Shown here one piece after another: positions 1-64,000 of a stretch of DNA of 64,000 bases (its first letter is position 1; each line of letters opens with the position of its first letter). This stretch comes from Aquimarina sp. MAR_2010_214. GTDB lineage: Bacteria; Bacteroidota; Bacteroidia; Flavobacteriales; Flavobacteriaceae. The notes beneath the pieces were generated by a model, which searched no databases, was not told the DNA's origin, and was given only the letters and a program-made list of their open reading frames with translations. Position numbers and translations under genes: made by a program. The DNA lies in contig NZ_PJMS01000001.1 in assembly GCF_002846555.1 (NCBI RefSeq), positions 2,418,001 through 2,482,000 of the forward strand, read 5' to 3'.

Positions 1-567
1 ATTGATACCAAATCTCAAGGTATAGATGTTGTGATTTCTCATAAAGCTGACTTTGGTGAAAATACAACTTTGAAAAATGATCTGTCTGCCACCTTTGCAG
101 AGACCGAAGTAGAGGAGATTAGAATTCCGGCTAGAATTGCTAACGCAGGCCAGGGAGGTAATTTCTTTGATGCCCAGGAAGAAGCTTTTCTAACGTTGGC
201 ACAACCAAGAACAAAATTAAGCCTTACCAATGCATTATCTATTGGAAGGTATAATGTGCTATTAAGAAACGTATTCTTTGGAGAGGTAACCGATCCAGAT
301 GATTTTAATGGAGATCCAAGAGTCGAAGGAACAGTAGTTAGTGATGATGCTATTTATGGAGGGAAAGTTGTAACCGACCTTTCTGTTTCTGGAAAGATTT
401 TTGAAAACCTTAATATTACCATAGGAGCCAACAATCTATTAGACGTATATCCTGATGAAAATAGAGCAGGAGGAACAGCAGGTGATCAGTTTGTGTATTC
501 TAGAAGAACATCACAATTTGGATATACCGGAAGATTCTTATTTGCAAGAATTAATATTAGCCTATAG
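1..567 (+). CDS. TonB-dependent receptor, C-terminal part (gene starts before the window)
   Basis: The reading frame is open from the first base and ends at a TAG at 565-567, giving 188 visible residues. It holds the last strands of an outer-membrane beta-barrel. Alternating hydrophobic strands such as NLNITIGANNLLDVYPDE are characteristic of the penultimate strands of TonB-dependent receptors, where a conserved asparagine-leucine-aspartate turn precedes the tyrosine-proline. The final strand is FLFARINISL. Internal methionines such as the one at 31 are not starts, because the frame continues upstream. The substrate cannot be told from this part. A strong terminator follows 33 bases downstream. 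Confidence 0.85.
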   Translation: MDTKSQGIDVVISHKADFGENTTLKNDLSATFAETEVEEIRIPARIANAGQGGNFFDAQEEAFLTLAQPRTKLSLTNALSIGRYNVLLRNVFFGEVTDPDDFNGDPRVEGTVVSDDAIYGGKVVTDLSVSGKIFENLNITIGANNLLDVYPDENRAGGTAGDQFVYSRRTSQFGYTGRFLFARINISL

Positions 568-600
568 TTGAGTTTATACTATTAATTTAATGCAATAAAA

Positions 601-630
601 GGCGGGGATAAATTTATCCCCGCCTTTTTT
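601..630. terminator. Perfect palindromic bidirectional terminator
   Basis: A perfect 24-base palindrome (ggcggggataaa and its complement, 601-624) is flanked by AAAA on the left and TTTTTT on the right. It would act as a rho-independent terminator for the TonB receptor on the plus strand, and also for any minus-strand transcript arriving from the small ORF at 629-724. Confidence 0.9.
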
Positions 631-724
631 AAATCATCATTATAACAGCAAGAAGTGAAGCTACACTAAATAATAGGCAGAGTTTTGCAAAGAAATAACT
701 ATTAATTTTTATGTTAGTTTTCAT
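629..724 (-). CDS. Probable small hydrophobic protein, 31 residues
   Basis: I translated this minus-strand frame by hand: it begins MKTNIKINSYFFAK and continues with a hydrophobic stretch (about residues 13-31) ending in MMI, then TAA. The layout is a short basic N-terminus followed by one membrane segment. The stop lies in the T-run of the terminator at 601-630, so this terminator would close the transcript exactly at the end of the ORF. A good Bacteroidota promoter (934-964) points toward it about 210 bases upstream. No Shine-Dalgarno sequence is visible, which is common in this phylum. The family is not one I can name, and the ORF is short, so it may instead be a non-coding transcript. Confidence 0.4.
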   Translation of the reverse strand: MKTNIKINSYFFAKLCLLFSVASLLAVIMMI

Positions 725-933
725 GATTGATCGTTTTAATATTTTACAAATGAAATGTGGGGAAACTATTCTTTATCTATGAATAGCATGACTACAGGCC
801 TCAGGAAGACTCGATAAAAAACTTAACACTACTTTGAAGTTAAATCTGATTTTGGTTCTAAAAAAATTCATGATATGTTTTTTTAGTGTTTAATGTTTTA
901 TTGGTTATAGGTTTTAATCACAAACTGATGAAA

Positions 934-964
934 CAAAAGTAATTAGAGTTGTTGTCTTTACAAA
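934..964 (-). promoter_or_regulatory. Bacteroidota-type promoter, minus strand, toward the 31-residue ORF
   Basis: Read on the minus strand there is TTTG at 964-961, a 19-base spacer, and TACTTTTG at 941-934. This fits the Bacteroidota primary-sigma consensus TTTG-N19-TAnnTTTG. Transcription would begin near 928 and run to the palindromic terminator at 601-630, giving a transcript of about 300 bases. The stretch 725-930 contains no other ORF I can support, so it would be an untranslated leader. Confidence 0.6.
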
Positions 965-1142
965 TACGTGGAAATACGTAATTTTATATTCAAGTAAGCA
1001 AACTAAAAGAAAAGTTTTCCTGTGATTGGATATTTTGATGAATAAAAAAGCTGAATTAGCGTTTTTAAGGATATAATTTTCTAGAAATGGAAGAATATTA
1101 TGTGTTTGCTGCTTTTAAAGATGCACATCATATTAAATATTG

Positions 1143-1226
1143 TGCCCAGAGCGGGAGTCGAACCCGCACGCCCTAATGGACACATGGCCCTCAACCATGC
1201 CTGTCTACCAGTTCCAGCACCTGGGC
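1143..1226 (-). tRNA. tRNA-Leu (GAG)
   Basis: On the minus strand the 84 bases fold as a class II tRNA. The acceptor GCCCAGG pairs with TCTGGGC (one G-U pair), and the anticodon stem CATGG/CCATG encloses the loop TTGAGGG with anticodon GAG. There is a long variable arm and a normal T arm (GCGGGTTCGACTCCCGC). The CCA end is not encoded. It is the last gene of the Lys-Lys-Leu tRNA operon. Confidence 0.95.
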
Positions 1227-1289
1227 AGTATAATACTACAATATAACATAAAACTAAAAAAGTATCGTAAAAATTACGATACTTTTTAG

Positions 1290-1362
1290 TGACCGGGCTG
1301 GGGCTCGAACCCAGGACCCTCTCCTTAAAAGGGAGATGCTCTACCAACTGAGCTACCAGGTC
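1290..1362 (-). tRNA. tRNA-Lys (TTT), copy 2 of the operon
   Basis: This is a 73-base class I tRNA on the minus strand. The anticodon stem TCTCC/GGAGA holds the loop CTTTTAA with anticodon TTT. The T arm is CTGGGTTCGAGCCCCAG. It is identical over its full length to the tRNA at 1429-1501. The acceptor strands are GACCTGG and CCCGGTC, which leaves a U-C mismatch at pair 5:68. The CCA end is not encoded. Confidence 0.95.
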
Positions 1363-1428
1363 ATTGATAATTTCATTATCAGATATTTTTAAGAACTATA
1401 TAAATAATAATCAACTATTATTTATTTG

Positions 1429-1501
1429 TGACCGGGCTGGGGCTCGAACCCAGGACCCTCTCCTTAAAAGGGAGATGCTCTACCAACTGAGCTACCAGGT
1501 C
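1429..1501 (-). tRNA. tRNA-Lys (TTT), copy 1 of the operon
   Basis: This is the promoter-proximal copy, identical to the tRNA-Lys at 1290-1362 including the U-C mismatch in the acceptor stem at pair 5:68. The anticodon is TTT. The two copies are separated by 66 unrelated AT-rich bases, so only the tRNA unit is duplicated. Confidence 0.95.
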
Positions 1502-1530
1502 AGACATTCTTTTTTCCTTGAATGCGGGTG

Positions 1531-1560
1531 CAAATATACTATCATTAATTTATTTTTCAA
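1531..1560 (-). promoter_or_regulatory. Promoter of the tRNA-Lys-Lys-Leu operon
   Basis: On the minus strand there is TTG at 1560-1558, a 19-base spacer and TATATTTG at 1538-1531, an almost ideal Bacteroidota promoter. The predicted start near 1524 lies about 23 bases before the mature 5' end of the first tRNA-Lys. Confidence 0.75.
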
Positions 1561-1635
1561 GAAGAAATTCATATAAATTTGTATTTTGTTTAAAATGATG
1601 TTTTTTTTGAGCAATATCTATCTAATTTTTATGGT

Positions 1636-2157
1636 ATGAATATAGTTTTAATAGGGTATATGGGAAGTGGAAAATCCTTGATAGGCAGGGGTTTGGCTGA
1701 TAAGATGAAGTTGAATTATCTTGATTTGGATGATTTTATAGAAATTCAAGAAAAAAAATCAATTAAAAAGATTTTTGACGATCAAGGTGAGATATATTTT
1801 AGAAAAAAAGAATCTTTATACCTTAAAGAGGTGTTGGATACTTATGAAAACACTATTATTTCTCTTGGTGGAGGCACACCTTGTTTTGCAGGTAATCTAG
1901 AAACTGTAATAAATAAAGAAAATACAAAAAGTTTGTATTTACAAACCTCATTAGAAGAACTAACAAAAAGATTATTTGCAGAACGAAATAAACGACCATT
2001 GATTTCTCATATTGCCACATCAAACGAACTTAAAGATTTTGTTCGTAAACACTTGTTTGAACGATCTTTTTATTATAATCAGGCGGATTATAAAGTAATC
2101 ACCGATCAAAAAAATAAGGATCAAATAAGTGAAGAGGTTATAGCTCTTTTATTTTAA
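1636..2157 (+). CDS. aroK: Shikimate kinase
   Basis: This enzyme phosphorylates shikimate at the 3-hydroxyl with ATP in the cytoplasmic chorismate pathway. The 173-residue length is normal for AroK. The Walker A motif GYMGSGKS is at residues 7-14, the shikimate-binding aspartates are in the DLDD segment near 31-34, the glycine triplet is in SLGGGTPC, and the lid arginine region is ERNKRPL. The ATG at 1631 opens a two-codon frame (M-V-stop), so 1636 is the start. The last 9 bases overlap the 3' end of the convergent phosphoribosyltransferase gene, so the two messages share an antisense tail. Confidence 0.93.
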   Translation: MNIVLIGYMGSGKSLIGRGLADKMKLNYLDLDDFIEIQEKKSIKKIFDDQGEIYFRKKESLYLKEVLDTYENTIISLGGGTPCFAGNLETVINKENTKSLYLQTSLEELTKRLFAERNKRPLISHIATSNELKDFVRKHLFERSFYYNQADYKVITDQKNKDQISEEVIALLF

Positions 2158-2649
2158 AATAGCGAGATCCTCATCTCCGAATTTTACAATGATATGCTCG
2201 TGTAATGAAGTGGATAAAGAAATTCCTTTAAAATCAGCTTTAATTGGATATTTCTTGTGATTTCGGTTAACCAAAACCGCAGTCTTAAATCTGGAAAGAG
2301 GAACATCAAGAAAATGTTTTACGCCATAAATAAGGGCTGTCCCCGAATTAAGTACATCATCAGCAAGAATAACAGGCTTGTTTTGATACTCAGTTGCTTC
2401 TATTGAAGTTTTTACAGTATTATGAGGGGACTTTTTATTCATTGTAACCTCGCATAATGTAACTTTTATGTCAGAGATGTCTTCTAATATGACTTTTAAC
2501 CGTTTGGCAAATGTATATCCATTTTCTGCTATCCCTGCAATGATAATCTCTTTTTCATCAACATTAGTTTCGTAAATCTGATAAGCGATACGTTTTATCT
2601 TGTGTTGTATTTGTTCGTGGGTAAGAATTATATTGTTGTCGGTTTTCAT
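2149..2649 (-). CDS. PyrR-like type I phosphoribosyltransferase
   Basis: The protein has 166 residues and a type I PRTase fold. The PRPP-binding loop VILADDVLNSGTAL is at about residues 93-106, with two acidic residues followed by the glycine-threonine turn. The hood and flexible-loop region (MNKKSPHN, 70-77) is also of the expected type. Such proteins are often labelled PyrR or uracil phosphoribosyltransferase, but the substrate base cannot be decided from sequence. No pyrimidine genes are nearby and no attenuator is visible, so a PyrR regulatory role is not supported here. The gene ends inside the end of aroK on the opposite strand. Confidence 0.8.
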   Translation of the reverse strand: MKTDNNIILTHEQIQHKIKRIAYQIYETNVDEKEIIIAGIAENGYTFAKRLKVILEDISDIKVTLCEVTMNKKSPHNTVKTSIEATEYQNKPVILADDVLNSGTALIYGVKHFLDVPLSRFKTAVLVNRNHKKYPIKADFKGISLSTSLHEHIIVKFGDEDLAILK

Positions 2650-2723
2650 GTTTCAGAATTGTTGATTACTATTTAGAATAGCATAAATAAATTATTACTA
2701 TATAAATAGAGCATTATATAAAT

Positions 2724-3308
2724 TTATAATGGGTTTTCAAATATAAAAAAGAGTTCGTTACCTATGCGTGGTTCTATAGAATTATAACAGTTTTCTAATG
2801 TTTTTATAGTAAAATATTCAGAAAACAAGAGTTCATATTCTTTTTTGTTTCCTCCAAAAGGAGGTCCGTTATGTTTAAAATCTTGATTAAACAAAACTCC
2901 AACCAGTTTTCCCTTTGGAGAAAGAAGGTTAGAGATTTTGCTAGAATAATCTCTTCGTCGTTCTGGATGTAAAGCACAGAAAAAAGTCTGCTCAATAATC
3001 AAATCAAATTTGTTCTGGTAATTAAAAAAATCATTGCAAATTAATTTTTCAGAAGGAAATTCAGGTAATCGTCGTTTAAAACTTTGTAATACATCTTCAA
3101 CGAGGTCCAATATGTATATATTTTTAAAACCCAATTTAAACAGGTATTCTGCTTCATAGGCATTTCCACAACCTGGAATAAGGATTTTAATGTCTTTATC
3201 TGTAAGTTGATCAAAATAACAGGAGATAGGAGGAGAAGCAAAACCAATATCCCATCCAGTTTGTTCATTTTGATAACGATATTTCCAATATTGTTTATCT
3301 GGTATCAT
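2724..3308 (-). CDS. TPMT-family SAM-dependent methyltransferase
   Basis: The 194-residue protein matches the thiopurine/thiol S-methyltransferase family. It has an N-terminal TGWDIGFASPP segment (17-27), the SAM-binding motif I ILIPGCGNAYEAEYL (42-56), the family motif EQTFFCALHPERR (about 106-118), and PPFGG (about 149-153). Bacterial members methylate small thiols, halides or metalloids; the substrate here is unknown. The start codon overlaps the stop of the upstream S4 gene in a 4-base TCAT (ATGA) junction, so the two genes are translationally coupled. Confidence 0.82.
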   Translation of the reverse strand: MIPDKQYWKYRYQNEQTGWDIGFASPPISCYFDQLTDKDIKILIPGCGNAYEAEYLFKLGFKNIYILDLVEDVLQSFKRRLPEFPSEKLICNDFFNYQNKFDLIIEQTFFCALHPERRRDYSSKISNLLSPKGKLVGVLFNQDFKHNGPPFGGNKKEYELLFSEYFTIKTLENCYNSIEPRIGNELFFIFENPL

Positions 3309-3691
3309 TCTTCACTGTCATTTATATCGCCATCAAACCAATCATCGATATCTCTTCGATCTTTTTTGGTAGGCCTACCCATACCTTTTTTTCGATAATA
3401 ATCTTTAGAATATCTTAAAAGATCTAATTTTTGCAACGCTTCCTTAGGAGTGGTGTCTTTACGATAGATATCGACGAGCTTAGCTCCAATCCGATTATCA
3501 GGTGTATCGAGTACCACAAGTTCATAATTAATTTGATTTTTACGAACAGTGATTTTATCCATAGGATAGACATCTCTAGAAGGTTTGATGATATCTCCGT
3601 TTACACGAATTTTACCATCTTTACATGCTTTTGTAGCAATACTTCGAGTTTTAAAGTATCGAATACACCATAAATATTTGTCAACTCGCAT
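3305..3691 (-). CDS. S4-domain RNA-binding protein (Hsp15/RqcP type)
   Basis: Residues 2-32 form an S4 RNA-binding domain (RVDKYLWCIRYFKTRS, then ACKDGKIRVNG). The remaining part is a basic tail with GRPTKKDRRDIDDWF. This is the layout of Hsp15 (HslR), which binds stalled 50S subunits carrying peptidyl-tRNA. The length of 128 residues is normal. It is the first gene of a two-gene unit with the TPMT-like methyltransferase. Confidence 0.85.
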   Translation of the reverse strand: MRVDKYLWCIRYFKTRSIATKACKDGKIRVNGDIIKPSRDVYPMDKITVRKNQINYELVVLDTPDNRIGAKLVDIYRKDTTPKEALQKLDLLRYSKDYYRKKGMGRPTKKDRRDIDDWFDGDINDSEE

Positions 3692-3781
3692 AAAAAATAA
3701 TTAAAATGCGTTTTTATATTAAATAATTGTGAAACAAAAGTACAAGAAAATCGTATCTTGCGCCTTCAAAAAAGTAAATAC

Positions 3782-4765
3782 ATGAATGTAATAAAATATT
3801 GTTGTGCCGTTGTGCTAGCTTTGGTGGTTTTATATGCTTGTAAAAAAGATGATGATGATGGTGGTGCAGCTGTCGTTCCTCCAAGAGATAGAGGAGAACA
3901 ACAAATAACTGATGATGCAGCACTTCAGGACTATTTAAGAACACATTTTTATACTCTTGAGGATGTGTTTGTAAATAACGACGCTACTGCAGAATATCAA
4001 GCTACAAAGTTCGATACTATAGCAGGTGCTAATAGTGGAGAACAATCAATTTTGGATTCCCCTCTTTTAACAACAAAGAAAATTACGAGAAGTGATGTAG
4101 AATACACGTTGTATGTCTTAAATTTAAATAAAGGAGAGGGTGAGCATAATCCTACTTTTGCTGATTCTACACTAGTGACATATAAGGGAGAATTACTATA
4201 TAAACCAAAGAGTTCTGATAAAGTGTTTGATAGCGCAATAAACCCTGTGTGGTTTGATTTGGGAAGCCCTGCTGGCGGTGCTATAGAAGGCTTTAGAGAA
4301 TCATTAGTCGATTTTGAAGGAGCTTTGAATTTTGTTCAAAATAGTGATGGTTCGGTTACATATACCGGCTATGGAAACTTAGTCGTGTTTATGCCTTCTG
4401 GTTTAGCTTATTTTAATGAACCTCGCTCAGGTATTCCTACATATTCTCCGTTAATATTTAATATTCAATTATATAAAGTTAATCAGACTGATCATGATAG
4501 AGATGGTTTACCGTCTTATTTAGAAGATATAGATGGCGACCGTATAGTGTTAGATTCAGATGATGATACAGATGGTGATAATACACCAAATTATATAGAT
4601 AATGATGATGATAGAGATGGTACCCTAACCAAAGATGAAATAACAGTTAATGATAGTAATAATGATGGATTTATTACTCCGGATGAAATTACATATTATG
4701 ATGATGATGGCGATGGTATAAAAAATCATCTTGATGCCGATGATAGAGATTTGAAAAACGAATAA
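3782..4765 (+). CDS. FKBP-type peptidyl-prolyl isomerase lipoprotein with acidic calcium-binding-like tail
   Basis: The 327-residue product starts MNVIKYCCAVVLALVV and has a lipobox LYAC with the lipidated cysteine at residue 20. An Asp-rich linker follows. The central part (about 120-235) resembles an FKBP fold, with VTYKGELLY, GFRESL and a closing FNIQLYKV strand. The last 95 residues are tandem Asp-rich loops (DHDRDGLPSYLEDIDGD, DDDTDGDNTPNYIDNDDD, DSNNDGFITPDE) like thrombospondin type 3 or EF-hand calcium loops. I chose the ATG at 3782; a TTG at 3758 in the same frame would put eight charged residues before a good signal peptide. It is probably anchored in a membrane facing the periplasm. 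A shared terminator follows. Confidence 0.82.
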   Translation: MNVIKYCCAVVLALVVLYACKKDDDDGGAAVVPPRDRGEQQITDDAALQDYLRTHFYTLEDVFVNNDATAEYQATKFDTIAGANSGEQSILDSPLLTTKKITRSDVEYTLYVLNLNKGEGEHNPTFADSTLVTYKGELLYKPKSSDKVFDSAINPVWFDLGSPAGGAIEGFRESLVDFEGALNFVQNSDGSVTYTGYGNLVVFMPSGLAYFNEPRSGIPTYSPLIFNIQLYKVNQTDHDRDGLPSYLEDIDGDRIVLDSDDDTDGDNTPNYIDNDDDRDGTLTKDEITVNDSNNDGFITPDEITYYDDDGDGIKNHLDADDRDLKNE

Positions 4766-4770
4766 TAAAA

Positions 4771-4801
4771 AGCTCCGATTTGAAAAATCGGAGCTTTTTT
4801 T
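4771..4801. terminator. Bidirectional terminator between FKBP lipoprotein and beta-barrel gene
   Basis: AGCTCCGATT (4771-4780) and AATCGGAGCT (4786-4795) form a 10-bp stem with a 5-base loop. A run of T follows on the plus strand, and a run of A before it gives T on the minus strand. It serves the two convergent genes. Confidence 0.9.
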
Positions 4802-4816
4802 GTGACAAATTTAGAT

Positions 4817-5401
4817 CTATAAATCTAAAGAAAGACCGATAATGAATTGATTTGGCCTAGAGTCGACTCTTATACTTTTATCTATTGATTCTGCATGATT
4901 TTTACTAAGTCCCCGTTCATATCGTATATCCGCATTAAATCTACCAAATTGTACACCAGCACCAAATTGTAATCCAACAGTAAACTCATTATTAACATCA
5001 CCGAGTCTTACGTCTTCTAGATCTGTTTCAACAATATACTGTAATGCAGGACCTCCAAAAACATGTATTGGTCCCAAAACAGAAATTCCTAAAAGAATAG
5101 GTAAATCTAACTTCTTAATCGTGTAATCAAGCTCTGTGTTTGCGAGTTTATATGAACTATTGTTTACGGTGTATTGTAATTCTGGTTTGAGATAAATATT
5201 ATCGGTTAATTTTCCTCTTAAAAATACACCTAGATGATACCCCACTCGATCATCTGCCGTTGTTCTTGTGACATCGGTAATTTCGATTTTACCATTATCT
5301 CCATAGTTAAGCCCTCCTTTTACTCCAAAAGTTACTCTTTTTTCCTGTGCAAGTATAGCACAAGAAGTAAATAACATAAAAAAGATAAATACATTTTTCA
5401 T
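4817..5401 (-). CDS. PorT-like outer-membrane beta-barrel protein
   Basis: The 194-residue protein has a signal peptide of about 18 residues (ending ILAQ) and then amphipathic strands typical of the eight-stranded outer-membrane barrel family often annotated as PorT family. The first strand is VTFGVKGGLNYGD and the last FIIGLSLDL. Strands such as YHLGVFLRGKL and FGAGVQFGRFNADIRYERGL are clearly visible. The function is unknown. It is a single-gene unit convergent with the FKBP lipoprotein gene. Confidence 0.78.
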   Translation of the reverse strand: MKNVFIFFMLFTSCAILAQEKRVTFGVKGGLNYGDNGKIEITDVTRTTADDRVGYHLGVFLRGKLTDNIYLKPELQYTVNNSSYKLANTELDYTIKKLDLPILLGISVLGPIHVFGGPALQYIVETDLEDVRLGDVNNEFTVGLQFGAGVQFGRFNADIRYERGLSKNHAESIDKSIRVDSRPNQFIIGLSLDL

Positions 5402-5688
5402 TATAAAATAATTTTTGCTTCAACCAGAATTATGTAATAGAATTTTATTATTAGGTTTAAAATGCAATAAAACCTGGAGCTTTCTTATTTTTCATATAGC
5501 GTCAGCTATATTTATACTAAAAAATGTGCTATCCCATCATCAGGTCTTGAAGCAGTTTCAAACTGTAATAGATTATCTATTGCGTAATCTGAATTTAAAG
5601 ATTAATAAAATAATTTGAGTGATTTTGGTATAAAGGCTAGTCTTTAAAGAACGAATGTCTTTCTGTTTTATTTTTCATAAAAACAAAA
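5402..5688. other. Intergenic region without a supported gene
   Basis: An ORF of 67 codons at 5415-5618 lacks any recognisable domain or signal and its composition looks random. A short hairpin, ATATAGC-gtca-GCTATAT, lies at 5494-5511. I see no convincing promoter. The region probably holds only the upstream sequence of the beta-barrel gene and the 3' trailer of the transketolase transcript. Confidence 0.5.
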
Positions 5689-5716
5689 AACCTTCTGAAA
5701 TAAATCAGAAGGTTTT
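5689..5716 (-). terminator. Terminator of the transketolase operon
   Basis: AACCTTCTGA (5689-5698) pairs with TCAGAAGGTT (5705-5714) around a 6-base loop. On the minus strand the hairpin is followed by TTTTTTGTTTTT, a proper U-tract, just after the stop codon of the second transketolase gene. Confidence 0.85.
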
Positions 5717-5737
5717 CTTAATATTAAAAAAATAGTA

Positions 5738-6691
5738 TTATTTTCTTTTTAACACTTTTTGTACGGCTTTACCTATAGCTTCTGCGTTTAAGCCATATTT
5801 TTCCATTAACTGATCTGGTGTTCCGCTTTCCCCAAAAGTATCGTTTGTTGCAATAAATTCTTGTGGAACAGGATTATGTTGTGTCAAAACTCTCGAAACG
5901 CTTTCTCCTAAACCGCCTAAAAAGTTATGTTCTTCTGCAGTAACGATACAGCCTGTTTTCTTTACTGAATTTAGAATTGCTTCATCATCAAGTGGTTTTA
6001 TAGTGTGTATGTTAATGACTTCTGCACTGATCCCTTGTTTGTGTAGCGACTCTGCCGCTTGTAAAGCTTCCCATACCAAATGACCTGTAGCAACTATAGT
6101 TACATCGGTTCCTTCTTGTAGTAGAACTGCTTTTCCGATTTCGAATTTTTGATCTTCTGGAGTGAAATTAGCAACTTTTGGTCTTCCAAACCTTAAATAA
6201 ACCGGGCCTTCGTAATCCGCTATTGCTAGAGTAGCAGCTTTGGTTTGATTGTAATCACATGTGTTGATTACTGTCATTCCTGGTAGCATTTTCATAAGGC
6301 CAATATCTTCAAGAATTTGGTGTGTTGCACCATCTTCTCCTAAAGTAAGACCGGCGTGCGAAGCACAAATCTTTACATTTTTATCACTATAGGCTATAGA
6401 TTGACGAATTTGGTCATAAACACGTCCTGTAGAGAAATTTGCAAACGTTCCTGTAAAAGGGATTTTACCACCTATGGTTAATCCAGCTGCAATTCCCATC
6501 ATATTTGCTTCAGCAATACCAATCTGAAAAAAACGTTCGGGATGATTAGCGATAAAAGCATCCATTTTTAAAGAACCGATCAAATCGGCACATAATGCCA
6601 CTACATTTTCATTAGTCTTACCTAATTCTTCTAAACCGGCTCCAAAACCAGAACGAGTATCTTTTTTTCCTGTATCTATATATTTTTTCAT
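5738..6691 (-). CDS. Transketolase, C-terminal subunit
   Basis: The 317-residue protein carries the pyrimidine-binding and C-terminal domains of transketolase. The catalytic glutamate sits in FQIGIAEANMMGIAAGL, which binds the aminopyrimidine of thiamine diphosphate. The segment SHAGLTLGEDGATHQ supplies substrate-binding histidines, and the C-terminal domain contains the turn TAEEHNFLGGLGE. It works with the N-terminal subunit encoded 20 bases upstream to move two-carbon units in the pentose phosphate pathway. A split transketolase occurs in many Bacteroidota and archaea. Confidence 0.92.
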   Translation of the reverse strand: MKKYIDTGKKDTRSGFGAGLEELGKTNENVVALCADLIGSLKMDAFIANHPERFFQIGIAEANMMGIAAGLTIGGKIPFTGTFANFSTGRVYDQIRQSIAYSDKNVKICASHAGLTLGEDGATHQILEDIGLMKMLPGMTVINTCDYNQTKAATLAIADYEGPVYLRFGRPKVANFTPEDQKFEIGKAVLLQEGTDVTIVATGHLVWEALQAAESLHKQGISAEVINIHTIKPLDDEAILNSVKKTGCIVTAEEHNFLGGLGESVSRVLTQHNPVPQEFIATNDTFGESGTPDQLMEKYGLNAEAIGKAVQKVLKRK

Positions 6692-6711
6692 TTTCTTTTT
6701 GATTTGGTAAA

Positions 6712-7557
6712 TTAATAATCTCCTAGAGTTTCAGGATTTTGTGCTAATCCACTTTCTAGCTGTTCATCATTAGGAGCTTTACCATGCCATGCATGTGTAT
6801 GCATCATAAAATCAACTCCATTACCCATTACAGTATGCATTAATATACAAACAGGTTTTCCTTTACCTGTTCTACTTTTTGCTTCTTTTAAGCCTTCAAT
6901 AACTGCAGATATGTTGTTACCTTCTTTAATTTCCATAACATCCCAGCCAAAAGCTTCAAACTTAGCTTTTAGATCTCCCAGCGGAAGAACATCATCTGTA
7001 GAACCATCTATTTGTTGACCATTATAATCAATAGTAGCAATAAGATTGTCTACTTTTTTACCTGAAGCATACATAGCTGCTTCCCAAATTTGTCCTTCTT
7101 GAAGTTCTCCATCACCATGCAGACTATATACGAGGTGAGGATCATTATTTAGTTTTTTTGCTTGTGCAGCACCCAAAGCTACAGACATTCCTTGTCCTAA
7201 TGATCCAGAAGCAATACGAATACCAGGAAGCCCTTCATGAGTTGTTGGATGCCCTTGCAATCTACTGTTGATTAGCCTAAACGTGTTTAGCTCTTCTACA
7301 GGGAAATACCCACTTCGTGCTAATACACTATAATAGACTGGTGAAATGTGACCATTAGATAAGAAAAAGATATCTTCATCGATACCATTCATATCAAAAT
7401 CATCTTTTCGATCTAAAACTTCTTGAAACAGGGCAACAAAAAATTCTGTACAGCCCAAAGATCCTCCAGGGTGACCAGAATTAACTTTGTGTACTTGTCG
7501 TAAAATATCTCTACGTACTTGTGTTGCAAAATCCTCTAATTGTTTTGTTTTTGGCAT
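6712..7557 (-). CDS. Transketolase, N-terminal subunit
   Basis: The product is 281 residues beginning MPKTKQLEDFATQVRRDILR. It has the diphosphate-binding half of transketolase: GHPGGSLG near the N-terminus, GSLGQGMS, and the thiamine diphosphate motif GDGELQEG followed after about 25 residues by the asparagine in IDYNGQQIDG. The frame stays open upstream to 7689, but the promoter at 7588-7618 places transcription start near 7581, inside that extension, and the extra 44 residues are hydrophobic and unlike the family. I therefore take 7557 as the start. It forms a two-gene operon with the C-terminal subunit. Confidence 0.92.
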   Translation of the reverse strand: MPKTKQLEDFATQVRRDILRQVHKVNSGHPGGSLGCTEFFVALFQEVLDRKDDFDMNGIDEDIFFLSNGHISPVYYSVLARSGYFPVEELNTFRLINSRLQGHPTTHEGLPGIRIASGSLGQGMSVALGAAQAKKLNNDPHLVYSLHGDGELQEGQIWEAAMYASGKKVDNLIATIDYNGQQIDGSTDDVLPLGDLKAKFEAFGWDVMEIKEGNNISAVIEGLKEAKSRTGKGKPVCILMHTVMGNGVDFMMHTHAWHGKAPNDEQLESGLAQNPETLGDY

Positions 7558-7587
7558 TATATTGCTGATTTCTTGATAATAAAGCCC

Positions 7588-7618
7588 CAAAAATACAGGT
7601 TTTGTATGCGGTGACAAA
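7588..7618 (-). promoter_or_regulatory. Promoter of the transketolase operon
   Basis: On the minus strand TTTG (7618-7615), a 19-base spacer and TATTTTTG (7595-7588) match the Bacteroidota consensus exactly. The start near 7581 leaves a leader of about 24 bases and excludes the longer in-frame start at 7689. Confidence 0.8.
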
Positions 7619-7681
7619 ATGTATAGACTGCTTTTAATTAAGAAACTAATGTTAATAACAAAAAGTTTTAGAAAACCTAAG

Positions 7682-7713
7682 TTGATCAATGTGATTTTAG
7701 TTAGTTATCTTTG
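7682..7713 (+). promoter_or_regulatory. Promoter of tgt
   Basis: TTG at 7682-7684, a 21-base spacer and TATCTTTG at 7706-7713 form a Bacteroidota promoter that drives tgt and probably the downstream lptG and transporter genes. It is divergent from the transketolase promoter, about 64 bases away. Confidence 0.75.
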
Positions 7714-7733
7714 CGCTCCATCAAACAGGAATT

Positions 7734-8864
7734 ATGCAATTTGACCTTTTGTCCAAAGACCCTCTAAGTAAAGCGAGAGCAGGTAAAATAAGTACAGATC
7801 ACGGTGTTATAGAAACTCCGATTTTTATGCCGGTAGGAACAGTAGCTACCGTAAAAGGAGTACATCAAAGAGAATTAAAAAATGATATTAATCCCGATAT
7901 TATTTTGGGAAACACCTATCATTTATATCTAAGACCTCAAACTCCTATTTTAGAAAAAGCAGGGGGATTACATAAATTCATGAATTGGGATCGAAATATC
8001 CTTACAGATAGTGGAGGTTATCAGGTGTATTCTTTATCTGCTAATCGTAAAATCAAAGAGGAAGGAGTGAAATTTAAATCTCATATCGATGGTTCGTATC
8101 ATGTTTTTACACCAGAGAATGTGATGGAGATCCAACGTACTATTGGAGCAGATATCATAATGGCATTTGATGAATGTACACCTTACCCTTGTGATTACCA
8201 CTATGCAAAAAGAAGTATGCATATGACACACAGGTGGTTAGATCGTTGCGTGCAACATTTAGAAAAAATTCCGGTTAAATATGGGTATGATCAGGCTTTT
8301 TTTCCAATAGTACAGGGAAGTACGTATAAGGACCTTAGAAAGCAATCAGCAGAATATATTGCAAACGCTGGAGCTGTTGGTAATGCAATTGGAGGATTAT
8401 CCGTAGGAGAACCAGCAGAAGAAATGTATGCAATGACAGAAGTGGTAACAGATATTTTACCAGAAGATAAACCAAGGTACTTAATGGGGGTGGGAACACC
8501 TATTAATATTTTAGAAAATATCGCTCTTGGTGTAGATATGTTTGATTGTGTAATGCCTACACGTAATGCACGTAATGGGATGTTGTTTACAGCACATGGA
8601 ACTATTAATATAAAAAATAAGAAATGGGAAGATGATTTTTCGCCTATAGATGAAATGGCTATTACTTTTGTAGATACCGAGTATTCTAAAGCATATTTAA
8701 GACATCTTTTTTCAATAAATGAATTATTAGGAAAACAAATAGCAACAATACATAATTTAGGTTTTTATTTATGGTTGGTTCGCGAAGCTAGAAAACATAT
8801 CTTAGCCGGTGATTTTAATTCCTGGAAGAATATGATGGTTAAACAAATGGATAAAAGGTTATAG
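7734..8864 (+). CDS. tgt: tRNA-guanine transglycosylase (queuosine biosynthesis)
   Basis: This enzyme exchanges guanine-34 of tRNAs with GUN anticodons for the queuosine precursor. The 376 residues include the active-site segment LTDSGGYQVYSL, FDECTPYP, GGLSVGE, and the nucleophile region GVDMFDCVMPTRNARNG. The zinc-binding region is altered: where the family has three cysteines (CxCxxC) before YSRAYLRHL, this protein reads MAITFVDTEYSKAYLRHL, with no cysteine, although the later histidine in IHNLGFYLW is kept. The start at 7734 follows the promoter by about 20 bases. lptG begins one base after its stop. Confidence 0.93.
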   Translation: MQFDLLSKDPLSKARAGKISTDHGVIETPIFMPVGTVATVKGVHQRELKNDINPDIILGNTYHLYLRPQTPILEKAGGLHKFMNWDRNILTDSGGYQVYSLSANRKIKEEGVKFKSHIDGSYHVFTPENVMEIQRTIGADIIMAFDECTPYPCDYHYAKRSMHMTHRWLDRCVQHLEKIPVKYGYDQAFFPIVQGSTYKDLRKQSAEYIANAGAVGNAIGGLSVGEPAEEMYAMTEVVTDILPEDKPRYLMGVGTPINILENIALGVDMFDCVMPTRNARNGMLFTAHGTINIKNKKWEDDFSPIDEMAITFVDTEYSKAYLRHLFSINELLGKQIATIHNLGFYLWLVREARKHILAGDFNSWKNMMVKQMDKRL

Positions 8865-8865
8865 A

Positions 8866-9936
8866 TTGAAAATACTAGACTGGTACATACTTAAAAGATA
8901 TCTGGGAACATTTTTTACAATGATTCTGCTTTTTATCCCTATCGGAATAATAGTAGACCTTTCAGAAAAAATTGATAATATGCTGGAGCATCAGGTTCCT
9001 CTTGATGCCGTAATAGCGTATTACCTTGACTTTACTGTTTATTTTGCTAATTTGTTATTTCCTCTATTTGTATTCTTATCTGTAATTTGGTTTACTTCTA
9101 AGCTAGCTAACAAAACAGAAATTATAGCTTTTTTAAGCTCTGGAGTTTCATTTTGGAGATTTCTTAGACCCTATATGATAGGTGCAATTATTATATGTTT
9201 TGGTGCGTTAGCTATGGGATTATTTTTAGCTCCGAAAGCCAGTCAGGGATTTAATGAATTTAAATATTCTTACCTTAAAAAAGGTAAAAAAGTGCAGGAA
9301 ACTAAAAATGTACACCGACAACTTAATGATAGTATGTTTCTATATGCGAATAACTTTAAGCCTTTAGAAAAATCAGCTACTAATTTTACGTTGGAATACT
9401 TTGATGGTAATAGATTAAAGACAAAAATATCGGCAAGAAGAATTGTATTTAAAGATAGTATCTATGAATTGAGTGATTATGTAAAACGTACTATATTAGA
9501 AAATAAAGATATTATTGAAAAAGCTAAAACTAAGGATACTGTCTTGCCATTTAATATAGATGAATTTACGCCGGTTACATATGTGGCAGAAACTCTTAAT
9601 TATGCAGAATTAAGTAAGTTTATCAAAAAAGAAAGTAAAAGAGGATCATCAGATATTAATAGATATAAAGTTGTAGCTTATAAAAGATGGAGTATACCGG
9701 TGTCGGCATTTATTCTTACTATTATAGGAGTAGCCGTTTCTTCTATGAAAAGAAGAGGAGGGATGGGAGTTAATTTGGCTGTTGGTATTTCATTAGCGTT
9801 CGTTTTTATCTTTTTTGATAAAGTATTAGGTACATTGGCTAATCAATCTGATTTTCCACCAATAGTTGCCGTATGGTTTCCTAATATATCCTTTGGAATC
9901 TTAGCTATTTATCTTTTATATAATGCCAAACGCTAA
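8866..9936 (+). CDS. lptG: LPS export permease, LptF/LptG family
   Basis: The 356-residue inner-membrane protein has three transmembrane helices at the N-terminus (within residues 1-115), a periplasmic beta-jellyroll domain (about 120-260), and three helices at the C-terminus. This is the YjgP/YjgQ layout. It helps pull lipopolysaccharide from the inner membrane into the Lpt bridge. The N-terminus MKILDWYILKRYLGTFF is typical, and it requires a TTG start at 8866, one base after the tgt stop, so coupling by termination-reinitiation is likely. LptF and LptG cannot be separated with certainty. Confidence 0.88.
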   Translation: MKILDWYILKRYLGTFFTMILLFIPIGIIVDLSEKIDNMLEHQVPLDAVIAYYLDFTVYFANLLFPLFVFLSVIWFTSKLANKTEIIAFLSSGVSFWRFLRPYMIGAIIICFGALAMGLFLAPKASQGFNEFKYSYLKKGKKVQETKNVHRQLNDSMFLYANNFKPLEKSATNFTLEYFDGNRLKTKISARRIVFKDSIYELSDYVKRTILENKDIIEKAKTKDTVLPFNIDEFTPVTYVAETLNYAELSKFIKKESKRGSSDINRYKVVAYKRWSIPVSAFILTIIGVAVSSMKRRGGMGVNLAVGISLAFVFIFFDKVLGTLANQSDFPPIVAVWFPNISFGILAIYLLYNAKR

Positions 9937-10855
9937 ACTTTTTAATTACCTGCATTTACATTTTATAGTGTTTATATGGGGATTCACCGCTATTCTTGGA
10001 GAATTGATATCCATTGAAGCACTACCTTTGGTTTGGTATAGAATGCTTTTGGCTTCAATGTTTATTTATGTTTATATTTATTTCAAAAAATTACGATTAA
10101 CGGTTTCAAGAAAATTATTTTTCACCCTTTTTTTAGCGGGAATTGTTATTGCATTACATTGGATTACCTTTTTTGCAGCAATCAAAGTTTCTAATATATC
10201 CATAACGCTGGCAATGTTGTCTACAGGAGCTTTCTTTACTTCGATTTTGGAACCTATTTTTTATAAAAGAAAGATAATATGGTATGAAATTCTTTTTGGA
10301 CTTTTAGTTATTACAGGTTTGTATATAATTTTTCAAGTTGAAGGAGATTATCTTACAGGTATTCTTTATGCATTGTGTTCTGCTTTTTTATCATCGATTT
10401 TTTCTTTAATAAACGGAAAAGTAGCACAGCGATATAATCCATCAGTAATTTCTTTTTATGAATTGTTAAGCGGTGTAGGAATAGTAACGGTTTATCTTTT
10501 GGGAGTAACGATATTTGGATCAACTACCGAAGGATTTACGATTTCGTTTTTTCAATTATCAACTTCGGATTGGATATATATGTTAGTATTGGCGTCGGTT
10601 TGTACAGCCTATGCTTTTATCGGCTCTGTACAAGTAATGAGATATTTGACTCCCTATACAGTAATGTTAACGACTAACTTAGAACCTGTGTATGGGATAC
10701 TATTAGCTTTCCTGATTTTTGGAGAAGCAGAAAAGATGAACCCCCAATTCTACTATGGTGCAGCGATTATTCTTGGTACAGTTGTTTTAAATGGAATATT
10801 CAAAAATGCTAAAAAAAGAAAAAGAGAAGGAACTTTGCATAACATTACGAAGTAA
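9923..10855 (+). CDS. DMT-superfamily transporter (EamA type)
   Basis: The 310-residue protein shows ten hydrophobic segments in two repeats of five, the EamA/DMT pattern. The first repeat includes IVFIWGFTAILG and the second LSSIFSLINGK, and the C-terminal half ends with LEPVYGILLAFLIFGE, a family hallmark. It is probably an inner-membrane exporter or importer of small metabolites; the substrate is unknown. The start overlaps the end of lptG by 14 bases, so it belongs to the tgt-lptG unit. Confidence 0.85.
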   Translation: MPNAKLFNYLHLHFIVFIWGFTAILGELISIEALPLVWYRMLLASMFIYVYIYFKKLRLTVSRKLFFTLFLAGIVIALHWITFFAAIKVSNISITLAMLSTGAFFTSILEPIFYKRKIIWYEILFGLLVITGLYIIFQVEGDYLTGILYALCSAFLSSIFSLINGKVAQRYNPSVISFYELLSGVGIVTVYLLGVTIFGSTTEGFTISFFQLSTSDWIYMLVLASVCTAYAFIGSVQVMRYLTPYTVMLTTNLEPVYGILLAFLIFGEAEKMNPQFYYGAAIILGTVVLNGIFKNAKKRKREGTLHNITK

Positions 10856-10906
10856 AGTTTTTATATTTGTCCGCTAACCCTAGTTAATATAAAATATATT
10901 CTTGAT

Positions 10907-11860
10907 ATGGAATATTTAGAATTTGAACTCCCCATTAAGGAACTCGAAGAACAATTTGAGAAAGCTTGCGCTATCGGCGAAGAGAGCGAAGTTGATGTTA
11001 CTGATACATGTAAGCAAATTGAAAAAAAACTAAAAGAAACTAAAAAAGAAATATATAAAAACCTTACGCCCTGGCAACGAGTTCAGCTGTCAAGGCATCC
11101 TTCTAGACCGTATACTCTAGATTATATAGATGCAATTTGTGGCGAATCCTTTTTAGAATTACATGGTGATCGAAATGTAAAGGATGATAAGGCTATGATT
11201 GGTGGTTTGGGAAAAATTGGCGACCAGAGTTTTATGTTTGTTGGTCAACAAAAAGGATACAATACCAAGACCAGACAATACCGTAATTTCGGAATGGCAA
11301 ACCCAGAAGGATATCGTAAAGCACTTCGTTTAATGAAAAGTGCAGAAAAATTTGATATTCCTGTGGTTACTTTTATTGATACTCCTGGTGCTTACCCAGG
11401 ATTAGAAGCAGAAGAACGTGGTCAAGGAGAAGCAATCGCTCGTAATATACTAGAAATGACTCGTCTTAAAGTACCAGTTATTGTAGTAATTATAGGTGAA
11501 GGAGCCAGTGGAGGAGCGTTAGGAATAGGAGTAGGAGATAAAGTGTTGATGCTCGAAAACGCATGGTATTCTGTAATTTCTCCAGAAAATTGCTCTTCCA
11601 TATTATGGAGAAGCTGGGACCAGAAAGAACAAGCTGCAGAAGCATTAAAGCTTACAGCAAAAGATAGTGTTAAACTTAATGTGGTTGATGAAATCGTTAA
11701 AGAACCACTTGGAGGAGCACATAGTGATCGAGAAACCACTTTTAAAACAGTACGGGATAAAATATTAGCATCTTTTGACGAATTAAAAAACTTATCACCA
11801 GAAGAATTGGTTGAAAAGCGAATGGATAAATATGCTAATATGGGAGTCTTTAAAGACTAA
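10907..11860 (+). CDS. accA: Acetyl-CoA carboxylase carboxyltransferase subunit alpha
   Basis: AccA and AccD together transfer the carboxyl group from biotin to acetyl-CoA, the first step of fatty acid synthesis. The 317 residues are the normal length. The N-terminal coiled helix ([15 protein letters not shown]) is followed by the carboxyltransferase core, with [41 protein letters not shown] and [15 protein letters not shown], which form the oxyanion-holding turns. A -10-like TATATTTG lies at 10862-10869, but a well-spaced upstream TTG is missing. A terminator follows. Confidence 0.95.
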
Positions 11861-11886
11861 CCCCTAAAGGAATCACTTACTTCCTG

Positions 11887-11917
11887 AATCTGAAGTTGTA
11901 AGCTTCAGATTTTTTTA
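11887..11917 (+). terminator. Terminator of accA
   Basis: AATCTGAAG (11887-11895) pairs with CTTCAGATT (11903-11911), followed by TTTTTT. It lies 26 bases after the accA stop and before the dnaB promoter. Confidence 0.85.
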
Positions 11918-11954
11918 TGCTTATTAACAATAAAATTAAGTTATTAACAGTTCA

Positions 11955-11987
11955 TTTGTTGAAGACTAGTGGACATTCGTATCTTTG
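11955..11987 (+). promoter_or_regulatory. Promoter of dnaB
   Basis: TTTG at 11955-11958 (spacer 21), or the overlapping TTG at 11959-11961 (spacer 18), precedes TATCTTTG at 11980-11987. The in-frame TTG at 11985 is part of this -7 element, which rules it out as a start codon for dnaB. Confidence 0.75.
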
Positions 11988-12029
11988 TATTTAGGTACAT
12001 CTTTTTACAATTTTTTTACATTCGTAGTC

Positions 12030-13577
12030 ATGGAAAAAGTACAGAAAACTAAGCAAATAAATTACGGTCGGGGGAACGTAATTTCGCTTGAAAAAGGAAA
12101 AATACCTCCTCAAGCGGTTGATTTAGAAGAGGTTGTGCTTGGAGCGATGATGATTGATAAGAAAGGGGTTGATGAAATTATTGACATTCTTAATCCCGAT
12201 GTTTTTTATAGAGAAGCACATCAATACATCTTTGAAGCAATATATAAACTATTCGAAAACTCTGAGCCAATAGACTTATTAACGGTTTCTAGCCAATTAA
12301 AGAAGGATTCGAAATTAGAATTGGCCGGAGGGGATTATTATTTAGTGCAACTAACCCAAAAAATAGCATCCTCTGCACATATCGAGTTTCATGCCAGAAT
12401 AATTCTTCAGAAATATATACAGCGAAGTTTGATCAAAATTTCGAATGAAATTATTGAAGAATCCTACGATGAGACTACAGATGTTTTTGACCTTCTCGAT
12501 ATGGCAGAATCTAGATTGTATGAGGTAACACAAGGAAATATAAAACGATCTACAGAGACTGCGCAAAATCTGGTTATACAAGCAAAGAAAAAAATACAAG
12601 AAATATCAAACAAAGAGGGGATGAGTGGAGTTCCGTCTGGATTTGATAAATTAGATAAATTAACCTCCGGATGGCAACCTAGTGATTTGATTATTGTAGC
12701 TGCCCGTCCGGGTATGGGAAAAACAGCTTTAACTCTGTCTATGGCTAGAAATATGGCTGTAGGGCAAAATATTCCTGTAGCATTCTTTTCATTAGAGATG
12801 TCTTCAGTACAGCTGATTACACGTTTAATATCTTCTGAAACAGGACTCTCTTCAGAAAAATTACGTACCGGTAAGTTAGAAAAACATGAATGGGAACAGC
12901 TTAACGTAAAGGTAAAAGATCTGGAAAAAGCTCCATTATTTATAGATGATACACCTTCATTGTCAATTTTTGATCTTAGAGCAAAAGCACGCCGTCTTGC
13001 ATCGCAGCATGGTATAAGAATGATCGTTATTGATTATTTGCAGTTGATGACAGCAGGAGGTACAGGTAAAAATGGAAATAGGGAACAAGAGATTTCTACA
13101 ATTTCTCGTAACCTTAAAGCCTTGGCAAAAGAATTAAGTATCCCTGTGATTGCTTTATCACAGTTATCTAGGGCCGTAGAAACTCGTGGAGGAAGTAAAA
13201 GACCACTGCTTAGTGATCTTCGTGAATCTGGAGCGATAGAACAGGATGCAGATATTGTAGCATTTATCTTTAGACCAGAATATTATAAGATTGATGAATG
13301 GGATGATGAAGAAAGATCACCAACTCAAGGGCAAGGAGAGTTTATAGTAGCAAAGCACCGTAATGGTGGTTTAGAAAATATTAGGTTAAAATTTATTGGT
13401 CACTTAGGTAAATTTGATAACTTAGATGATTTTAGTACTCCTTTTGAATTTCATTCTAAAATGAATGATGGTAATGAAGATGAACAACTTAATACAAGTC
13501 ATCTTCCTAGTGCAGATGAAGCCTTTGGGAGTAGCATAAATGACTCTAGCGATGACGACGATGAAGTACCTTTCTAA
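12030..13577 (+). CDS. dnaB: Replicative DNA helicase
   Basis: DnaB is the hexameric helicase that unwinds DNA at the replication fork. With the ATG at 12030 it has 515 residues. The N-terminal domain (about 25-130) starts PPQAVDLEEVVLGAMMID. A linker follows, then the RecA-like domain with Walker A ARPGMGKT (225-232), FFSLEMS, Walker B VIDYLQLM, and SQLSRAVE. The acidic tail ends SSDDDDEVPF. No intein is present. The upstream TTG at 11985 lies inside the promoter. The downstream gene overlaps its 3' end. Confidence 0.95.
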   Translation: MEKVQKTKQINYGRGNVISLEKGKIPPQAVDLEEVVLGAMMIDKKGVDEIIDILNPDVFYREAHQYIFEAIYKLFENSEPIDLLTVSSQLKKDSKLELAGGDYYLVQLTQKIASSAHIEFHARIILQKYIQRSLIKISNEIIEESYDETTDVFDLLDMAESRLYEVTQGNIKRSTETAQNLVIQAKKKIQEISNKEGMSGVPSGFDKLDKLTSGWQPSDLIIVAARPGMGKTALTLSMARNMAVGQNIPVAFFSLEMSSVQLITRLISSETGLSSEKLRTGKLEKHEWEQLNVKVKDLEKAPLFIDDTPSLSIFDLRAKARRLASQHGIRMIVIDYLQLMTAGGTGKNGNREQEISTISRNLKALAKELSIPVIALSQLSRAVETRGGSKRPLLSDLRESGAIEQDADIVAFIFRPEYYKIDEWDDEERSPTQGQGEFIVAKHRNGGLENIRLKFIGHLGKFDNLDDFSTPFEFHSKMNDGNEDEQLNTSHLPSADEAFGSSINDSSDDDDEVPF

Positions 13578-14877
13578 AATAACACAGATATTGAAACCTT
13601 TATTACTACAACAAAAACGGATTCGCCTTGGTGTAGTTACATTGTTTTTTTTATTTTCATTTCAATCCAATGCATCTTATGTATTGATTCCTATGGATGC
13701 AGATGGCCAGCAAAATCACCTGAAAGCCTATGGAATTACATATTGGACATTAAGTAAAGATCTTAAAGTAAAATGGCTGTTAAACTATAGGGGAGGATCT
13801 TTTTTATTGCCGGATACAGAGTATATTCGAAAAGAATGCACTATTAGAGGTGTTTCATATGAAGTACTTAGTGATGGCGAAACTAATGAGATTTTAGAAG
13901 AAATTAGTAGTCCTTCACAGAATATGGAAGCTGTAGTTCTAGAAAAAGCACCTAAAATAGCAGTATATTCTCCCAAAGGAAATCAACCATGGGACGATGC
14001 GGTTACTATGGTATTGACATTTGCAGAAATTCCCTACAAAACAATTTATGATAAAGAAGTTCTAGAAGATAACCTGATCTTATATGACTGGTTACATTTA
14101 CATCATGAAGATTTTACAGGACAATATGGTAAGTTTTATGCTACATATAGAGCTGCTCCATGGTATATCAGAGAAAAAGCTGCAGCAGAGAAACTTGCTA
14201 ATGAACTTGGATATTCAAAAGTCTCCCAAGAGAAACTAGATGTTGCTTTAAAAATTCGTGATTATGTTGTTGGTGGTGGATTTATGTTTGCCATGTGTAG
14301 TGCTACTGATAGCTTTGAGATTGCATTGTCTGCAGAAGGAGTTGATATTTGTGAACCTATGTTTGATGGAGATCCTAGTGAACCGGGTTACCAGTCTAAG
14401 ATAGATTATAATAAAACTTTTGCGTTTAAGAACTTTACATTAGAACGTAGCCCAAATGTATATGAGTTTTCTTCAATTGATATGACTAGAAAACGCCGTA
14501 TATCTAAAACTACAGATTATTTTACACTGATGGATTTCTCAGCAAAGTGGGATCCTATTCCAACCATGCTTTGTCAAAACCATACTGCTTTAGTTAAAGG
14601 ATTTATGGGGCAGACCACAGCATATAACCCTAATGAGATTAAATCTAATGTTTTAGTATTAGGTGAAAATAAAACAAATTCAGAAGCACGCTATATCCAT
14701 GGAATTAAAGGAAAAGGGTTCTTTACATTTTTTGGAGGTCACGATCCCGAAGATTATACACATAGAGTTGGTGATCCAAAGACCGAGTTAGAACTACACC
14801 CTAATTCACCGGGATATCGTTTAATTCTAAACAATGTCCTTTTTCCAGCAGCAAAAAAGAAAAAGCAGAAAACCTAA
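13561..14877 (+). CDS. Conserved exported protein of unknown function (often mislabelled asparagine synthetase B)
   Basis: The 438-residue protein has a signal anchor or signal peptide (about 24-38, VTLFFLFSFQSNAS), then a well-conserved region that begins YVLIPMDADGQQNHLKAYG. From memory of Bacteroidota annotations this family is called asparagine synthetase B, yet I see neither an N-terminal nucleophile glutaminase (there is no exposed Cys2) nor the SGGxDS PP-loop of asparagine synthetases. It does contain GGGFMFAMCSATDSF with a cysteine at about residue 246, which looks like the nucleophile elbow of a class I glutamine-amidotransferase-like or ThuA-like fold, and LHLHHEDFTGQYG. The start could be 13540 or 13561; either way it overlaps dnaB, so it is probably co-transcribed. 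Confidence 0.75.
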   Translation: MKYLSKITQILKPLLLQQKRIRLGVVTLFFLFSFQSNASYVLIPMDADGQQNHLKAYGITYWTLSKDLKVKWLLNYRGGSFLLPDTEYIRKECTIRGVSYEVLSDGETNEILEEISSPSQNMEAVVLEKAPKIAVYSPKGNQPWDDAVTMVLTFAEIPYKTIYDKEVLEDNLILYDWLHLHHEDFTGQYGKFYATYRAAPWYIREKAAAEKLANELGYSKVSQEKLDVALKIRDYVVGGGFMFAMCSATDSFEIALSAEGVDICEPMFDGDPSEPGYQSKIDYNKTFAFKNFTLERSPNVYEFSSIDMTRKRRISKTTDYFTLMDFSAKWDPIPTMLCQNHTALVKGFMGQTTAYNPNEIKSNVLVLGENKTNSEARYIHGIKGKGFFTFFGGHDPEDYTHRVGDPKTELELHPNSPGYRLILNNVLFPAAKKKKQKT

Positions 14878-14960
14878 TAACAGTATTACATTCCCAATCA
14901 CGGTTTACAGGGATAAATCAATCTATTACTTTTTATAGTTTTGTTTATGACTCATTTTTA

Positions 14961-15992
14961 ATGAAGCAAATCATAAACAAAATGATAAAAAAAGTATTGA
15001 TGATATTAGCTGCGATTTTTCTACTACTAGCTACACTTGGTATTTATGGAGTGTATCGTTTTTTAAACCCATTTGGGAAATTGATAAATGAGGAAAAATC
15101 CGATTCTTACTTTTATTCACGAAGTGGTGATGAAATTATATACAGCCCAATGGGAAATTGGTTTTCTTTAGGTAAGAATGAAATGAATGTTGATTATACC
15201 ACTTTTCAAGTTTTAGGAAGAGATTATGCAAAAGATAAAGAATATGCATATTTTAAGTCAAAAATAATTGATTTTGGAGTAGATGTGCCTTCTTTTAATG
15301 TAAAGGCTGGCTATGTCCCTATAGATAAAAATCATGTATATATCCTTGTAGATAATTATTATCATATTAGTGATACTGGCGATGGTTTTAAAATATTAGA
15401 AGATGCTGATCCTGAAACATATGAACAGTTAAGTTATGATTTTGCAAAGGATAAGAATTTTATCTTTAGAAATAATGAGATAATGCAAGAGATTGATTAT
15501 GAGTCTTTTGAAGTCGTGAATAGTCAATTTTGTAAAGACAAAAATGGAGTGTATTATTATTGGTATCAACAACCGTTATATAGAACAGAAGTCAATGTAT
15601 CTCAGGTTGTTGATTTAGCTTATTTTTGTATTCGTGATGATGAATATGTATATATTTATACCGATAATATTGATCTTGATATCAAAGATAGAATAGTTCG
15701 CATTCCTTTTAAAAGTGCTGATCAAATACAGTTTTACAATGATAATTCTATTGTTAAAATAGATGATAATATTTACTATAAAGGGAAAATTCTTGAAAAA
15801 GCCAATGCGTCAACTCTTGAAGAAGTAGGATATGGCTATGTGAAAGATGATAGTCTTGTTTTTTTTCATGGACAAATTGTTGATGGTGCAGATGCAAAGA
15901 CTTTTAGGTATAGTGATAAGAATTATACTTTTTCAGATAAGAATCATGTTTATGAATATGGAGAAATTTTAAAAAAATCAAAAAGCTACTAA
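14961..15992 (+). CDS. DKNYY-repeat family protein
   Basis: The 343-residue protein has one N-terminal transmembrane segment (about 11-32) and then repeated units of 40 to 60 residues built around [YF]AKDK plus an aromatic pair: YAKDKEYAYF, PIDKNHVYIL, FAKDKNFIF, FCKDKNGVYYYW and FSDKNHVYEYG. These match the DKNYY family, found as tandem repeats in exported proteins of unknown function. It is likely membrane-anchored and facing the periplasm. The ATG at 14982 is an alternative start that would still keep the membrane segment. Confidence 0.78.
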   Translation: MKQIINKMIKKVLMILAAIFLLLATLGIYGVYRFLNPFGKLINEEKSDSYFYSRSGDEIIYSPMGNWFSLGKNEMNVDYTTFQVLGRDYAKDKEYAYFKSKIIDFGVDVPSFNVKAGYVPIDKNHVYILVDNYYHISDTGDGFKILEDADPETYEQLSYDFAKDKNFIFRNNEIMQEIDYESFEVVNSQFCKDKNGVYYYWYQQPLYRTEVNVSQVVDLAYFCIRDDEYVYIYTDNIDLDIKDRIVRIPFKSADQIQFYNDNSIVKIDDNIYYKGKILEKANASTLEEVGYGYVKDDSLVFFHGQIVDGADAKTFRYSDKNYTFSDKNHVYEYGEILKKSKSY

Positions 15993-16063
15993 TATAATAC
16001 TGTAAGATATTTTAGGTAATACGACTACACTGTCTAGAATTAACTTATTTATATATCTTAATC

Positions 16064-16873
16064 ATGAAAAATCTTATCCTAGCATCACTTTTGATTACAA
16101 GTATTATTTCCTGTAAACAAGAAGTGAAATCAGAAAAAGAAACCAAAATTCTGGAAGAACAAAAGGAAGAAGTTGTACCAGATCGATCAGGGGATTTTCC
16201 CGAAGATATCGCAGCCGTTTTTAAAGCTCATGGAGGTATCAATACATTTGATCAAATGAATAGCATGATTTTTGAAATTGCTAAACCTGAAGGAAATGAA
16301 AAACACACTATCGACCTTAAAACCCGTTATGCACGCGTAGAAACAGATAAATTTGTTTTAGGGTTTGATGGTAAAGAAGCTTGGTTAGAACAAGATTCTA
16401 CTTATTTCAAAGGAAATCCTCGTTTCTATCACAATCTGATGTTTTATTTTTATGCAATGCCTTTTGTTTTAGGTGATGATGGAATTTCATATCAAAAAGT
16501 AGATGATCTTGAAGTAGATGGTATTTCATATACAGGCTATAAAATATCTTATGGAGAGGGTATAGGAGATTCACCCAAAGACAATTATTTTCTATATTAT
16601 GATAAAGGATCTGGGAAAATGAAATTTCTAGGGTATACCGTTACATTTTTTAGTAAAGAATCTAGTGAAAAAATAAGATTGGTAGAGTATACAGATTGGA
16701 ATGATGTAAATGGATTACAATTCCCTAAAACTCTTAAATGGAGAGCTTATAAAGATGGCGTAGTAGGAGAAGTTAAGAGTGAAATGAATTTTGTGAACGC
16801 CAATATAGGTAAAGAAAAAGTGTCAATGTCATTATTCAAAAAACCTAATATTGAAGAAAGTAAAACTTTATAA
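16064..16873 (+). CDS. DUF6503-like lipoprotein
   Basis: The 269-residue product has a type II signal peptide with the lipobox SIISC (cysteine at residue 17), a Glu/Lys-rich linker and then a beta-rich domain of about 215 residues. The pattern HGGINTFDQMNSMIFEI, then FDGKEAWLEQDS, and YTDWNDVNGLQFPKTLKW resembles the LolA/LppX-like half-barrel lipoproteins annotated as DUF6503 in Bacteroidota. It could bind a lipid or other hydrophobic ligand, but this is inference from fold resemblance only. Two terminators in tandem follow. Confidence 0.7.
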   Translation: MKNLILASLLITSIISCKQEVKSEKETKILEEQKEEVVPDRSGDFPEDIAAVFKAHGGINTFDQMNSMIFEIAKPEGNEKHTIDLKTRYARVETDKFVLGFDGKEAWLEQDSTYFKGNPRFYHNLMFYFYAMPFVLGDDGISYQKVDDLEVDGISYTGYKISYGEGIGDSPKDNYFLYYDKGSGKMKFLGYTVTFFSKESSEKIRLVEYTDWNDVNGLQFPKTLKWRAYKDGVVGEVKSEMNFVNANIGKEKVSMSLFKKPNIEESKTL

Positions 16874-16900
16874 ATAATTATTAATATATATAGTAACAGA

Positions 16901-16938
16901 GAGAGTATCTAAAAAGAATATTTTAGATACTCTCTTTT
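16901..16938 (+). terminator. First of two tandem terminators after the DUF6503-like gene
   Basis: GAGAGTATCTAAAA (16901-16914) pairs with TTTTAGATACTCTC (16921-16934) around a 6-base loop, followed by TTTT and a further T-run. Confidence 0.85.
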
Positions 16939-16950
16939 TATTTTTTTAAG

Positions 16951-16994
16951 AAAGAGACATCTTTTTTTTGATAAAAATGATGTCTCTTTTTTTT
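16951..16994 (+). terminator. Second tandem terminator
   Basis: AAAGAGACATC (16951-16961) pairs with GATGTCTCTTT (16979-16989), loop of 17 bases, followed by more T. The two hairpins differ in sequence, so they are not a simple duplication. Together they fill most of the 304-base gap before the aminotransferase gene; I find no promoter with a good -33 element in the rest of this gap. Confidence 0.75.
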
Positions 16995-17177
16995 GAATAT
17001 GGCAATTTTATAGATGTACTAGACTTTGATATTATGAAATAGATATTCTTTGAGTATATTTTAACCAAACTCCTAATTTGATCAAAGTTTAAGATGTTTC
17101 GAATTATCTAACTTTATGTGCATATTTCAGTTTTATTTATGAAGATGATATAATTAACACGAATCAAAATATAAGCG

Positions 17178-18299
17178 ATGTATAACGAACTTAATACTAG
17201 TACAAGGATTTTAATGGGGCCAGGACCATCTGATGCGCATCCAAGAGTTCTTAAAGCAATGTCTACTCCGTTGATCGGTCATTTGGATCCTGAGTTTGTA
17301 AGGATTATGGATGAAGTGAAATCGATGGTACAAGAGACATTTATCACTAAAAATCACTTAACTTTTGTAGTATCGGCACCTGGTAGCGCAGGAATGGAAA
17401 CCTGCTTGGTTAATCTTTTAGAGCCTAGGGATGAAGTTATCATAGCTGTTAATGGAGTTTTTGGTAGTAGAATGGTTGATATAGCAGAACGTTGCGGAGC
17501 AATAGTTCATAAAATAGAAGTAGAATGGGGAACTGTAGTTTCTTCAAAGGATATAAAAAATATATTAGATGACTGTCCAAAACCAAAATTAGTAGCTTTG
17601 GTGCATGCTGAAACCTCTACAGGAGCTTTACAACCTATTAAAGAAATTAGTGATTTAGTGCATAATGCAGGAGCATTACTAATGGTAGATGCCGTAACAT
17701 CATATTGTGGGGTAGAGTTAAAAGTAGATGAATGGAATATTGATGCAATATATACAGGAACACAAAAATGTCTTAGTGCTCCTCCGGGATTATCACCGGT
17801 TAGCTTTTCAGATAGAGCTGTAAAGGTTTTAGAGGATAGGAAGACTAAGGTACAGAGTTGGTTTTTAGATCTTAGCTTAGTTAAAAATTATTGGGGAGGT
17901 GCTAAAAGAGCATATCATCATACCGCTCCGGTTTCTTCTGTATATGCATTGCACGAGTCGCTTAGGATTGTTATAGAAGAAGGATTAGAAAATAGATGGA
18001 AACGACATCAGGAGATACATCAGATATTAAAAATGAAATTAGAATCATTAGGGTTTAGATATCTGGTGAATGAAGAATATAGATTGCCAAATTTGAATTC
18101 GGTATTCTTACCTGAAGGAAATGATGAGGCTATGATCAGAAGTAAATTGCTAAATGATTACAATATTGAAGTAGGAGGAGGCTTAGGAGATTTTGCAGGA
18201 AAAATATGGCGAATAGGTATTATGGGAGAAAGCTGTACACGTAATCATGTAAATATGCTAATTAGCGCTCTTCAGGATATGAAAGAGTTTAAAAATTAA
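17178..18299 (+). CDS. Class V aminotransferase, alanine-glyoxylate / serine-pyruvate type
   Basis: The 373-residue protein follows the AGXT-like fold of PLP-dependent transaminases. MGPGPSDAHPRVLKAM (13-28) begins the substrate region, APGSAGMET (68-76) binds the PLP phosphate, the aspartate of LLMVDAVTS contacts the pyridine nitrogen, and the Schiff-base lysine is K197 in TGTQKCLSAPPG. YHHTAPVSS and the C-terminal RIGIMGE complete the active site. It probably exchanges amino groups between glyoxylate or pyruvate and alanine or serine; the exact pair cannot be fixed from sequence. It stands alone between terminators. Confidence 0.87.
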   Translation: MYNELNTSTRILMGPGPSDAHPRVLKAMSTPLIGHLDPEFVRIMDEVKSMVQETFITKNHLTFVVSAPGSAGMETCLVNLLEPRDEVIIAVNGVFGSRMVDIAERCGAIVHKIEVEWGTVVSSKDIKNILDDCPKPKLVALVHAETSTGALQPIKEISDLVHNAGALLMVDAVTSYCGVELKVDEWNIDAIYTGTQKCLSAPPGLSPVSFSDRAVKVLEDRKTKVQSWFLDLSLVKNYWGGAKRAYHHTAPVSSVYALHESLRIVIEEGLENRWKRHQEIHQILKMKLESLGFRYLVNEEYRLPNLNSVFLPEGNDEAMIRSKLLNDYNIEVGGGLGDFAGKIWRIGIMGESCTRNHVNMLISALQDMKEFKN

Positions 18300-18310
18300 T
18301 CCAAACAAAT

Positions 18311-18348
18311 AAATCTCACAGGTATTGTTTATGACCTGTGAGATTTTT
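18311..18348. terminator. Bidirectional terminator between aminotransferase and amidohydrolase genes
   Basis: AAATCTCACAGGT (18311-18323) pairs perfectly with ACCTGTGAGATTT (18334-18346), a 13-bp stem with a 10-base loop. T residues follow on the plus strand and TTTATTTG on the minus strand. Confidence 0.88.
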
Positions 18349-18353
18349 AATTG

Positions 18354-19649
18354 TTATTTTGAATTATATTTATCGCTATATCGTTTCCATAACTTTGTTT
18401 GATGACTTTCTAGGCTTATATCACGTCCTTGAATAAAAGCTTTTTCTAATTGATTTGTACGCATATCCAGAGCATCTCCAATACTAATAAATAAAGTAGC
18501 GTCTTTACCAACTTCAAGAGTTCCGGTGCTGTCATCAATACCCAAAATTTTGGCACTGTTACTAGTAATGAGTTGTAAAGCCTTTTCTTTATCTAATCCA
18601 TGTGCTGCAACAGTTCCTGCCTGAAACGGTAAATTTCGTGCATTAGCACGCTCCATTTGTCCGCTATTCTGTAATGCAACCAATACTCCGGCATCCATCA
18701 GTAATTTTGCGTTTTTATATGGTAAATCATAATCCTCATCTTCTTGCCTGGGAGTAGAATGTGTTCTTGTAACTAGAACAGGAATATTGTGTTGCTTTAG
18801 CTGCGCTGCAACTTTATATGCTTCATAGGCGCCAACCAAAACTGTTTTCTTGATATCGTTTTCTTTAGAAAAATTAAGGACATCCAAAATTTCTTTTTCG
18901 GTATTTACATGCATAAATAAGATTTTTGATCCATCAAAAATACCTTTCATTGCATGATGAGGAAGGTTTTCTGTTGTTTTAGTTGATTTAATAGAAGCTT
19001 TGGATTGATGTATAAAATCTACTAATTCTGTTATTTGTTCTGCGTATTTTTTATTGGGCTTATATCCTGGGTCTTCACCTAACCACCAACGTCCCCTGGT
19101 AAAAGAGCTGGGCCAATTGATATGAATGCCATCATCTACTTTTATAGCTGCATCTTCCCAGTTCCAGGCATCTAATTGCACAATTGATGATGTTCCCGAA
19201 ATTCTACCACCACGTGGAGTGACCTGAGCTATTAAAACACCATTAGGACGCATACTTTCTACAATTTTACTCTCTGCATTGTAGGCTATAATACTTCGAA
19301 TATGTGGGTTGTAATTTCCAATCTCGCTATCGTCATCAGTCGCACGAACTGCACCTATTTCTACTAATCCGAGAGTAGAGTTAGGAGCAATAAAACCAGG
19401 ATAGATATGTTTTCCAGAAGCGTTAATTACCGATCCTTTTGCAGAGGTGCTTCCATTAGCACTTATTGCTGTTATCTTTCCGTTTTCAAAAATGATAATG
19501 CTATTTTCAATAACTTCTCCATTGCCAATATGTGCTGTAGCACCAGTGATCGTTATTGCTTCGCTCTGAACTTTTGCTGGGGTTTGCTGCGCTGTTACTT
19601 TTCCAAAGGAAAAAATACACAGTGCTATTATGAATACTATTTTTTTCAT
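18354..19649 (-). CDS. Amidohydrolase-family protein lacking the metal-binding HxH motif
   Basis: From MKKIVFIIALCIFSF the product is 431 residues with a signal peptide ending KVTAQ. The N-terminal beta-sandwich strands (ITITGATAHIGNGEVIENSIIIFENGKITAI) and the C-terminal LEVGKDATLFISIGDALD are those of imidazolonepropionase-like amidohydrolases. The family's PGFIDxHxH metal motif reads PGFIAPNSTLG here, so both first histidines are absent. Other histidines (HVNTEKE, THSTPRQ) do not restore a binuclear site. I infer an inactive or regulatory partner of the larger amidohydrolase encoded just upstream. The frame extends to 19676 (nine extra residues), but the 19649 start gives a standard signal peptide. 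Confidence 0.8.
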   Translation of the reverse strand: MKKIVFIIALCIFSFGKVTAQQTPAKVQSEAITITGATAHIGNGEVIENSIIIFENGKITAISANGSTSAKGSVINASGKHIYPGFIAPNSTLGLVEIGAVRATDDDSEIGNYNPHIRSIIAYNAESKIVESMRPNGVLIAQVTPRGGRISGTSSIVQLDAWNWEDAAIKVDDGIHINWPSSFTRGRWWLGEDPGYKPNKKYAEQITELVDFIHQSKASIKSTKTTENLPHHAMKGIFDGSKILFMHVNTEKEILDVLNFSKENDIKKTVLVGAYEAYKVAAQLKQHNIPVLVTRTHSTPRQEDEDYDLPYKNAKLLMDAGVLVALQNSGQMERANARNLPFQAGTVAAHGLDKEKALQLITSNSAKILGIDDSTGTLEVGKDATLFISIGDALDMRTNQLEKAFIQGRDISLESHQTKLWKRYSDKYNSK

Positions 19650-19699
19650 ATTCTTTATGATTTTAGACCTCGACAAGCTTAGTCTGATCTATATTTTGT

Positions 19700-22684
19700 T
19701 TAATTAATAGTTTCTAAAGTTTCACACTCAAAATGTTGTTTTTCCTTCTTTTTGGCAGGCTGTGTTTTAAGACCGCTGTTTTTTGCCTTTAAAAGCATAG
19801 TAGAAAGTTTATTTCTTTCTGCTGCAATAGATTTTCTCATAGCTTTATCTTTTTCAAGATCAAAATACACGGCTCCTTCGATTATAGTCTTTTCTGCTTT
19901 AGCATATATAGATAGTGGATGATCTGTCCATAATACTACATCTGCATCTTTACCTATTTTAATACTTCCTACTCTGTCATCGATATGTAATAATTTAGCA
20001 GGGTTAAGGGTTACAAATTTCAACGCATCTTCTTCACTTACACCTCCATATTTTACGGATTTTGCAGCTTCCTGATTAAGACGACGAGACATTTCTCCAT
20101 CATCACTATTTATTGCAGTAACTACACCTTGTCTATGCATAATAGCAGCATTATAGGGAATGGCATCATTAACTTCGTATTTGTATGCCCACCAGTCGGA
20201 GAAAGTAGACCCTCCAACACCATGGGCTACCATCTTATCAGCTACTTTATATCCTTCGAGAATATGGGTAAAAGTGTTAATTTTAAAATTAAATTTTTCG
20301 GCAACCTTCATTAACATATTGATCTCACTTTGCACATAAGAATGGCAGCTAATATAACGTTGACTGTTTATGATCTCTGCCAAGGTTTCCATTTCGGTAT
20401 CTTTTCGATAAGGTTTACCACTGGTTTTAAGTTTATGATACTCTTTTGCGCGAGAAAAGTAATCCATATATAATTGTTCAACTCCCATTCTTGATTGCGG
20501 GAAACGACTAAAACTTTGCCAGTTACTTTGTTTTACATTCTCACCTAGTGCAAATTTGATGAATTTGGGCGAATTGGAATAAATAAGATTATTGGCACTC
20601 TGTCCCCATTTTAATTTTATGATTGCAGAACGTCCTCCTATTGGATTTGCAGAGCCATGAAGAATCTGAATTGAGGTTACACCACCAGCCAGGTTTCTAT
20701 AAATATTAATATCATCAGGAGATACAACATCTTCGATAGTTACTTCGGCAGAAGAATTATGTCCGGCTTCATTAATCGCAGCTGCTGCGATATGGGAATG
20801 TTCGTCAACAATACCAGAGGTAAGATGTTTTCCTGTAGCATCAATTATTTTGGCGTTACCATCACTAAGATTTTTACCAATAGCAGAGATTTTACCGTTT
20901 TTTATTAGTACATCGGTCTCTGTTAAAATCCCATCAGTTTCATTGGTCCAAACAGTTGCGTTTTTAAATAGCAATGATTCTGATTTTGGTAATTGAGAAT
21001 TTCCATATGCTATATTAGGATACATAACAGGAAGAACTTCGGGTTTTTCTTTTTTGTCAGTTGATTTTTTATTCTTTTTTTCAGAAGGTTTTTCGGGTTT
21101 CTTTTTAACAGAAAAGGAAGTTTGCACCCCATTAGGAAGAATTGCTTTTCCACTCCAGAAATCAGGAGTGTCACCAATAGAGGTTGTTATTCTGGTATAT
21201 TGAGTCTTAATAGTATCAGTATCAGTAAAAGTGATAGTTACCCAATCATTCTTATAGTTTATTTTGGATCCTAATTTTGTGTCACCAAGTTTTATTTCTG
21301 CTTTAGGTTTTGTGGGCTTTCCAGAAATTGACATATCATACATTTTTCCGGCTACGATTAGCTCATAGTTACCATTGATATCGGTAACATTCATATCATT
21401 CACTATATTTTTACGACCCTGCACCCAGTTCTCATAAATAATATTATCTTTTGAAAATAATTCACTTTTGGTGATTAGAAAGTTAGCGTAGCTCCCTTTT
21501 TTTATACTCCCTAAAAGATTACTCTTTCCTAAAATCTGCGCAGGTACAGTTGTTAAAGCAGCAATGGCTGTTTTTTTATCCAAGCCGTACTCAATTGCTT
21601 TTGTAATTCTGCCTTTAAGGTCAGCTATCTTTTTTAATTTATGTGTAGTCAAAGAAAAGGTAATCCCATTTTTTGATAATACCGAAGGGTTTGTTGGGGC
21701 CTGGTTCCAATGTCTCATATCTCCCAGGCTTACCAGATTAGCCATAAAAGGATCTGAAACATCATAGGCTTCAGGAAAATCCAGAGGAATTATATATTTG
21801 GCATTGGTAGCTTTTACCTTGTCGATCCTAGCATATTCATCTCCACCACCAACAAGTACGTATTGGGTATTAAATTGATCACCAACCTTATCAGCTCTAA
21901 AACCATTTATTCTGCTTCCTGCTTCAAAAATTTGAGGAAGATTTTTGTTCCTATTTAAAGCTTCCAGAGATAGATCTTTGTTAGTAGCATTGCCACCAGC
22001 ATACCAATTCGCATCGTGATACATCTGTCTTAATAAGGCCATAGCTCCCATTAGAGATGTAGGATACATCTGTTTACTTTTGTTACTTTTAGAAAAAGAT
22101 AAGAACTGTGATGAGCGATCACTTAATAGTCGATCACCTTCTGTGCCTTCATTATTTAGAGCTACCAATAACCCAGTTCCTCTTACAATACCGTCGGGCA
22201 TATGAGTATTAAGTACTCCAAATCCTTCTTTTACATATTCTGTTGCTTTTTTTGCATCATATTTAAAGGATGTTAAGGCATTAGTTTCGGGACTAATGTG
22301 ATCGTTCCAGTAATAGCCTTCTCGGGATGCTTCATATTGTGGGTTACCTCTAAAAATACTTCCTGCTTTTCGTTTAGGTTTTTCGATACCAAAATTGGTG
22401 AATGGATCAATAAAAGAAGCATAAATATGCTTTCCTTTAAGGTCAATTATCACACTATTCGCAGGAGCCGAAATAGAATTTCCTACCTGTACAATTTTAC
22501 CTTTTTGGATAACTAAAGTTCCATTTTTGATCTCAGTATCAGGTGTTGTGTGAATTGTAGCGTTCTTAAATACGGTATAATTAGAATTTGATGTATGGAC
22601 CCCGTCATTTTTTGGAAAATAATCTTGAGAATAAGAATTTAAAATCCCACATATCACCGTAAGCGATAATAGAAGTTTTTTCAT
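19700..22684 (-). CDS. Two-module exported amidohydrolase
   Basis: The 994-residue protein has a signal peptide (1-19) and two amidohydrolase modules. Module one (about 35-430) has the beta-sandwich and C-terminal parts, but where the metal motif should be it reads YASFIDPFTNFG (88-99), without histidines. A beta-rich insert (435-530) and a Lys-rich linker (530-550) follow. Module two (565-960) is complete: VDEHSH (HxH at 629-631), His781 in CHSYVQSE, His807 in THILEG, and the aspartate of NSDDGEM near 871. It probably hydrolyses a cyclic amide or peptide-like substrate in the periplasm. The gene precedes the single-module homologue by 50 bases in a two-gene operon. Confidence 0.85.
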   Translation of the reverse strand: MKKLLLSLTVICGILNSYSQDYFPKNDGVHTSNSNYTVFKNATIHTTPDTEIKNGTLVIQKGKIVQVGNSISAPANSVIIDLKGKHIYASFIDPFTNFGIEKPKRKAGSIFRGNPQYEASREGYYWNDHISPETNALTSFKYDAKKATEYVKEGFGVLNTHMPDGIVRGTGLLVALNNEGTEGDRLLSDRSSQFLSFSKSNKSKQMYPTSLMGAMALLRQMYHDANWYAGGNATNKDLSLEALNRNKNLPQIFEAGSRINGFRADKVGDQFNTQYVLVGGGDEYARIDKVKATNAKYIIPLDFPEAYDVSDPFMANLVSLGDMRHWNQAPTNPSVLSKNGITFSLTTHKLKKIADLKGRITKAIEYGLDKKTAIAALTTVPAQILGKSNLLGSIKKGSYANFLITKSELFSKDNIIYENWVQGRKNIVNDMNVTDINGNYELIVAGKMYDMSISGKPTKPKAEIKLGDTKLGSKINYKNDWVTITFTDTDTIKTQYTRITTSIGDTPDFWSGKAILPNGVQTSFSVKKKPEKPSEKKNKKSTDKKEKPEVLPVMYPNIAYGNSQLPKSESLLFKNATVWTNETDGILTETDVLIKNGKISAIGKNLSDGNAKIIDATGKHLTSGIVDEHSHIAAAAINEAGHNSSAEVTIEDVVSPDDINIYRNLAGGVTSIQILHGSANPIGGRSAIIKLKWGQSANNLIYSNSPKFIKFALGENVKQSNWQSFSRFPQSRMGVEQLYMDYFSRAKEYHKLKTSGKPYRKDTEMETLAEIINSQRYISCHSYVQSEINMLMKVAEKFNFKINTFTHILEGYKVADKMVAHGVGGSTFSDWWAYKYEVNDAIPYNAAIMHRQGVVTAINSDDGEMSRRLNQEAAKSVKYGGVSEEDALKFVTLNPAKLLHIDDRVGSIKIGKDADVVLWTDHPLSIYAKAEKTIIEGAVYFDLEKDKAMRKSIAAERNKLSTMLLKAKNSGLKTQPAKKKEKQHFECETLETIN

Positions 22685-22835
22685 AAGTATAGTGTAAAGT
22701 AAATTGAATCAAATTTAAAGATAGCTGTTGAAATAAAAAGAGGCTGTTAATTAAGATTGTTTTAACATTAGTTGTAGTGGTTTATCTGTGAATTTTTAGA
22801 AATTTAACGCAGTATAAACAACAAAATTTATTATA

Positions 22836-23519
22836 ATGAAATTTTTTTTTCTTCTTGTTTTATCACTCATTAGTACTATAACCATTGGACAGGAAACCAT
22901 ATTTGGAATGAATTCTGACCCCAATAATAACTTGAAGGCAAGTCCTTTTGGTACAACAATTGTGGTAAGACAAAGCGCTCGAAATACTTCTATTAAAGGA
23001 CATCAGTATTTTGAAGAAATAGATGAAATGGCGACCGTATATATAGATAAAAAATCAGTACGCAAATGTTTGGTTAGATACAATGCTTTTAATGGAGAAC
23101 TAGAATACTTAGATGATAATAATAAAAGGTTTAACATGCTGAAAATAAGTAACTTAGAGGTTGACCTTAAGAAGTATAGCTATAAATTATTTGATTATGA
23201 GGGGAGTAAACAATTCTTTATTGTGTATAATAAGGGAGCGTTTTCTTTAGGGATGAAAGTATTAAAGAAGATAAAACAAGGAAAAGAAGGAGCTACTAGT
23301 TACGATAAAAGTACACCTTCAAAGTATGTTGAGAAGAGTAAATACTTTATAGTTAACAATGAAAAAGGAGAGGTTCAAAAAGTAAAACTTAAGAAAAAGG
23401 ATATCCTTAAAGTTTTGGACAAAAAAGAAGAACTTGAAAAGTTTGCCTCTTCAAAGAAGTTAAAATTTAAGAAGGAAAAAGACCTGATTAGGATTATTAA
23501 TTATTATAACTCTCTATAA
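22836..23519 (+). CDS. Secreted protein of unknown function, tandem paralogue A
   Basis: The 227-residue protein has a signal peptide (1-18, ending ITIGQ) and no domain I can name. It is clearly homologous along its whole length to the next gene. Shared blocks include GTTIVV or GTRVVV, HQYFEE, SVRKCLVRYNAFNGE, LFDYEGSKQFF, and a Lys-rich C-terminus KKKDILKVLDKK then KEKDLIRIINYYNSL. The predicted isoelectric point is high because of about 40 lysines. It may bind a surface or partner in the periplasm; no enzymatic motif is visible. Confidence 0.7.
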   Translation: MKFFFLLVLSLISTITIGQETIFGMNSDPNNNLKASPFGTTIVVRQSARNTSIKGHQYFEEIDEMATVYIDKKSVRKCLVRYNAFNGELEYLDDNNKRFNMLKISNLEVDLKKYSYKLFDYEGSKQFFIVYNKGAFSLGMKVLKKIKQGKEGATSYDKSTPSKYVEKSKYFIVNNEKGEVQKVKLKKKDILKVLDKKEELEKFASSKKLKFKKEKDLIRIINYYNSL

Positions 23520-23664
23520 CTTTATGATTACCTTATCTATCTAATCTCATCCGAATTTAGAATTAATTTATAGCATATCAGGTTGTTAAATGGGGTTTTT
23601 AACAACCGGTAATGATATGTGTAAAAGTTGTTTATTTACTTAGGGAAAATTTAAATTAAAGAGA

Positions 23665-24333
23665 ATGAAAAAATTGTTTTTGGTGTTTTTATTGTTGCAA
23701 AATTGTCTGGTTGTTGGACAAGCTAAAATTGGTTCGGTTGCTGGAGCTGAAGAAACAACAAATTTGAGTGCTTATGGGACTCGAGTAGTAGTTAAGAAAC
23801 CTCTAAAGAACACTGTTCTAGGGCATCAGTACTATGAAAATGAAAGTAAGCTTGCTTCAGTATATGTAAACGGAAAAAAAATGCGTAGAGCCTATGTTAG
23901 ATATAATACTCTAAATGATGAAATTGAAGTTACAGAAGTATTCAATGTTTTGAAAAAAGAGAATATTCGAGTTGTTTTGGACGAAGGATATGTTTATAAG
24001 ATGTTAGATTATGAAGGGACAAAGCAGTTCTTTGTCTTTTTAAAAGAAGGGAAGAATTCTTTGGTTATGAAGGTCGAAAAGAAGGTGATGCGAGGTCGAA
24101 AAGCAATTGATGCTTATGAGCAGACAACGAATGATAAATATATAGAAAAACGTAATTATTTCATATTGAAAGCTGGAGGAGATTTACTTAAGATCAAATT
24201 AAAACAGAAAGATATATTGAAAGTGCTGGAAGATAAAAAGAACGAAATCAAAAAGTATGTTTCTTCAAAAAGGCTTAATTATAAAAAAGAAAATGATCTA
24301 ATTAGAATTGTGAGTTATTATAATACCTTATAG
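23665..24333 (+). CDS. Secreted protein of unknown function, tandem paralogue B
   Basis: The 222-residue protein has a signal peptide (1-18, ending VVGQ) and aligns with the preceding gene from end to end: GTRVVVKKPLKNT, GHQYYENESKLASVYV, AYVRYNTLNDEIE, MLDYEGTKQFFVF, KQKDILKVLEDKK, KENDLIRIVSYYNTL. By eye roughly 40 percent of positions match, so the duplication is old. A 145-base gap separates them and each may have its own promoter. It is convergent with the DUF3810 gene with only 5 bases between stops. Confidence 0.7.
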   Translation: MKKLFLVFLLLQNCLVVGQAKIGSVAGAEETTNLSAYGTRVVVKKPLKNTVLGHQYYENESKLASVYVNGKKMRRAYVRYNTLNDEIEVTEVFNVLKKENIRVVLDEGYVYKMLDYEGTKQFFVFLKEGKNSLVMKVEKKVMRGRKAIDAYEQTTNDKYIEKRNYFILKAGGDLLKIKLKQKDILKVLEDKKNEIKKYVSSKRLNYKKENDLIRIVSYYNTL

Positions 24334-24338
24334 CTGCT

Positions 24339-25403
24339 CTATAATCTGGTCTTATAGTAATTAACTAATAAGGCTACAACATAACTATAGGTATCCATAC
24401 CATCAGGTTGATTATTGGCTTTTAAATAACTATCATAAGTACTTTTAAAAATGGGTTCCAGGGGGTTTTCATAAGATTCCCAGAACTCATTTACTTCGAT
24501 ATAATTTCTTCTAATACCAGGTCTTAATTTTTCGATAAGACAGATTGCTTTTTCTTCATTACGAAGATAAAGATCATTTAGGCAAAATTTTAAAGCAAAG
24601 GTAGCTCCACTATAGTTAAAATATATATCATCATAATTCATTGTGGTCAATGCAGCTATAAAATTAGCTTCATTTTCTTTAGCAAATCCTAATTGATGTG
24701 CTTCTTCATGACAACTTGTGGTAGGTGCCTTGTAATTAAGTATTAATCCATTTACTTGCGCTTCATTGGTAATAGGATTTAGATACCCACTAAACCCCAT
24801 GTAGGTTAGAGGAAGACTTAATATAGACGTTTTAATACTCTTAGGGTGATATTGTAATACAGGAAATATTTGATGTAACTGATCGTAAGCAGGAATTGTT
24901 TTTTGAAATATTTCTTCTTTAGAATATGGAATGCGTATAGGTAAGGAATCGTTGGATTCTAGTTGCAGATGTAAAGAATTGGCTTGAACTATTAATTTTT
25001 CTGAAACGTTAATCAGTTCTTCCTCAGTATATTCGTGATCCAATTGTAATATCTCATGTAAGGGTAATCTATAATAATTCATTCCCCAAAGGATATGAAA
25101 ACATGCATACACAACAGATAAAGTAGCACCAATATCCAATACTATTTCTTTCCATAACAAATGCTTCTTAAATACCTTTTTAAGTAAAAAACGTATTAGC
25201 ATAATGATTAAAACACCGTATAAGATATCTCCAAAAGAAAATGGAAGCCATCCGAAGACATATCGTAAAGCCTTGGAGATATAAACAAACAAACCATTGC
25301 TATATAATCGCTCTACAACTTCAGGGAAAAAAGACAGGATTTGAATCAAAATAATTTGAACAGGTAGTAATATTGTGAGATAAAGCTTTGTCTTAGATTG
25401 CAT
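24339..25403 (-). CDS. DUF3810 membrane protein with zincin-like HEEAH motif
   Basis: The 354-residue protein has three N-terminal transmembrane segments (about 7-25, 55-72 and 88-107) and a soluble domain containing CHEEAHQLGF. The HEEAH (232-236) is an HExxH zinc-protease signature, and the nearby KENEANF could give the third ligand glutamate, as in gluzincins. This is the DUF3810 family, common in Bacteroidota. It may be a membrane-bound metallopeptidase, but no substrate is known to me. The start gives a short charged N-terminus MQSKTK before the first helix. Confidence 0.82.
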   Translation of the reverse strand: MQSKTKLYLTILLPVQIILIQILSFFPEVVERLYSNGLFVYISKALRYVFGWLPFSFGDILYGVLIIMLIRFLLKKVFKKHLLWKEIVLDIGATLSVVYACFHILWGMNYYRLPLHEILQLDHEYTEEELINVSEKLIVQANSLHLQLESNDSLPIRIPYSKEEIFQKTIPAYDQLHQIFPVLQYHPKSIKTSILSLPLTYMGFSGYLNPITNEAQVNGLILNYKAPTTSCHEEAHQLGFAKENEANFIAALTTMNYDDIYFNYSGATFALKFCLNDLYLRNEEKAICLIEKLRPGIRRNYIEVNEFWESYENPLEPIFKSTYDSYLKANNQPDGMDTYSYVVALLVNYYKTRL

Positions 25404-25582
25404 GGGATAAAGATATTTACAATTCTTAATTTAGAATGAAGAATTAAGAGTTTTTTAGTATCTATTTGTTTGACTTTAGAAACTTTATGACTTTGGCAGC
25501 TTTAAGCTTTGATACTTGATTTAAAATTTAGAATTTTGTCAAATATCAATAATATAACGCTGTCAATATTTAAACATCAATT

Positions 25583-27043
25583 ATGAATTCAGAAATAAGA
25601 AACCTTGAACCCAAAGTGATATGGAATAAATTTGCAGATCTTAATGCGGTTCCCAGGCCTTCAAAAAAAGAAGAACGTGTCATTGCATTTATGAAAGGTT
25701 TTGGAGAATCATTGGGATTAACCACCGAGATAGACAAGGTTGGTAATGTTCTAATTAGAAAACCAGCTACTTCGGGAATGGAAGATCGCAAAGTGGTAGT
25801 AATGCAGTCTCATCTGGATATGGTACATCAAAAAAATGCAGATACCGATTTTGATTTTGATACCCAAGGCATAGAAATGTATATTGATGAAGATTGGGTA
25901 AGAGCCAAAGGAACAACTCTTGGTGCCGATAATGGGTTGGGAGTAGCTACTATTATGGCAATTCTGGAATCTACAGATATTACACATCCTGCTATCGAGG
26001 CATTATTTACCATTGATGAAGAAACAGGGATGACAGGAGCTATGGGATTAGAAGGAGGATGGTTACATGGGGATATATTATTAAATCTGGATACTGAAGA
26101 GGATGATGAAATTGGAGTTGGTTGTGCTGGCGGAATTGATGTTACAGCAAAGAGAAATTATAAAGAAGAACCGGTTGCAGAGGGTAAAGTAGCGTATTCG
26201 ATTGCTATTACTGGACTTAACGGAGGGCATTCGGGTATGGATATTCATAAAGGATTAGGGAATGCTAATAAAATAATGAATAGACTAATGTTTGATGGTT
26301 TTGAGAATTTTGGTTTACAAATTAACGAAATAAGGGGAGGAAGCTTACGTAATGCTATCCCAAGAGAAAGTTTTGCTATAATAGTAGTAGATGCAGTACA
26401 AGCAAAAGCTTTCGAATTTGAAATAGGAGAACTGTCTAAAACAATACAAGATGAACTTTCTATCGCCGATCCTGATCTTACTATAGAAATTAATACTACA
26501 GATCTACCGGCACAAGTAATGGAGTTAGGTGTTCAGGAAGGAGTAATAAAGGCATTATACGCTGCACATAATGGAGTGTATACCATGAGCGCTTCAATCT
26601 CTGATTTGGTAGAAACTTCTAATAACATTGCTAAAATAACAATAGGAAAAGGGAATATCACTATCGAATGTCTAACCCGAAGTAGTGTAGAATCTTCTAA
26701 ATTGGATCTTGCAAACAAGTTGAGAGCTACTTTTGAGTTAATAGGATGTGAAGTAACCACTAGTGGAGATTATCCCGGTTGGGCTCCTAATATGAATTCT
26801 CCAATTTTGAAAGTAATGGATGAATTGTATCAAAACCTTAATGGTGAAAAAGCACATGTAGCTGCCTGCCATGCAGGATTAGAATGTGGTATTCTGGGGC
26901 AGAATTATCCAGAGATGGATATGATATCGTTTGGCCCAACAATCTTGGGAGCACACTCACCAGACGAAAGAACAAGTATCTCGTCGGTACAAAAATATTG
27001 GAAATTCGTAAAAGAAATCTTAAAAGAGACTCCAAAGAAATAG
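25583..27043 (+). CDS. pepD: Aminoacyl-histidine dipeptidase (M20 family)
   Basis: PepD is a cytoplasmic dinuclear zinc dipeptidase that cleaves Xaa-His and other dipeptides. The 486-residue length is normal. Metal ligands are visible in QSHLDMVHQK, the bridging aspartate in LGADNGLG, the catalytic glutamate pair in IDEETGMTGA, and a later aspartate in NLDTEEDDE. The dimerisation (lid) domain includes GGHSGMDIHKGLGNA, and the final histidine ligand is in GAHSPDER. It is a single-gene unit, and a hairpin lies 48 bases beyond its stop. Confidence 0.9.
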   Translation: MNSEIRNLEPKVIWNKFADLNAVPRPSKKEERVIAFMKGFGESLGLTTEIDKVGNVLIRKPATSGMEDRKVVVMQSHLDMVHQKNADTDFDFDTQGIEMYIDEDWVRAKGTTLGADNGLGVATIMAILESTDITHPAIEALFTIDEETGMTGAMGLEGGWLHGDILLNLDTEEDDEIGVGCAGGIDVTAKRNYKEEPVAEGKVAYSIAITGLNGGHSGMDIHKGLGNANKIMNRLMFDGFENFGLQINEIRGGSLRNAIPRESFAIIVVDAVQAKAFEFEIGELSKTIQDELSIADPDLTIEINTTDLPAQVMELGVQEGVIKALYAAHNGVYTMSASISDLVETSNNIAKITIGKGNITIECLTRSSVESSKLDLANKLRATFELIGCEVTTSGDYPGWAPNMNSPILKVMDELYQNLNGEKAHVAACHAGLECGILGQNYPEMDMISFGPTILGAHSPDERTSISSVQKYWKFVKEILKETPKK

Positions 27044-27090
27044 TATTCATCTTTTGGCTATAATTGCCAATTAATGAATTGATATATAGA

Positions 27091-27139
27091 CCTATCTTAC
27101 TTATACAAGGACACGATATCTTAGATAAGTAAGATAGGT
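27091..27139 (+). terminator. Long hairpin after pepD, possible terminator
   Basis: CCTATCTTACTTAT (27091-27104) pairs perfectly with ATAAGTAAGATAGG (27125-27138), a 14-bp stem with a 20-base loop. The following sequence TTTATTGGTTTA is only a weak U-tract, so the element could also protect the 3' end of the message. Confidence 0.5.
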
Positions 27140-27300
27140 TTATTGGTTTATAGAAGTATATATTAAAATTACACTATACAGACTTTAATTCATTGTTGTA
27201 GAATTTTCTTATCATATTCATTTGAATTAATTACTTTTAAGTTAGAATAGGAGAGGGCTTTTGCCTTTTCTTTTTATCATATAATTAGTGTAAAACTGGT

Positions 27301-28029
27301 ATGAATCACAAAATAATAAAGGCAAAAAATATAGTAGTAGTTCTAATCATAATGAGTGTATTGGGATGTCGTAACTCACAGATGAATAAAAAAGCACCTT
27401 CGGTTCTTGTAGATACAACAAGAACAGTAGTTACAGATAACTCAGATGCTAATAAGAAAGAAAACTCTTCTGAAGATAAGGACAATGACATAGGCATAAA
27501 AGAAACAGAAATTAGTATTAAAAATAAATCTGATTATTCAGATAAATTTATTGAGGGACTCAAAAAAATGAGAGAAGAGAAGATCACACTTTCAGATAAT
27601 CTGTTAATTTTAAGTGATGGAGACACTATTTATTTTAGAGAAACCCCAGAAATAGGTCGGCGAATAACATTAACAGGGAAAAAAGGTAACCTGGTTATTG
27701 TTGTTACAATTAAGCGATTTAATTATACTACGATTGATTATAAAATTGAGATGACAGAATTCGGTAAATTAAATCATACCCAAAGTGGGAAAGCAGATAT
27801 AGCTTCAGGTTTCTATTTTGGAGATGAGTCTGATACGATTGATAAAACGGGTATTTCTTATTTTTCAACAGAATTTACAGATCTAAGAGAAAATGATTGT
27901 TATACCTATATCCGACTTGGATATGAAAAAGAAACAGGGCCATATTTACTTGGAAAAATAGTGAAAAATTGTAATGGAAAACTATCAGATATAGATCTTG
28001 ACAATTTTCCGACATTAATAGAAAAATAA
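27301..28029 (+). CDS. Lipoprotein of unknown function
   Basis: The 242-residue product has a type II signal peptide with lipobox SVLGC (cysteine at 23) and a low-complexity, charged linker (about 45-90). The C-terminal domain (about 95-240) is beta-rich and includes LSDGDTIYFRETPEIGRRITLTGKKG. Two cysteines (in ENDCYTY and KNCNGK) could form a disulphide. I do not recognise the family. The interrupted SnoaL-like gene follows 32 bases downstream and may be in the same transcript. Confidence 0.68.
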   Translation: MNHKIIKAKNIVVVLIIMSVLGCRNSQMNKKAPSVLVDTTRTVVTDNSDANKKENSSEDKDNDIGIKETEISIKNKSDYSDKFIEGLKKMREEKITLSDNLLILSDGDTIYFRETPEIGRRITLTGKKGNLVIVVTIKRFNYTTIDYKIEMTEFGKLNHTQSGKADIASGFYFGDESDTIDKTGISYFSTEFTDLRENDCYTYIRLGYEKETGPYLLGKIVKNCNGKLSDIDLDNFPTLIEK

Positions 28030-28061
28030 ATATCACAAATCTGTCTAACCTTTATTAAAAA

Positions 28062-28400
28062 ATGAATCCATAAAAAATAGTACAAGATCAATTAGAAGCA
28101 TATAATAATAGAAATTTATCTGATTTTTTATCTTTTTATGCTGCTGATATCAAAATTTATAATTTCCATGATTCAGAACCATTTATCGATAATAGTTCAA
28201 AACTAAAAGAAGTATATCAAGATATCTTTGAGAATTCGCCTAAACTTAGTGCTACTATTGTAGATAGAATGGTATTTGACAATAAAGTAATTGATAGAGA
28301 ACAGGTAGTTGGTAGAAAAGGAGTTGATTTTAATGAAGTTATAGTGATTTATGAAATTGAAAACGATTTAATATCAAAAGTTCATTTTATAAGAAAATGA
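28062..28400 (+). pseudogene. SnoaL-like (NTF2 fold) protein gene with an in-frame stop at codon 4
   Basis: Reading from ATG at 28062 gives M-N-P-stop (TAA at 28071-28073), after which the same frame stays open for 108 codons to a TGA at 28398-28400. The downstream translation (KIVQDQLEAYNNRNLSDFLS, then FYAADIKIYNF, DREQVVGRKG and a closing EIENDLISKVHFIRK) is a complete small SnoaL-like domain of the NTF2 fold, whose members usually start MNPxEIVxxQLxAYN. The stop therefore stands exactly where a Glu or Lys codon is expected (GAA or AAA to TAA). The gene is either newly inactivated, translated from a weak start downstream, or affected by a sequencing error. No other frameshift or stop is seen. 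Confidence 0.75.
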
Positions 28401-28473
28401 TAAGAGAAACAAGAACTTTGATACATATAGAAACATGTTTTATAGCATGTTTGTTAATATTTTGATGAACTTT

Positions 28474-29013
28474 ATGAATCATAAAGAAATAAATATAAGA
28501 CAGCTTCAAGAATCGGACAAATCACAATTGGCAAGACTCGCCAACAATAGCAATATATCAAATAACTTAAGAGATTATTTTCCTAACCCTTATGATGATG
28601 AGGATGCCGAATCCTTTATTAAGATGACAATAGCACAGGATCCTACGACAAGCTTCGGGATAGAATTTGAAGGAGAACTTTGCGGAGTCATATCACTTAT
28701 ACTACAAAATGATATTTATAGAAAATCAGCAGAAATAGGATATTGGTTAGGAGAACCCTATTGGGGTAAAGGGATTACTACAAAAGCCGTAAGTCAAATA
28801 ACCGAATATGGATTTGAAAAATTAAACCTGATCAGAATATATGCAGGAATTATCGAATATAATACAAGTTCGATGAGGGTTCTCGAAAAAAGTGGATTTA
28901 AAATGGAAGGAATATTCCAAAAAGCGATTATTAAGAATGATAAAATTTGGGATGAACATAGGTACTACATTTTAAATAAAGGGTACATAAAGAATAAAGA
29001 TAAACAGTTGTGA
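28474..29013 (+). CDS. GNAT N-acetyltransferase (RimJ/RimL type)
   Basis: With the ATG at 28474 the product is 179 residues starting MNHKEINIRQLQESD. It has the GNAT fold: the beta-4 strand AEIGYWLGEPYWGKGITTKAV carries the acetyl-CoA pyrophosphate-binding loop (YWGKGITT), and the C-terminal NTSSMRVLEKSGFKMEGIFQKAI is the hallmark of the RimJ/RimL subgroup. The substrate could be a protein N-terminus or a small amine. The frame extends upstream to 28435, but those residues are hydrophobic and outside the family domain. It is convergent with the exporter gene, with 30 bases between. Confidence 0.85.
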   Translation: MNHKEINIRQLQESDKSQLARLANNSNISNNLRDYFPNPYDDEDAESFIKMTIAQDPTTSFGIEFEGELCGVISLILQNDIYRKSAEIGYWLGEPYWGKGITTKAVSQITEYGFEKLNLIRIYAGIIEYNTSSMRVLEKSGFKMEGIFQKAIIKNDKIWDEHRYYILNKGYIKNKDKQL

Positions 29014-29043
29014 TGAACCTTTCTTTAATTATTTGTTAGTGTC

Positions 29044-30231
29044 TTATTTCTTTTCTATCCAGTACATTATTCCTAATGATAATGAACTAAGAATAAAAAA
29101 GCCTATAATTAAAGGAATTGCTGAACCATTATAACTAAACCCTATTAAGATCCCAAACGGAACCGAGATAAATGTTGATAATGAACCAACTACAGAACTT
29201 CCGATACCTGCAATAGCACCCAAAGGTTCCATGGCTAATGCACTTAAGTTTCCAAACAAAATACCAATAGAAAACAAAGAAATCATAAAATAGGTCATAA
29301 TACTCCAAAAATTTAATGGATAATATAGATTTGATAATAAGAAAATAAATGAAGTTAAACTAAGAGTCACTAGTGCTACTCCCACCATATGCCGTACACC
29401 ATATCGTAGTACAGCTTTTGCATTTATTAAAGATGCGCTTCCTATAAAAAGAGCAAGAATAGCAAAACAACCAACAAACAAATGGCTATAATTATAAGAT
29501 TGGAAAATTTGTTGAATAGAACTTAAAAAACCTAGAAAAATACCAGAGACCAAACCAGTCACGACTGTATACCCAAAAGAAGTCCTGTTTGTGCAAATTT
29601 TAGAAATGATGTTGGCGATATTCATTATTGAAAATGATTTTCGTTGTTCTTTAGGTAATGTCTCGGGTTGTCGAATCATAAACCAAAATAGAGCTGCCAA
29701 TGCCACAATAATTAGCATAAGAAAGATGTACCGCCAGGTTACAAAAAATAAAATTCCTTGACCTAATGCAGGAGCAATTGCGGGGACAATTATAAATATA
29801 GACATTACAAAAGACATAATTCTAGCCATGGCCAAACCTTCATATTGATCGCGAATTAGAGCTACGCTTATTATTCGAGGGCCTGATAATCCTATTCCTT
29901 GAAATAATCTACCAATAAGCATATACTCTAAGTTTTTGGAACAAAAAGAAATTAGACATCCTATAATGAAAATTGAAACCCCAAGGCATATAGCAGGTTT
30001 TCGTCCAATAAAATCAGACAATGTCCCAAAAAACAGTTGCCCAGTCGCAAGACCTAGAAAAAGAATCGAAATGATTAATTGTGTGTTATTGGTTTCTTCG
30101 GTTGTTAAGGTATTTGCAATCTCGTCTAATGCAGGTAGTAAGGCGTCTATAGCTAACGCTACAAGAGCCATAAGAGTAGCCATAAGAGAAACAAATTCAG
30201 TAATTGATAATGAATGCGTTTTTTTGTTCAT
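29044..30231 (-). CDS. MFS drug-resistance transporter, Bcr/CflA family
   Basis: The 395-residue protein has twelve predicted transmembrane segments. LATGQLFFGTLSDFIGRKPAI is the loop 2-3 MFS signature, and LIGRLFQGIGLSGPRIISVALIRD is typical of the Bcr/CflA subfamily of proton-driven exporters. It probably exports a small toxic compound. The AraC-type regulator encoded 70 bases upstream on the same strand probably controls it, since the two genes form a small unit. Confidence 0.85.
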   Translation of the reverse strand: MNKKTHSLSITEFVSLMATLMALVALAIDALLPALDEIANTLTTEETNNTQLIISILFLGLATGQLFFGTLSDFIGRKPAICLGVSIFIIGCLISFCSKNLEYMLIGRLFQGIGLSGPRIISVALIRDQYEGLAMARIMSFVMSIFIIVPAIAPALGQGILFFVTWRYIFLMLIIVALAALFWFMIRQPETLPKEQRKSFSIMNIANIISKICTNRTSFGYTVVTGLVSGIFLGFLSSIQQIFQSYNYSHLFVGCFAILALFIGSASLINAKAVLRYGVRHMVGVALVTLSLTSFIFLLSNLYYPLNFWSIMTYFMISLFSIGILFGNLSALAMEPLGAIAGIGSSVVGSLSTFISVPFGILIGFSYNGSAIPLIIGFFILSSLSLGIMYWIEKK

Positions 30232-30300
30232 AGGATTAAGTGTTATATGATGACAATGATAACACGAAATGAAACCTGAAGAGTTAGCTATATACTGCTA

Positions 30301-31164
30301 TTATTTATGAATTTCAGCCAATTCCTTTTTTAATTCAGATGGAGTATGTTTTGTGTGATTAGTTATAAAGCGGTTATACGAATTTTGACTATCAAAATTT
30401 AATAGGTAAGATATTTCTTTATGAGACAATTCATTTACAGCTAGAAGTCGCTTTATTTCTAATAATAGATGTTCTTGAATGATTTCTTTTGGAGATTTCC
30501 CGAAGGAATTTCCAATTTCCTTGGTGAGTTTATTAATAGAGATATTCATTAATAATGCATACTCTTTCACCATTCTTTTTTTTCTAAAATGTTTTTGTAC
30601 TAGTGATATAAACTGTAAAGCAGTATTGTTCTGTTGATTGACATCGTCTTGATATTCCTGATTTATAAATTCAAGAATTTCAATTAATATCAAACTGAAA
30701 TAATTGGTGATTTTTTGAAAAGAGAACTCATCTCTACTGTCAAAAACAAGAAGTAATTTTTGAGTCAATACGAATAATTCATCGTATTTTGAATTTGTAA
30801 GAGTTAACTCTGTATACTTTTGAAGTAAATCCATCCATTCTAAATGAGCGGCAGAAAAGTTCAATAACAAAAATTCTTTTGAAAATTGAATTGAAATTCC
30901 ATTTTCGTTTGGATTCCTTTTTAATAAATGTATCTGCCCAGGTGCAATAGTATAAATTGTCTTACTCTTGATTTTATAATCTTTGAAATCTATTTTTTGT
31001 TCCCCACCGTTTGCATTAAAAAAGAAAAGAATTTCGTAATAATTATGCCTATGAACTTGATTACTATCATAAGGGTTATCATGAGAAAGCCTATCAACAA
31101 CGATTCCGTTATTATATTTTCTGTTAATATCGAGTTGATGGGTTTTGAATTTCATGAAAAACAA
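30301..31164 (-). CDS. AraC-family transcriptional regulator
   Basis: The 287-residue protein has an N-terminal cupin-like sensing domain (about 1-150, with DRLSHDNPYDSNQVHRHNYYEILFF) and two helix-turn-helix motifs at the C-terminus (about 190-285), including KEISYLLNFDSQNSYNRFITNHTKHTPSELKK, the standard AraC second HTH. It binds DNA in the cytoplasm and probably regulates the exporter gene just downstream. The ATG at 31155 (MKFKTHQLD) is an equally good start. Confidence 0.85.
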   Translation of the reverse strand: MFFMKFKTHQLDINRKYNNGIVVDRLSHDNPYDSNQVHRHNYYEILFFFNANGGEQKIDFKDYKIKSKTIYTIAPGQIHLLKRNPNENGISIQFSKEFLLLNFSAAHLEWMDLLQKYTELTLTNSKYDELFVLTQKLLLVFDSRDEFSFQKITNYFSLILIEILEFINQEYQDDVNQQNNTALQFISLVQKHFRKKRMVKEYALLMNISINKLTKEIGNSFGKSPKEIIQEHLLLEIKRLLAVNELSHKEISYLLNFDSQNSYNRFITNHTKHTPSELKKELAEIHK

Positions 31165-31301
31165 TTATGGTGTATTAGTACTTAAAAATAGCAATGATAT
31201 TACAAGTATAAGATAATTTGTTTGAAGGTATTAACTGTCAAATTTCATGAATTCTTGTTTAAAGAGGTATAAATAGAGAGAAGCTATATTATGATTCGAT
31301 T

Positions 31302-31336
31302 AAAAAAAAGCATCCCGAATTTATCGGGATGCTTTT
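31302..31336 (-). terminator. Terminator of the nrnA-gldI-PPIase operon
   Basis: AAAAGCATCCCGA (31306-31318) pairs with TCGGGATGCTTTT (31324-31336) around a 5-base loop. On the minus strand a run of T (complement of A at 31302-31309) completes a rho-independent terminator. The stem is also flanked by T on the plus strand. Confidence 0.88.
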
Positions 31337-31368
31337 ATTCTTTGATTATTGTATGAATACAATAGGAG

Positions 31369-32508
31369 TTATTTTGTTTCTTTCTGACTTTGTATACTCA
31401 TTAATTCTACCTCAAAAATAAGATCGGTATTTGGAGGGATTCCTCGATTACCTCTTTCACCATAAGCAAGATGAGAAGGAACAAAAAGTATAGCTTTAGA
31501 GCCAACATTTTTTAACTGCAATATACCTTCTTTAAAACCAGCAATCATTTTTGCTTCAAGAGAATATTGCATTGGTGCAGGAGCATATCCTCTTGGATCT
31601 GCAGCTCTACGTTCGTCAAAAACACCAAGTTCTTTTGCCTTTTCAGCAATATTAGTATCAAAGACTCTTCCGTCTGTATAATATCCTGCATAATTTATAT
31701 TCACAATTTCTCCTTGCTTGGGTTGTTGCCCATCTCCCTGATTTGTAAATACAATTTCAAGACCACTTTCTAATTTTGTTGCTGTGCTTTTCTGCTCATT
31801 AAACTTAGCAGCAATAGCTTCATTGCGCTCTTTTTTTACTCTTTCTTTTTCGGCCTTTTCTTTTTCAAGAACTTTTATCTTGTCTGTAAACGCAGTTTCT
31901 GTATTAAAAGCTTTAGCATCCGAACCTTTACGAATGATATTAACTTCCATCATTTTTATCTCTTCTTCAGGCTTATCTCCAGCGCCTGTTTTTGTAACAC
32001 CAATGCTATCAATAATGTCCTGTCCCAAAACGATTTCTCCAAAAACGGTGTGTTTTCCATTTAACCATGGGGTTTCTTTTAATGTAATAAAAAATTGACT
32101 ACCATTGGTATCTGGGCCAGAATTTGCCATAGATAAAATTCCTTTTGATTTGTGAGAAAGTGAATCCACAATCTCATCAGGAAATTTATACCCTGGATCT
32201 CCTGTACCGGTTCCTAAAGGATCCCCGGTCTGGATCATAAAATCTTTGATCACTCTGTGAAATATAATTCCGTTATAAAATTTCTTTCCTATATAGGTGC
32301 TATCTACCATAGTATTGGTGCCTTCTGCCAGAGAAACAAAGTTAGCAACTGTCATAGGAGTAAGATCATAGTGTAATTTTGCTACTGCAGTACCTTTGTT
32401 TGTAATGATTTCAGCATAAACACCTTCTTGCAAGTCTGGGTATTTTTCATTACAACTGTTGAGTGCTAATGCAATAATAGCTAAGAATAATAAATTTAAT
32501 TTTTTCAT
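31369..32508 (-). CDS. Lipoprotein with fused cyclophilin and FKBP domains
   Basis: The 379-residue protein has a type II signal peptide (lipobox ALNSC, cysteine 19). Residues about 30-195 are a cyclophilin, with FHRVIKDFMIQTGDPLGTG, SMANSGPDTNGSQFFITL and HTVFGEI. A charged helix (210-245, rich in KEKAEKERVKKER) links to an FKBP domain (about 255-375) with VNINYAGYYTDGRVFD, GFKEGILQL and AYGERGNRGIPPNTDLIFEVEL. Both domains keep the active-site pattern, so this is a double peptidyl-prolyl isomerase of the envelope. It lies 12 bases downstream of gldI. Confidence 0.9.
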   Translation of the reverse strand: MKKLNLLFLAIIALALNSCNEKYPDLQEGVYAEIITNKGTAVAKLHYDLTPMTVANFVSLAEGTNTMVDSTYIGKKFYNGIIFHRVIKDFMIQTGDPLGTGTGDPGYKFPDEIVDSLSHKSKGILSMANSGPDTNGSQFFITLKETPWLNGKHTVFGEIVLGQDIIDSIGVTKTGAGDKPEEEIKMMEVNIIRKGSDAKAFNTETAFTDKIKVLEKEKAEKERVKKERNEAIAAKFNEQKSTATKLESGLEIVFTNQGDGQQPKQGEIVNINYAGYYTDGRVFDTNIAEKAKELGVFDERRAADPRGYAPAPMQYSLEAKMIAGFKEGILQLKNVGSKAILFVPSHLAYGERGNRGIPPNTDLIFEVELMSIQSQKETK

Positions 32509-32520
32509 TTTTGTTAATAA

Positions 32521-33072
32521 TTAATTTTCTGTTGTTGATTCTTTTGTAATTGTATTAAGTGTTACTTCTGCTATTAACGGAATATTTGTGCCAATCTTAT
32601 TATCATCCCCATAATATCCATATGCTTGATAAGAAGGAAAGAGAAATGTTACCATTTCACCTTGTTTCATAAGTTTTAATCCTTCTCTAAGACCTAAAAA
32701 AAGTTCTTCTTTGTCAATACGATAAGTAGTTGTATTTAGTTCTTGTTGCGAATAAATTACAGTACCACCTAAATCTTTTAAGTTATAATCGAAGGTTACT
32801 ATATCTCCAAATTGTGGTGTGGTAGTAGATATGGTATCTTTTTTAGTATAGAAATACCAGAAACCTGTTTCTGAAGTTATATAATTGTTAGTAGAGTCTT
32901 CATTAATAATTTTTTGAATTCTACCCTCTTCTCTTGCGGCGAGTTCTTTATTACGATTAATAGATTCACTAATAAAAGAGCCGGATTTAATGCTTATTGG
33001 TCTTCGAGCTTCAGGTGTTTTACATGAAGAAAATAAAAAAAGAAGACAGAGCGTGTGAAGGGCTAATCTCAT
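32521..33072 (-). CDS. gldI: Gliding motility lipoprotein GldI (FKBP-type PPIase)
   Basis: The 183-residue protein has lipobox LFSSC (cysteine 17) followed by KTPEARRPIS, the N-terminal signature of flavobacterial GldI, and an FKBP domain (about 85-175) with FGDIVTFDYNLKDLGG, GLREGLKLMKQGEMVTFLFP and AYGYYGDDNKIGTNIPLIAEVTL. GldI is needed for gliding and for type IX secretion in Flavobacterium johnsoniae (family knowledge). The start overlaps the stop of nrnA by 4 bases. Its presence is the best single indication that the organism glides. Confidence 0.9.
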   Translation of the reverse strand: MRLALHTLCLLFLFSSCKTPEARRPISIKSGSFISESINRNKELAAREEGRIQKIINEDSTNNYITSETGFWYFYTKKDTISTTTPQFGDIVTFDYNLKDLGGTVIYSQQELNTTTYRIDKEELFLGLREGLKLMKQGEMVTFLFPSYQAYGYYGDDNKIGTNIPLIAEVTLNTITKESTTEN

Positions 33073-34085
33073 TGATTCAGGACTTTTTTATAAGTTGGTA
33101 AGATACTAATAAATTTTTCAACAGTATCAGATAATGATAGATTACTTCTACCTCCAGCAGCGTTATTGTGACCACCTCCTTCAAAATGATTTCTAGAGAA
33201 TTCGTTTACCGAAAAATCACCCTTAGAGCGTAAAGAGATTTTAATAATCTCTTCTCCTTTATTTTCTATAAAGATGGCGGCAAATTTAATTCCTTTTATA
33301 GAAAGTCCAAAATTTACAAAACCTTCAGTATCCCCTTTTTTGAAACTATGTTGATCCAGTTCTTTTTGAGATAAAGTGATGAATGCTGTCTTATATTCTG
33401 GTAGTACTCTTAGGTTATTTAATGCAATACCTTTTAATTGAATTTTGGACAGTGTATTAGTATCATAAATGTTTTCATGAATTCTGGTATTATCTGCTCC
33501 TCGATCGATCAGATCAGCTAGTACTTTATGAGTGGTACTCGTTGTAGATCTATATCTAAAAGACCCAGTATCTGTCATTATTCCGACATAAATACAGGTT
33601 GCGGCCTCTGAAGTGATTTTATCCAGATCATTCAGTTTTTCTATGAAATGATATATCATCTGACAAGTAGAACTCATACTTGGATCACTATAAGTTACTT
33701 CTGCGTAATCATCGGGTTGTTGATGATGATCAATCATAATAAAGGTGGCTTTGGTTTTTGCCAAAACATTTTCCATATCACCGCTTCTAGAAAAATGATT
33801 AAAATCTAAAGTAAAGATAAGATCTGCTTTTTCGATTTTAGAAAGGGCATTTTTAGTAGCATTATCATACTTAAGGATAGTATCTTCGCCAGGGATCCAT
33901 TTTAAAAAAAGAGGATAATCATTTGGCGTAATAACCGTAACATCATGTCCAAAAGAAATAAGATAATGATATAATGCCAGACTAGAACCTATAGCATCCC
34001 CATCAGGGTTTTTATGGGTTACAATAACAATATTTTTTGAAGTAGACAGAAGTCTTCTTATCTTGTTTGTTTCATTAGTATTCAT
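33069..34085 (-). CDS. nrnA: DHH-family nanoRNase / pAp phosphatase
   Basis: NrnA-type enzymes degrade 2 to 5-mer RNAs and dephosphorylate pAp in the cytoplasm. The 338 residues include NPDGDAIGSSLALYHYL (motif I), DFNHFSRSGDM, the DHH motif MIDHHQQPDDY, a further ligand region VGIMTDTGSFRY, and the DHHA1 glycine motif GGGHNNAAGG near the C-terminus. It begins the nrnA-gldI-PPIase operon. Adjacent nrnA and gldI are common in flavobacteria. Confidence 0.9.
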   Translation of the reverse strand: MNTNETNKIRRLLSTSKNIVIVTHKNPDGDAIGSSLALYHYLISFGHDVTVITPNDYPLFLKWIPGEDTILKYDNATKNALSKIEKADLIFTLDFNHFSRSGDMENVLAKTKATFIMIDHHQQPDDYAEVTYSDPSMSSTCQMIYHFIEKLNDLDKITSEAATCIYVGIMTDTGSFRYRSTTSTTHKVLADLIDRGADNTRIHENIYDTNTLSKIQLKGIALNNLRVLPEYKTAFITLSQKELDQHSFKKGDTEGFVNFGLSIKGIKFAAIFIENKGEEIIKISLRSKGDFSVNEFSRNHFEGGGHNNAAGGRSNLSLSDTVEKFISILPTYKKVLNQ

Positions 34086-34164
34086 AAGTCAGCGAAGATA
34101 CAATAAATAATATTTTAGTAATATTAGAACAATTAATTTTGTAGAGTTATTAAATTTGATAATC

Positions 34165-35190
34165 ATGAGATATATTGATCATTTTCTTGTTGTATTCTTT
34201 TGTGTAATTCAATTATCTTTTTCACAAGACAAAACATCATCACCTGATTTTGTTATAGCCTTCGGAAGCTGTAATAACCAGAACAGTTCTCAGCCTTTCT
34301 GGAATGAGATCTTAAAGAATAGCCCAGATCTATTTATTTGGGGCGGAGATAATATCTATGCAGATTCTGATGATATGTCTAAAATAAAAAATGATTATAG
34401 AATACAAAACAGTAATCCTGATTATCAAAAATTAAAGAAAGTAGTTCCTGTAATGGCTACTTGGGATGATCATGATTATGGTAAAAATGACGCAGGAGTA
34501 GAGTGGTATAAAAAAGAAGAAAGTCAACAATTATTTCTAGATTTTTTAGAGGTTGCAAAAAATGCCCCTATAAGAGCTCAGAATGGGATTTATACTTCTC
34601 GGGTTTTCGAAATTGAAAAAGGGAGCGTAAAAGTGATCGTTCTGGATACCCGATTTTTTAGATCTGCTTTAAGAAAAAGTACAGAAGAAGGAAGACGTTA
34701 TGAACCATATGAAAATAATGAGGGAACTGTATTGGGAGCAGCGCAATGGAAATGGTTAGAAAAAGAGTTGGCATCCAATTATTCTGATTTTGTTCTTATT
34801 GTGAGTAGTATTCAATTTTTATCATCAGAACATGGTTTTGAAACTTGGGGAAATTTTCCTCACGAGGTAAAACGACTAAATGATATCCTAATAAATAAAG
34901 GAGTGAGAAATGCAATATTGCTCAGTGGAGACCGACATATTTCTGAGTTTTCTATGACAAGGATAAAAGGGCTTAAATACCCGTTAATTGATTTCACCTC
35001 TAGTGGTTTAACTCATTCTTATACAGGATACAAGGGGGAGTCTAATAGACATAGGATTGGGCGAGTAATTTCAACTCCAAGTTTTGGAACGTTAAAATTT
35101 GATCTTGATTCTTATACCGTAACCATGCAGATTCGAGGTGAAAATAATATTGTATTACAAGAGTTTAAAAAACAATATCCCAAAAATTAG
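34165..35190 (+). CDS. PhoD-like alkaline phosphatase/phosphodiesterase, exported
   Basis: From ATG at 34165 the product is 341 residues with a signal peptide ending QLSFSQ. The metallophosphoesterase motifs are present in order: FGSCNNQ, FIWGGDNIYAD, ATWDDHDYGKNDAG, and LSGDRHISEFS. These give the Asp, Asn and His ligands of a binuclear metal centre. It probably hydrolyses phosphoesters in the periplasm. A TTG at 34156 is in frame, but a -7-like TAATTTTG at 34134-34141 suggests transcription starts only a few bases before it. Confidence 0.85.
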   Translation: MRYIDHFLVVFFCVIQLSFSQDKTSSPDFVIAFGSCNNQNSSQPFWNEILKNSPDLFIWGGDNIYADSDDMSKIKNDYRIQNSNPDYQKLKKVVPVMATWDDHDYGKNDAGVEWYKKEESQQLFLDFLEVAKNAPIRAQNGIYTSRVFEIEKGSVKVIVLDTRFFRSALRKSTEEGRRYEPYENNEGTVLGAAQWKWLEKELASNYSDFVLIVSSIQFLSSEHGFETWGNFPHEVKRLNDILINKGVRNAILLSGDRHISEFSMTRIKGLKYPLIDFTSSGLTHSYTGYKGESNRHRIGRVISTPSFGTLKFDLDSYTVTMQIRGENNIVLQEFKKQYPKN

Positions 35191-35287
35191 ATTTTGAAAT
35201 GTAATTTTCTTTACTGTAGAAAGATGAGTAAATCTATTCAGATGTAAATAATTGATTCTTGATATTACTCATTTCATATAATAATTC

Positions 35288-35317
35288 TTGTTTTTGATGC
35301 TTTTATATATATTTTTG
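35288..35317 (+). promoter_or_regulatory. Promoter of ndk
   Basis: TTG at 35288-35290, a 19-base spacer and TATTTTTG at 35310-35317 match the Bacteroidota consensus. The leader to the ndk start is about 85 bases. Confidence 0.78.
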
Positions 35318-35408
35318 CACAAAAAATTTAAAAATCGGGTTTAAAATACCTAAATAATAATTTGAAATACTTCTGATTTACAGAGGTGTTAGATAACAAA
35401 AACATACA

Positions 35409-35828
35409 ATGGCAACAAACAGAACTTTTACAATGCTTAAACCGGATGCGGTAAGAAAAGGATATATTGGAGGAATTATTGAGCAAATTACTGCTTCAGG
35501 GTTTAGAATTGTAGCAATGAAATTAACTCAACTCACTACAGATGATGCAGCAGCATTTTATGCAGTTCATAAGGAACGTCCTTTTTATGGAGAATTAGTA
35601 GAATATATGACAAGTGGTCCAATTGTAGCGGCTATTTTAGAAAAAGAAAATGCTGTAGAAGATTTCAGAACTTTAATAGGCGCAACAAATCCTGAAGAAG
35701 CTGCAGAAGGAACTATTCGTAAAAAGTATGCTACTTCTATTAGTGAAAACGCTGTACATGGTAGTGATAGTGATGAAAATGCTGCTATTGAAGGAGCTTT
35801 TCATTTTTCAGGAAGAGAGCAGTTCTAA
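35409..35828 (+). CDS. ndk: Nucleoside diphosphate kinase
   Basis: Ndk balances nucleoside triphosphate pools by transferring phosphate through a histidine. The 139-residue length is normal. It has [14 protein letters not shown] at the N-terminus, and the phosphohistidine is in [12 protein letters not shown] (about residue 116). FFSGREQ is represented by HFSGREQF at the end. It is a single-gene unit with its own promoter and terminator. Confidence 0.95.
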
Positions 35829-35848
35829 AAAGATATATTTCTTATATA

Positions 35849-35880
35849 AAAAAGCTGTCTGTGTACACAGACAGCTTTTT
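35849..35880. terminator. Perfectly palindromic bidirectional terminator after ndk
   Basis: The 32 bases AAAAAGCTGTCTGTGT and its exact complement form a perfect palindrome with A and T ends, so it can end transcription of ndk and of the convergent C1 protease gene. Confidence 0.9.
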
Positions 35881-35897
35881 TGAATTTTGTAAATTGA

Positions 35898-37007
35898 TTA
35901 TATCTGTTCTTTTATTTTTTTAGGAATACCATCTTTATGAAGTAAAATCCCTACGGTTTTCATTCTAAAATATGCTTCAGACATATAAAGATACCCATGT
36001 TGAGCCCCTTTGACTCCCCACGAGTTTTTGATTTTATAATACGTTTTTCCTTTTTTATCAACTCCTTTTCCAACTAAATGCATTAAGTGATCATCTGTAG
36101 TATTGTAGTTTTCGAATTCTCTTTGCCGAGATTCGGAAGTAACTTTCTCTTCTTCAGCATACTCTTTAAATGCATTTTCACGTTTTTTTTCATTAGTAAG
36201 AATTGCTAAACCACTTTTTTGAGAAAACCCGATTTCACTTACATCTCCATCCCAGGCTACAGTATACCCTTCTTTTAAAGCATGATCAACTACTTGTTGT
36301 AACTCATCAAGTGGAATGTTATGGTATATACCATTAGAGAAATTATCTGGAATTTCTAGAATGAAATTACTATTCATGGGGTGATGGGTGAAAGAAGTTA
36401 ACGTGATGTAGTTATTTGCATCAATCCCGAGTTCTTTAGCAAATTCAATAGGGGTATACGTCTTATTATTATAGTTAAAAGTGTTAGGTCTTTTTCCAAT
36501 ATAGATATCTAACATTGCTTCGTAACTTTTCCACCAGTTTTTTGAAAGAATTTTGTGTTTTACCGCATTATCAACCATATTGGTTAATAATTTAATTAAC
36601 TCACTATGATCATGACGTTCTGCAATATTTCCAGCAAAACCCGTATAAATTTCATTAGGAATAATCCCGTATTTGCGAATAGATTTTATAACATCATGTG
36701 AGAGTGCTCCTTCGCTAAACTGAGCCTTTCCTTGTCTTAAGATATAATTTCTTGCTTTATCAGTATATGTATTTCTAACCTGAAATAATTCTGATAAATT
36801 GTGAACTCCATGTCCTAAACGAGCAACCTCTGACTCGATATAAGAGGTGGTAGAAAAACTCCAGCAGGTACCTGTTTTTCCTTGACTAATAACAGGATTA
36901 CATTGAAGAGATATTTTATCTGTGATGCTATAATCAGGATGTGTTTTTTGAGCATATCCTATAGATAAAAATAGAAACATGCAATTAATAAAAAAGAGTT
37001 TTTTCAT
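35898..37007 (-). CDS. C1-family cysteine peptidase (bleomycin hydrolase / aminopeptidase C type)
   Basis: The 369-residue protein has a signal peptide (1-19, ending IGYAQ). The catalytic triad is visible: Gln42 and Cys48 in ISQGKTGTCWSF, the histidine in DDHLMHLVG, and the asparagine in KIKNSWG. The family C1B includes bleomycin hydrolase and PepC, but those are cytoplasmic, while this one is exported. It lies 63 bases downstream of the TonB receptor gene on the same strand, with no terminator or promoter seen between them, so it may be part of the ECF-controlled transcript. Confidence 0.87.
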   Translation of the reverse strand: MKKLFFINCMFLFLSIGYAQKTHPDYSITDKISLQCNPVISQGKTGTCWSFSTTSYIESEVARLGHGVHNLSELFQVRNTYTDKARNYILRQGKAQFSEGALSHDVIKSIRKYGIIPNEIYTGFAGNIAERHDHSELIKLLTNMVDNAVKHKILSKNWWKSYEAMLDIYIGKRPNTFNYNNKTYTPIEFAKELGIDANNYITLTSFTHHPMNSNFILEIPDNFSNGIYHNIPLDELQQVVDHALKEGYTVAWDGDVSEIGFSQKSGLAILTNEKKRENAFKEYAEEEKVTSESRQREFENYNTTDDHLMHLVGKGVDKKGKTYYKIKNSWGVKGAQHGYLYMSEAYFRMKTVGILLHKDGIPKKIKEQI

Positions 37008-37070
37008 TTTAATTATATAATTTGTAGGTGATGAAGGTACAAGAAAATAGATAAAAAATTGAATAGTTAA

Positions 37071-39623
37071 CTACCAAAAGACCCTGAAGCTAATATTTGG
37101 AGTGATTCCTAGTGACAGTATATCAGAATTGATAAACTGATTGTTCAGAGAATTGGTCGTCCTAAACTCTCTGTTTAGTAAATTCCTTTTATTATATAAA
37201 TTTAAAACAGAAAGTCCAATGCGATAATTGATATTGGAATTATATCCTATTTTAAAATCGTAAATAGCAGAGAAATCCAGCCTGTGATATTCGGGAAGAT
37301 TATTACTATTAATCTCATCAAATTCTAAGATTACAATTTCACCACTTTCATCTACTCCTGATACATTGGTAAAGACTTTTCCTGTATGCCAAATCCAACC
37401 TAAAGAGAATTGGAAATTATTAACTCTATAGAATTGAGACCATTTTACGGTATGTTCAATGTTCCAATTTCCAGGAAAAGATTCATCATTATTAATGTCT
37501 TCAAATGTATTACTGGTATTGATATATGAGTAGCTTACCCATGTTTTATAATTTTTGAATCTTTTTTTTAGAAAAAAATCAACTCCAAAAACTCTACTCT
37601 CTCCTATATGATAGGTGTTATCAATTGGGTTAATAAAACCAGAAGTTAGCGTAGTGATATCTTCGATTTGTTTGTAATAGCCGTCAATGTCCAAATACCA
37701 TTTGTTTTTTCTAAAACTGCTTCCTAAAGTAAATTGATAACTACTAATTACTGGGAATTGATCATTATTAGCTAATGTCCAGACTTTGTTTTCTAGCGAT
37801 AAATCACTGACCACGGATTCTTGTATCTGACTAGTAGCTTGACTTCTGTATTCTAAGCTAGTGTTAACTTCCCAGTTTTTAGTAATATATTTTTGAGCAA
37901 AAATCCGGGGCTCTATATAGGTTTTGTCAAGTTCTGCGTAAAAATTAAATCGTAATCCGACAGATACATAAAAGCTTTTTGGATTATCTAAAGTGTATTC
38001 TGCATATGCTGCATGAGTATTTAAAAAACTATCATCTTCATCCAAAATAAGTTGATAACCGGGGGTGGCTGTTACAAAAGCATATTTGATTGTATTGTTT
38101 GATAATTGATAACCGCCAGAGATACTTTGGTATTTTGATATTTTGTAATTCAATCCAAGTTCGGCACCAAAATCTCCAATACTGTTTTTTTTACTTTCAA
38201 TTTCTGTTATGGCTCCCAAGTTTCTTGTGATAAATTGATAATTTAGAAGGTATTTGGTGTAATATCCACTTACTTTGGTGTTGAAATTATTACTGTATAC
38301 GTGACTCCATTTAAAATTATATCCTTCATTCTCTGTAGTAAGCTCATCATTAAAAGATTCGGTAGTGTCACTTCTTCTAAAATCTAAGTCATTTTTACTA
38401 TAAATGGTATTAATTTCTATTTTATCACTATCTGATGGTTGTAGAATTAGGTTTGCATTATAATCTAAGTAGAAAAAATCATTATCTTCATCATTAAGGG
38501 GATCAGTCTCGGCAATTTTAGTATTCTGAAAAACACGATCAGAGAGCTGTTTGTAGGTAAATGTTTTTAAAACATCGGTGTATGATCTTCTTCCTGATAC
38601 CTGAATTGATATTTTATCTTGTAAGACAGGAATATGCGCTACGATATCTGCATTGATCATATTAAAACCGGCACCACCTGAAAACCGTTCTGCAATTTGA
38701 TTTTCTGATTTAATATCAATCACTCCTGCAATTCGATCTCCATATTGAGCACTAACACCGCTTTTAGAAAAATTAACCTCTTTAGCTACATATGGATTAA
38801 ACGCAGATAGCATACCAAATAGATGTCCTTGGTGATAGGTCTTTATGCCATTCCATAATACTAGATTTTGGTTAGGAGAACTTCCTCTTACAAATAATCC
38901 GGAAGCAGTCTCAAAAGGGTTGTTAACACCTGGAGTGAGTTGTATTGTTTGTAAAATGTCTGGTTCTGTACGGCCGGGGAGGACTTCTACGTTATTTAAG
39001 TCAATATGGATTACTTCTTTATTTTGGGTAATTCCTTTGGCTAAATATTCCTGAATAAAAACTTCATCAAGAATTTCTTCATGTGCATTGGTAAGGTTTA
39101 TTTTAATACACTCGTCAGTTAAAAATGATTTAGAATTCAAAATTCTTTGACGAAACCCCGGAGCACTAATTAAAATAACAGAATTGTATGGTACTTGACT
39201 ACTTTCAAAATAACCTTTATTATCTGTAGTTACATTAGTACGATTAGCTTTGAAAAAGATTCCTATATCCTTAAGTGGTTTTTGCTCTTCATCTAAAATA
39301 TATCCACAAACAGTGATACGATCTCTTTTATCCAAAGCACTGATAGTAACAAAGTTTTTTCCGGTGATTTTAAACTTTAATTTCGTTTGTTGTTGTAGTT
39401 GTTTAATTAAATTGTCTAGAGAATCTTCAGAATTTAGTATTAGAGAGATATTTTCATCCTCTATTAAGGTGTCGATATAAGAAAATTTAAGATTGTAGAA
39501 TTCTTCAATTATAGGAATTACTGAGGGTAGTGGTTTGTTATTAATAGTAATGACTTTTGCTTCTTCTTGAGAAGAAACAGATATGCTGCATAACAAAAGG
39601 CATACACATAAAAGTCTTATCAT
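37071..39623 (-). CDS. TonB-dependent receptor with STN signalling domain (FecA type)
   Basis: The 850-residue outer-membrane protein has a signal peptide (1-18). A secretin/TonB short N-terminal domain (about 25-98, ITINNKPLPSVIPIIEEFYN onward) is the part that contacts FecR in such systems. A carboxypeptidase-regulatory-like beta-sandwich follows (103-180), then the plug (about 205-310, with PDILQTIQLTPGV and FVRGSSPNQNLVLWNG) and a 22-strand barrel. It starts 4 bases after the fecR stop, so it forms a sensory cassette with fecR and the ECF sigma gene. The ligand is unknown; no siderophore or glycan genes adjoin. Confidence 0.9.
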   Translation of the reverse strand: MIRLLCVCLLLCSISVSSQEEAKVITINNKPLPSVIPIIEEFYNLKFSYIDTLIEDENISLILNSEDSLDNLIKQLQQQTKLKFKITGKNFVTISALDKRDRITVCGYILDEEQKPLKDIGIFFKANRTNVTTDNKGYFESSQVPYNSVILISAPGFRQRILNSKSFLTDECIKINLTNAHEEILDEVFIQEYLAKGITQNKEVIHIDLNNVEVLPGRTEPDILQTIQLTPGVNNPFETASGLFVRGSSPNQNLVLWNGIKTYHQGHLFGMLSAFNPYVAKEVNFSKSGVSAQYGDRIAGVIDIKSENQIAERFSGGAGFNMINADIVAHIPVLQDKISIQVSGRRSYTDVLKTFTYKQLSDRVFQNTKIAETDPLNDEDNDFFYLDYNANLILQPSDSDKIEINTIYSKNDLDFRRSDTTESFNDELTTENEGYNFKWSHVYSNNFNTKVSGYYTKYLLNYQFITRNLGAITEIESKKNSIGDFGAELGLNYKISKYQSISGGYQLSNNTIKYAFVTATPGYQLILDEDDSFLNTHAAYAEYTLDNPKSFYVSVGLRFNFYAELDKTYIEPRIFAQKYITKNWEVNTSLEYRSQATSQIQESVVSDLSLENKVWTLANNDQFPVISSYQFTLGSSFRKNKWYLDIDGYYKQIEDITTLTSGFINPIDNTYHIGESRVFGVDFFLKKRFKNYKTWVSYSYINTSNTFEDINNDESFPGNWNIEHTVKWSQFYRVNNFQFSLGWIWHTGKVFTNVSGVDESGEIVILEFDEINSNNLPEYHRLDFSAIYDFKIGYNSNINYRIGLSVLNLYNKRNLLNREFRTTNSLNNQFINSDILSLGITPNISFRVFW

Positions 39624-39627
39624 TCTA

Positions 39628-40542
39628 TTATTTTTCTAATACCACGGTCTTACTATCTTTCGATAGGCTATACTTCATGCCTAAGGTACTAAAAACTGTT
39701 CTAAGAGCAACTTCCTTATTATTGTTTGGAAAAGTTCCTGTGTATATAGTTTCGAGATTTATCTCTGTTGTTTTAATTTTTAAATCATATTGTTCTTCAA
39801 GTTCGTTAAATACATATTTGATAGGTATACTTCTAAACGAACTTGTATTATTAAGCCAGGATGGTTTCTGAGTATCAAAAGTCCAGCTTTCTGGGGCAGT
39901 ATTTTCTAGATTTCTATATCCTTTTCCTGCTGTTAGAATATTTTTATTTTCCTTATTAACAACACTAACTTTCCCTTCAAAACAAGTAACTTCAAAAAGA
40001 GTATTTTGAGATTGTACGTTAAATTGAGTTCCTAGTACAGAGACTTTTCCATTTTTGGTTGTAACAGTGAATTTGCTTCCTTTTTTTACTTTAAAAAAAG
40101 CTTCTCCTTCTAAGGTCACCATTCTATTTTTCTTCCAATTTTTCTCATCAAAGCTTGCAGTCGATTTGGCATTTAAGATCATTTCGGATCCATCTGGCAA
40201 TGTTACAGTTAATTGCTCTCCATAGTTGGCATTAAAAGATTCGCTGGGTTTAAATAAAAATATCCCTAAAATAATTACGATTGAAGCGGCAACTGCTATG
40301 TAAGGCCATAATTTTATAACCGAATTAGATTTTTCTTTTGATGTATAACTTGATTTAGATTTTAAAGTAGAGAGTTCTTTTTCTATATCATAATCTGTTA
40401 GATCCAAAGCGTCAGCACCGGCCATTATTTTTACATAATGCTCATACTCAGGGTGAGACTTAAACTCACGAAGTTCTTCCTCAGAAAGCTCTCCGTTAAT
40501 CCACCTGGATAAGAATATATCATCTTTTTTATCGTCTAACAT
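39628..40542 (-). CDS. FecR-family anti-sigma factor
   Basis: The 304-residue protein has a cytoplasmic N-terminal segment (1-77, LSRWINGELSEEELREF), one transmembrane helix (about 78-97), and a periplasmic FecR domain with VTLPDGSEMILNAKSTASF, GEAFFKVKKGSKFTVTTKNGKVSVLGTQFNV, and a C-terminal STN-binding part. It would hold the ECF sigma factor inactive until the TonB receptor signals. It has its own ECF-type promoter (40564-40590) in the 87-base gap after the sigma gene. Confidence 0.9.
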   Translation of the reverse strand: MLDDKKDDIFLSRWINGELSEEELREFKSHPEYEHYVKIMAGADALDLTDYDIEKELSTLKSKSSYTSKEKSNSVIKLWPYIAVAASIVIILGIFLFKPSESFNANYGEQLTVTLPDGSEMILNAKSTASFDEKNWKKNRMVTLEGEAFFKVKKGSKFTVTTKNGKVSVLGTQFNVQSQNTLFEVTCFEGKVSVVNKENKNILTAGKGYRNLENTAPESWTFDTQKPSWLNNTSSFRSIPIKYVFNELEEQYDLKIKTTEINLETIYTGTFPNNNKEVALRTVFSTLGMKYSLSKDSKTVVLEK

Positions 40543-40563
40543 AACTTCGGTATATAATATGTG

Positions 40564-40590
40564 AACGTTTTATTTTTAAATTACCCTACC
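40564..40590 (-). promoter_or_regulatory. ECF-type promoter of fecR-TonB receptor (site A)
   Basis: On the minus strand GGTAGGGTAA (40590-40581), 13 bases, then CGTT (40567-40564). The same 14 bases with the same spacing occur in front of the two PKD-like lipoprotein genes. CGTT ends 21 bases before the fecR start codon, a sensible leader. The GG-rich -35 and CGT-type -10 are typical of ECF sigma factors, not of the housekeeping consensus. Confidence 0.75.
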
Positions 40591-40629
40591 TTTTTATATT
40601 AAAAAGTTTTCTAGGTCAATAGGCATATT

Positions 40630-41151
40630 CTAAATATTTCCTATTTTTTTTCTTAATGTTATCAATGCTTTGTGCATTAATTTCTCTATAGCTTTTACAG
40701 AAACATTCGATAGTTCTGCAATTTCCTTATATGTTTTTTTATCTATTCGACTTAGCAGAAACACTTCTCTTTGACGTTCTGATAAATCTGCAATTGCACT
40801 TTTTAATTTTTCCATATACTCTTTTTCAAGAGCAATAAATTCTGGTGATTCGTGATTGATGTCTGTTTTACGTTGTATAATGTAATCTCTGTATTTGAAC
40901 CTCACTTTTTGATGTCGTGTAACGCTAATACCAAGATTAGTAGCAATTGTATAAATGTAACTTTTAGCCTTATCTATAGAAACTTTAGAGCAATTATTCC
41001 AGAGTTTAATAAATGCATCTTGAACAATATCTTCGGCCTGTTCCAGATCTCCAAATTTATAATATATGTAATTCCTCAAAAGTTTGGAGTTACTCTTGAA
41101 AAATTCGTCAAAGACTTGCTCGTTACAAGTAGAATTTTTGTTGTCAGACAT
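40630..41151 (-). CDS. ECF-type RNA polymerase sigma factor
   Basis: From ATG at 41151 the product is 173 residues. Region 2 has the helix LEQAEDIVQDAFIKLWNN, and region 4 has LSERQREVFLLSRIDKKTYKEIAE followed by the DNA-reading helix VSVKAIEKLMHKALITLRKK. There is no region 3, as expected for ECF (FecI-like) factors. The frame is open to 41175, but the housekeeping promoter at 41173-41203 starts transcription near 41166, inside that extension. It is the first gene of the sigma-fecR-receptor cassette. I infer that it recognises the GGTAGGGTAA-N13-CGTT element. Confidence 0.92.
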   Translation of the reverse strand: MSDNKNSTCNEQVFDEFFKSNSKLLRNYIYYKFGDLEQAEDIVQDAFIKLWNNCSKVSIDKAKSYIYTIATNLGISVTRHQKVRFKYRDYIIQRKTDINHESPEFIALEKEYMEKLKSAIADLSERQREVFLLSRIDKKTYKEIAELSNVSVKAIEKLMHKALITLRKKIGNI

Positions 41152-41172
41152 CTGGGAAATAAAATATACTTC

Positions 41173-41203
41173 CAAAACTAGATTTTTTTTTCAAGCTATC
41201 AAA
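41173..41203 (-). promoter_or_regulatory. Housekeeping promoter of the ECF sigma gene
   Basis: On the minus strand TTTG (41203-41200), 19 bases, TAGTTTTG (41180-41173). This is a consensus Bacteroidota promoter with a leader of about 15 bases to ATG 41151. The sigma gene is thus probably made constitutively and controlled after translation by FecR. Confidence 0.75.
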
Positions 41204-41224
41204 AAATAAAAAAATAAAGTATGG

Positions 41225-41251
41225 GGTAGGGTAATTTTTTTTTGAGTCGTT
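41225..41251 (+). promoter_or_regulatory. ECF-type promoter of the four-domain PKD-like lipoprotein (site B)
   Basis: GGTAGGGTAA (41225-41234), 13 bases, CGTT (41248-41251), identical in sequence and spacing to sites A and C. It is divergent from the housekeeping promoter of the sigma gene, 22 bases away. The leader to the start at 41312 is about 52 bases. Confidence 0.75.
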
Positions 41252-41311
41252 TCATTTTAAGAGAGGTTTAAAAAGCTTCTTAAGAAAATTTACTAACCCC
41301 AAAAATTATTC

Positions 41312-42481
41312 ATGATGAAAAAATTTAGTATTTGGTATACGTTGATATTTGCACTTTTGTTAGGATTTATCTCTTGCGAAACGGAAGATTTTAATAATGA
41401 TCCAGAGGTTGAGATCGTTATTGATAACAAAGAAGGAAGTGCCGTTTATAGTTTTGAAGCTAAAACCAACGGAATTAACAATGATGCAGAAATAATTTGG
41501 TCTGTTGATGGAAATGATATAGAAGGAGAAGATAAAGAAAATATCATCAATCAGATTATGGACTACCTGTTTGAACCTGGAAAACACACAATTTGTGTTA
41601 GAATAATAACAGAAGAGAGAACGGTAGAAGCCTGTGCTGATATAGAAGTAGAGGTAGATGAAAATAACCCTTGTCCTGATTTGTTTTTTAGAAGTAAGCA
41701 TTACCAAGGGCGATCTACTTATAAATTTATTGCAGATTTTAAAGAAATTCAAGAGGTATCTTATGGGTGGTATATTAATGGCGAATTAGTAGAAGATTCT
41801 GCACCTAATGAAAATAATTATTTTATATGGAATTTTAAAGAGCCGGGAAGGTATGAAGTATGTATCAAAACAGAAACACCAAATTGCCCAGAAGGGGTTT
41901 CTTATTGTAAAGTTATAGAAGTCGAAGCATCTGATTTAGCTTGTCCAGAAGTTTCTTTTACAAAAGAAATGGAACCAGAAACAATGGGGACGTATACTTT
42001 TGATGCGAAGATAGAAGGTGTAGATGAGGTAAGCCAAATACTATGGTTTGTTGATGGAAAGGTTGTAGACTCACCAAAAAATGATAATGATTCGCAGATA
42101 GGAAATAGAACTCTTATATATCAATTTGATTCTGGTGTTCATGAAGTATGTTTAAAAGTGATTACTCCTGATTGCCAAGAAGGAGTGAAATATTGTAAAG
42201 AGATAAGAGTAGGGGATTGCCCAGATCTGTTCTTTGAACCAGAACGAGATGGAGATAAAGCCGCGTATTATTTCTACCCTCGTGCATTTGAAGGAATTGA
42301 TAATATTACTCTAGAATGGTTTGTTAATAAGAAATATGTTGGTAAATCACCAGAATTCCCTCATAATAATCCGTTTTATCATGAATTTGATGGGCCAGGG
42401 AGGTATGAAGTGTGTTTGATGATAGAGACTCCAGAATGTCCTAACGGAACATCATTTTGTAAGATTATAGAATTTGAATAA
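41312..42481 (+). CDS. Surface lipoprotein with four PKD-like, cysteine-rich domains
   Basis: The 389-residue product has a type II signal peptide (lipobox GFISC, cysteine at 22) and four domains of about 85 to 95 residues. Domains two to four share the pattern CP-[DE]-[LV]-x-F, a central W-[FY]-[VI]-[ND] strand, then G-[RV]-[YH]-EVC[IL]-x-x-x-TP-x-C-x-x-G-x-x-[YF]-CK-x-I, with four cysteines each; the first domain is diverged. The beta-sandwich pattern resembles PKD or Ig-like folds. It lies divergently from the sigma gene and has the ECF-type promoter. I infer a surface or periplasmic binding protein expressed together with the TonB receptor; its ligand is unknown. Confidence 0.8.
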   Translation: MMKKFSIWYTLIFALLLGFISCETEDFNNDPEVEIVIDNKEGSAVYSFEAKTNGINNDAEIIWSVDGNDIEGEDKENIINQIMDYLFEPGKHTICVRIITEERTVEACADIEVEVDENNPCPDLFFRSKHYQGRSTYKFIADFKEIQEVSYGWYINGELVEDSAPNENNYFIWNFKEPGRYEVCIKTETPNCPEGVSYCKVIEVEASDLACPEVSFTKEMEPETMGTYTFDAKIEGVDEVSQILWFVDGKVVDSPKNDNDSQIGNRTLIYQFDSGVHEVCLKVITPDCQEGVKYCKEIRVGDCPDLFFEPERDGDKAAYYFYPRAFEGIDNITLEWFVNKKYVGKSPEFPHNNPFYHEFDGPGRYEVCLMIETPECPNGTSFCKIIEFE

Positions 42482-42555
42482 TTACTTAATTTTCTATTCA
42501 TCAAAGAATAGATTATATAATACAATAAGTTAGTTAGGTTAGATTAATTAGGTTG

Positions 42556-42594
42556 ATTCCCTGGGAGCAAGGCCATGCTTCTGGGGAATTTTTG
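42556..42594 (+). terminator. Terminator of the four-domain lipoprotein gene
   Basis: ATTCCCTGGGAGCA (42556-42569) pairs with TGCTTCTGGGGAAT (42576-42589), 14 pairs with three G-U wobbles, followed by TTTTT. It lies 75 bases after the stop. The rest of 42482-42855 holds no gene I can support; an inverted repeat TCAATATTGT/ACAATATTGA lies at 42813-42847. Confidence 0.75.
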
Positions 42595-42850
42595 TTTATA
42601 GGATTACGATATATATTATTTATGATTAGTAATCTATAAAAATAAAGTTGAATGACAGAGTTTGATATAAGGATTTGAAAGAAAATTTATATAAACTTTT
42701 TTGATTCTTCTTTTACAATCTTAGGATAATATACAAGATAAGTCACTTGTTTTTTTTGGTGCTTTAGAGTAGTTTTCCGTTCAATGGGTAGGTGGTTGCT
42801 ATATAAAACGAGTCAATATTGTTAAAAAAAAACAGCTACAATATTGATAT

Positions 42851-42886
42851 AAAAAATAGGGGTGAGATTTTCTATCTCACCCCTAT
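42851..42886 (-). terminator. Terminator of the susC-susD operon
   Basis: ATAGGGGTGAGAT (42856-42868) pairs perfectly with ATCTCACCCCTAT (42874-42886) around TTTCT. On the minus strand the hairpin is followed by TTTTTT. It lies 31 bases after the susD-like stop. Confidence 0.9.
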
Positions 42887-42917
42887 GAATTATGCTAATA
42901 ATTTATTGGAATATTGA

Positions 42918-44372
42918 CTAATTCAAATCCCAGAAAAGTTTTGTTTCGGCAAGATCGCCACCTATAGCAGCAGAGCCTGCTGTCCAATTTGTAGGGTTTA
43001 AAGTTTGCTCAATAACAGGATATGTATATCTGTTTGGAAAACCAGATTTAGGTTTATCCGGAGTAGCTAATGTTGGGAAATCTAAAAGTCTGATTGAAGT
43101 CCAAGCTTCTAAACCTCTATTAAACAAGGCTATCCATTTTTGATTACCTATTACTTCTTTCCAAGGAGTAGTTGCAGTACTTGCTGCCAAGGCAGTATCA
43201 TAATCTACCGTTGGTTGAGCAAGGTATGTCATTGCATCTGCATTTGATCCTCCCCAGCTTTCTATTGATTCTACTACAGCAATATCGTAATGACTCTTTG
43301 CTGTTCCTCCAACTGCAAAAGTTCTAGCAGCAGCTTCAGCTAATAAAAACTCAACTTCTGCATAATCAAGAATTACACCAGGAGTTGTAGCTGCTTCTAC
43401 TTGAGCAGATACATGAGAATGTGAATCAAAATCCGAGGTCATACCAATACCTCCGCCAATATAATTTCCAGTTCCAGGTACTTCTAAAAAGTACAAAGGT
43501 CTTCTAGGGTCATTTAATGTGTTCATCATATCTACAATAGTAACCGCAGCAACAAAATCATTTCTCCCACTCAAAACTAAATTATTATGAATAGGATTTG
43601 TGTTTGGTGCAGCTGCTAGATATGTGAAATTAGCATTATCAGCTCTGCTGGTAAATACACCACTTGTTACGGCATCTTCTACCGTAGTTTTAGCAAATGC
43701 ATTATCCACATCAGATAGTAGAATACCCATTCTTAGTTTTAAAGAAGCAGCAAATTTTTTCCATAGTGATGTATCTCCACCATAAATATTATCTGCAAGT
43801 CCAAAACTTCCTTTGCTTGTGTCTAATGCATTAATAGTAACTGTAAGTCTTTCTATAAGAGTTTTATATACCGTCTCACCTTCATCATATGTAGGTAATA
43901 AGTCATCAATGTCTAAGGCTTCTGCGTAGGGAACGTTTCCAAAAGTTTCTACTAAGATGCTATAAGTATAAACGGTTAATATTTCTATTACCTGAAGCTT
44001 ATTGGCTTTAGTCTCAATATCTGTAGGTAGTGAATATTGAGTTTCTTCAATAACCTTAGCTGCTTCATCTAAATCTTTTAAAACATCTTTATAAAGAACA
44101 CTCCAATGCGTAGCTGGAATGGTTCTTGTTACTTGGTCATATTGACTTTCTTGTAAATATGTTGTTTCCTGTAAATATTGTGCCCAGAGTTTGGTGTTAT
44201 TGTTATTAACATTTAAATCAACCACTTGGTCAACTAAATTCTTCTGCGCACCAGTAAACAATGTTTCTCCAGGAACAGAAGATGGATCTTTAATATTCTC
44301 ATTCAAACTCTCGAGGTTGTCCGAACAAGATGCTATAATTACCGCGGTAATTAGAATTAATATTTTTTTCAT
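42918..44372 (-). CDS. SusD/RagB-family nutrient-binding lipoprotein
   Basis: The 484-residue protein has lipobox IIASC (cysteine 16) and the helical TPR-based SusD fold. NENIKDPSSVPGETLFTGAQ follows the signal, and DYAEVEFLLAEAA near residue 325-337 is the SusD family's C-terminal helix motif. It belongs to the SusD-like group annotated SusD/RagB (Pfam SusD-like). It caps the SusC-like transporter at the cell surface and delivers a glycan or peptide. No glycoside hydrolase or peptidase gene adjoins, so the substrate stays open. Confidence 0.9.
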   Translation of the reverse strand: MKKILILITAVIIASCSDNLESLNENIKDPSSVPGETLFTGAQKNLVDQVVDLNVNNNNTKLWAQYLQETTYLQESQYDQVTRTIPATHWSVLYKDVLKDLDEAAKVIEETQYSLPTDIETKANKLQVIEILTVYTYSILVETFGNVPYAEALDIDDLLPTYDEGETVYKTLIERLTVTINALDTSKGSFGLADNIYGGDTSLWKKFAASLKLRMGILLSDVDNAFAKTTVEDAVTSGVFTSRADNANFTYLAAAPNTNPIHNNLVLSGRNDFVAAVTIVDMMNTLNDPRRPLYFLEVPGTGNYIGGGIGMTSDFDSHSHVSAQVEAATTPGVILDYAEVEFLLAEAAARTFAVGGTAKSHYDIAVVESIESWGGSNADAMTYLAQPTVDYDTALAASTATTPWKEVIGNQKWIALFNRGLEAWTSIRLLDFPTLATPDKPKSGFPNRYTYPVIEQTLNPTNWTAGSAAIGGDLAETKLFWDLN

Positions 44373-44382
44373 CTTTATTTTT

Positions 44383-47300
44383 TTAAAATTGTAATTTTAA
44401 GTTGAAACCAAAATCTCTAGTTGTTGGTAATGATCCAGTAGAATATCCTTGCAAATTACCAGAACCTAAACCTCCTTCAGGATCTTCATGAGGAATATTT
44501 TTGTCAATAATCCAAAGATTAGAACCAATTACACTAAAAGAGACATCATTTAAGAAGGTACGGTCAATTATTTTTTTAGGAAAAGTATATGTTAGGGAAA
44601 CTTCTCGTAATTTTATATAACTAGCATCATAAACGAAAGCTGAGTCAGGAAAACCTCCATCAGATCCAAAAAGAGTATATTCATCTCCTGCAAGTCTTGT
44701 GGTATTTGGAGAGCCATCGGCAGTAACACCCGGATTGATAAAACCTCCACCGTCTGCTAAACTATTTCTTACTGGGTTTCCAAGATCATTTGTAAAAGCA
44801 GTTTCGGCATATAAACCAGTACCTAAACCATAATATTGATCCAAAGAGAATATATCCCCTCCTTTTTGAATGTCAATTAAAAAGCTAAAAGCAATATTTT
44901 TATAATTAAATTTATTGGAAATACCCATCAACCATTCTGGGTTTGTATCACCAATCACATTATTAGAAGCAGCAGTTTTTTCATAGTAACCATCTGCACC
45001 AACAATTCTCTGACCATTTAAATAGGTGTAATCTGTACCATAAATAACTCCATAAGGTTGTCCTATAGTAGCATTTATTGTTATACCTCCTTGAAAATCA
45101 CCTAATTGAAGATTTTCGATACCATCTTCTAAGGAAATTACTTTATTTTCATTTTTAGACCAGTTTACATTTACGTCCCAGGAAAAATTTTGGGTCTGCA
45201 CGGGAGTTCCGTTTACAGATAACTCAATCCCTTTGTTTTCAATTTCTCCAGCATTTAAGATTTTTGAAGTGTATCCCGTACCTCTACTAACTGGTACTCC
45301 AAAAATTTGATCTATAGAGTTGTTTATGTAATATGCGATATCAAACCCAAATCTACTTTTTAAAAGCTTCATTTCTAAACCAAGTTCTGTACTTGTTGTT
45401 CTTTCAGGTTTTAAATTTGGATTCTTTTTTACATCACCTACCGAAGTGCTAGCACTTCCAATAGGAGTATTTACATCCTTAACATCATATAAAAAGTCAA
45501 AAGGAGCACTGTTACCCACTTCTGCATAATTAGCTCTTATCTTACCAAAAGATATAATGTCTGTATCTAAAAGATTAGAAAAAACAAAACTACCTGCAAC
45601 AGATGGGTAATAGAATGTGCTACTATCTTTTGGTAAAGTTGAAGAATGATCTCTTCTTATTGTACCATCCAAAAATAACATGTTTTTATACCCTAAAGAT
45701 ACACTAGCATACAGACCATCAACTCCAATTTTTTCATCTCTTTCAACAGGTAAAGGAAGCGGTCCTGCACTGTTCTGTAAAGAATATAGTCTAGGGACAC
45801 TTAACCCACCACTGGTAGATGCATAAATAGATTGAAAATGATTTCTTCTAATGTTGGTTCCTAGAGTTCCTTTAACGTTGAATTCTTCACTTAGGTTTTT
45901 GTTAAAGTTAAACATTAAATCATAATTAGTCTCTGTATTTCGAATATCTCTTCTTCCATAGCCAGAATCGACATTACCTCTACTAACTCCAAAACGAGTA
46001 GGAACACTACCATTTGCTCTTCTTTCTTCTTGTAACTCAGAATATGTATCAGTAGCAACTCTACCTGTAATGTTAAACCAATCAGTTACTTTGTAATTTA
46101 AAGAAACATTACCTAAGAAACGATTTCTCGTATCGGTTTGGTAGTTTTCATATCGTTTCCAATATGGATTATCCCAATAAATAGGAGCAGAACCTGCATT
46201 AGCCGAGGCAGGGTTCCAAGTTACATTTCTTCTTGTAGCAAAATAGATGTCTTCTTGTTGTTTTAGGTCAACATTGGTCTGCCACCATTGTTTAAACATA
46301 CTTGTGATATTATCACCATATCCTGTAGAGTTACGACCTAAACCATCTGTCTTGATGTAATTAGCGTACCCTGTAGCAGTTAGTTTATCATTAAGTTTAA
46401 AACTTCCGCTCATAGAAAAATTATGCTTCTTGATAGAACTGTTTGGCATTATCCCAGTTTGATCAAACTTAGTATAATTTAACCTATAAGAACCTTGATC
46501 ATTCCCTTTGTCAAATGATAAAGAGTTTGTAATAGTAATTGGAGTTTCGTAAAAGGTAATAGGGCCATTCTTTGCATTTACCCAAGGAGTAGCTATTCTA
46601 TAGTTAGGCGAATCAGGATCTAAAGCATCCCATTGATATACCAATAAACTGGGATCAAATGGAGATCCATAAGAGGCATCATGGCTATATCTAACTGTTC
46701 TATCATCTGCTGTACCATCACCTAGAATGTCTCGTTGATAAAAACCTGAGCTATAACCTGCTCCATATTGAGTTTGATATTTTGCAAATGTACTTTTGTC
46801 GATAGACCCGAATGTCATTCCAGAACTAACCGTAATACCTAATCCTTTAGATTTCCCTCCTTTTTTGGTAGTAATCATAATTACTCCATTTGCAGCTCTA
46901 GATCCATAAAGAGCAGATGCAGCCGCACCTTTTAGAATATTTATAGATTCTATATCTTCAGGATTAATATCTGATGCAGCATTTCCATAATCATAATATC
47001 CTCCTCGAGCATTTGCCTGACCTACAGAATTACTATTTGTATTATTGATAGGAACCCCATCAACAACAAATAAAGCCTGGTTACTTCCGGTTAAAGAAGC
47101 ATTACCTCTAATAACTACATTGGTAGATCCTCCTAAATTGTTATTTCTTTTAATTTGAAGACCTGAAGCCTTACCAGAAAGAGAATTTACAAAATTCGCA
47201 GTTTTTACTCTGTTCAAATCTTCTCCATCAACTTCTTGTGTAGCATACCCTAGAGATTTTTTATCTCTAGAAATACCAAGGGCTGTAACTACTATTTCTT

Positions 47301-47607
47301 CTAATTGAGAAGCAGTAACTTCTAGCTGCACATTAATAGTTCTTTGGGCACCAATGATAATCTCTTGATCTGCAAAACCAAGATAGCTGAATACAAGAGT
47401 ATTCCCTTCAGATGCTTGTAGTGAGTACATTCCGTCAAAATCTGTTTGGACTCCACTATTGCTGCCCTTTACTATGATATTTACACCAGGTAGTGGCATA
47501 CCACTATCGTCTGTGACCTTACCTGTTATAGGGCTTTCTTGCGCAATAGAAAATTGCGTAACTAATACCGTTAAAAGTATTAGCATGTTTTTTGTTAATA
47601 ATTTCAT
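44383..47607 (-). CDS. SusC/RagA-family TonB-linked outer-membrane transporter
   Basis: The 1074-residue protein has a signal peptide (1-22), a carboxypeptidase-regulatory-like domain (about 25-100, ITGKVTDDSGMPLPGVNIIVKG), the SusC-specific DUF region with LEEIVVTALGISRDKKSLGYATQ (the TonB box area), a plug with INILKGAAASALYGSRAANGVIMITTKKG, and a barrel to the C-terminal FGFNLKLQF. It pairs with the SusD-like protein encoded 10 bases downstream. The 408-base region upstream shows no consensus promoter and no ECF element for this direction. Confidence 0.93.
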   Translation of the reverse strand: MKLLTKNMLILLTVLVTQFSIAQESPITGKVTDDSGMPLPGVNIIVKGSNSGVQTDFDGMYSLQASEGNTLVFSYLGFADQEIIIGAQRTINVQLEVTASQLEEIVVTALGISRDKKSLGYATQEVDGEDLNRVKTANFVNSLSGKASGLQIKRNNNLGGSTNVVIRGNASLTGSNQALFVVDGVPINNTNSNSVGQANARGGYYDYGNAASDINPEDIESINILKGAAASALYGSRAANGVIMITTKKGGKSKGLGITVSSGMTFGSIDKSTFAKYQTQYGAGYSSGFYQRDILGDGTADDRTVRYSHDASYGSPFDPSLLVYQWDALDPDSPNYRIATPWVNAKNGPITFYETPITITNSLSFDKGNDQGSYRLNYTKFDQTGIMPNSSIKKHNFSMSGSFKLNDKLTATGYANYIKTDGLGRNSTGYGDNITSMFKQWWQTNVDLKQQEDIYFATRRNVTWNPASANAGSAPIYWDNPYWKRYENYQTDTRNRFLGNVSLNYKVTDWFNITGRVATDTYSELQEERRANGSVPTRFGVSRGNVDSGYGRRDIRNTETNYDLMFNFNKNLSEEFNVKGTLGTNIRRNHFQSIYASTSGGLSVPRLYSLQNSAGPLPLPVERDEKIGVDGLYASVSLGYKNMLFLDGTIRRDHSSTLPKDSSTFYYPSVAGSFVFSNLLDTDIISFGKIRANYAEVGNSAPFDFLYDVKDVNTPIGSASTSVGDVKKNPNLKPERTTSTELGLEMKLLKSRFGFDIAYYINNSIDQIFGVPVSRGTGYTSKILNAGEIENKGIELSVNGTPVQTQNFSWDVNVNWSKNENKVISLEDGIENLQLGDFQGGITINATIGQPYGVIYGTDYTYLNGQRIVGADGYYEKTAASNNVIGDTNPEWLMGISNKFNYKNIAFSFLIDIQKGGDIFSLDQYYGLGTGLYAETAFTNDLGNPVRNSLADGGGFINPGVTADGSPNTTRLAGDEYTLFGSDGGFPDSAFVYDASYIKLREVSLTYTFPKKIIDRTFLNDVSFSVIGSNLWIIDKNIPHEDPEGGLGSGNLQGYSTGSLPTTRDFGFNLKLQF

Positions 47608-47962
47608 TATTGCATGTTAATTTTTGTTAGTAGGCAAGGTTATTAAGAAAATTTTCAGAAAAATAAGGATAATGATTTTTTAACAAAAAATTAACAATAA
47701 AATTGTAAGGGTAACTAGGAAAAGCGACTAATTGTCATTTTTTATGACATGAAGAAATTTCAATTTGTTTTATATCTTATAATTTTTAGAACGATGAATA
47801 TCGAATAATATGATTTAATATCCAATGTTTTTTTATAATATTATTGATGAATTAAAATTCATTGAGTTGTTTTATTATCCATAGCTGTGTTCGGTGTATT
47901 TGGATAGTCTTTTGATTCTAATTTTATTTTGTATACATTCATCCATATTAAATAAGAAATGA

Positions 47963-47989
47963 GGTAGGGTAAATGAATTTGTAAACGTT
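47963..47989 (+). promoter_or_regulatory. ECF-type promoter of the two-domain lipoprotein (site C)
   Basis: GGTAGGGTAA (47963-47972), 13 bases, CGTT (47986-47989). Sequence and spacing equal sites A and B although this site lies more than 6 kb from them. The leader to the TTG start at 48016 is about 20 bases. The rest of the gap 47608-47962 shows no other feature I can support. Confidence 0.72.
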
Positions 47990-48015
47990 ATAAATATGTC
48001 CAGAACAGTTTTATT

Positions 48016-49188
48016 TTGAATAAATTAAGTACATATTGCAAAGGTTTTATGCTTACATTGGTAATGTTTGTGTATTCTTGTGTAAATGATGATTCTTTTT
48101 TTCCTGATAACATAGATGCTAAGATTACATCAACTACAACAATAGTATCTATCCTTAATGATATAAAAACCAGAAATTCGGTGATAAATGAAGAAGATCT
48201 GTGTTTTGCTTTTAAATATCCATTAATGTTTGGTTATAATACAGATTCGACTATACGAATTGATAATTTTCAAGGGTTACTTGGAGTGATTTCTGGACAA
48301 AGCTCAAATTTCAATATAACTGGGTTGCAATTCCCTATTCAGATCGTATTTAAAGGAACTGATAAAGCGTTTCTTGTAGAAAATGAAAGTTCTTTTATTA
48401 ATGTGCTTAGAGAGTGTGAGATAAAAACATTCAGAGATATCTTTAATCATTTATATAGGCAATGTTTTAAGTTTGAATATCCTATTACATTAAGTGATAA
48501 AGAAGATATAGAAATTAAAATTGATAGTAAGGATGATTTTAATCGTTTTCTTACCAATCAAGGAGCTAATTATCAACCAGATTTTAAATTTCCAATATCA
48601 ATATTAGTTGCTCCTGATTTTAAAGCAACACAGATATCAACCTATTATGAGTTTTATGAAATCATAAATAATTGTGTTGGTTGTCCCGATATACGATTTG
48701 AAATCCAGCATTTACAAGATAATAAGTATAAGTTTATTCCCGATATCGAGATTATGGAAGGATATCAATTATTTTTTAAAATCAATGGAGAGGTAATTGC
48801 TGATCAAGTTATTGATGGAAACCCATTTATAAGGCAATTTACTCCCGGGACATATGAAACTTGTATAAAAGTAGTTACTCCTAACTGCCTTAACGGGACG
48901 ATTACTTGCAAAGAAATTGTGGTAGAACCTATTTGTCCTGAGATTACATTTACTAATGAACAAGTTTCTGGTACAAATACATACAAGTTTAGTCCCTCGG
49001 TTACAGGAGAGAGTAATGATGTAACTATACGTTGGTATGTTAATGATGTTTTTATTGAAAACTCATTATTAAGTGCAGGGATAGTAGAGTTTGATTTGGA
49101 TCAAGGTACAAATTCTGTCTGTGCACAAGTAATTACTGCAAATTGCCCAAATGGGGAACAGTTCTGTGATGAGGTAGTTGTTCCTTAG
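48016..49188 (+). CDS. Surface lipoprotein with two N-terminal repeats and two PKD-like cysteine-rich domains
   Basis: The product is 390 residues from a TTG start, MNKLSTYCKGFMLTLV, with lipobox FVYSC (cysteine 22). The TTG start supplies the lysines of the signal peptide; the first ATG (48049) would give only a very short one. Two related units follow (about 60-135 and 147-222), each with C-F-x-F-x-YP, a FPI-x-[IV] strand and a closing cysteine. The C-terminal part (about 223-390) has two PKD-like domains with CPDI or CPEI, then YETCIKVVTPNC and a later C-K or C-D, as in the lipoprotein at 41312. The shared domain and the shared promoter link the two genes functionally. Confidence 0.78.
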   Translation: MNKLSTYCKGFMLTLVMFVYSCVNDDSFFPDNIDAKITSTTTIVSILNDIKTRNSVINEEDLCFAFKYPLMFGYNTDSTIRIDNFQGLLGVISGQSSNFNITGLQFPIQIVFKGTDKAFLVENESSFINVLRECEIKTFRDIFNHLYRQCFKFEYPITLSDKEDIEIKIDSKDDFNRFLTNQGANYQPDFKFPISILVAPDFKATQISTYYEFYEIINNCVGCPDIRFEIQHLQDNKYKFIPDIEIMEGYQLFFKINGEVIADQVIDGNPFIRQFTPGTYETCIKVVTPNCLNGTITCKEIVVEPICPEITFTNEQVSGTNTYKFSPSVTGESNDVTIRWYVNDVFIENSLLSAGIVEFDLDQGTNSVCAQVITANCPNGEQFCDEVVVP

Positions 49189-49209
49189 CTGTTTTTGAAA
49201 AAAAAAGAG

Positions 49210-49506
49210 TTACCTTAGTACTAGTTTTTTGATTAATATTTCACCTAATTCGTCATTGAGATTGTCTATTATTTTTTGTTTGCCATAACTAAGTTCTTCT
49301 CTTAATACAGATGATGTGAGTTCAATATACGCAGTTTCTCTGTCAAGTTTAACATTTCGAGTATACTTTGTAATTGCAGGCCCCATTATTTTTTCCCAAA
49401 CATCACGTACAGCAACCTTGTTCAATCCTTTTTGTAAATTATTATCAGAAACAAAGCTTTTTAAAACTTCTTCCATACTCTGATTTTCTTGGTGACGTTT
49501 TGCCAT
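49210..49506 (-). CDS. DUF721 / DciA-like protein
   Basis: The 98-residue protein has the DUF721 fold: MEEVLKSFVSDNNLQKGLNKVAVRDVWEKIMGPAITKYT followed by YIELTSSVLREELSYGKQKI. DciA, a DUF721 protein, loads the DnaB helicase in bacteria without DnaC (family knowledge), and this window also encodes dnaB. It is last in a recF, lipocalin-like, DUF721 unit and its start touches the stop of the preceding gene by one base. The single-domain length is normal for the phylum. Confidence 0.82.
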   Translation of the reverse strand: MAKRHQENQSMEEVLKSFVSDNNLQKGLNKVAVRDVWEKIMGPAITKYTRNVKLDRETAYIELTSSVLREELSYGKQKIIDNLNDELGEILIKKLVLR

Positions 49507-49919
49507 TATAATTGTAGCTTTTGATATCGTTGATAAAAGTAAACATTTCCCGTTTCATTCTTGAAAACTATCTCGTTTTCTTTTGCAGAAATAATGGTTT
49601 CTTTCCATGTTGCTAACGAGTTTTTATAATATAGTCTTACGCTATCATTTTCAATAATTATAGTAAATATTTCCTGATTATTGGTAGTTTTAAAGCCTCC
49701 ATCCAGTTGAGGCCGTACCTTTTTACGTATTCCTATTGAATCTTTAATTTCAAAAAAGTCAATATCCTGACTGAACGAATATTCTTTTTTACTCCCATCA
49801 GATAAAATAACCTTTTTAATTTCCCAATATCCATCTAAATATTGAATGTGCTCTTTTGGATTAGTCCTTGTGCAGGAAGTAACACATAGAAGCACTATAT
49901 AAAGTAAAACTCGTTGCAT
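49506..49919 (-). CDS. Lipocalin-like lipoprotein
   Basis: The 137-residue product has lipobox VTSC (cysteine 16) and then a short beta-barrel-like domain that starts LDGYWEIKKVILSDGSKKEY and ends with a Tyr-rich strand VYFYQRYQKL. The G-x-W near the start of the domain is the lipocalin hallmark. The ligand is unknown. It sits between recF (45 bases upstream) and the DUF721 gene, probably in one transcript. Confidence 0.72.
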   Translation of the reverse strand: MQRVLLYIVLLCVTSCTRTNPKEHIQYLDGYWEIKKVILSDGSKKEYSFSQDIDFFEIKDSIGIRKKVRPQLDGGFKTTNNQEIFTIIIENDSVRLYYKNSLATWKETIISAKENEIVFKNETGNVYFYQRYQKLQL

Positions 49920-49964
49920 ATTTTATTAGAGTATTTGTTAATCAGGAGAAATTTTTGATGATCT

Positions 49965-51065
49965 CTATTTTTCTAATTCGTTGTTTTTCAATTTAATAAT
50001 TTTGTATGATTGCGATATTTTTTTCACCACACTTTCTGTTCGATCCGCATGGGTATCACTAATGAATAATTGTCCAAAATTTTGATCATCTACCAATTTT
50101 ATAATATGTTCTACACGTTTTTCGTCAAGTTTGTCAAAAATGTCATCGAGTAGAAGTATAGGGTTCACTTTACTTTGTTTTTTAATGAAATCGAATTGAG
50201 CTAATTTTAAAGCAATAAGAAACGATTTTTGTTGTCCCTGACTTCCAAATTTTTTAATAGGATACCCTTCAATCTCAAAAGACAAATCATCTTTATGAAC
50301 TCCCACACTGGTATATTGTAACATTCTGTCTCTAGAAAGACTCTGTTCTAAAAGAGTTAGTAAATTAGTTTCGGATAGCTTACTTTGATAAGAAAGAGTA
50401 ACACTTTCTTTTCCAGAACTAATTGCTTGATATCTGCTTTCAAAAATAGGAATAAAAACTTCTAGAAATGCTGCTCTTTTTTCATAGATAATACTACCGT
50501 ACTCATGCATTTGCTGGTTGTACACCTCTAGTGTAGTAGGATCAAAAGTATTATTGGCAGTAAAGTATTTTAATAGAGAATTACGCTGTGATACAATTTT
50601 AGAGTATTTTAATAATGTTTTTAGATACGATTGGTCACTTTGGGAGATTACACCATCTATAAATTTGCGACGAGTATCACTACCTTCTGTAATTAGATCT
50701 CTGTCTGCGGGAGAAATAATTACCAAAGGTAAAAAACCAATATGCTCGCTAAAAGTATCATATATTTTTGCGTTGCGCTTGATTACTTTTTTCTGCCCTC
50801 TTTTTGCACTTATAATAACTTTTTCATCACGATCTTCTTTTGTGTAAAGACCATCAATAACAAAAAAATCGGCATTATGCTTAATGTTTTGACTAGTAAT
50901 TGGATTGAAATAGCTTTTACCAAATGACAAATGATAAATAGCATCCAGAATATTGGTTTTTCCGACCCCATTATTTCCAACAAGACAGTTTATCCTATCG
51001 TCAAATTCAAAATTGATGGACTCAAAATTTTTATAATTAAGTAAAGAAAGAGATTTTAAAATCAT
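49965..51065 (-). CDS. recF: DNA replication and repair protein RecF
   Basis: RecF is an SMC-like ATPase that helps load RecA at gaps. The 366-residue length is normal. Walker A is GNNGVGKTN (about 29-37), the signature region is [20 protein letters not shown], and Walker B is [16 protein letters not shown], followed by FISDTHAD (the D-loop histidine). It is the first gene of the minus-strand unit; the TPR protein gene is divergent. I do not see a consensus promoter on the minus strand of 51066-51201. Confidence 0.93.
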
Positions 51066-51201
51066 AAAATATTGATCATCAAGGAGTGCCGACTTTAATA
51101 GAATTCTTAGTTAACTGACGCAAATTATTGAAAAATAATAAATAGTTGTGCTTTTAATTGTGAATAAATATTTTATTTTTGCCGTTCATTAAAGAAAATT
51201 T

Positions 51202-51972
51202 ATGGCAACTTATAAGAAACGTGGACACAAACCAAAAAACAAAGCTGAAGAAGTTGAGCAAATAGAAGATAATTCAACAACTGCTGAGGTATTTAACACC
51301 TTAGATGAAGGAGCTTCTAAAACTGAAGAATGGGTTGCAGCTAACCAAAAATACATACTAGGTGCTGTCGGAATGATAGCTGTTGTAATATTAGGATACC
51401 TTGGATTTCAGAAATTTATCCAGGAACCGAAAGAAGAAGAGGCAGCTAATGAAATGTTTACTGCACAACAGTATTTTGATAATGCTGTTAATGGTAACTC
51501 TAAACTTAGTGATTCGTTATATACTTTAGCTCTTAATGGAGGAGAAGGGAAGTATGGTTTTTTAGGGATTATAGAGAATTATGGTAGTACTGATGCTGCT
51601 AACCTATCAAACTACTATGCTGGATTTTCTTACTTAAATATGAAAAAATATCAAGAAGCAATTAATTATCTTGATAGCTTTAAAAGTGATGATGATATAT
51701 TAGGGCCTTTAGCTCTTGGTGGTATTGGGGATGCATTTTCTCAACTTGATCAAACAGAAGAAGCATTAGGGTATTACGAAAAAGCGGCTAAAGCAAAAAT
51801 TAATGACTTTACTACTCCGAAATTTTTGTTAAAAGCAGCAATTACTGCAATATCTCTTGATAAACCAGAAGTTGCAATTCCATATTTAGAACGAATTAAA
51901 GAAGAATTTCCTAAAAGTGTAGAAGCTAATCAAGCAGATGTTCATCTAGGTAAAGCACAAGCAATGAAGTAA
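51202..51972 (+). CDS. TPR membrane protein (YfgM/BamD-like)
   Basis: The 256-residue protein has a charged N-terminus, one transmembrane helix (about 51-70, YILGAVGMIAVVILGYLG), and TPR-like helices in the periplasm: YYAGFSYLNMKKYQEAINYLD, IGDAFSQLDQTEEALGYYEKA, and VAIPYLERIKEEFPKS. Such proteins act as adaptors for secretion or chaperones (YfgM). A -7-like TATTTTTG lies at 51174-51181, but the -33 element is not well spaced. ribH follows after 63 bases. Confidence 0.8.
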   Translation: MATYKKRGHKPKNKAEEVEQIEDNSTTAEVFNTLDEGASKTEEWVAANQKYILGAVGMIAVVILGYLGFQKFIQEPKEEEAANEMFTAQQYFDNAVNGNSKLSDSLYTLALNGGEGKYGFLGIIENYGSTDAANLSNYYAGFSYLNMKKYQEAINYLDSFKSDDDILGPLALGGIGDAFSQLDQTEEALGYYEKAAKAKINDFTTPKFLLKAAITAISLDKPEVAIPYLERIKEEFPKSVEANQADVHLGKAQAMK

Positions 51973-52035
51973 TAGTTTTGTGGTTTCGGTTTTCAGTTCT
52001 TTGCTGAAACTTAAAACCCAAAACATGAAATTAAT

Positions 52036-52539
52036 ATGGCTACAGAAAATAAAAATTTATCACAATACGATAAAACAACAATCCCAAATGCGAAAAATTT
52101 TCGATTTGGGATTGTTGTTTCAGAATGGAATGAAGAAATTACTGAAGGGTTATTTCAAGGTGCATTTGATGCATTTATAGATTGTGGAGCAGTAAAAGAA
52201 AATATAGTACGGTGGAATGTACCCGGAAGTTTCGAATTGATATATGGATGTAAGAAAATGCAGGAATCTTTTGATATGCTTGATGCTATTATCGCTGTAG
52301 GATCTGTTATTCAAGGGGAAACCAAACATTTTGACTTTGTTTGTGATGGAGTTACACAAGGAATCAAGGATTTAAATATTGCTAGTGATATTCCTGTAAT
52401 CTTTTGTGTGCTAACTGATAATACACGACAACAATCTATTGATCGTTCTGGAGGTAAGCATGGTAATAAAGGAACGGAAGCAGCAATTGCAGCGATCAAA
52501 ATGGCACAATTGCGTAAAGATGCGACCTTTTATAAGTAA
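52036..52539 (+). CDS. ribH: 6,7-Dimethyl-8-ribityllumazine synthase
   Basis: RibH joins 5-amino-6-ribitylaminouracil with 3,4-dihydroxybutanone phosphate in riboflavin synthesis and forms icosahedral or pentameric assemblies. The 167 residues contain FRFGIVVSEWNEEIT (substrate pocket), VPGSFELIYG, VGSVIQGETKHFDFVCDGV with the catalytic histidine, and IPVIFCVLTDNTRQQSIDR. NKGTEAAIAAIKMAQL ends the fold. The start ATG at 52036 gives the normal N-terminal tail. A hairpin follows. Confidence 0.95.
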   Translation: MATENKNLSQYDKTTIPNAKNFRFGIVVSEWNEEITEGLFQGAFDAFIDCGAVKENIVRWNVPGSFELIYGCKKMQESFDMLDAIIAVGSVIQGETKHFDFVCDGVTQGIKDLNIASDIPVIFCVLTDNTRQQSIDRSGGKHGNKGTEAAIAAIKMAQLRKDATFYK

Positions 52540-52595
52540 GAATTCTTGGACTAAAATCTAAGCGGCATAATCTTTGTTATTTATATTTTGATGTT

Positions 52596-52632
52596 ATTGT
52601 AATGCTAAAAGCTTTACATTACAATGCTTTTT
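52596..52632 (+). terminator. Hairpin after ribH, probable terminator
   Basis: ATTGTAATG (52596-52604) pairs with CATTACAAT (52617-52625), with partial pairing inside the loop (TAAAAGCTTTA), followed by GCTTTTT. It lies 57 bases after the ribH stop. Confidence 0.6.
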
Positions 52633-52669
52633 AAGTATATTTGGATAATCAAAAAGATAGAAACAGATT

Positions 52670-52963
52670 GTGAAGTTAAATATCCCGAAAAGAAGGAAAA
52701 ATCGAAGATTCAATTACACACCTCGATACTATGAAGGTAAAAGTGGTGGTAATATCTATAATTTTGAGAACAAGATTACCAAATACAGGGATGCTACGAA
52801 TGATGTAGATTTTGGTTCACACTGGGCAGAAGCTCGTGCATCGAGTCGTAATCGAGGTAATCGTGAAATTAATAGAAAGGTTATTTATATTGCATTAATC
52901 CTGATCTTCATCTTTTTGTATATAATTGATTTTGATTTATCCATATTTACTGCACGACGATAG
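52670..52963 (+). CDS. Small basic membrane protein upstream of mutL
   Basis: The 97-residue protein begins at a GTG (MKLNIPKRRKNRRFNYTPRY), has a very basic N-terminal half with two tyrosine-rich strands, and a single C-terminal transmembrane helix (about 72-88, VIYIALILIFIFLYIIDF). Related flavobacterial proteins are sometimes labelled riboflavin synthase subunit beta, I think by neighbourhood transfer from ribH; nothing in this sequence supports that. Its stop touches the mutL start with no gap, so it is coupled to mutL. A -7-like TATATTTG lies at 52636-52643. Confidence 0.75.
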   Translation: MKLNIPKRRKNRRFNYTPRYYEGKSGGNIYNFENKITKYRDATNDVDFGSHWAEARASSRNRGNREINRKVIYIALILIFIFLYIIDFDLSIFTARR

Positions 52964-54844
52964 ATGTCTGATATCATTCAACTATTACCAGATCACGTAG
53001 CTAATCAAATTGCTGCCGGAGAGGTGGTTCAACGACCAGCTTCAGTAGTGAAAGAACTATTAGAGAACGCAATTGATGCTCAGGCTACACATATAAAATT
53101 GATCATAAAAGAGGCTGGAAAAACTCTTATTCAAGTTATTGATAATGGATCAGGAATGAGTATTACCGATGCCAGACTGAGTTTTGAGCGCCATGCTACT
53201 TCAAAAATAAAAACTGCAGAAGATCTTTTTCAATTAGACACCAAGGGTTTCAGAGGAGAAGCTTTGGCTTCTATTGCGGCAATCGCCCATGTAGAGCTAA
53301 AAACGAAACAAGAAGAAGATGAGGTAGGTACAGAGATTACTATTGAAGGTAGTGAAGTGATTTCTCAAGAAGTATGCGTAACTCCAAAAGGAACCTCTAT
53401 AAGTGTCAAAAACTTATTTTATAATATTCCCGCAAGGCGAAATTTCTTAAAATCAAATGCAGTAGAACTACGTCATATTATTGATGAATTTCATCGGGTG
53501 ACTATGGCGCATCATTCTATTAAATTTGATATGTACCATAACGGTAGTGAAGTTTTTAATCTGCCTATTACAAATTGTCGTCAACGTATAGTAAATATTT
53601 TTGGAGGGAAAACCAATGAAAAACTCGTTCCTGTAGAAGAGGAAACAGACTTGGTTACTATTAGTGGATTTGTAGGAAAACCAGAATACGCCAAGCGTAC
53701 ACGGGGTGAGCAGTTTTTCTTTGTTAATAATAGGTTCATTAAGAGTGCTTATTTAAATCATGCTGTTAATGCTGCATATGAAGGTTTACTAAAGGATAAA
53801 GCACATCCTAGCTATTTTGTATACCTTACTGTAGACCCTAAATCAATAGATATTAATATTCATCCTACTAAGACCGAAATTAAATTTGAAGATGAGCATG
53901 CGTTGTATGCCATGCTAAGGGCTTCAATAAAACATAGTTTAGGACAATTTAATGTAGCACCTGTATTAGATTTTAATAGAGACGCTTCGATGGATACACC
54001 TTATGAATATAAAAGTAAAACTGCGCAGACGCCCACTATAGAGGTAGATCGTAATTTTAATCCATTTAAAGAAGAAAAAATATCAGGAGGTGGTGGTAGT
54101 TCGTTTTCCAGCAAAAGTCATACACCGTTTAAAAAAGAATCTGCAGGAGACTGGGAGAATTTGTATGTAGGGTTAGAATCTGAAATGATAACTAATAAGC
54201 CTACTGAAAATGATTTTTCCTCCGTAGAATTTGAAAGCGCAGAAGTTACAGGGTCATTGTTTGAGACCGATGAGAAAAAAGTTGGACATCATACAACCTA
54301 TCAACTTAGAAGAAAGTATATCGTTACCACAATTAAAAGCGGAATGGTGATTGTTCACCAAAACAGAGCACATCAAAGAATAGTATACGAAGAGTTATTG
54401 CGTAATATTACGATGGCAAGTGCTGTAAGTCAGCAATTGTTGTTTCCGCTAACACTTTCTTTTACTAAAAAAGAAATCGAACTTCTTACTACTGTAAAAG
54501 AACAGCTCGAAAATACAGGGTTTGTTTTTGGAGAGTTATCCCCCGGAGAAGTTGAAATTAAAGGAATACCATCGGTTACTTCAGAAAAAGAAGTTGCACA
54601 ACTTTTAGAACAACTAATTAGTGATCTCGAAAGTGAGGTGCCGGATAGTGGGTTTTCTCAGACAGACCTGCTAGCCAGATCTATTTCAAAAAGTATTGCA
54701 GTACGTACAGGAGTAGAATTGGCTTCAGAACAACAACAGTATATGGTAAATAGCCTTTTTGCATGTACTGAGCCTACAATAACACCAGATAATAAGCCGA
54801 CTTTCATCACGTTAACAGTAGATGAAATCGATAAGAAATTTTGA
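52964..54844 (+). CDS. mutL: DNA mismatch repair protein MutL
   Basis: The 626-residue protein has the GHKL ATPase domain: LPDHVANQIAAGEVVQRPASVVKELLENAIDA, VIDNGSGM, and GFRGEALASIAA (residues 8 to 107). The middle transducer domain is typical (IHPTKTEIKF). A Ser/Gly-rich linker precedes the dimerisation domain. The metal-binding endonuclease motif of nicking MutLs (DQHAxxE) reads HQNRAHQR here, and the C-terminal CPHGRP motif is CTEPTITPDNKP, so this MutL probably lacks its own endonuclease activity. It is followed closely by two rhomboid genes. Confidence 0.93.
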   Translation: MSDIIQLLPDHVANQIAAGEVVQRPASVVKELLENAIDAQATHIKLIIKEAGKTLIQVIDNGSGMSITDARLSFERHATSKIKTAEDLFQLDTKGFRGEALASIAAIAHVELKTKQEEDEVGTEITIEGSEVISQEVCVTPKGTSISVKNLFYNIPARRNFLKSNAVELRHIIDEFHRVTMAHHSIKFDMYHNGSEVFNLPITNCRQRIVNIFGGKTNEKLVPVEEETDLVTISGFVGKPEYAKRTRGEQFFFVNNRFIKSAYLNHAVNAAYEGLLKDKAHPSYFVYLTVDPKSIDINIHPTKTEIKFEDEHALYAMLRASIKHSLGQFNVAPVLDFNRDASMDTPYEYKSKTAQTPTIEVDRNFNPFKEEKISGGGGSSFSSKSHTPFKKESAGDWENLYVGLESEMITNKPTENDFSSVEFESAEVTGSLFETDEKKVGHHTTYQLRRKYIVTTIKSGMVIVHQNRAHQRIVYEELLRNITMASAVSQQLLFPLTLSFTKKEIELLTTVKEQLENTGFVFGELSPGEVEIKGIPSVTSEKEVAQLLEQLISDLESEVPDSGFSQTDLLARSISKSIAVRTGVELASEQQQYMVNSLFACTEPTITPDNKPTFITLTVDEIDKKF

Positions 54845-54851
54845 TACATAA

Positions 54852-55604
54852 ATGGGGAGAATTACAGATACAGTAAAAGGGTTATTAATTATCAATATCA
54901 TTTTTTTTGTTGGATCATTATCTTTAGGAAACAACGCATTTGAATGGTTTGCACTTTGGTTTCCGAAAAATGATAATTTCCAGATATGGCAAATTGTTTC
55001 TCATATGTTTATGCATGCAGATGCAGGACATATCTTTTTTAATATGTTTGCCTTATATATGTTTGGAAGCCATCTGGAAGGTTCTATTGGTCAGAAAAAA
55101 TTCCTTTTCATTTACTTTTTTTCAGGCCTTGGTGCAGTAGGGTTTCAAATTTTATTTTCTTATTTTCAGTTTAGTCCAGGATATCAAGCATATTTAGATG
55201 CAGGTTTTTCTCCTTCGGAAATTAACACATTTATACAAAATACTGTTACCTCTGGTCAATATAAAGTATATCCTAATATCCCACAAGATGTTACCGAAAA
55301 CATGATAGGTGCTTATGTAACACCAATGGTAGGAGCTTCGGGTGCGATTTTTGGGGTATTAGCAGCATTTGCCGTACTATATCCAAATCTACCTCTATAT
55401 ATAATTTTTATTCCTATTCCTATTAAGGCAAAATATTTGATAGGTGGTTATTTTTTATTAGATCTTTATGGAGGAATAACGGGGCAAGCAATTTTGGGGC
55501 CTTCTAATGTCGCTCATTGGGCGCATATAGGTGGTGCTGTAATTGGGTTTATTACCATGTGGTATTGGAAAAAGAATTCATTCAACGATAAACGGTGGTA
55601 TTAA
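54852..55604 (+). CDS. Rhomboid-family intramembrane serine protease
   Basis: The 250-residue membrane protein has six or seven helices. The catalytic serine is in GASGAIFGVLAAF and the histidine in NVAHWAHIGGAVIGF, in the right order and context. SHMFMHADAGHIFFNMFALYMFGSHLE supplies the conserved histidines and asparagine of helix 2 (HxxxN). It would cleave membrane proteins inside the bilayer. A second rhomboid gene begins 3 bases after its stop. Confidence 0.9.
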   Translation: MGRITDTVKGLLIINIIFFVGSLSLGNNAFEWFALWFPKNDNFQIWQIVSHMFMHADAGHIFFNMFALYMFGSHLEGSIGQKKFLFIYFFSGLGAVGFQILFSYFQFSPGYQAYLDAGFSPSEINTFIQNTVTSGQYKVYPNIPQDVTENMIGAYVTPMVGASGAIFGVLAAFAVLYPNLPLYIIFIPIPIKAKYLIGGYFLLDLYGGITGQAILGPSNVAHWAHIGGAVIGFITMWYWKKNSFNDKRWY

Positions 55605-55607
55605 TAA

Positions 55608-56486
55608 ATGACAACTAATAATCTATCATATCAGTTTAAAACAGCTAATGTAATCATTAAGCTTATTGTTATTAATGTAGCTTTATTTTTATTCGCTACA
55701 CTAGGATCTTGGATTTTTAAAACAAACTCTGGTGCTTTGATGGAGTGGTTTGTTTTACCTGTTGATCCAGAATCGTTGATTATACAACCCTGGAGTATTC
55801 TCACCTATAGTTTTTTACATTTTGATTTTTGGCATATTTTCTGGAATATGCTGGTGTTATACTGGTTTGGACAATATGTTTTAAACTTATTTACCGAAAA
55901 AAGATTTCTAACAATTTACTTATTAGGTGCTATCTGCGGAGGATTATTATTTGTGCTGGCCTATAATCTATTTCCGGTTTTAAATGGCTCATTAGCATAT
56001 TTAATTGGAGCCTCGGCGGCAGTTCGTGCCATTATGATTTTTATTGCTGCATATACCCCAAATTCTGAAGTGCGAATCTTTGTGTTTAATATCAAATTAT
56101 GGCAGATAGGAGTGTTTGTAGTGCTTTCTGATCTTATCCAAATTCCTACATCTGGTAATGCTGGTGGACTGATAGCTCATTTGGGTGGAGCGCTTTTTGG
56201 TTATATGTATGCGATTCAACTTAAAAAAGGAAATGATATCGGTTCCTGGTTCGAAAAACTTATGGGTGGATTAAGTACGATGTTTAGTCCTAAAAAGAAA
56301 AGTCCGTTAAAGACCGTTCATAAATCAAAAACTCATAAAAGAACCTCTAAAAAAACAGCAACTTCTTCGGTTAAAACACCTAATCAGAAACAAATTGATG
56401 CTATTTTGGATAAAATTAGTAAAAGTGGATATGATAGCTTAACCAAGGAAGAGAAAGATTTTTTGTTTAAAGCAGGGAAAGAGTAG
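55608..56486 (+). CDS. Second rhomboid-family protein with basic C-terminal tail
   Basis: The 292-residue protein has the rhomboid pattern: LHFDFWHIFWNMLVLYWFG (helix 2), LIGASAAVRAIMIF (the serine helix), and GLIAHLGGALFGYMYA (the histidine helix). The serine is present, but the usual GASG is GASA here, and the following residues are larger. A Lys/Thr/Ser-rich cytoplasmic tail of about 65 residues (KKKSPLKTVHKSKTHKRTSKK) ends with a short helical region. It is probably active but specialised. It lies between the first rhomboid and an EEP hydrolase gene that begins 2 bases later. Confidence 0.85.
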   Translation: MTTNNLSYQFKTANVIIKLIVINVALFLFATLGSWIFKTNSGALMEWFVLPVDPESLIIQPWSILTYSFLHFDFWHIFWNMLVLYWFGQYVLNLFTEKRFLTIYLLGAICGGLLFVLAYNLFPVLNGSLAYLIGASAAVRAIMIFIAAYTPNSEVRIFVFNIKLWQIGVFVVLSDLIQIPTSGNAGGLIAHLGGALFGYMYAIQLKKGNDIGSWFEKLMGGLSTMFSPKKKSPLKTVHKSKTHKRTSKKTATSSVKTPNQKQIDAILDKISKSGYDSLTKEEKDFLFKAGKE

Positions 56487-56488
56487 TT

Positions 56489-57505
56489 ATGAGGAAAGTA
56501 ATTAGCAAGATCGTCTTTTTGATGAACGCTATGGCAGCTTCTGCCTTGTTACTGTCCTATTTACTACCTTATGTTTCTCCAAAAACGTTTCCGTTATTGT
56601 CTGTGTTAAGTTTAGCAGTACCAATTCTAATTGTCATTAATGTGTTGTTCTTGTTATTTTGGGCAGTACAACTCAATAAAAAGGGAATACTTTCTCTGGT
56701 TGTACTAATTCTAGGAATTTCTCACGTGTCTTCATTGTATAAGCTAAGAGGAAAATCAGCCGATGAGGTTGAGGGTGGTATTTCATTGATGAGTTATAAC
56801 GTACATAGCTTTAATCGGTTTTTATGGATAGCCTCAGAAACTATTCCTCAGGATATTTCAAAACTGGTGAAAGATCAAAACCCAGATGTCTTTTGTGCTC
56901 AGGAATATTATAACAACCCAGATATCGATTTTAGTCAATATTCAAATAAGTACGAGTATTTTAATCATAACAGTAGAGAATTGGCATTGGTTATCTTTTC
57001 GAAATATCCATTTATAAACAAAGGATCTTTAAATTTTGAAAATACAGCTAACAATGTGATTTTTGCTGATGTAGTATTTCCTAAGGATACTATAAGAGTG
57101 TATAATATTCATTTACAATCCCATAGAATTAGTTCTGAAACAAATAATTTGGCTAAAGCAGATTCTCAGAAGCTATTAAAACGTATCGGAGTATCATTTA
57201 AAAAACAACAAGCTCAGACAGAACAGCTTATAAAGCATATGAAATCTTCTCCGTACAGAAACATTGTGATGGGAGATTTTAATAATACAGCATATTCATA
57301 TGTGTATGATAAAATTAAATCAGAAAATCTTCAGGACACTTTTAAGAAGGCAGGAAAAGGATTTGGTAAAACTTTTAAATTTGAATTGTTTCCGGCTAGA
57401 ATTGATTTTATTTTAGTGCCCGAAGAGTTTGAAGTACAAGGGTTTCAAAGTTTTGGTCTTGAACTTTCAGATCATTATCCAATACTATCAAAAATAAAGT
57501 TTTAG
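56489..57505 (+). CDS. Membrane-anchored endonuclease/exonuclease/phosphatase family protein
   Basis: The 338-residue protein has three N-terminal hydrophobic segments (within 1-85) and then an EEP catalytic domain. The motifs are SLMSYNVHSFNR, FCAQEYYN (catalytic glutamate), YNIHLQSHR, MGDFNNTAYSYVY, and ELSDHYPILS (Asp-His pair). Related proteins act on nucleic acids, phosphoinositides or sphingolipids. Here the domain faces the periplasm if the N-terminal helices anchor it. It is coupled to the two rhomboid genes. The substrate is unknown. Confidence 0.85.
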   Translation: MRKVISKIVFLMNAMAASALLLSYLLPYVSPKTFPLLSVLSLAVPILIVINVLFLLFWAVQLNKKGILSLVVLILGISHVSSLYKLRGKSADEVEGGISLMSYNVHSFNRFLWIASETIPQDISKLVKDQNPDVFCAQEYYNNPDIDFSQYSNKYEYFNHNSRELALVIFSKYPFINKGSLNFENTANNVIFADVVFPKDTIRVYNIHLQSHRISSETNNLAKADSQKLLKRIGVSFKKQQAQTEQLIKHMKSSPYRNIVMGDFNNTAYSYVYDKIKSENLQDTFKKAGKGFGKTFKFELFPARIDFILVPEEFEVQGFQSFGLELSDHYPILSKIKF

Positions 57506-57529
57506 CTTAGAAATCGTAAGTGTCTGATG

Positions 57530-58306
57530 TTACAACCCATCTATACTGATAGCGTTAGTTTCCATTTTTGCTTCCCAATCCTTAAAGAAAATGGCATGTT
57601 TATTTTTCATCATTAACCTCATTTTTTCTTTTACGTTTTGTTGTATTTGTAAAGGCAATGCATAGAATTTTTTACTGATTTTGGTTAACCTTCCATCATA
57701 ATCACTATTTTGATGTCTAATTGTTATTCTCCTTTTGTTATGATAGATAATAATCTTTACCCTACCGTCTGTATACCCGTCTTGACCCATAGTGCCATAA
57801 ACCAATATAAGATCTGCTAAACCATCATTGTCTATATCGGATAAACTTGAGTATTTATTCCAGAATCCAATCGATGTTTCCCAATCTTTGTCTATGTCAT
57901 CTTTAATGGAAGATTTTTTTTTGAACTGCTTGTCTCTATAAGACAAATTAAGTGCTTTTATCTGATCGTATAAAGTGTCATTTTTTTCATCTGTTTCTTT
58001 AAAACGTTCTGATAATAACAAATAATATTCTCCTGACTGGTCTTTGTAAGAATATGCTTGGTAAATAGGATCCTCAATATCGAAGCGCCTTTTGGTTCTT
58101 TTAGTAAAAGTTGATAAGATTTCTTTATTTGAAAGTTTACGAGCTATTTTTGGATCGAATGAAATAGAATCAAACCTTTTGAGCTCTACTTTGATAGTGG
58201 TATCTTCTTTTGTTACTTGCTGCTCAGCATTGTTATTGGAATCTTTTGTTTGTTTCCCACAAGAAAATAAGGGAATAATTATGATAAAAAGTAGAAATTT
58301 GTTCAT
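57530..58306 (-). CDS. Lipoprotein with VCBS/FG-GAP-like repeat
   Basis: The 258-residue product has lipobox LFSC (cysteine 16), an acidic linker, a mid region (about 45-140) and a calcium-loop segment SLSDIDNDGLADLILVYG (about 158-175) typical of FG-GAP/VCBS repeats. The downstream strands VKIIIYHNKRRITIRH resemble a flavobacterial family annotated M949_RS01915 surface polysaccharide biosynthesis protein, from memory and with low certainty. No enzyme motif is seen. It is convergent with the EEP gene and has no clear operon partners. Confidence 0.65.
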   Translation of the reverse strand: MNKFLLFIIIIPLFSCGKQTKDSNNNAEQQVTKEDTTIKVELKRFDSISFDPKIARKLSNKEILSTFTKRTKRRFDIEDPIYQAYSYKDQSGEYYLLLSERFKETDEKNDTLYDQIKALNLSYRDKQFKKKSSIKDDIDKDWETSIGFWNKYSSLSDIDNDGLADLILVYGTMGQDGYTDGRVKIIIYHNKRRITIRHQNSDYDGRLTKISKKFYALPLQIQQNVKEKMRLMMKNKHAIFFKDWEAKMETNAISIDGL

Positions 58307-58395
58307 AGAAAAAAATAGATTAAAAGCAGTTTATTAGTACCAGTTTTATTCTAAATGTAATCAATATTTTCTAAAATAGAATGTATAAGCTGTTT

Positions 58396-58707
58396 TTACA
58401 TCATCCAACAATCAATTTGATCGGTAAGGATGTGCCATAGCAGAGCTAAGCCTATAATTCTCATTTTAGGGAAAAATAACATAATTCCATATGCTGTAAT
58501 AGCGTAATAACTGTGTAAAGGATGAAATCCAATACTACATCGATTTGAATCAAAAATAGAAGGGTAAGCCAAAAGGTGATCTAGATCGATTAGCATAGCT
58601 CCTATAAAAATAATATAGACTTTTTTCCATTGTTTCGGAAAAAAAAGAAATACTATTAACAAAGGGATTATAAAATGAAAACCGTAATGTAAGATCGGTC
58701 GGATCAT
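58396..58707 (-). CDS. DUF6122-like small membrane protein
   Basis: The 103-residue protein has three or four hydrophobic helices and conserved acidic and histidine residues: LIDLDHLLAYP, SIGFHPLHSYYA, and LLWHILTDQIDCW. The Asp-His-rich pattern in a membrane context resembles the LexA-inducible/YdjM-type membrane-bound metal-dependent hydrolases, but the protein is short. It overlaps the WbqC-like gene by 4 bases and is the last gene of the parA-parB unit. Confidence 0.75.
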   Translation of the reverse strand: MIRPILHYGFHFIIPLLIVFLFFPKQWKKVYIIFIGAMLIDLDHLLAYPSIFDSNRCSIGFHPLHSYYAITAYGIMLFFPKMRIIGLALLWHILTDQIDCWMM

Positions 58708-59330
58708 AGAAAAACAGATTGATTCTCGAGATACGTTAATGCATTGGTACCTTCATTAAATATCAAATCTAAAATAGAAAGGTTAGGTATAAAACCTTGC
58801 TTGTCTTCAAAAACCTGAATGTAAGATTGAAGATTATGTTGTTTTTCTTTTCTCGCATTAATCAAATTCCTTAGATCGGTTACTTCTATAGGATCCTTAA
58901 CATATGTACTTGTTTTAGAAAAAGAAACGTCTAATTGTAAGCAATCGATAATCACTTCTCGGCATTGATGATTGAAATCCATAAGAAACTCTTTTGGTTT
59001 CTCAAATAAATGAACAAGTTCATCCTCATAATATTCAAAAAAAGGAGAGGTCCTATAGGCTGATTCCAGTGATTTCCAATGTTGTATTTGCCACTTAAAA
59101 TCATTTTCTATACGAATATCTCTATATAGCTGTCTTTTTTCTTTTTGATTGTGTTTGATAGGGATCGTTAATAGAAGTTTTCCGTTAGCTCCATAAATGT
59201 ATGCACGATTACGATACGTTTGTTTTTGATAATTATCTTCATTTTCAAAAACAACCTTGTTAGATTGAACAATAGCAGCATAATGTGCTATTGGTCCAAA
59301 ATAAGCAGGATGGAGTAGGGTAGTTTTCAA
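58704..59330 (-). CDS. WbqC-family protein
   Basis: The 208-residue protein matches the WbqC family: LLHPAYFGPIAHYAAIV at the N-terminus, NYQKQTYRNRAYIYGANGKLLLTIPI, and WKSLESAYRTSPFFEYYEDEL. Members are linked to surface polysaccharide or O-antigen synthesis, without a proven reaction. Histidine and aromatic residues are well kept. It lies between lepB and the DUF6122-like gene, in the same direction and with small gaps. Confidence 0.85.
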   Translation of the reverse strand: MKTTLLHPAYFGPIAHYAAIVQSNKVVFENEDNYQKQTYRNRAYIYGANGKLLLTIPIKHNQKEKRQLYRDIRIENDFKWQIQHWKSLESAYRTSPFFEYYEDELVHLFEKPKEFLMDFNHQCREVIIDCLQLDVSFSKTSTYVKDPIEVTDLRNLINARKEKQHNLQSYIQVFEDKQGFIPNLSILDLIFNEGTNALTYLENQSVFL

Positions 59331-59347
59331 TTTTATGGTACTGAGTA

Positions 59348-60919
59348 TTAAGCTCCTTTTTTCCTTTTACGATATTGATTATAGATAATCCAGCCAGCTA
59401 AAAGAATCAGGAAATATTTAAAATAGGATACAGGTTGTCCACTTCCTCCAACGGTAGTGAACATACGCTCCCATCGTATTTTGTTAAAAAGTCCTTTTGC
59501 ATTAGAATCCCAACTAAACCATACAAAAACAGGTTTCCCTACAATATGATTGGCAGGAACGTAGCCCCAAACCCGGCTATCTTCACTGTTGTGACGATTG
59601 TCACCCATCATCCAGTAATAATCTTGTTTAAAAGTATAACTCTCTATATGTTTACCATTAAGAAGTACTTGTGTGCCATTTACAGATAGTGTATTATCAA
59701 TTCCCATTTCAGAACCTTCATAGACTTCTATAATTCTTCTGTAAAGAGAGAAGCTTTTGAGATCCATTTTCACTGTTTTACCAGCTTCAGGAATATAAAT
59801 TGCACCAAAATTATCAGAATTCCAGTTTACTTTACCATTATTAGGAAAGATTTTAGGGTCTTTTAGGCCTTTTGGAGTTATATTTCGTTGTATGCTTGTT
59901 ACGTTTTGATGATTTTTAAATCGAGAAGCAGCATCCTCGGTCATACCATGAGCACTAAATTGTGAATTGTTATATCCAAACTCATTCTGCTTTATTTTGT
60001 AACGGTTGTATAGGTTTTGAAGATTGAAACTACTACCTTTTGTAGTTCCAGAGTATGAAAACTGTAATTGAGCCCGTTCTGGTAATTTAGTTTGTTTCCC
60101 GTTAATATAAACGAAACCATCTACTACTGCCAGAGAGTCTCCGGGAGTACCAACACAGCGTTTTACATAATTCGACTTTTTATCTATAGGCTTATAATGA
60201 TATTTGCCATCGCTATATTGCTGAAAAGCATTTACAGTATCTATTGGCCAGCTAAATACTACAATATCATTACGTTTGATTTTTTGAAAACCGGGTAATC
60301 TAAAATATGGATATTGTGGTTTGTTAGTATATGACTTTGTTCGTACCAACGGAATTGTATCATGAACCATAGGAAAAGATACTGCTGTCATGGGAGTACG
60401 AGCACCATAATGAAACTTGCTAACAAATAAGAAATCCCCGACCAGTAATGTTCTTTCTAAAGAACCGGTAGGGATAGTGTAGGGCTGCATGAAATAGGTA
60501 TGCACTATAGTTGCAGCAACAATCGCAAATAGAATTGAACTAACCCATTCTCCTGTAGCAGTTCTTGGTTTTAGATCTCGATCTTCTATATAAGTTACAT
60601 CGAGCATGTAATTAACATAAAAGATATAGAATCCAAGAGTAACAATAACCAGAATGGTATCGGTTGTAGAGTTTTTTCCAAAACTTCGTATCGTTTCTAC
60701 CCAAATAACCGGTAACATAATGACATTAATAACTGGGATAAATAGTAGTATTACCCACCACCATGGCCGATTTATAATTTTCATTAAAACTACAGCATTA
60801 TAGACTGGAATAATAGCCTCCCATGCTTTTCTACCTGCTTTAGTATATAATTTCCAGGTTCCCAGAAAATGAATAACCTGTAGTATCAGGAAAAAAATAA
60901 GCCATTCTGTAAGTATCAT
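59348..60919 (-). CDS. lepB: Signal peptidase I with N-terminal multi-helix extension
   Basis: LepB removes signal peptides on the outer face of the inner membrane. The 523 residues are longer than usual because of an N-terminal region of about 120 residues with four hydrophobic helices (DUF5684-like), fused to the peptidase. The catalytic serine is Ser153 in TIPTGSLERTLLVGDFLFV (SGSM in many species), the lysine is in KKSNYVKRCVGTPGD, and the box E equivalent is YYWMMGDNRHNSEDSRVWGYV. Large insertions between these motifs are typical of Bacteroidota. A C-terminal helix ends in basic residues. It lies 54 bases downstream of dapB. Confidence 0.92.
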   Translation of the reverse strand: MILTEWLIFFLILQVIHFLGTWKLYTKAGRKAWEAIIPVYNAVVLMKIINRPWWWVILLFIPVINVIMLPVIWVETIRSFGKNSTTDTILVIVTLGFYIFYVNYMLDVTYIEDRDLKPRTATGEWVSSILFAIVAATIVHTYFMQPYTIPTGSLERTLLVGDFLFVSKFHYGARTPMTAVSFPMVHDTIPLVRTKSYTNKPQYPYFRLPGFQKIKRNDIVVFSWPIDTVNAFQQYSDGKYHYKPIDKKSNYVKRCVGTPGDSLAVVDGFVYINGKQTKLPERAQLQFSYSGTTKGSSFNLQNLYNRYKIKQNEFGYNNSQFSAHGMTEDAASRFKNHQNVTSIQRNITPKGLKDPKIFPNNGKVNWNSDNFGAIYIPEAGKTVKMDLKSFSLYRRIIEVYEGSEMGIDNTLSVNGTQVLLNGKHIESYTFKQDYYWMMGDNRHNSEDSRVWGYVPANHIVGKPVFVWFSWDSNAKGLFNKIRWERMFTTVGGSGQPVSYFKYFLILLAGWIIYNQYRKRKKGA

Positions 60920-60973
60920 CTTTTAATATATTTTTTACTATAAGTCCCTTTTATCTGTAAAGTGTTACACTTT

Positions 60974-61672
60974 TTATAATCCTAGTACATCTTTCATGCT
61001 ATAAACTCCGGTTTTATCCTTTAGCCATTCGGCAGCTACAACAGCACCTAGTGCAAAACCATTACGATTATGTGCGGTATGTTTGATTTCAATATCATCA
61101 ACCAGAGAAGAATATGTTACGGTGTGAGTACCAGGTACTTTATCAATTCTTTTTGCAACAATCGGGATGATGTTTTCATCCCCTTCATCTAGTTGCCATG
61201 CTTCTTTATTTGTATTTTGAATAACTCCTTCTGCTAGTGTTATTGCAGTACCACTTGGAGCATCCAATTTTTCGGTATGATGAATTTCTTCCATAGAAAT
61301 AGCATACCCTTCTAAAGGGTTCATCATCTTAGCTAGCTTTTTATTAAGTTCGAAGAATAAATTTACGCCCAAACTATAATTTGAAGCATAAATGAAACCT
61401 CCTTTTTTTTCATTACATAATTCAAGAATATTATCATAATGATCTAGCCATCCCGTTGTACCAGATACTACAGGTACTTTAGCATTAAAACAATTGGTAA
61501 TATTATTTACAGCTGCAGCAGGAATGCTAAAATCTATAGCTACATCAGCCTCAGAAAGATCATATGTAGTATCACCTTTATCTACTTTAAGTACTATGGT
61601 ATGGCCTCTTTCTATTGCGATCTTCTCTATGGTTTTACCCATTTTACCATATCCCAGTAGTGCGATTTTCAT
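60974..61672 (-). CDS. dapB: 4-Hydroxy-tetrahydrodipicolinate reductase
   Basis: DapB reduces the dihydrodipicolinate precursor with NAD(P)H in lysine and diaminopimelate synthesis. The 232 residues contain the Rossmann start LLGYGKMGKTIEKIA, VVSGTTGWL, and the substrate-binding HHTEKLDAPSGTAITLAEG with the catalytic histidine and lysine. The length is slightly short but normal for the phylum. It sits in the parA-parB-DUF5683-dapB-lepB cluster. Confidence 0.93.
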   Translation of the reverse strand: MKIALLGYGKMGKTIEKIAIERGHTIVLKVDKGDTTYDLSEADVAIDFSIPAAAVNNITNCFNAKVPVVSGTTGWLDHYDNILELCNEKKGGFIYASNYSLGVNLFFELNKKLAKMMNPLEGYAISMEEIHHTEKLDAPSGTAITLAEGVIQNTNKEAWQLDEGDENIIPIVAKRIDKVPGTHTVTYSSLVDDIEIKHTAHNRNGFALGAVVAAEWLKDKTGVYSMKDVLGL

Positions 61673-61721
61673 ATTTTGGTTGCTATTATTAATTCATTAA
61701 GTTTTTAAGGATTAGAGTTTC

Positions 61722-62306
61722 TTAAAAACTATAGTTGAGCGATACACCATAATTTGGTCTGGTATCAAACTCGTTAAAATTTATTTTTGGTTTGAACGAG
61801 AGATCTTCGGTTACATTATACTGTAATAAGTGAGCTGTAACATTTGCATCTACAATATTAAGAAGATAAACCCCTACAGTTATTAATAGTGATAACTCTT
61901 TCTCTCGACGAAAACGTTCTTGTAATGATATTAATTGATCATTCGTTATATTCGGAAACTCATCATCTGTAAAACCAGCAAGTCTACGTTTGTATATATC
62001 TCGAAAACGATTATAATTATTGTTATTATCGATATAGAAATAGATACCTGTTCCTAGTGCTGCATAAACGATAGGGATTTTCCAGTATTTTTTAGTATAT
62101 GCTTGTCCTAATCCGGGTAGCACTGCAGAATAAAATGCCGCCCTGGCAGGAGCTAAAGGCTCATATGGACGTATTTTCTTTTCCCTCTTTTTCTTTTTTA
62201 CAGGAACTTCTTCTGTAATAACTTTTAATTCTTCATTTTCTTGAGAAAGAACATTTTGAATAGAAAGCAGTACAAAAAAAATAATATAAAAGAATTTAAT
62301 CTTCAC
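61722..62306 (-). CDS. DUF5683 family protein
   Basis: The 194-residue protein has a signal peptide (1-21, ending VLSQ), a lysine-rich stretch (VPVKKKKREKKIRPYEP), and two membrane segments with AFYSAVLPGLGQAYTKKYWKIPIVYAALGTGIYFYI, the DUF5683 hallmark. A C-terminal beta strand ends YGVSLNYSF. The family is common near parB in Bacteroidota; the role is unknown. The start overlaps the end of parB by 11 bases. Confidence 0.82.
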   Translation of the reverse strand: MKIKFFYIIFFVLLSIQNVLSQENEELKVITEEVPVKKKKREKKIRPYEPLAPARAAFYSAVLPGLGQAYTKKYWKIPIVYAALGTGIYFYIDNNNNYNRFRDIYKRRLAGFTDDEFPNITNDQLISLQERFRREKELSLLITVGVYLLNIVDANVTAHLLQYNVTEDLSFKPKINFNEFDTRPNYGVSLNYSF

Positions 62307-63210
62307 TATTTATAAGTTTCTTTAAGCGTTTAAAATCTTCTTCTGAAGAAAATGGTATAATAAGTTTTCCATTTCCTTTACCAGAAACTTTTATATCAAT
62401 TTTTGCGCCAAAATAGTCCGAAAACTCCTTTACCCCTTTGGCAATATGTTTTGGCAGCTGATTATTAGTAGAAGAAGTCTTAGTATTTGAGTCATCTTCT
62501 GTTTTATCATTAAGGGATCTTACTATTTTTTCTGTATCACGAACAGATAATGATTTTCCTATAATAGACTCATAAATATCCAGTTGTTGCTGTTGATCTT
62601 CTATGTTTATCAAAGCACGACCATGACCCATAGATATAAAACCATCTCTCATGCCTGTTTGTACAATGGGATCTAGTTTTAATAATCTTAGATAATTAGC
62701 AATAGTAGATCTCTTTTTTCCTACTCTGTCACTTAATTGTTCTTGTGTCAGACTAATCTCATCGATAAGACGCTGATACGATAATGCAATTTCAATGGGA
62801 TCTAAATCCTGTCGCTGAATATTCTCTACCAATGCCATTGTTAATGACTCCTGATCATTGGCAATACGAATATAGGCAGGTATGGTTTTTAATCCAGCTA
62901 ATTTTGAAGCTCGAAAACGACGTTCTCCACTTACTAACTGATAATTGTCAAAATCTAATTTACGAACCGTTATAGGTTGTATAACACCAACTTCTTTAAT
63001 TGAAGTTGCAAGTTCTCGCAATGTTTCATCATTAAAACTAGTACGAGGCTGAAATGGATTAACATCTATGCTATTAAGATCTAATTCTATAATATTACCA
63101 ACTACTTTATCGGCATTTTTATCCTCTACTGATTTTATATCATTTTCAGGATCTTTTAATAGTGCTGATAATCCTCTTCCTAGTGCCTGCTTTTTAGTTG
63201 CCTTCGCCAT
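62296..63210 (-). CDS. parB: Chromosome partitioning protein ParB
   Basis: ParB binds parS sites and clamps along DNA as a CTPase. The 304 residues have the ParB N-terminal domain with NPFQPRTSFNDETLRELATSI, GERRFRASKLAGLKTIPAYI (the CTP-binding GERR motif), ENIQRQDLDPIEIALSY, then the helix-turn-helix LSDRVGKKRSTIANYLRLLKL, and a dimerisation C-terminus. I found no parS-like palindrome in the window. It lies 6 bases after parA. Confidence 0.93.
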   Translation of the reverse strand: MAKATKKQALGRGLSALLKDPENDIKSVEDKNADKVVGNIIELDLNSIDVNPFQPRTSFNDETLRELATSIKEVGVIQPITVRKLDFDNYQLVSGERRFRASKLAGLKTIPAYIRIANDQESLTMALVENIQRQDLDPIEIALSYQRLIDEISLTQEQLSDRVGKKRSTIANYLRLLKLDPIVQTGMRDGFISMGHGRALINIEDQQQQLDIYESIIGKSLSVRDTEKIVRSLNDKTEDDSNTKTSSTNNQLPKHIAKGVKEFSDYFGAKIDIKVSGKGNGKLIIPFSSEEDFKRLKKLINSED

Positions 63211-63216
63211 GACTCC

Positions 63217-63981
63217 TTAACTATTTTTCTTAATAATTTCGTGTGCCAAACTTAAGTAATTACTGGCACCTTTACTAGAAGCATCATAATTAATTATACT
63301 TTCACCATAACTTGGTGCCTCACTTAAACGAATATTCCTCTGAATGATAGTTTTAAACACCATTTCATTAAAGTGTTTTTGAACTTCTTCTACCACTTGA
63401 TTAGATAATCTTAATCTAGAATCATACATCGTTAACAATAAACCTTCGATATCCAAATTTTGATTATGGATTTTTTGTACACTTTTTACAGTGTTTAAAA
63501 GTTTTCCGAGCCCTTCTAATGCAAAATATTCACATTGAATAGGGATCATTACCGAATCAGCAGCAGTTAACGCATTTAGAGTTAATAAACCAAGAGAAGG
63601 TGCGCAATCTATGAGGATATAGTCATATTTAGACTTTAATCCTTCAATTGCTTTTTTCATCATATACTCGCGTTGATCCTTATCAACAAGTTCTATTTCT
63701 ATTGCAACCAAGTCAATATGTGCCGGAATAATATGCACATTAGGAGAACTGGTTTCTAAAATCGCTTCTTCGGGATTTATAGTATGCTCCAAAATTTGAT
63801 ACGTTCCTTTTTCAACACTTTCAACATCTAAACCTAGTCCAGAAGTTGCATTAGCTTGTGGATCTGCATCGATCAAGAGTACTTTTTTCTCTAAAACACC
63901 TAGAGAAGCCGCTAAGTTTACAGAGGTGGTAGTTTTACCTACACCACCTTTTTGATTTGCAATTGCTATTATTTTACCCAT
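63217..63981 (-). CDS. parA: Chromosome partitioning ATPase ParA (Soj)
   Basis: ParA drives segregation of ParB-bound origins. The 254 residues have the deviant Walker A KGGVGKTTTSVNLA (about 11-24), the switch I DADPQANATSGLG, and Walker B YILIDCAPSLGLLTLNAL. A full-length start at 63981 gives MGKIIAIANQKGGVGKTT, typical of Soj. Only 19 bases lie beyond it, so its promoter is outside the window. Confidence 0.95.
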   Translation of the reverse strand: MGKIIAIANQKGGVGKTTTSVNLAASLGVLEKKVLLIDADPQANATSGLGLDVESVEKGTYQILEHTINPEEAILETSSPNVHIIPAHIDLVAIEIELVDKDQREYMMKKAIEGLKSKYDYILIDCAPSLGLLTLNALTAADSVMIPIQCEYFALEGLGKLLNTVKSVQKIHNQNLDIEGLLLTMYDSRLRLSNQVVEEVQKHFNEMVFKTIIQRNIRLSEAPSYGESIINYDASSKGASNYLSLAHEIIKKNS

Positions 63982-64000
63982 AAGGGGAGATTTGGATTTA

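Follow-up and report, generated by a model that had tools for sequence, protein, structure and literature searches.

The promoter-like element GGTAGGGTAA-N13-CGTT occurs three times in a 64,000-nucleotide stretch of the Aquimarina sp. MAR_2010_214 genome (hereafter, the window). We estimate with a probability of roughly 0.8 that these three sites are promoters recognized by the ECF sigma factor encoded at positions 40630..41151 within a FecI/FecR/TonB-transducer cassette, and that the predicted regulon comprises the fecR operon, lipoproteins, small RNAs, and a membrane protein. Comparison across genomes supports this reading: it shows that the element is conserved, lies mostly outside long ORFs, and accompanies the sigma gene, and that the candidate RNA bodies carry covarying terminators.

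Distribution of the element in the window and the host genome

The initial annotation reported three 14-base matches, which we recovered at 40564..40590 (minus strand), 41225..41251 (plus strand), and 47963..47989 (plus strand) with identical spacing and different spacer sequences. These sites correspond to putative promoters of the fecR operon, lipoprotein 1 (transcribed divergently relative to the sigma gene), and lipoprotein 2, respectively. Their placement 20–60 bases before start codons agreed with the measured distances of 21–60 nt. The fecR ATG (40542) follows its element at 21 nt and the lipoprotein 1 ATG (41312) at 60 nt, and lipoprotein 2 starts at a distance of either 26 nt (TTG 48016) or 59 nt (ATG 48049). 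None of 100 dinucleotide shuffles reached three or more matches, consistent with the earlier assertion that the sites had not arisen by chance. A pattern search of the whole 5,982,454-base (5.98-Mb) genome found no exact copy beyond the three in the window, each located before a gene, and the reversed-pattern control gave 0 exact copies in the same genome.

Comparison of Aquimarina promoters corrected the 14-base definition, as the last two A residues of the 10-mer lay outside the conserved core GGT(A/G)GGGT-N15-CGTT. The relaxed pattern GGTAGGGT-N15-CGTT had five copies in the genome, and the two extra copies had no protein gene downstream. With this relaxation, the three genes initially proposed as a small regulon were retained, but the view that the regulon is confined to them was rejected, as it also seems to take in two candidate small RNAs (A and B) and a small membrane protein encoded elsewhere in the genome. 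Allowing two mismatches yielded 30 matches versus 43 for the reversed control, indicating that looser matching carried no signal in this single genome; another loose pattern gave 23 matches versus 24 for its control. A single-mismatch site at 2120161 (minus strand) was located within a gene and judged to be a chance match.

Conservation of the element in Aquimarina

Across 52 Aquimarina genomes, the relaxed pattern occurred 228 times as compared with 12 times for the reversed pattern. Outside the genus, it was not enriched (74 matches versus 101 reversed in 297 genomes). Only 2 of 136 collected elements were inside an ORF of at least 150 aa (one of the 136 being unclassifiable because of too little downstream sequence), as compared with 3748 of 6162 random positions (61%) in the same loci. 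The element was kept 20–24 nt before orthologous fecR genes in all 19 elements with fecR downstream. Alignment of 34 fecR promoters and 42 divergent promoters showed conserved boxes and a variable spacer, part of each box being fixed by the search expression. Among the 44 Aquimarina-type loci (L210–L252 and L255), the divergent element was present in 42, and an element was found near the start of 90 of the 92 ORFs for family lipoproteins.

The number of elements was associated with the sigma gene. In the near-complete genomes that encode a sigma orthologue (at least 68% identity; 37 genomes), the mean was 5.11 elements per genome, as compared with 4, 0, 1, 1, and 0 elements in the five near-complete genomes without an orthologue (p = 5e-4), although related species do not provide independent counts. 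This test was restricted to clear carriers and non-carriers, leaving aside six genomes with intermediate sigmas (54–59% identity; G057 and G062 were classed as such by identity alone), of which the four near-complete genomes had 6, 10, 2, and 6 elements, as well as four incomplete genomes that lacked an orthologue (0, 3, 0, and 2 elements).

Features of the sigma factor and of the genes near the element

The sigma factor (40630..41151, minus strand) comprises 173 aa with the Pfam domains Sigma70_r2 and r4_2 and no region 3/1.1, which is the ECF architecture as defined here (sigma-70 regions 2 and 4, no region 3/1.1, about 170–190 aa). Its score against TIGR02985 was 123.8 bits, slightly below the cut-off of 126.4. 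Residues 74–79 differed between sigma factors encoded beside CGT elements (51 loci) and those beside TGT elements (11 loci), and the two classes also differed elsewhere, for example at residue 158 of the region-4 helix. Comparative support for the proposal that this sigma factor reads the ECF-type promoter comes from conservation at orthologous sites, the intergenic location of the elements, their occurrence together with the sigma gene, and the agreement of residues 74–79 with the −10 class.

Downstream of the first promoter, the FecR-like anti-sigma factor (39628..40542, minus strand; Pfam FecR) is related by sequence to proteins of solved structure (4m0n and 4m0h), themselves putative anti-sigma factors. 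FecR was found in 43 of the 44 loci, the remaining one (L221) being a short contig. The following gene encodes a TonB-dependent transducer-like protein (37071..39623, minus strand) with a FecR_C-type (STN-like) N-terminus (Pfam FecR_C, residues 25–91; Plug, residues 220–301); it matched neither an STN model nor a beta-barrel model, and no solved relative was found by sequence. A C1-like cysteine peptidase (35898..37007, minus strand; Pfam), present in 14 of the 44 loci, is possibly encoded by the last gene of this operon. SusC/SusD (42918–47607) were rejected as regulon members, being on the opposite strand, lacking the element, and occurring in 9 of the 44 loci.

Lipoprotein 1 (41312..42481, plus strand) has four beta-sandwich repeats, and lipoprotein 2 (48016..49188, plus strand) has two repeats related to these. 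Both are probably surface-exposed Ig/PKD-repeat proteins. A structure search with lipoprotein 1 returned many Ig/FnIII-like arrays at low TM-score, none of them specific. A variant of the element at 3428034–3428060 (minus strand) precedes the gene for a 60-aa membrane protein, which is a predicted further regulon member. A cluster of eight elements was considered as a Band-7 leader and dismissed, since these elements instead precede a 56–60-aa membrane protein.

Candidate small RNAs associated with the element

Two isolated elements precede conserved stretches of ~80 and ~125 nt that end in covarying terminators, corresponding to candidate small RNA A (G000:C1:2370580-2370664, minus strand) and candidate small RNA B (G000:C1:5606853-5606982, minus strand). 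RNA-body models built without the promoter detected A in 14 Aquimarina genomes (eight outside the training set) and B in 17 (10 outside the training set), with the element upstream in 14/14 and 17/17 cases, respectively; the RNA-body model R1 had six further weak matches without the element (E 8e-5 to 5e-4). Changes on both sides occurred in 6 of 10 terminator pairs in A and 7 of 13 in B. The B core GTTT(A/G)RGGGRCAAA was kept with few changes over 17 species. No conserved start codon or small ORF was found in the candidate RNAs. A and B combine a sigma-type promoter of their own directly upstream with an intrinsic terminator and no conserved ORF, two of the features expected of a sigma-dependent sRNA, and are candidate small RNAs of the regulon.

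A search of 13 loci gave no Rfam match at gathering scores for A, B, C, or D. A duplex-energy target search of 164 start regions, a small share of the genes of this genome, found no pairing beyond that of shuffled queries. Beyond the genus, a search of 297 genomes from the same family gave 12 weak matches to B, which are terminators lacking both the core and an element; strict filters were applied and few candidates were scored per genome, so a distant relative of B could be missed.

Alternative interpretations

The elements may be real ECF promoters shared by several paralogous sigma factors, in which case the regulon would reflect a network of sigma factors acting jointly rather than the 40630 sigma factor alone. 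Paralogous sigma cassettes have the same −35 box (GGTAGGGT), making cross-recognition possible, and this genome encodes two further sigma factors at 51% identity. Additionally, G003 has four CGTT elements despite having no close sigma orthologue (its sigma factors are only 48–49% identical), four loci combine one CGT and one TGT element, and a TGTT element accompanies one B-like RNA of G067. Because the local −10 class tracks residues 74–79 of the sigma factor and the number of elements tracks the orthologue, we regard sharing as a real but minor possibility. Two boxes at a fixed spacing could also form the site of a DNA-binding regulator rather than a sigma promoter. The element, however, is asymmetric, and before fecR and the lipoprotein genes it always faces the start of the gene; its −10 form varies together with the adjoining sigma gene, and its spacing and CGT fit ECF promoters, which makes a regulator site highly improbable.

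For the isolated elements, transcripts might represent antisense RNAs or short leaders running into the terminators of convergent genes rather than sRNAs, as A and B in this genome each run into the 3′ side of a convergent gene, where one terminator could act for both directions of transcription. Several observations argue against this and render it improbable: conservation extends into the bodies ahead of the terminators, the B core persists although the terminators differ, the sequence behind A in G067 is unlike that in other species, another RNA in G027 forms four tandem units, each with its own promoter and end, and the RNAs share no conserved coding potential.

Proposed regulatory model

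Under the preferred reading, in which the 40630 sigma factor acts on the element, sigma-loaded polymerase would read GGT(A/G)GGGT as the −35 box and CGTT as the −10 box. By driving the operon of fecR, the transducer, and possibly the C1 peptidase, the sigma factor would raise its own brake and sensor. It would also drive the two lipoproteins, candidate small RNAs A and B, and the 60-aa membrane protein. By analogy with known FecI/FecR systems, an outer-membrane signal would pass via the transducer and FecR to the sigma factor, and the small RNAs may adjust other mRNAs by pairing, as do sigmaE-dependent small RNAs.

We lean, with some reservation, towards the broader interpretation that marine Bacteroidota have an independently built sigmaE-like response with a noncoding arm. 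A FecR/TonB-transducer sigma factor would control surface Ig-repeat lipoproteins, a small membrane protein, and several unrelated sRNA families (A, B, C, and D), with an AGGGAC-type loop exposed in B and, as judged by eye, in D; parallel cassettes would share the −35 box, with sigma region 2 setting their −10 boxes apart. To our knowledge, most ECF regulons of Bacteroidota have yet to be mapped. Sequence data from dozens of species allow the present regulon to be delimited with an exact promoter; it offers a swappable, testable specificity rule and links two candidate small-RNA families to a surface-signalling sigma factor.

Comparison with known systems

As in FecI/FecR/FecA and HasI/HasS/HasR, an ECF sigma factor, a FecR-type anti-sigma factor, and a TonB-dependent protein with a FecR_C/STN-like N-terminus are encoded together. 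Unlike in FecI/FecR/FecA systems, the predicted output consists of surface lipoproteins and candidate small RNAs, and the cassette showed no genes for iron uptake. PMC9249621 describes E. coli fecIR as being under Fur without autoregulation, whereas fecR itself has the element here.

RybB and MicA are sigmaE-dependent small RNAs. Together with FoxI and FoxJ of Fusobacterium, they exemplify a sigmaE-type ECF regulon with a noncoding arm (PMC11005410, PMC1804206), a likeness qualified by the different phylum, the FecR/transducer control, and the unrelated RNAs here. In Bacteroides thetaiotaomicron, the TGTT −10 box proposed for the non-canonical ECF promoters of SigW-1 and SigH-1 resembles that of the paralogous cassette here, although the SigW-1 site motif test was not significant; the passages of PMC12596196 on these promoters show no GGTAGGGT box, and its main text does not contain the term sRNA. 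The SM6 promoters of Flavobacterium psychrophilum (PMC9723704) are similar in the CGT −10 box, the ECF/anti-sigma pair, and one putative sRNA, Rfp11, in the selected list; the genes listed there differ, including T9SS, Band-7, and others. If confirmed, our model would extend sRNA use by envelope-sensing sigma factors to a phylum for which Rfp11 is the one putative case listed in these sources.

Occurrence and conservation of the element

Pattern matching confirmed the three copies of the 14-base bipartite element, a proposed ECF-type promoter comprising a -35 box, a spacer, and a -10 CGTT, that the initial annotation had placed before fecR and two lipoprotein genes. The genome-wide scan that it had suggested showed that the 5,982,454 bases of this genome hold exactly these three exact copies and no others, and no copy of the reversed pattern used as a control. 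The distances to the start codons were 21 nt (fecR), 60 nt (lipoprotein 1), and 26 or 59 nt (lipoprotein 2), in agreement with the 20 to 60 nt described previously. Allowing one mismatch added three sites, and allowing two gave no excess (30 matches versus 43 for the reversed control). Relaxed searches within this single genome were therefore uninformative; a second looser pattern likewise showed no excess (23 versus 24 reversed).

Among 52 Aquimarina genomes, GGTAGGGT-N15-CGTT occurred 228 times in 48 genomes versus 12 copies of the reversed pattern. The relaxed pattern was not enriched in 297 genomes outside the genus (74 matches versus 101 reversed), and elements at sigma-fecR loci were also found in records labelled Kordia, Flagellimonas, Croceivirga, Dokdonia, Ancylomarina, Marinifilum, and Cyclobacteriaceae. 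Alignments of 34 orthologous fecR promoters, as the initial annotation had proposed, and of 42 divergent promoters, both from 44 Aquimarina-type loci, showed conserved boxes and a variable spacer, with part of each box already fixed by the search expression itself.

The extracted loci contained 136 distinct copies, rather than all 228. An ORF of at least 150 aa contained the element in 2 of the 136 cases, compared with 3748 of 6162 positions drawn at random from these loci. The distance to fecR was constant at 20–24 nt (19/19 cases) and that to the sigma gene varied from about 10 to >500 nt, indicating that the element belongs to fecR. Across the 44 loci, 90 of 92 lipoprotein-family ORFs had an element near their start, and in the remaining two (L250 and L251) it lay farther upstream; lipoprotein genes in tandem, up to three in a row, each had their own. 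As judged from these sequence patterns, the element is under selection.

Genes of the cassette

In the window, the sigma gene (40630–41151), fecR (39628–40542), a gene for a TonB-dependent protein of 850 aa whose N-terminus is FecR_C-like (37071–39623), and a gene for a C1-like peptidase (35898–37007) lie on the minus strand, and the genes for lipoprotein 1 (41312–42481) and lipoprotein 2 (48016–49188) on the plus strand. The two lipoproteins share a repeat of approximately 90 aa, with 36% identity across 180 alignment columns. AlphaFold predicted four beta-sandwich repeats in lipoprotein 1 (mean pLDDT 76.8, pTM 0.61), and a structure search against the PDB matched Ig/FnIII arrays with low TM-scores. 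A protein search gave 69 matches, many without an organism label, and all labelled ones were from Aquimarina. A SusC/SusD pair (42918–47607) lies between the lipoprotein genes on the opposite strand without an element, and occurs in 9 of 44 related loci. Three tRNA genes are located at 1143–1501 (minus strand).

Genes and candidate small RNAs downstream of the elements

Enough sequence followed 135 elements for classification, with an ORF defined by an ATG within 200 nt and a length of 60 aa. Such ORFs followed 77 elements. Of these ORFs, 19 are fecR, 19 are of the lipoprotein-1 type, and 14 are of the lipoprotein-2 type; in most of the remaining 25, visual inspection showed a signal peptide or lipobox at the start. 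Exported-looking products, recognized by a crude expression, accounted for 43 of the 58 non-fecR ORFs versus 43 of 168 ORFs taken from this genome (Fisher's test, p = 9e-11), a comparison in which one family is counted often, many of the 58 being orthologues of the cassette lipoproteins.

The other 58 elements had no ORF by this definition, a few of them preceding lipoprotein-2 genes with a non-ATG start. Similarity grouping of this class (60 elements, two with a doubtful ORF) yielded clusters including B (n = 12), A (n = 9), a small-protein cluster (n = 8), and two clusters of four. At 9 of 9 loci examined, the small membrane protein gene had two stacked promoters, the ECF-type element lying 156–171 nt upstream of a sigmaA-like TA(C/A)ATTTGC box that is followed by a 56–60-aa ORF; the copy in this genome is the variant GGTAGGGA..CGTT (L116 6035–6061; G000:C1:3428034, minus strand).

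A and B are candidate small RNAs behind isolated elements of this genome. Downstream of the element of A (2370665–2370691, minus strand) is a stretch of approximately 80 nt with a strong terminator at its end; the stretch behind the element of B (5606983–5607009, minus strand) is approximately 125 nt long. Covariance models built on the RNA bodies alone, excluding the promoter, detected A in 14 genomes at E ≤6.3e-6 (8 outside the training set) and B in 17 (10 outside the training set). The element ended 0–3 nt upstream of the A body in 14/14 genomes, with exact GGTAGGGT in 11 and one change in three; six weaker matches had no element. For B, it lay within 90 nt of the body in 15/17 genomes and within 170 nt of the core in G071 and G059, and at most 200 nt upstream of a strict core in 14/14 distinct copies from the extracted loci. 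In L321 (G071) and L203 (G059), the B element is displaced from the body; insertion of a repeat appears to be responsible in G071. Terminator-stem pairs were altered on both sides in 6/10 cases for A and 7/13 for B, and no conserved start codon was found in the small RNAs.

Two further groups were RNA-like. C comprises four tandem units approximately 170 bp apart in G027 (L124 5961–6620), sRNA-like in that each has its own element and terminator and no ORF, the fourth with a different terminator; D occurred in four genomes. AGGGAC lies in an apparent hairpin loop of both B (L114) and, as judged by eye, D (L140, L141, and L143). Rfam gave no family match in 13 loci searched, a strictly filtered model search of 297 other genomes of the family did not recognize B outside the genus, and duplex energies against 164 start regions did not exceed those of shuffled controls in a search for sRNA targets.

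Sigma factor and element specificity

Near-complete genomes encoding a close orthologue of the proposed reader, the ECF sigma factor of the cassette (n = 37), held a mean of 5.11 elements versus 4, 0, 1, 1, and 0 in the five near-complete genomes without one (p = 5e-4, ignoring kinship and excluding six genomes with intermediate sigma factors and four incomplete ones). We classified 82 sigma genes, comprising 80 loci assigned by script and two sigma genes of this genome assigned manually. Of the 82, 73 had one or more local elements, with a CGT -10 on both sides in 49, TGT on both sides in 10, mixed forms in four, and an element on one side only in 10.

Residues 74–79, the part of region 2 that reads the -10, sharply separated CGT-only (n = 51) from TGT-only (n = 11) sigma factors, the former having mostly G, I, and S at 74–76 and R at 79, the latter F, Y, N, Q, and V at 74–78. 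Although the -35 box is common to both classes, they also differed at further positions, one of which is residue 158 of the region-4 helix.

This genome encodes a second, paralogous sigma/FecR/transducer cassette (L118 8697–10936; G000:C1 about 1033696–1035935; sigma gene at 1033731–1034228), with three GGTAGGGT..TGTT elements preceding its fecR, a gene for a 525-aa membrane-type protein, and a gene whose product we take to be ATP-grasp-like. An isolated TGTT-type element (L117 6220–6246; G000:C1:5633219–5633245, minus strand) precedes a gene resembling a Crp-family regulator.

Proposed mechanism and comparison with known systems

By analogy with FecI/FecR systems, the transducer would receive a signal that frees the sigma factor via FecR; the freed sigma factor would transcribe fecR and the transducer gene, providing feedback, together with the small RNAs and the genes for the small protein and the surface lipoproteins. 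Within this mechanism, the supported parts are the logic of the promoters and the presence of RNA-like units that are conserved.

In Flavobacterium psychrophilum, SM6 is a CGT-type ECF motif upstream of an ECF/anti-sigma pair, Band-7 genes, and others, and of one putative sRNA, Rfp11 (PMC9723704). TGTT -10 promoters were proposed for two ECF sigma factors of Bacteroides thetaiotaomicron (PMC12596196), whose ECF sigma factors were described as lacking a known motif as of 2020 (PMC7366714). E. coli fecIR is described as not autoregulated (PMC9249621), and FoxI and FoxJ as driven by Fusobacterium sigmaE (PMC11005410). No prior description of the Aquimarina regulon was recognized in the literature searched, mostly at listing level. 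On the basis of these comparisons, the type of system is known, and its promoter, regulon, and small RNAs appear to be new.
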